A stretch of DNA of 15,674 bases, from positions 1 to 15,674 of the forward strand of contig LKUE01000249.1 of the NCBI GenBank assembly GCA_001412365.1, read 5' to 3'. The notes beneath the pieces were generated by a model. It searched no databases. It saw only the letters and a list, made by a program, of their open reading frames with translations, and was not told where the DNA came from. This DNA comes from Desulfuromonas sp. SDB (lineage in GTDB: Bacteria > SDB-A). This document shows, piece by piece, positions 1-15,674 of the stretch (its first letter is position 1; the number at the start of each line of letters is the position of its first letter). The position numbers and the translations under genes are program-made.

Positions 1-189
1 ATTCATTTTTTAGATAAAATAAAATTCTTTTCTTATATATCAATATATGCATTAATGTTTATTTTCATCATTATATTCAATAATTTGATAGTTAGTAATA
101 TACAATATTTTATTATAAGTGGTTGTATTTTTAGTTCAATTGTAACTTTTTGTATTTACAAATTCTCAAAGTTGATGTTTAAAAATTAA
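1..189 (+). CDS. C-terminal fragment of a polytopic membrane protein, probably a polysaccharide flippase (Wzx-like)
   Basis: Frame 1 is open from the window edge to a TAA at 187-189, giving the last 62 residues of a protein that starts outside. The fragment is strongly hydrophobic with two likely membrane helices (about residues 8-32 and 36-53) separated by a short polar turn, and ends in a short basic tail (FSKLMFKN). This is how 12-14-helix polysaccharide exporters of the MATE/MOP superfamily end, and two GT4 glycosyltransferases follow on the same strand after 63 bp, which is the normal setting for a Wzx flippase that moves undecaprenyl-linked repeat units across the inner membrane. The membrane character is seen directly; the flippase call is inferred from context. 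An O-antigen polymerase or another multi-helix transporter would look the same at this length. Confidence 0.55.
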   Translation: MHFLDKIKFFSYISIYALMFIFIIIFNNLIVSNIQYFIISGCIFSSIVTFCIYKFSKLMFKN

Positions 190-252
190 GTAATTTTTTC
201 GAATTAATTTAATTTTCACATTAAATAGTAATTTAAGAAAAGAAATTTAATT

Positions 253-1356
253 ATGCACACAGATAAAAGGAATAAAAGAATAGAATTATTAGAAATATTA
301 AATCATGCAAAAATAGCTGGAACAGAGAGACATGTTTTATTATTAGCAACAAATCTGGATAACAATCTTTTTAATACTTCTATTTGTACTTTTGAAAATG
401 GTGATTTAGTTAATAATCTAAAAAAAAATATAAATATCAAAACAAAAGTAATCTCATATAGAAAACGATTTATACATTTTTATAGACTTATAAAGTTTCT
501 TAGAAATTCTAATTTTGATCTTATTCATTCTCATTCTGGAGGATATGCTTGTATTGCGGGTAAAATAGCAGGTATAAGAAGAATTATTTATACAAAACAT
601 GGAGTTGGTTTTACAAAAAAAGAACTTGATAATCTAAATATTAAAACGAAAATTTCTTCAATAGTGGTTGATAAATGTGTTAATCATTATATTGCTTTAA
701 CTAAAAATGATAAAAATACATTAATAAAGTATTTCAAGATTAAACCTAATAAAATTTCTGTTATTCCTAACGGAATAGATATTTCCTTTATTGATAATGT
801 AAAAAAAGAAGAAAGTAAGGAAATTATCATTGGTACAGTAACAAGATTAATGCCTCAGAAGGGATTGAAATATTTTATTAAAGCAATTCCAAGAATTTTA
901 AATTATAATTCTAAGATTAATTTTAAGATTGCTGGTACTGGATCTCAAAAAGGAGAACTAGTACTTCTTGCTAATAATCTAAAAATTAAAAACAAAATAG
1001 ACTTTTCCGGATATATTACTGATGTTGCAAACTATATTAACAATTTAGATATTTTTATCTTACCTTCAATTTGGGAAGGATTTCCCTATGTTCTATTAGA
1101 AGCAATGATTTTAAAAAAACCTATTATTACTACAGATATTTTTGGAATAAATGAAATTATTAAAAATAATCATCAGGGTATTTTAGTAAAACCTTATAAT
1201 CATAAGCAAATAGCTGATTCTGTAATTAAACTATTGAAAGATTCTAAGCTAGCAAGATATCTAGGTGAATCTGCTTATAGAAAAGTATTAAAAAATTATA
1301 CATTAGATAAAAATGTAAAATCTATTCAATCACTTTATTTAAAAATTTTAAAATAA
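253..1356 (+). CDS. Glycosyltransferase family 4 (GT-B fold)
   Basis: A cytoplasmic retaining glycosyltransferase of 367 aa, the usual GT4 length, expected to add one sugar from a nucleotide donor to a lipid-linked glycan. The N-terminal acceptor lobe has the AGTERHVLLLA segment (residues 22-32, the place of the glycine-rich loop) and DLIHSHSGG (89-97). The donor lobe has VIPNGID (170-176), GTVTRLMPQKG (194-204, with the phosphate-contacting R198 and K203) and the EX7E motif E275-E283 in WEGFPYVLLE, followed by KKPIITTDIFGINEII. No signal peptide or membrane helix is seen. The start is the first ATG after a purine-rich stretch (AAGAAAAGAAA), with no clear Shine-Dalgarno. It is followed one base later by a second GT4 gene, so both probably belong to one operon with the upstream membrane protein. 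The base composition is extremely AT-rich and lysine/isoleucine/asparagine codons dominate. Family is secure; donor and acceptor cannot be told. Confidence 0.93.
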   Translation: MHTDKRNKRIELLEILNHAKIAGTERHVLLLATNLDNNLFNTSICTFENGDLVNNLKKNINIKTKVISYRKRFIHFYRLIKFLRNSNFDLIHSHSGGYACIAGKIAGIRRIIYTKHGVGFTKKELDNLNIKTKISSIVVDKCVNHYIALTKNDKNTLIKYFKIKPNKISVIPNGIDISFIDNVKKEESKEIIIGTVTRLMPQKGLKYFIKAIPRILNYNSKINFKIAGTGSQKGELVLLANNLKIKNKIDFSGYITDVANYINNLDIFILPSIWEGFPYVLLEAMILKKPIITTDIFGINEIIKNNHQGILVKPYNHKQIADSVIKLLKDSKLARYLGESAYRKVLKNYTLDKNVKSIQSLYLKILK

Positions 1357-1357
1357 T

Positions 1358-2491
1358 ATGAAAATTGCAGTAAACTTTGCATATTATGGAGAAAAAAGTG
1401 GAGGATTGGGAGAATATATATATAATTTATGTAAAAATCTTTATTTCTTAGATAAAAAAAATAAATATATCTTTTATATCTCTTTAGATCAGGAAGAATA
1501 TTGGAAAACAAAATTACCATTTATAAAAAATTATAAAATTATTCCCTTTAAAATACATGAGAGAACTAAAAGATCTTTATTTCAAAACTCTTATTGGAAA
1601 AAAGAAGAATACTTAGAAAAATTTGATGTTTTTCATTCTCCCTTTTTCCACTTACCTCATTGTATAAAATGTAAAAAAATAATTACATTTCATGATTTAA
1701 GGCTTAAAAATTTTCCTGAAACATATAAATTTAGAAGAAGAGTATTTCTTGAATATGCTATTAGAAAATCATTAAATATTGTAGACAAGATAATTACTGT
1801 TTCAGAATTCACAAAAGATGAATTGATTAAATTTTATAATATTTCTGAAAATAAAATTATTCCAATTCATGAAGGTATTGATTATCAAAGATTTAATATT
1901 GATAATATTACCCAAGATTATGAGAATAAATTACTAAATAAATTTAATCTTAATAAAAAAAATTATATACTAACAGTTGGACACTTAGAGCCTAGAAAGA
2001 ATTTATTGAGACTAATAATTGCTTTTAAAAAACTTAGAAAAGTTTGTGATAAAATTGATTATTTAGTTATCGTGGGTAAAAAAAATTTTAAATATAAAAA
2101 AATTTTAAATGAAATAAACAAAAATAAAGATTCCATTATTCATTTAGATTTTGTCCATAATAATGATTTGAATATTTTATATAAAAATGCAAAAGTGTTT
2201 GTATTTCCTTCAATCTATGAAGGTTTTGGTTTTCCTCCTTTGGAAGCAGCAATATTTGGTATTCCTAGTGCTGTAAGCAAAACTTCTTCTATGCCCGAAA
2301 TCTGTGAAGATGCTGTGTTATATTTTAATCCATTTAATACAGAAGATATAAAAAGTAAAATCTTAATGTTATTGAATAACAACTCATTATATAACGAGTT
2401 AAAAATTAAAGCACAAAATAATCTTAAAAGATTTAGTTGGGAAAAAAATGTAATTAAAACAATTGATGTTTATAATGAAACATATCAATAA
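1358..2491 (+). CDS. Glycosyltransferase family 4, mannosyltransferase-like
   Basis: A second GT-B retaining glycosyltransferase of 377 aa, probably acting in the same lipid-linked oligosaccharide pathway. The N-lobe begins MKIAVNFAYY with GGLGEYIYNL (15-24), the form seen in GT4 enzymes that transfer mannose or related sugars to O-antigen units. TFHDL (110-114) is the H-D element after the first beta-alpha units. The donor lobe shows GHLEPRKN (208-215, R213 and K214) and EX7E as E288-E296 in YEGFGFPPLE, followed by GIPSAVSKTSSMPEI, the usual nucleotide-sugar loop. Only one base separates its ATG from the stop of the preceding GT4 gene, so it is likely translationally coupled. Its TAA at 2489-2491 overlaps the stop of the converging deacetylase gene. 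Mannosyl specificity is suggested only by overall sequence style and remains unproven. Confidence 0.93.
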   Translation: MKIAVNFAYYGEKSGGLGEYIYNLCKNLYFLDKKNKYIFYISLDQEEYWKTKLPFIKNYKIIPFKIHERTKRSLFQNSYWKKEEYLEKFDVFHSPFFHLPHCIKCKKIITFHDLRLKNFPETYKFRRRVFLEYAIRKSLNIVDKIITVSEFTKDELIKFYNISENKIIPIHEGIDYQRFNIDNITQDYENKLLNKFNLNKKNYILTVGHLEPRKNLLRLIIAFKKLRKVCDKIDYLVIVGKKNFKYKKILNEINKNKDSIIHLDFVHNNDLNILYKNAKVFVFPSIYEGFGFPPLEAAIFGIPSAVSKTSSMPEICEDAVLYFNPFNTEDIKSKILMLLNNNSLYNELKIKAQNNLKRFSWEKNVIKTIDVYNETYQ

Positions 2492-3222
2492 TCACTTAAA
2501 ACTGCTCTTTTAAAAGACATTGGATACAAATTATACTTAGTTATCAATAATTCAGTTATTCTTTTAAAATTTTCCGGGGTTACTTCTTTATCATTATATC
2601 CTAACCTATGAAATAATATAAAAACATAATCTTCGTTCCTGATCAATGCTAATTCTATTCTCCTTTTTGTAGACTCGACACTATTTTTCGATGGAACCAC
2701 AAAGCAACCCAAATGAGTAAAGTCTAAGGGTTTTTCCCAAAATCTATCATCAGTATCTCGTACATATTTATAGTATTCACTGGCAATATTTCGAATTCTT
2801 TCATTACAAACTCCACAGGGAAAGGCAAAATTTGAAGGATAAAATCCCATTTCAAATAAAGAATCTCGAGAAGTTTTAAGTTCGTATCTTATCTCTTGTT
2901 CGGTTAATAAAGTCATAATCGGGTGATTCATAGTATGAGAGGCAATTTCCCAGTTATTATTCTGCATTTCCAACAATTGGTCTAAATTGCAGTAGTTTGA
3001 ATCTTTATTAATTGTTTTTACAATAACAAAAGTAGTTGCAGAAAGTTCAATATTATATTCTTGCTCTAAAGACTCAAAAAAATTAAAAACAATTATATAA
3101 TCAGTTATATTGTTATCATCAAACATATAAACAACTTTTAAATGAGGTGTTTTCTGTTGCTGACTACATCCAATAAAAAATAGGATTAAAAACAATATTC
3201 TTTTTCTATATAACCTTGACAT
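2485..3222 (-). CDS. Polysaccharide deacetylase (NodB-fold) lipoprotein
   Basis: A likely membrane-anchored, metal-dependent carbohydrate esterase 4 enzyme that removes N- or O-acetyl groups from a polysaccharide outside the cytoplasm. The start MSRLYRKR is basic, residues 9-18 are hydrophobic, and FFIGC places the lipidated cysteine at 19. NodB motifs are visible: YMFDD (D35-D36, in place of TFDD), SHTMNHP with H96 and H100 for metal binding, NFAFPCG (131-137, replacing the R-x-P-Y-G loop), and ILFHRLG with H205 near the C-terminus. At 245 aa it is a minimal catalytic domain. The start codon lies inside the 3' end of the upstream barrel-like gene (37 bp overlap), suggesting translational coupling; no strong Shine-Dalgarno precedes it. 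It is the last gene of the long minus-strand set and ends tail to tail with a glycosyltransferase. Substrate is unknown; the setting favours the extracellular polysaccharide over peptidoglycan. Confidence 0.85.
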   Translation of the reverse strand: MSRLYRKRILFLILFFIGCSQQQKTPHLKVVYMFDDNNITDYIIVFNFFESLEQEYNIELSATTFVIVKTINKDSNYCNLDQLLEMQNNNWEIASHTMNHPIMTLLTEQEIRYELKTSRDSLFEMGFYPSNFAFPCGVCNERIRNIASEYYKYVRDTDDRFWEKPLDFTHLGCFVVPSKNSVESTKRRIELALIRNEDYVFILFHRLGYNDKEVTPENFKRITELLITKYNLYPMSFKRAVLSDY

Positions 3223-4145
3223 CTTAATAGTAAATTTTCTGAATTTTCATATCCACTAGATATTGAAACATTATTTCTGTTAACATTATAAACAAAACCT
3301 AATACTAATGAATATCGAGTCAAGTTTTTAACTGTTTCTCTGAAATAATAATTCCCCCCAATAAATACATACAATTCATCATTAACTTTATAGTTAATCT
3401 TAGAAGAAGAATATAAAAAATCATTTTCTCTCATTTCACCTTCAAAATAGGGGCTTGTATTTGAATAGTAACAATCTCCTTCGAAATTTAATGAATTAAC
3501 AGGTAATTGTATTCTTATCCATAAATCATTAGAAATAATTTTTTTTTCATAATGACATATTTTACAATCCATGCCAGTTTTAATTGCCCAATATTCTAAT
3601 TCTAATCCCATAATATGTGTATGATATGAAGATGTTTGATCATCTCTACCGGAAAAAATATAAAAAGGAGAATATTTAATTGTTCCTAAACTAGGCTTGA
3701 ATCTTATTAATCCAAAGAACTTTCTTTGACTTCTCCCTCCGAAGGTCAAACTGAATATTTTCCATTTATAATTAAATCCAAAAATATTCCCAGGATTATA
3801 TCGTCCACAATATGGGAAAATATGATACTTTGCACTAGCAATTGAAGGAAAATATCCTCCAAATTCAGGATTAATCAAACCAAATAAAAATCCATTCTTT
3901 TTATAATAAATTTCATTCAATGTTAGATTAATATTTGGCTCTTCATATATTGGCTTGAGGGAAATTAAGACATCTTCAAAATTAATATTAAAGACTCCAT
4001 AAAAATCTTCAAAACTTTCCTGCTTAGAATTATCTGATAGCTCTTGGTATTCTTTTTCAGCTTCTAATATATAATAAAAACTATAATTTATATTACAATT
4101 TTCATTTGTTAAATTACTAATAAAAAATAATAGAAATAATACCAT
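3186..4145 (-). CDS. Exported beta-rich protein, probable outer-membrane beta-barrel, function unknown
   Basis: I do not recognise a family. The 319-aa product starts with a short hydrophobic stretch (VLFLLFFIS) compatible with a signal peptide, although no basic residue precedes it. Residues 20-65 are acidic and may be helical. From about 66 to the end the sequence alternates polar and aromatic or aliphatic residues with frequent glycine and tyrosine, as in transmembrane beta-strands (FLFGLINPEFGGYFP; YVFIGGNYYFRE; SLVLGFVYNV), and it ends in phenylalanine, as many BAM-assembled barrels do. A CKICH motif (C194-H198) matches the heme c signature CxxCH but is probably fortuitous. The ATG lies 2 bp after the TAG of the upstream glycosyltransferase, with TAGGT upstream as a modest ribosome site. 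It overlaps the deacetylase gene by 37 bp. Position suggests an outer-membrane part of polysaccharide handling; this is inference. Confidence 0.75.
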   Translation of the reverse strand: MVLFLLFFISNLTNENCNINYSFYYILEAEKEYQELSDNSKQESFEDFYGVFNINFEDVLISLKPIYEEPNINLTLNEIYYKKNGFLFGLINPEFGGYFPSIASAKYHIFPYCGRYNPGNIFGFNYKWKIFSLTFGGRSQRKFFGLIRFKPSLGTIKYSPFYIFSGRDDQTSSYHTHIMGLELEYWAIKTGMDCKICHYEKKIISNDLWIRIQLPVNSLNFEGDCYYSNTSPYFEGEMRENDFLYSSSKINYKVNDELYVFIGGNYYFRETVKNLTRYSLVLGFVYNVNRNNVSISSGYENSENLLLRCQGYIEKEYCF

Positions 4146-4147
4146 TT

Positions 4148-5266
4148 CTAATTACCTATAAGCTGATTTATAGCATCCAAATATTTATTAATTACTATAA
4201 TTTCATCAAATTGATCTTCAATTTTTTTCCTACTATTTTCACCCATTTTAATTCTCTGCGTTTTTGTTAATTTTAACATTTTTTCCATCTTATTAGCCAA
4301 ATCTAAAGGATCTTTTAATTTACATAAAAATCCATTCTTATTATTGTCTACAACTTCTTTACACCCTATAGTATTTGTAGTAATCAGTGGCTTTCCCATT
4401 GCTGCTGCTTCTAAAAGAGATCTTGGAGTTCCCTCTCTATAAGATGGTAAAACAACACAATCTGAATCTCTAATATATTTTTTAACATTGTTTGTTGTGC
4501 CTAGATATTTAATCACCCCATGTTTTTCCCAATTAATAATATCGTTATACCTAATACCAGAAACATTCTCATAATCCAAAGGACCAAGTAACTGAAATTC
4601 GGCTAAATAACCTTTATCTAGTAATATTTTAGCAGCATCAACAAATTCTTTAATTCCCTTATCATATATCATCCTGCTAATTAACAAGAATATAAAATTT
4701 GATTTTATATTTTCCTTTGGTATTGGAGTAAATTTTTTTAAATTTACTCCTGAACCAGGTAAAAGATCTGCCTTATTCACATTTAATAATTTTAATTTTT
4801 CAGTAAATAATATTAAATCATCTGAATTTTGAAAAAACACAATAGAAGCAAATTGCTGTGAAAATTTATATAGTTTCTTGGATATTGCAGTTAATAAATT
4901 TGGTCTTATAAATAAAGTAGCTAAACCAGTTATATTATTCACTGTTGGAATTCTTAATAATCCAGCTGCAATTGATCCGTATATTACGGGTTTAACTGTA
5001 AAATGTAAAATTAAATCTGGTTTTGTTTTATTATAAATGCTTAGATATTTTATAAACAATTTTACTTCTTCTAAAGGATTAAATCCTCTACGATTCAAAC
5101 TATAATGATAATGAATGCATCCCAAACCAATTAATTTATTTGTAAAATAATCATTTGGAGCGACTGTTATAACTTGATAACCATTAGATTGTAATAATTC
5201 AATCAGTTCTTTCCTGAAATTATAAATGTACCAGGATGTATTGTAGGTAATAGCAACTTTCTTCAT
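4148..5266 (-). CDS. Glycosyltransferase family 4, PglA/CapM-like
   Basis: A cytoplasmic GT-B enzyme of 372 aa that probably transfers an N-acetylated hexosamine or similar sugar to an undecaprenyl-linked acceptor. It begins MKKVAITYNTSWYIYNFR, and DLILHFTVKPVIYG (84-97) followed by NITGLATLF (111-119) is the signature of the GT4 subgroup that includes PglA (GalNAc to diNAcBac-PP-undecaprenol) and CapM. The donor lobe has LLISRMIYDKG (194-204, R198 and K203) and EX7E as E278-E286 in REGTPRSLLE, followed by GKPLITTNTIGCKEVV. Transcription is opposite to the other two GT4 genes, and it sits between the glycoside hydrolase (150 bp upstream) and the barrel-like gene (2 bp downstream). A possible weak promoter (TTGATT, 17 bp, TATATT) lies just upstream, at 5309-5281. 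Family is clear; the exact sugar is not. Confidence 0.92.
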   Translation of the reverse strand: MKKVAITYNTSWYIYNFRKELIELLQSNGYQVITVAPNDYFTNKLIGLGCIHYHYSLNRRGFNPLEEVKLFIKYLSIYNKTKPDLILHFTVKPVIYGSIAAGLLRIPTVNNITGLATLFIRPNLLTAISKKLYKFSQQFASIVFFQNSDDLILFTEKLKLLNVNKADLLPGSGVNLKKFTPIPKENIKSNFIFLLISRMIYDKGIKEFVDAAKILLDKGYLAEFQLLGPLDYENVSGIRYNDIINWEKHGVIKYLGTTNNVKKYIRDSDCVVLPSYREGTPRSLLEAAAMGKPLITTNTIGCKEVVDNNKNGFLCKLKDPLDLANKMEKMLKLTKTQRIKMGENSRKKIEDQFDEIIVINKYLDAINQLIGN

Positions 5267-5280
5267 AATTATAAGGAATT

Positions 5281-5309
5281 AATATAAAGAATTAATCTAA
5301 TTTAATCAA
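5281..5309 (-). promoter_or_regulatory. Possible sigma-70-like promoter before the minus-strand glycosyltransferase
   Basis: Read on the minus strand, TTGATT (5309-5304), a 17 bp spacer and TATATT (5286-5281) match the -35/-10 layout at 4/6 and 5/6 bases. This is the largest gap in the minus-strand set (about 150 bp), so a separate promoter for the last three genes would make sense. Against it, the DNA is very AT-rich, so such matches arise by chance, and the implied untranslated leader would be only about 8 nt. The rest of the 5267-5416 gap shows no gene, repeat or convincing terminator. Confidence 0.2.
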
Positions 5310-5416
5310 TGTAAAATTAATAATTTCCTAACTGTTGAATATTTCCGGATTATAAATTATAAAATATATTTATTCCTGATTTTTATTGAGAAAGATTTAA
5401 ATTGTTCATAAATTGA

Positions 5417-6865
5417 TTAATTATCAGTTGTAAATTGCCTAAAATAAATAAAAGAACTATATGGAATTGGATCATGTAGAATTATATTACCTTTGTATAC
5501 TGAACAAGGTCGATACATATGACTGTAATCGGTTATTGGGGTTATATGATCAGGATAATTGTAATCACATAAACTCCAAATGAATATTTTCTCTAACCAA
5601 TCTCTCGACTCTTTTGAAGATTCCTCAATTAATTTCGCCATTCTAGATATGATTACTGAATCAGCAAATCCACCAAAATTTTCATAATTATCATTATAGG
5701 GATAATTTATCCTATAATTAAACCAATTCCTTTGCCATCCGATTTCTGTCAACCATACAGGTTTGTAATCGCCATCTTTACCATATCCAAGTGAATCTAG
5801 AATTTGTCTAAGTCTATCTAATTCTACCATTAAAGTATCAATATTAACTCGATTAAGCTTATCAGGATTAAATATATCAATATAACCATGTACTGAAATT
5901 ACATCAAAGCATTCTAATACTCCAAGGTCATTTAAATATCCCCAGAAACTTTCTGGTGCGTTAAAATCGCGGAATAAATGAATATATTTCTTATTTTCAA
6001 TATCAAAAATCAAAGCAGTATCCCATCTTTGGCATAAAGGAGTAGATACTGCTGGACCAACAATTTTTACATTTTGATTATAATTAGTTGCATCTCTAAT
6101 TGATTTAGCAGAAATTTTAATATATCTAGCATATTGATCAATTGAAATATGTTCGCCAAAAAAAATCGTATCACCATTATATACGCGGAAAGTATCAATG
6201 TACCCTCCCCACCCAAGAAATTCTAAATTTTCCGGTTCATTACATATTTCCCAATATAGTACTGGTTCATTTAATGGATAGATGCCTAATAAATTTACAT
6301 ACTCATTATATGAAGTATATAATGAACAAACTTGCCCCCAGGGGGTCATTATAAATTTATTTAAATTAATATACCTTTCAGCTAAAACTCGCCAATACCA
6401 ATAATAACCGGAATCACATCCGAAATACTTTATTACTGTATCATTACGAGATGTGATCGATGTAATATTATCATTATAGTATCCTATTGGATATGTGCAG
6501 ATAAAAGGGATCATGTCTCTATCTTGTATCCATTTAATTGCTGCATCAAATCTAAGTAAGCCTGTTTCCCAAAATTTTGGATGCTCACTTCTATAAGCAA
6601 GTGCTTGTAAATCTTCCCTGGCTCCTATTCTGACATGTATCCAATTTGCATTAATACTTTTTAATGAATCTAATTTAGGTATAAAATGATTATACCACAT
6701 CGGATGAGGAGATTTTTTATCAATAAAAGTTGAATCATAATAAAATTCATAGGGTTGCCAAATTATATTGAAAAATAAAGGACATTCTGTATTGGAATTT
6801 ATGTTTTGAGTTGTAATTATAAAATGAAAAAATAAATATAATACTAATAATTTAATATTTTGCAT
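5417..6865 (-). CDS. Exported TIM-barrel glycoside hydrolase, clan GH-A type (PslG-like in general plan)
   Basis: A secreted or periplasmic glycosidase that probably cuts a polysaccharide by the retaining two-glutamate mechanism. Counting from the GTG at 6868 (483 aa), residues 1-25 form a signal peptide (KLLVLYLFFHFIITT). NWIHVRIG (75-82) fits an early barrel strand, LYWEICNEPE (204-213) carries the acid/base glutamate E211 in the N-E-P motif, SVHGY (325-329) follows a middle strand, and VWLTEIGWQ (371-379) carries the nucleophile E375. IFIWSLCDY (428-436) fits the last barrel strand. I prefer the ATG at 6865 (482 aa) over the adjacent GTG at 6868; both give the same signal peptide, and only a weak AAAG precedes them. 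A hydrolase of this clan (PslG, GH39) sits in the Pseudomonas Psl exopolysaccharide operon, and the neighbours here fit a similar role. The exact GH family (5, 39 or unassigned) is not resolvable by eye. Confidence 0.82.
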   Translation of the reverse strand: MQNIKLLVLYLFFHFIITTQNINSNTECPLFFNIIWQPYEFYYDSTFIDKKSPHPMWYNHFIPKLDSLKSINANWIHVRIGAREDLQALAYRSEHPKFWETGLLRFDAAIKWIQDRDMIPFICTYPIGYYNDNITSITSRNDTVIKYFGCDSGYYWYWRVLAERYINLNKFIMTPWGQVCSLYTSYNEYVNLLGIYPLNEPVLYWEICNEPENLEFLGWGGYIDTFRVYNGDTIFFGEHISIDQYARYIKISAKSIRDATNYNQNVKIVGPAVSTPLCQRWDTALIFDIENKKYIHLFRDFNAPESFWGYLNDLGVLECFDVISVHGYIDIFNPDKLNRVNIDTLMVELDRLRQILDSLGYGKDGDYKPVWLTEIGWQRNWFNYRINYPYNDNYENFGGFADSVIISRMAKLIEESSKESRDWLEKIFIWSLCDYNYPDHITPITDYSHMYRPCSVYKGNIILHDPIPYSSFIYFRQFTTDN

Positions 6866-6930
6866 CACACTTTATTTATGAATCATTGTTAATATTAAAT
6901 AACAAAATTAAAAAATAATCAATATATTCC

Positions 6931-8277
6931 TTAGAAAAGATAAAAAATGTTCATCTCTAGTAATAATTTATCTTTATAATTTACACCATCAAAATTATTT
7001 AGATATTTTACATATTGACCTTCGATATCAAAAGATATATTCCGAAATTTAATCCTGATTTCATCAATTAGATAAAATTTCTTTTCAATATTTCCATAAG
7101 GCCAGGGTGGATTAGGTTTATGTTCAAACGTCCAGGGATCTGATAAATTATGGGGACCTTGTTCGGTATAACCAAATAAACTGGATATATGATAAGATTC
7201 AGATCTATAGGATATTTCAAACTTACCATCCCAAAAATTATTACCTAATTGATGTCCTACACAGGTATCGTTTCTGTAAAATCCATTAATTTCTTCATTT
7301 AGATGATAACTGTAATGGGCATAGGTATATGGAGAAACTCCGGATAATTCAAAGCATAAATCAAGGTTGTCAATATTTGCTAAATTATAAACATCTATCC
7401 CTAAAAGAAAACCAAGTTTTTCAGGAGGTTCTGGGGGAGTAAAAGAAACATCATCTACCATCCCTTGAATATAAAACCGGTATTTATTTCCCAAAAGGAG
7501 TTGAACATCGGCTCCTCCCAGAACATTATCAGGTCTTTCCCCATAGTACCTTTGAATTAAGTAATAAGGACTTACCGGTGTTAGATAATATTCTCCCGTT
7601 CTATCACTCCATACTACTGCTTCATTTAATCCAAATAATATCTTACCTGAAAACAAAGAAAATTCTAACCTTTGAGCAGCTAAGTACTTTTTATTTTTTG
7701 AATACAGAGGGGTTATTATATTTTCAAAATGTACTCTATCTCCATGATACGAAATTCTCAGCATATCATAAGAAAGGTTCTCCGCTAAAAACACTGAAGA
7801 AAAATTTCCCGGTCCCCAAAATATTCTATTTCTGCCTAATTCAATTTTCAGTCTGTCATTATGGTAGTAAACATAGAAATTTTCCAAAGGTATCTCAAAA
7901 CCAGGAGTAAAGCCTACGATCTTCTGTTCATCGGTCTTCCCCCCTTCATGGCCAAAATGAAAATAACCTAATCCTACTGCCCCATAATATTCTGAAGGTC
8001 TTAAATGTAAAGCTACTGGAATATCAATTTGATAACTGAAATCTTCATCAATATAGATTCCTTTTAAATTGATTCCAGTTAAATAATTGATTTGAATTGA
8101 ATCATAATAAAAATTATTTGAATATCTAAGTAGATCAATAGGGAAACATTGACTGGTTAATGTTCTATTGTATACAATATTATATTTCCTTTGGTCCCGG
8201 AAATTATCTAGATAATCATTCGGATATAGATAATAAGACTGGGGAAAATTACATATCAGTGATAATAACAATAACAA
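6931..8277 (-). CDS. Wzi-like outer-membrane capsule-assembly protein
   Basis: A predicted outer-membrane beta-barrel of 448 aa. The key sign is IELGRNRIFWGPG (145-157), which matches the conserved G-R-x-x-x-x-W-G-P-G segment of Wzi-type proteins; Wzi in E. coli helps attach group 1 capsule to the cell surface. Further support comes from NVLGGADVQL (251-260), strand-like alternation throughout, and an aromatic C-terminus (LLLEMNIFYLF) typical of barrels inserted by BAM. The start is a TTG: GAGG lies 6 bases upstream and an in-frame TAA sits two codons before it, leaving no room for a longer version. The signal peptide core (LLLLSLICNF) lacks basic residues ahead of it, which is odd. It follows the giant surface-protein gene by 61 bp and precedes the glycoside hydrolase by about 65 bp. 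Wzi-like membership is fairly secure; attachment of a capsule is inferred from the family. Confidence 0.8.
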   Translation of the reverse strand: MLLLLSLICNFPQSYYLYPNDYLDNFRDQRKYNIVYNRTLTSQCFPIDLLRYSNNFYYDSIQINYLTGINLKGIYIDEDFSYQIDIPVALHLRPSEYYGAVGLGYFHFGHEGGKTDEQKIVGFTPGFEIPLENFYVYYHNDRLKIELGRNRIFWGPGNFSSVFLAENLSYDMLRISYHGDRVHFENIITPLYSKNKKYLAAQRLEFSLFSGKILFGLNEAVVWSDRTGEYYLTPVSPYYLIQRYYGERPDNVLGGADVQLLLGNKYRFYIQGMVDDVSFTPPEPPEKLGFLLGIDVYNLANIDNLDLCFELSGVSPYTYAHYSYHLNEEINGFYRNDTCVGHQLGNNFWDGKFEISYRSESYHISSLFGYTEQGPHNLSDPWTFEHKPNPPWPYGNIEKKFYLIDEIRIKFRNISFDIEGQYVKYLNNFDGVNYKDKLLLEMNIFYLF

Positions 8278-8283
8278 TATTTA

Positions 8284-8287
8284 CCTC
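8284..8287 (-). promoter_or_regulatory. Ribosome binding site that fixes the TTG start of the Wzi-like gene
   Basis: On the minus strand GAGG is followed by TAAATA and then TTG at 8277-8275. The TAA inside that spacer is an in-frame stop, so the coding region cannot begin further upstream, and the spacing of 6 is normal. This makes the TTG initiator credible despite being a rare start. Confidence 0.55.
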
Positions 8288-8338
8288 AATGTTTAGATTT
8301 TCAAGAATTATAACAAGGGTAGATTCTTAATCAAAGAA

Positions 8339-8599
8339 TTATCTCACCACCATGAACTTCCCGGTTTCAGTTAAATAATCGGATTCCAAGCGGTAGAAGT
8401 AGATGCCTGATCTTTCTGATCTAAAGGGAATCTGATGGATGCCGGGAGAAAGAGTTCCGGAGATAGGCGTCTCCACCAGCCTTCCGGAGAGATCGTAAAC
8501 CTTAAGGATCAACTCACTCCCAGCAGGAATTGAAAACATAAAACTAACTTCTCCCCTATCTTCATAGGATAGTCGGTAGGAGAATTTATCGGGAACAGA
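8339..8599 (-). repeat. Copy 1 of a duplicated 3'-terminal segment encoding the sorting domain
   Basis: The last 86 codons plus stop of this giant gene match 12214-12474 at the DNA level without gaps. By hand count they differ at about 41 of 258 bases (84% identity), and in the 123 bases nearest the stop at only about 9 (93%). Identical runs include the 20-mer CCGGGAGAAAGAGTTCCGGA. G+C here is in the mid-40s percent, above the surroundings. The segment encodes the T9SS-like tail. Confidence 0.85.
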
Positions 8600-11500
8600 A
8601 GATATTTCTTCTTCTACTGAGGTAGGATCAACTGTAAAACTCCATATATTTGACCAGGAGCTTTCAAAACCAATATGATCATAAGCCTTAACCCTCCAGT
8701 AATATACGTCTGCAGGGAAAGTATAATATATATATTTTGTGGTATCAAAAACATCATATTGGTGTAAAGATACTGATAAATTACTGTCCAGTGCCCACTG
8801 TAATTGATAATAATCAACTCCGGGAAAGCTATCATAAGATGGATGCCAAAAGAAATTTACCGTACTATTGCTGTATCCTGCACTGTCCGGAGATATCAAC
8901 ACAACTTTCTCTGGATGGGTAGTATCACAGATCCCATTTAAATAAACATAATATGATGGGAAAAATGAATCACTTAAAAATACCTGCAATGAACATTGAT
9001 AATAGCCAAATGAATCCGGTTTATACATAATCTCAACTACTGATGAATCTCCAGGTTGGATAGTATCGGGATTTACATAATTGATTATTGAATATTCAGA
9101 CAGGGGTAAAATTAAACTATCTACGATAAGTTCTTGATAAGAGACATTATTAATTTTAAAATTCAATGTGCTTGAATCTCCAGGAGCTAATATTCCAAAA
9201 TCCAGTAAAGTATCGGATAAATACTGCCTAATTGATTGAAATTGATAGATATTACAATCGACATTGGACCCGTAAACTTCTATGAATCCGTCATTATTGC
9301 CATCTCCTACTTCTACACTTCTCATCGGACTACTGCCTGATCCTATATCACTAATAATCCAGCTAATACCGTTCCATGTTAATTCATATATATGACCGTT
9401 GCTGCAAGCTCCGTAAACCTCATTCATCCCGTCATTATTACCATCTCCAATATCTACACTACTCATATCAGCAATAGGGGAGTTGAGTTCACTAATTATC
9501 CAGATAGATCCTGTCCATCTAAATTGATATAGCATTCCATTGCTAGAAGCTCCATATATCTCATTCAATCCATCATTATCACCGTCTCCAACTTCTACCC
9601 AGTTATCTCCACCATATCCCATTTCAGTGATTTCCCAATTAGGATTTATCCACCTGACTTGATAAATATATCCATCGCGATCTGAAACATATGCTTCCAG
9701 AATTCCATCGTTATTACCATCTCCAATGGCAATGCATGTAAGATGATCAACTCCTAGGTTACCTAAATAATCTACATCCCAGCTAAATCCATTCCAATTG
9801 AACTTATAGATCTGTTGATCCCAATGAACTCCATAGACATCTGTTACTCCATCGTAATCTAAATCTCCTAAATCTACCCCGGTAATTGTTGAATTTGATA
9901 AAATCCCGAAATTTACTGTATCCCAGGTTATACCATTCCATTGAAATTGAAATACCTGCCCGTGGGAAAATGCGCTGTATATACCTAATTTACCATCATT
10001 ATTCCCGTCACCAACAACTGCTTTTCTAGCATGCTGAGATAAACAAAAATATACTTCAGTATAAACCCAAGCAATTCCATTCCAGTCTAATTGATCGATG
10101 AAACTTCCATCAATTAAACTGGTTCTTGCACAATAAATTTCCATTTCACCGTCAATATCACCATCGCCTATGGTAATCCCCTGTGCAGAAGAGGTATATG
10201 ATCCAATTACTGCTCTCTGCCAGCAATAATCTGTACTCTCCAGTAATTGGTTGACTGTAAAACACATATCCAAAGTATCTGAATTAACTAACAGATTATA
10301 GGTAACTGGTAATTCACCAGTTAAGTCAAAATCACAGGTGAGATAATTATCACTTTGAATGGAAATATTATTAGCGTAAATACTTGGATATCCTTCTTTC
10401 TGCAATTCAATAGAAGATACTCCCAGGTAAAATCCATCCCCGAAAATTTTAACTGAACTGGTTCCATTATTGGTGGCAGAATGAGGATAAATATCTGTTA
10501 CTGCACAAGAATATTCTCCCCTGCCGGTTAATTTTAAATATATAACCGGGAAATAAGGATCATTAATATACACTTGAGCTGAACAGGAATAAAATCCAAT
10601 ATTCAGAGGTTTGAATAATATACTTGCTAATACTGAATCTCCGGAATACAGAGTATCCGGAGTTGAGTAATTTAATAAAGAATATCCTGAGATTGGAAAA
10701 ATAATGCTATCCACAATAAGATCTTGATAGGATACATTTTCTATATAAATGTCCCAAATTGCTGAATCTCCTATACACATTTTACCAAAATCATGAATTG
10801 TGTCGGTTAAATAGGCTGGTTGAATCTGATATTGGTATAAGCGTCGGTCAGAAGTAACATCTTTAAAAAAAACATAAATATCTATAAAACCATTGTTATC
10901 AGCATCTCCTGAACAAATTCCTGCAATTTCATAACAATCCCTTAATTCAAGATTAGTTGAATTCCATTGTTCTGAAATCCACTTATGCTGAAATAGACTG
11001 TCATTTAAAGAGCTGTAAATTTCCATGCCACCATCATTATTACCATCCGCTATGGTAATAAAATCCGAATTGGCAATTACAGTTTGATTCCAACTACCCC
11101 CATCCCATTGAAATTGGCTTAAAATATAATCACCTGAATAAATTTCATTTGATCCGGAATTATCCCCATCCCCAAATGAAATTCTCCAATGGTCAGTTCC
11201 ACCAACAATTGTGGTTCTAACCCATTCACTCCCATTCCACTTATTTTGGTCTATTCGTCCACCACAAGCATAAACTTCTAATTCCCCATCATAATTACCA
11301 TCACCAACTACTACTCCGTCATTTTTATGCCCATGATAAACACCTCCCATACTATCAACGTTCCAACCACCGCCATCCCATTTTAATTGATAAAGTTGTT
11401 CTGAGAATGAGTAGCTCTTAAAGTAAATCTCATGTTCTCCATTATTATTTCCATCTCCAATGGTCAATGATTTAGGAGACCAATCACATAAACAAATAAT

Positions 11501-12136
11501 CAACTTATTCCAATAATTCCCATCCCATTTAAGCTGGTAAATACAATTATCTTCACATCCGGCATATATTTCTTGCTGTCCATCATTATCTGCATCTCCC
11601 ACTGCTAAAGAAATCATTAAATCATTACCATAGCCAATATCATTAATTTCCCAGGTTGAACCATTCCATTTGCACTGATAAATATGAGTTAGAGCAAGGA
11701 AATAAAGTTCCAGTTGTCCATCATTATCTGCATCACCAATTTGTGCATTTGGTACACCAAACCAATAATCTTGATATTCATGAATATCAATAATTTTCCA
11801 TATTGTTTCAGAATACCGGTGATTAACCGTAAAGCACATTTTTAATGTATCTGAATTAATTACGAGATTATAGGTAGTCATAAAAACTTCATCTAAATCA
11901 AAATCACAGGTTAGGTAATTATCTGCTTGGACATTGATATTTGAAGCATAAATACTGGGATAACCAGATTTCTGCAGTTCTACAGAACTAACTCCGGAAT
12001 TAAAGCCGCCCCCGTATATCTTCACCGGCTTAACCCCATCATTAGTCCCCGACTGGGGCCAGATATGGGTTACTGAGGAATGGATATTAAAAGTGCATAG
12101 TATTAAGATTAACAAGGATACTAAATAATATTTCAT
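8339..12136 (-). CDS. Giant secreted two-propeller surface protein with TIG, HYDIN-like, FN3-like and T9SS-type sorting domains
   Basis: A 1265-aa exported protein. In order: signal peptide 1-20; TIG domain 21-105; seven repeats 115-440; HYDIN/ASPM-like Ig domain 441-541 (LTDTIHDFG, then GDS, then FKPLNIGFYSCS); TIG 544-630; seven repeats 640-970; HYDIN-like 971-1070; FN3-like 1075-1170 (VYYWRVKAYD, WSFTVD); C-terminal sorting domain about 1180-1265 (KVYDLSGRLVET, SGIYFYRLE, KFMVVR). Each repeat of about 45-50 aa pairs a calcium-type loop (IGDGNNDGxxEIY, as in integrin FG-GAP/VCBS blades) with IYQxxWNGxxW, so seven-bladed propellers are likely. The sorting domain resembles type A signals of type IX secretion, predicting export to the cell surface. 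GGGAGGG lies just before the ATG. A paralogue with the same plan lies 77 bp upstream. The ligand is unknown; glycan or protein adhesion is the natural guess. Domain calls are by eye. Confidence 0.9.
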   Translation of the reverse strand: MKYYLVSLLILILCTFNIHSSVTHIWPQSGTNDGVKPVKIYGGGFNSGVSSVELQKSGYPSIYASNINVQADNYLTCDFDLDEVFMTTYNLVINSDTLKMCFTVNHRYSETIWKIIDIHEYQDYWFGVPNAQIGDADNDGQLELYFLALTHIYQCKWNGSTWEINDIGYGNDLMISLAVGDADNDGQQEIYAGCEDNCIYQLKWDGNYWNKLIICLCDWSPKSLTIGDGNNNGEHEIYFKSYSFSEQLYQLKWDGGGWNVDSMGGVYHGHKNDGVVVGDGNYDGELEVYACGGRIDQNKWNGSEWVRTTIVGGTDHWRISFGDGDNSGSNEIYSGDYILSQFQWDGGSWNQTVIANSDFITIADGNNDGGMEIYSSLNDSLFQHKWISEQWNSTNLELRDCYEIAGICSGDADNNGFIDIYVFFKDVTSDRRLYQYQIQPAYLTDTIHDFGKMCIGDSAIWDIYIENVSYQDLIVDSIIFPISGYSLLNYSTPDTLYSGDSVLASILFKPLNIGFYSCSAQVYINDPYFPVIYLKLTGRGEYSCAVTDIYPHSATNNGTSSVKIFGDGFYLGVSSIELQKEGYPSIYANNISIQSDNYLTCDFDLTGELPVTYNLLVNSDTLDMCFTVNQLLESTDYCWQRAVIGSYTSSAQGITIGDGDIDGEMEIYCARTSLIDGSFIDQLDWNGIAWVYTEVYFCLSQHARKAVVGDGNNDGKLGIYSAFSHGQVFQFQWNGITWDTVNFGILSNSTITGVDLGDLDYDGVTDVYGVHWDQQIYKFNWNGFSWDVDYLGNLGVDHLTCIAIGDGNNDGILEAYVSDRDGYIYQVRWINPNWEITEMGYGGDNWVEVGDGDNDGLNEIYGASSNGMLYQFRWTGSIWIISELNSPIADMSSVDIGDGNNDGMNEVYGACSNGHIYELTWNGISWIISDIGSGSSPMRSVEVGDGNNDGFIEVYGSNVDCNIYQFQSIRQYLSDTLLDFGILAPGDSSTLNFKINNVSYQELIVDSLILPLSEYSIINYVNPDTIQPGDSSVVEIMYKPDSFGYYQCSLQVFLSDSFFPSYYVYLNGICDTTHPEKVVLISPDSAGYSNSTVNFFWHPSYDSFPGVDYYQLQWALDSNLSVSLHQYDVFDTTKYIYYTFPADVYYWRVKAYDHIGFESSWSNIWSFTVDPTSVEEEISSVPDKFSYRLSYEDRGEVSFMFSIPAGSELILKVYDLSGRLVETPISGTLSPGIHQIPFRSERSGIYFYRLESDYLTETGKFMVVR
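9227..10219 (-). repeat. Seven tandem propeller blades (second propeller of the downstream giant protein)
   Basis: Residues 640-970 hold seven units, each with a GDxxxxDG loop: GDGDIDG, GDGNNDG, GDLDYDG, GDGNNDG, GDGDNDG, GDGNNDG, GDGNNDG. The first six are followed by a [WH]-rich strand with WNGxxW or a variant (WINPNW, WTGSIW); the seventh ends in IYQFQSI before the HYDIN-like domain. The period is about 140-160 bp. In the DNA the loop recurs as CATCATTATTnCCATCTCC-like strings (plus strand). Confidence 0.85.
10817..11794 (-). repeat. Seven tandem propeller blades (first propeller of the downstream giant protein)
   Basis: Residues 115-440 hold seven units with loops GDADNDG, GDADNDG, GDGNNNG, GDGNYDG, GDGDNSG, ADGNNDG and GDADNNG. 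Blades 1-6 carry W-[ND]-G-x-x-W or a variant (WISEQW in blade 6); the seventh ends in LYQYQIQ and runs into the HYDIN-like domain. The loops are less regular than in the second propeller, with one lost leading Gly (IADG) and N or S at the fifth loop position in three blades. Confidence 0.82.
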
Positions 12137-12141
12137 ACCAC

Positions 12142-12146
12142 CCTCC
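12142..12146 (-). promoter_or_regulatory. Strong ribosome binding site of the downstream giant gene
   Basis: Minus-strand GGAGG, inside GGGAGGGTGGT, lies 5 bases before the ATG at 12136. It is the best Shine-Dalgarno match in the window; most other genes here have weak or no such site. It supports both the start codon and high expression. Confidence 0.65.
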
Positions 12147-12213
12147 CACTTATATTTAATTATCTGTCTTTATTTAAAATATATCAATAAATGCAATATC
12201 TTAAATTAAAGAA

Positions 12214-12474
12214 TTATCTCACTACCATGAACTTCCCGGTTTCAGTTATATAATCGGATTCCAGTCGATAGAAGTAGATGCCTGATCTTTCTGATCGGAA
12301 GGGGATCTGATGGATACCGGGAGAAAGAGTTCCGGAAAGGGGAGTATCTACCAACCTTCCGGTCAGATCGTAGACCTTTATAGTCAATTCACTCCTGGTG
12401 GAAATTGAAAACATAAAACTAACCTTCCCCCTTTCTGTATAAGTTAGCCGGTAGGAAAATTTATCAGGAATGGA
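12214..12474 (-). repeat. Copy 2 of the duplicated 3'-terminal sorting-domain segment
   Basis: Partner of 8339-8599. Ends in the same SGIYFYRLESDY and TETGKFMVVR peptide stretches with only conservative changes between the copies. The similarity begins near the PDKFSYRL peptide and runs through the stop codon; the 77 bp after this stop and the 61 bp after the other show only a few shared bases, so the repeated unit ends with the gene. Confidence 0.85.
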
Positions 12475-15400
12475 GGAAATCTCCTCTTCCACTCCAGTAT
12501 AATCTACGGTAAAACTCCACACCTCCGACCATGGACTCTCTATACCCAATGAATCCCTCATCTTCACTCGCCAGTAATATAAAGATTCGGGTAAATCCTC
12601 CAAGAATAAAGTAGTGTCATCCGTTATATGATACTCATACATAGAAATAGTAAAATTACTGTCTAAAGCATACTGTAATCTGTACCAAAGCAAACTAACT
12701 GTATCAAGGGAAGGATGCCAGATGAAATTAACTGTATTATTACTATATCCTCCATTCTCAGGATAGATTAGATACACTGGGGTAGGACATATTGAATCAC
12801 ATATCCCAAATAAGCTTAAATGGTGAGTTGGAAAAAGGCTGTCACTTAGAAATATCTGCAATGAACACTGACTATAGCCCATGGAATCCGGCTTAAACAT
12901 AATACTAACTTCAGCTGAATCTCCGGGAACAATAGTGTCAGGTAATTCATTATTTACCAGGGAATATTCCGATAAGGAGATTATTAAGCTATCTATGATA
13001 ATTTCCTGAGTATTAACATTTTTGACAATCAAATTCCAGATAGATGAATCACCGGGAGATGAATATATTGTGTGTATTGTATCGGATAAATATTTAGGGA
13101 CAATTTTTAATTGATGAATATTTCTACCACCACCACCATAAATTTCTAACAAACCATCATTATCTCCATCCCCTATGTCGCCAATACCGCAATACGCATA
13201 ACCAAAGTTTGTTTTTATCCAACTATTATCAATCCACCTGAATTGGTAGATATAATCATCAGTATAGTTAAATTGAGCAGGTATGTAAATTTCTTCAATT
13301 CCATCATTGTCTGCATCTCCTATTGACATAGCATAAGAATGATCACTGACAAAAGATCCTAAAATTGTTTTAGTCCAAGAATAACCATTCCAATCAAATT
13401 GGTAAATTGTTGTATTTCCACCAGCTCCGTAAACTTCAATTTCTCCATCATTATCTACATCTCCTAAAGCCAATGCCCTCATAGGAATATTGCCATAACC
13501 AATATCAGTTGAAATCCAACTACTACCACCCCATTCAACCTGATAGATATGAGCATTATCAGAGGCAATGTAGATTTCTAGCTGACCATCATTATCACCA
13601 TCTCCAATTTCAAAATCATTTAAATCGCCATCTACTATTACTCCAAGATCAACTTTATTCCAAGCTATTCCATCCCATTTGAATTGATATAAATGTCCCG
13701 ACTCAGTAATTGCATAAAGTTCTAAATGACCGTTATAATCACAATCTCCAAAATCAATTTGTTCAAGATCATGAATCCCACCACAATAACCTACAAAGAC
13801 TGTATCCCATGAATATCCATTCCATTTAATTTGATATATATTTGAATAAGTTGTATAATCGTAAATTTCTATTATCCCATCATTATCAACATCTCCGATT
13901 CTGGTTCGGTTTAAACTATACTCATCAATAAAACAAATTTCTGTTATTGACCAATTAGTTCCATTCCAAAATAACTGGTCAATATGCCCTCCTGTTCGGG
14001 AACCATACACCTCTAACTCATCATCATGATTTCCATCTCCGATTGATACTCCATGTTCACTTGATATACCCAATTCAATATTGGTATGATAAAAAAAGTA
14101 ATCGCTGTATCCAAGAAAGTAATTTACCGTAAAACACATATCCAATGTATCTGAATTCACTACTAAATTGTAAGTGGTTGGAAACACTCCGTTTAAATCA
14201 AAATCACATACAAGACAATTATCACTTTGTACTTGTATATTAGTTGCATAAATACTAGTATATCCTAATTTTTGCAATTCTACAGCAGATATTCCTGAGT
14301 TAAAACCATTCCCGAAAATCTTAACTGTTTTTATATCATTATTAGTAGCTGCTGGAGGATAAATATCAGTTACTGAACTTAAATAATCACCCATCCCTGT
14401 CAATTTTAAGGATATTATTGGAAATACTGGATCATTACAGTAAATTTGAACTGAACAGGGATAAAATCCAATATTTTGCGGTTTAAACATAATATTAATA
14501 GCAGATGAATCACCTGGAAGAATAGTATCCGGGATAGAGTAATTTAATACTGAATATTCAGGCAATAAAATAACTATACTGTCAACAATAAGATTTTTAT
14601 ATAATACATTGTTTAAATATAATACCCACATTGATGAATCTCCAACATTTATTATATCAAAATTATATGAAGTATCAGATAAATATGCTGGGATAGTCTG
14701 ATAATGATATATATTACATTCATTATTGCCTTGAAAAACAGCACATATGTTTAATAATCCATTATTATCAATATCAGCAATATAAACACCTTTTACTCCA
14801 TATCCTGGTGGTCCTTGCCTTCCCAAATCTGTAATTTCAAATGGATATGTATTGATCCATTTTAATTGATAAAGATTTTCACAATAATTCGTATAAAGTT
14901 CAAATTCTCCATCATTATTTCCATCTCCAATTGTTAATTCAAATGGATTACTACTTCCTCTTAATACTGTTTGTTTATTCCAATTATAACCATCCCAATA
15001 GTACTGATAAATCCATCCATACTCATTAAGTTCATATATTTTTAGTTTATTTTCACTTTTCCCATCTCCAATTGCTATTGCTATAACATCTTTATTGTCA
15101 TAAGCAACAGTATCTCTATCCCAAGTATTTCCATTCCATACATATTGATATATTGTCCACCAATGGAAACCGTATATTTCAATATTCCCATCATTATTTC
15201 CATCTCCAATGATAATTTCACTTCCCCCATAATAACCTACAGTATCTATGTCCCATAAATTCCCAGTCCACTTATATTGATATATCAAATTATTATGCAT
15301 ACTATATAATTCAAATTCCCCATCATTATTACCATCTCCCACAATAATTTTTGCACCTAAACCACTTGCTACAGTATCTTTTAACCAATTACTCCCGTTC

Positions 15401-15674
15401 CATTCAAATTGATAAATAATCCCATCGCTGCATAGTCCATAAAGTTCAAATTCTCCGTCATTATCCCCATCTCCAATGGTTATTGATAGCATTACTTTAT
15501 CAATACTTCCATATCCAACAACATAAATTTCCCAGTTATTCCCTGTCCATTTATACTGATAGATATGGTTATCATTATATCTTTTTGCACAACAATAAAT
15601 ATCTAATTGTTCATCATTATCCCCATCTCCGATAACTATATCAGAAAAAAAAAGCTGAGGATAATCACCAATAT
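12214..15674 (-). CDS. Giant secreted two-propeller surface protein, paralogue of its neighbour (5' end beyond the window)
   Basis: The reading frame is open from the right edge (first full codon at 15672) to a TAA at 12214, 1152 residues. The ATG at 15492 is internal: the 60 codons before it encode another blade (VIGDGDNDEQLDIY, then IYQYKWTGNNW). Numbering from that ATG: seven blades (one before it, six at 1-268); HYDIN-like 269-369; TIG 372-460; seven blades 461-799; HYDIN-like 800-900; FN3-like 904-997; sorting domain 1007-1092. Compared with the downstream paralogue, only the signal peptide and first TIG domain, about 115 aa, should be missing. HYDIN domain 1 resembles HYDIN 1 of the paralogue (NIGFYPCS) and HYDIN 2 resembles HYDIN 2 (GYSQCSLQ), so the two-module plan predates gene duplication. 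Predicted role is a surface-displayed, calcium-stabilised adhesin or glycan-associated protein; not proven. Confidence 0.88.
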   Translation of the reverse strand, partial: IGDYPQLFFSDIVIGDGDNDEQLDIYCCAKRYNDNHIYQYKWTGNNWEIYVVGYGSIDKVMLSITIGDGDNDGEFELYGLCSDGIIYQFEWNGSNWLKDTVASGLGAKIIVGDGNNDGEFELYSMHNNLIYQYKWTGNLWDIDTVGYYGGSEIIIGDGNNDGNIEIYGFHWWTIYQYVWNGNTWDRDTVAYDNKDVIAIAIGDGKSENKLKIYELNEYGWIYQYYWDGYNWNKQTVLRGSSNPFELTIGDGNNDGEFELYTNYCENLYQLKWINTYPFEITDLGRQGPPGYGVKGVYIADIDNNGLLNICAVFQGNNECNIYHYQTIPAYLSDTSYNFDIINVGDSSMWVLYLNNVLYKNLIVDSIVILLPEYSVLNYSIPDTILPGDSSAINIMFKPQNIGFYPCSVQIYCNDPVFPIISLKLTGMGDYLSSVTDIYPPAATNNDIKTVKIFGNGFNSGISAVELQKLGYTSIYATNIQVQSDNCLVCDFDLNGVFPTTYNLVVNSDTLDMCFTVNYFLGYSDYFFYHTNIELGISSEHGVSIGDGNHDDELEVYGSRTGGHIDQLFWNGTNWSITEICFIDEYSLNRTRIGDVDNDGIIEIYDYTTYSNIYQIKWNGYSWDTVFVGYCGGIHDLEQIDFGDCDYNGHLELYAITESGHLYQFKWDGIAWNKVDLGVIVDGDLNDFEIGDGDNDGQLEIYIASDNAHIYQVEWGGSSWISTDIGYGNIPMRALALGDVDNDGEIEVYGAGGNTTIYQFDWNGYSWTKTILGSFVSDHSYAMSIGDADNDGIEEIYIPAQFNYTDDYIYQFRWIDNSWIKTNFGYAYCGIGDIGDGDNDGLLEIYGGGGRNIHQLKIVPKYLSDTIHTIYSSPGDSSIWNLIVKNVNTQEIIIDSLIISLSEYSLVNNELPDTIVPGDSAEVSIMFKPDSMGYSQCSLQIFLSDSLFPTHHLSLFGICDSICPTPVYLIYPENGGYSNNTVNFIWHPSLDTVSLLWYRLQYALDSNFTISMYEYHITDDTTLFLEDLPESLYYWRVKMRDSLGIESPWSEVWSFTVDYTGVEEEISSIPDKFSYRLTYTERGKVSFMFSISTRSELTIKVYDLTGRLVDTPLSGTLSPGIHQIPFRSERSGIYFYRLESDYITETGKFMVVR
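13096..14112 (-). repeat. Seven tandem propeller blades (second propeller of the upstream giant protein)
   Basis: Residues 461-799 (numbered from the internal ATG at 15492) hold seven units with loops GDGNHDD, GDVDNDG, GDCDYNG, GDGDNDG, GDVDNDG, GDADNDG and GDGDNDG. The first six pair with W-[NDGI]-[GD]-x-x-W strands (WNGTNW, WNGYSW, WDGIAW, WGGSSW, WNGYSW, WIDNSW); the seventh ends in IHQLKIV before the HYDIN-like domain. Period about 145 bp. Confidence 0.84.
14689..15674 (-). repeat. Seven tandem propeller blades (first propeller of the upstream giant protein, at the window edge)
   Basis: Seven units are visible: one in the 60 codons before the internal ATG (GDGDNDE) and six after it (GDGDNDG, GDGNNDG, GDGNNDG, GDGKSEN, GDGNNDG, ADIDNNG). 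The fifth (15034-15069) has lost the acidic loop residues. Seven matches the other three propellers, so this one is probably complete in the window. Confidence 0.8.

Follow-up and report, generated by a model that had tools for sequence, protein, structure and literature searches.

Twin proteins of Desulfuromonas sp. SDB with T9SS sorting tails and paired, predicted seven-bladed beta-propellers

Introduction

The core of the VCBS supercluster of beta-propellers is made up of prokaryotic proteins with a signal sequence, which often carry several propellers and Ig-like domains, and not all members of the supercluster have the GW motif of loop DA' (Pereira and Lupas 2021, PMC8023676). A closed seven-bladed ring is also found in the single-domain PLL/PHL lectins of Photorhabdus (PMC6943638, PMC5584973), and the polar sugar pocket of PHL consists of an Arg, a Glu, a stacking Trp and a further Trp (PMC5584973). 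PorZ of Porphyromonas gingivalis is exported by the T9SS and combines two seven-bladed propellers with a sorting domain, but its rings are packed together with one chain-spanning closure, and it is part of the secretion machinery (PMC5121618). The integrin alpha propeller, from a eukaryotic heterodimeric receptor, has seven blades with DxDxDG calcium loops.

Two adjacent genes of Desulfuromonas sp. SDB, encoding the proteins P0001 and P0002, had been predicted from the DNA sequence to specify twin surface proteins of a plan not previously described. The twins resemble the VCBS core (PMC8023676) in having an FG-GAP_3 match above cut-off, the AB-loop DxDxDG and CD-loop G..W motifs, a signal peptide, and multiple propellers with Ig-like domains, though the DA' loops of the twin family, unlike those of the GW-bearing propellers, are without GW. 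They share the predicted closed ring with the PLL/PHL lectins, their best solved sequence relatives, but those proteins have neither Ig spacers nor a sorting tail. The order TIG, seven blades, HYDIN with a T9SS tail was not found described in a literature search. However, the plan is not as singular as was first thought, as the doubled module with a tail is also present in the protein L063 of another bacterium, single-module paralogues occur in the same genome, and the VCBS core (PMC8023676) and PorZ (PMC5121618) are already described. The twins are therefore a well-resolved member of an established class of proteins and do not define a new one.

Results

Genetic context of the twin genes

The window, i.e. 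the whole stretch of DNA analysed (15674 bp), is the entire contig C249 of a 3.14 Mb genome in 433 contigs. The twin genes lie in tandem on the minus strand among its open reading frames, 77 bases apart, and all coordinates below refer to features on this strand. P0001 (coordinates 8339–12136) is complete with 1265 aa, and P0002 (coordinates 12214–15674) is open at its 5' end because the gene runs off the end of the contig, leaving 1152 aa readable and the N-terminus cut.

The missing start probably lies at the end of a second contig of the same genome, C181, where a terminal open frame (L053:6902-7256) that runs to the contig end at 7256 encodes a signal peptide and a TIG domain with 72% identity to residues 1–114 of P0001. 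Comparison of the contig ends showed that C181 closes with the six bases that open the reversed window, and that the reading frame is kept across them. So short an overlap says little by itself, but position, frame and domain add support, and the end of C181 is probably the start of P0002, including the first TIG domain that had been predicted to fall outside the window. Joined to this frame, P0002 would have about 1269 aa. A broken gene was rejected as the reason for the short P0002, given that the window is a full contig and that C181 probably holds the missing start.

The next gene downstream (coordinates 6931–8277, minus strand) encodes a Wzi-like capsule assembly protein (PF14052, 43.7 bits; cut-off 30.1) and not a propeller protein, and three GT4 glycosyltransferases and a polysaccharide deacetylase were also identified in the window by profile matches. 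Promoter scores across the locus were slightly above those of shuffled sequences and terminator scores were not above them, thus operon structure was taken from spacing and strand alone.

Domain organization

The architecture of the twins is near certain. P0001 begins with a signal peptide, read by eye (residues 1–20, MKYYLVSLLILILCTFNIHS; coordinates 12077–12136), followed by a TIG-like domain (residues 21–105; 11822–12076), a propeller (residues 107–442; 10811–11818) and a HYDIN-like Ig domain (residues 443–541; 10514–10810). The same three domains are then repeated as a second TIG-like domain (residues 545–632; 10241–10504), propeller (residues 637–972; 9221–10228) and HYDIN-like Ig domain (residues 973–1072; 8921–9220), and the protein ends with a tentative FN3-like segment (residues 1073–1168; 8633–8920) and a T9SS type A sorting domain (residues 1176–1265; 8342–8611). 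The readable part of P0002 consists of propeller 1 (residues 1–330; 14683–15672), a HYDIN-like Ig domain (14383–14682), the second of its two TIG-like domains (14113–14376), which was placed by alignment with TIG-like domain 2 of P0001, propeller 2 (residues 524–862; 13087–14103), a second HYDIN-like Ig domain (12799–13086), a tentative FN3-like segment (12508–12798) and a T9SS type A sorting domain (12217–12489). This is the doubled plan with a sorting domain that had been proposed for both proteins.

Pfam profiles for FG-GAP_3 (PF13517; 54.4 bits in one twin and 61.9 bits in the other, cut-off 26.9) and for the HYDIN Ig domain (PF22544; 37 and 34 bits, cut-off 25.5) both passed, and PF13517 matched all 21 aligned rings at E 0.01 or better. 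The PF22544 match covered two stretches in P0001 (37 bits), with HYDIN-like domain 2 matched at residues 974–1056, and two in P0002, the first at residues 332–416. The TIG match (PF01833), that of TIG-like domain 1 of P0001, reached 13.3 bits against a Pfam cut-off of 20.9, and the TIG-like region in the second half of P0001 was modelled as a confident Ig-like beta sandwich. No Pfam FN3 profile matched either twin, the segment in P0002 giving a weak PF25788 match only, and that in P0001 was modelled by AlphaFold2 with block pLDDT of 34–55; the FN3-like label is tentative for these reasons. Hence, of the domain families expected, FG-GAP_3, HYDIN and the T9SS tail exceeded their cut-offs, whereas TIG fell below its cut-off and FN3 was unmatched.

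Predicted export by the T9SS

The sorting domain profile TIGR04183 (NCBIfam; cut-off 23) was exceeded in both P0001 (25.8 bits) and P0002 (28.5 bits), in line with the export tail originally predicted. The genome also encodes SprA_N (62.2 bits, cut-off 27) and five PorV-family genes above cut-off, together with partial matches to the PorU sortase (NF033707), all of them below cut-off. About 120 T9SS sorting tails above cut-off were found in the genome, and with the SprA_N and PorV genes this indicates that the T9SS has many cargoes, the twins among them. The twins would thereby be anchored at the outer surface. The paralogue P0004 carries no sorting tail, hence the T9SS route is not universal in the propeller family.

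Number of blades

The GDxDxDG motif was listed seven times per ring, with a spacing of 41–52 residues. A blade HMM trained on the rings of four proteins of the same genome detected 7+7 blades in P0001, 7+7 in P0002 (28 in the twins), seven in P0003 and seven in P0004, including blade 1 of P0002, a variant (GDGDNDEQLDIY) that the regular expression misses. The two counts agree with the seven blades predicted for each of the four twin propellers. Counts in the own genome are partly circular because the same blades trained the HMM, but those in relatives are independent of the training, and seven blades were found per complete ring in L063 (two rings), L064–L069, L071, L070 (two rings) and L072 (two rings). 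Relatives from about L073 on, which the HMM matched less fully, were left out of the counts. As judged from the sequences, the number seven, constant across the six rings of the own genome and 13 complete rings of relatives, is not due to chance. One extra short match to the blade HMM was seen in L069, far outside the ring.

Ring closure and fold

In every ring, blade 7 stops halfway, after the strand IYQF (HMM positions 1–24), and the stretch preceding blade 1 looks like its missing half. This half-blade was detected directly by the HMM in L063 (twice), L064 and P0004, and the C-terminal end of P0004 falls exactly at the IYQF strand. AlphaFold2, given an alignment of sequences from the window and of loci found in the genome scan, modelled propeller 1 of P0001 (pLDDT 90.8, pTM 0.90) with 28 strands (7 x 4) and with the N-terminal strand completing blade 7. 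The model of the second half of P0001 contained propeller 2, also with 28 strands, and a confident sorting domain beside the TIG-like sandwich, the FN3-like segment being poor. Structure prediction thus returned the seven blades foreseen in both propellers of P0001.

The top fold matches were seven-bladed propellers, among them CRTAC1, aldos-2-ulose dehydratase (AUDH), ITFG2 and integrin alphaIIb. VIA-align gave Z 31.6 for ITFG2 and Z 28.5 for integrin alphaIIb (3nid_C; rmsd 2.8 over 309 residues, at 13–14% identity), and families missing from its lists were not read as excluded. An open tandem array of repeats was rejected, since the blade count is constant, half a blade precedes blade 1 and both models speak against it. 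It is well supported that the four twin rings are closed by velcro, as originally proposed, with seven four-stranded blades each, a prediction that draws on sequence and models for P0001 and on sequence only for P0002.

Self-closure also bears on the resemblance to PorZ, which is itself a T9SS-exported protein with two seven-bladed propellers and a sorting domain (PMC5121618). A PorZ-like accessory or surface-assembly part of the T9SS, with rings that handle the LPS of the cell or the secretion machinery, would suit the Wzi-like gene next to the twins, but is improbable, as PorZ lacks Ig spacers and closes its second ring with its N-terminal strand, whereas each twin ring appears to close on itself. 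In addition, the three relatives of the same family that were compared showed tail matches only to P0001, and propeller matches that were weak and partial, although conservation would be expected of an essential component of the machinery.

AUDH and the rhamnogalacturonan lyases belong to the same supercluster as the twin propellers. The presence of AUDH among the top fold matches would be consistent with a secreted enzyme having a lyase-like or dehydratase-like active site in the propeller. However, no enzyme family was above cut-off on P0001, BetaGal_dom3 matched P0002 over a short stretch that coincides with the repeated GD-rich motif, and conservation falls on the calcium loop and on structural aromatics that recur in every blade, making an enzyme very improbable.

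Loops and candidate ligands

The strict pattern DxDxDG..E was present in 22 of the 28 twin blades (12 of 14 in P0001, 10 of 14 in P0002) and in all seven of P0003. Over 129 blades, the AB loop DxDxDG had D in 100%, D/N in 97%, D in 90% and G in 92%, and the CD loop had G in 77% and W in 97% of the blades reaching that position. Loop entropy was low in AB (1.18 bits) and CD (1.89 bits) and high in BC (3.12 bits) and DA' (3.32 bits), suggesting one face stabilised by calcium and another, variable one for binding. With two rings per protein, the twins can fairly be read as bivalent binders.

When the A3 profile was compared with solved structures, Photorhabdus lectins came first, PLL2 (E 1e-15) and PLL3. 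The relative L066 passed the Fungal_lectin cut-off (PF07938; 31.6 against 25.3 bits), and P0004 gave a weak match to the CV39L lectin family (33.6 bits, cut-off 350). PF07938, which describes six-bladed fungal fucose lectins, had no match in P0001 or P0002, which have seven blades, nor did the PLL/CV39L curated families. The best PDB matches of one relative were designed 'Cake' propellers. The GW motif of the PVL and tachylectin-2 pocket was present in only one of 113 DA' loops. In a HMMER alignment with the PHL polar pocket, the Glu and one Trp were kept, but at the Arg position R occurred in 6% of blades, and at the stacking-Trp position K occurred in 49%, hence the pocket Arg and stacking Trp of the PLL/PHL lectins (PMC5584973) are not kept in the twin family. 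The register of the Arg-Glu-Trp triad of AAL was set by eye only and was not counted as a test. Identification of the twins as lectins by transfer from PLL, AAL or PVL was not accepted, as the pocket motifs are not kept and propeller matches are promiscuous.

The lack of a conserved known sugar pocket also fits rings that work as integrin-alpha-like heads of an adhesin, which would bind a protein in the matrix or on a second cell and not a glycan. As in integrins, calcium-type DxDxDG loops occupy the conserved face with variable loops opposite, the VIA-align scores for integrin alphaIIb and ITFG2 are high, and Ig-type spacers, which are common among adhesins, are present. However, fold says little on ligand, the best solved sequence matches are lectins, lectin families match some relatives, and polysaccharide genes surround the twins, so that a protein-binding adhesin is possible but rather unlikely. 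A glycan as the ligand has close to an even chance, and was ranked ahead of an adhesin only modestly because the lectin profiles and gene context speak for it but the sugar-pocket motifs are not kept and the polysaccharide gene context, found around the twins, is absent around L063.

Relatives and evolution of the doubled module

Two single-module paralogues are encoded in the same genome, P0003 (745 aa), which has Ig and sorting domains, and P0004 (459 aa). The best relatives from the genome scan were mainly from WOR-3/Stahlbacteria bins, and a scan of viral contigs recovered one weak relative, L142. The plan is not unique to the twins, as L063, a protein of WOR-3 bacterium isolate RS_13_48 (JAGLZA010000338.1), carries the doubled TIG-seven blades-HYDIN module and a T9SS tail, with HYDIN domains and tail above cut-off, and differs in lacking the FN3-like segment. 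Blade identity within a ring is 70–81% in L063 compared with 35–40% in the window rings.

The first modules of the twins grouped together in the tree (98/95), as did the second modules (98/97), therefore module doubling preceded gene doubling. Trees joining the L063 modules to the matching twin modules were rejected (AU p 0.018 and 0.0005, somewhat weakened as the groups were picked after viewing a larger tree), indicating that the L063 module doubled independently. On these sequence comparisons, the doubled module appears to have arisen at least twice. Identity between the twins in 60-residue windows was 32–47% in the propellers and 52–65% in the TIG/HYDIN domains, and reached 97% over the final 40 tail residues, divergence being greater in the propellers than in the Ig spacers or tails.

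Discussion

The explanation that we consider probable overall is that the twins are T9SS-displayed, calcium-stabilised, two-headed multivalent binders, most likely of polysaccharide. P0001 and P0002 would be tandem paralogous cargo that leaves the cell via Sec and then the T9SS and is held at the outer surface, each displaying two closed seven-bladed VCBS-type propellers mounted on Ig spacers of the TIG-like and HYDIN-like types. On one face of each ring, calcium is probably held by the DxDxDG loops and makes the ring more rigid, and the variable BC and DA' loops on the opposite face probably contact the ligand, such that two ligand faces per protein would make a two-headed, multivalent binder. 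The likeliest class of ligand would be polysaccharide, be it the capsule or exopolysaccharide of the cell itself, given that the genes lie among polysaccharide genes, or foreign glycans.

A more specific proposal is put forward tentatively and is doubtful. The family may form a distinct VCBS subfamily of WOR-3 and related candidate phyla whose members are double-ring lectins, stiffened by calcium and displayed through the T9SS, with as many as 14 sugar sites per protein, one at each blade interface and all of a new type. In this view the module would have been doubled on two or more independent occasions, and neighbouring copies would differ in their rings while keeping similar spacers and tails.

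The twins alone reveal no new mechanism. Within an uncultured lineage they do connect the large, mostly uncharacterised PF13517 family with a defined pathway of export, and the one-ring P0003 and P0004, the two-ring twins and the independent two-ring L063 form a natural set for the evolution of ring number, closure and specificity.

A polysaccharide locus encoding three GT4 glycosyltransferases, a polysaccharide deacetylase and a Wzi-like protein was found at positions 253-8277 of the window. Within this span, a 483-aa protein (5417-6868) gave no Pfam or NCBIfam matches.

In the propeller rings of the window, blades within a ring share 35-40% identity, whereas those in L063, a WOR-3 bacterium protein with a doubled module, and in L064, another relative with a seven-bladed ring, share 70-81%, and this high identity suggests, at the sequence level, recent blade amplification in these two relatives. 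A further propeller relative (best segment 39% identity, E 8e-11) is encoded by a contig filed as viral (L142; IMGVR_UViG_3300032020_000310).

Four sorting tails are 80-97% identical over their final 40 residues: those of the twin propeller proteins (window 8342-8461 and 12217-12336) and those encoded by two nearby genes of a different type on contig C181 (L053) of the same genome (2747-2866 and 4129-4248). Between the two gene types, the preceding 40 residues share only 35-38% identity. From the sequences, this pattern looks like the product of tail exchange or gene conversion.

Upstream of the probable start of the contig-truncated twin, L053 carries four further genes (145-6872; three of ~450 aa and one of 868 aa) with tails matching the type IX secretion system (T9SS) sorting family. 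Given the probable link between the contigs, the twins would therefore stand last in a series of six putative T9SS cargo genes that share one strand.
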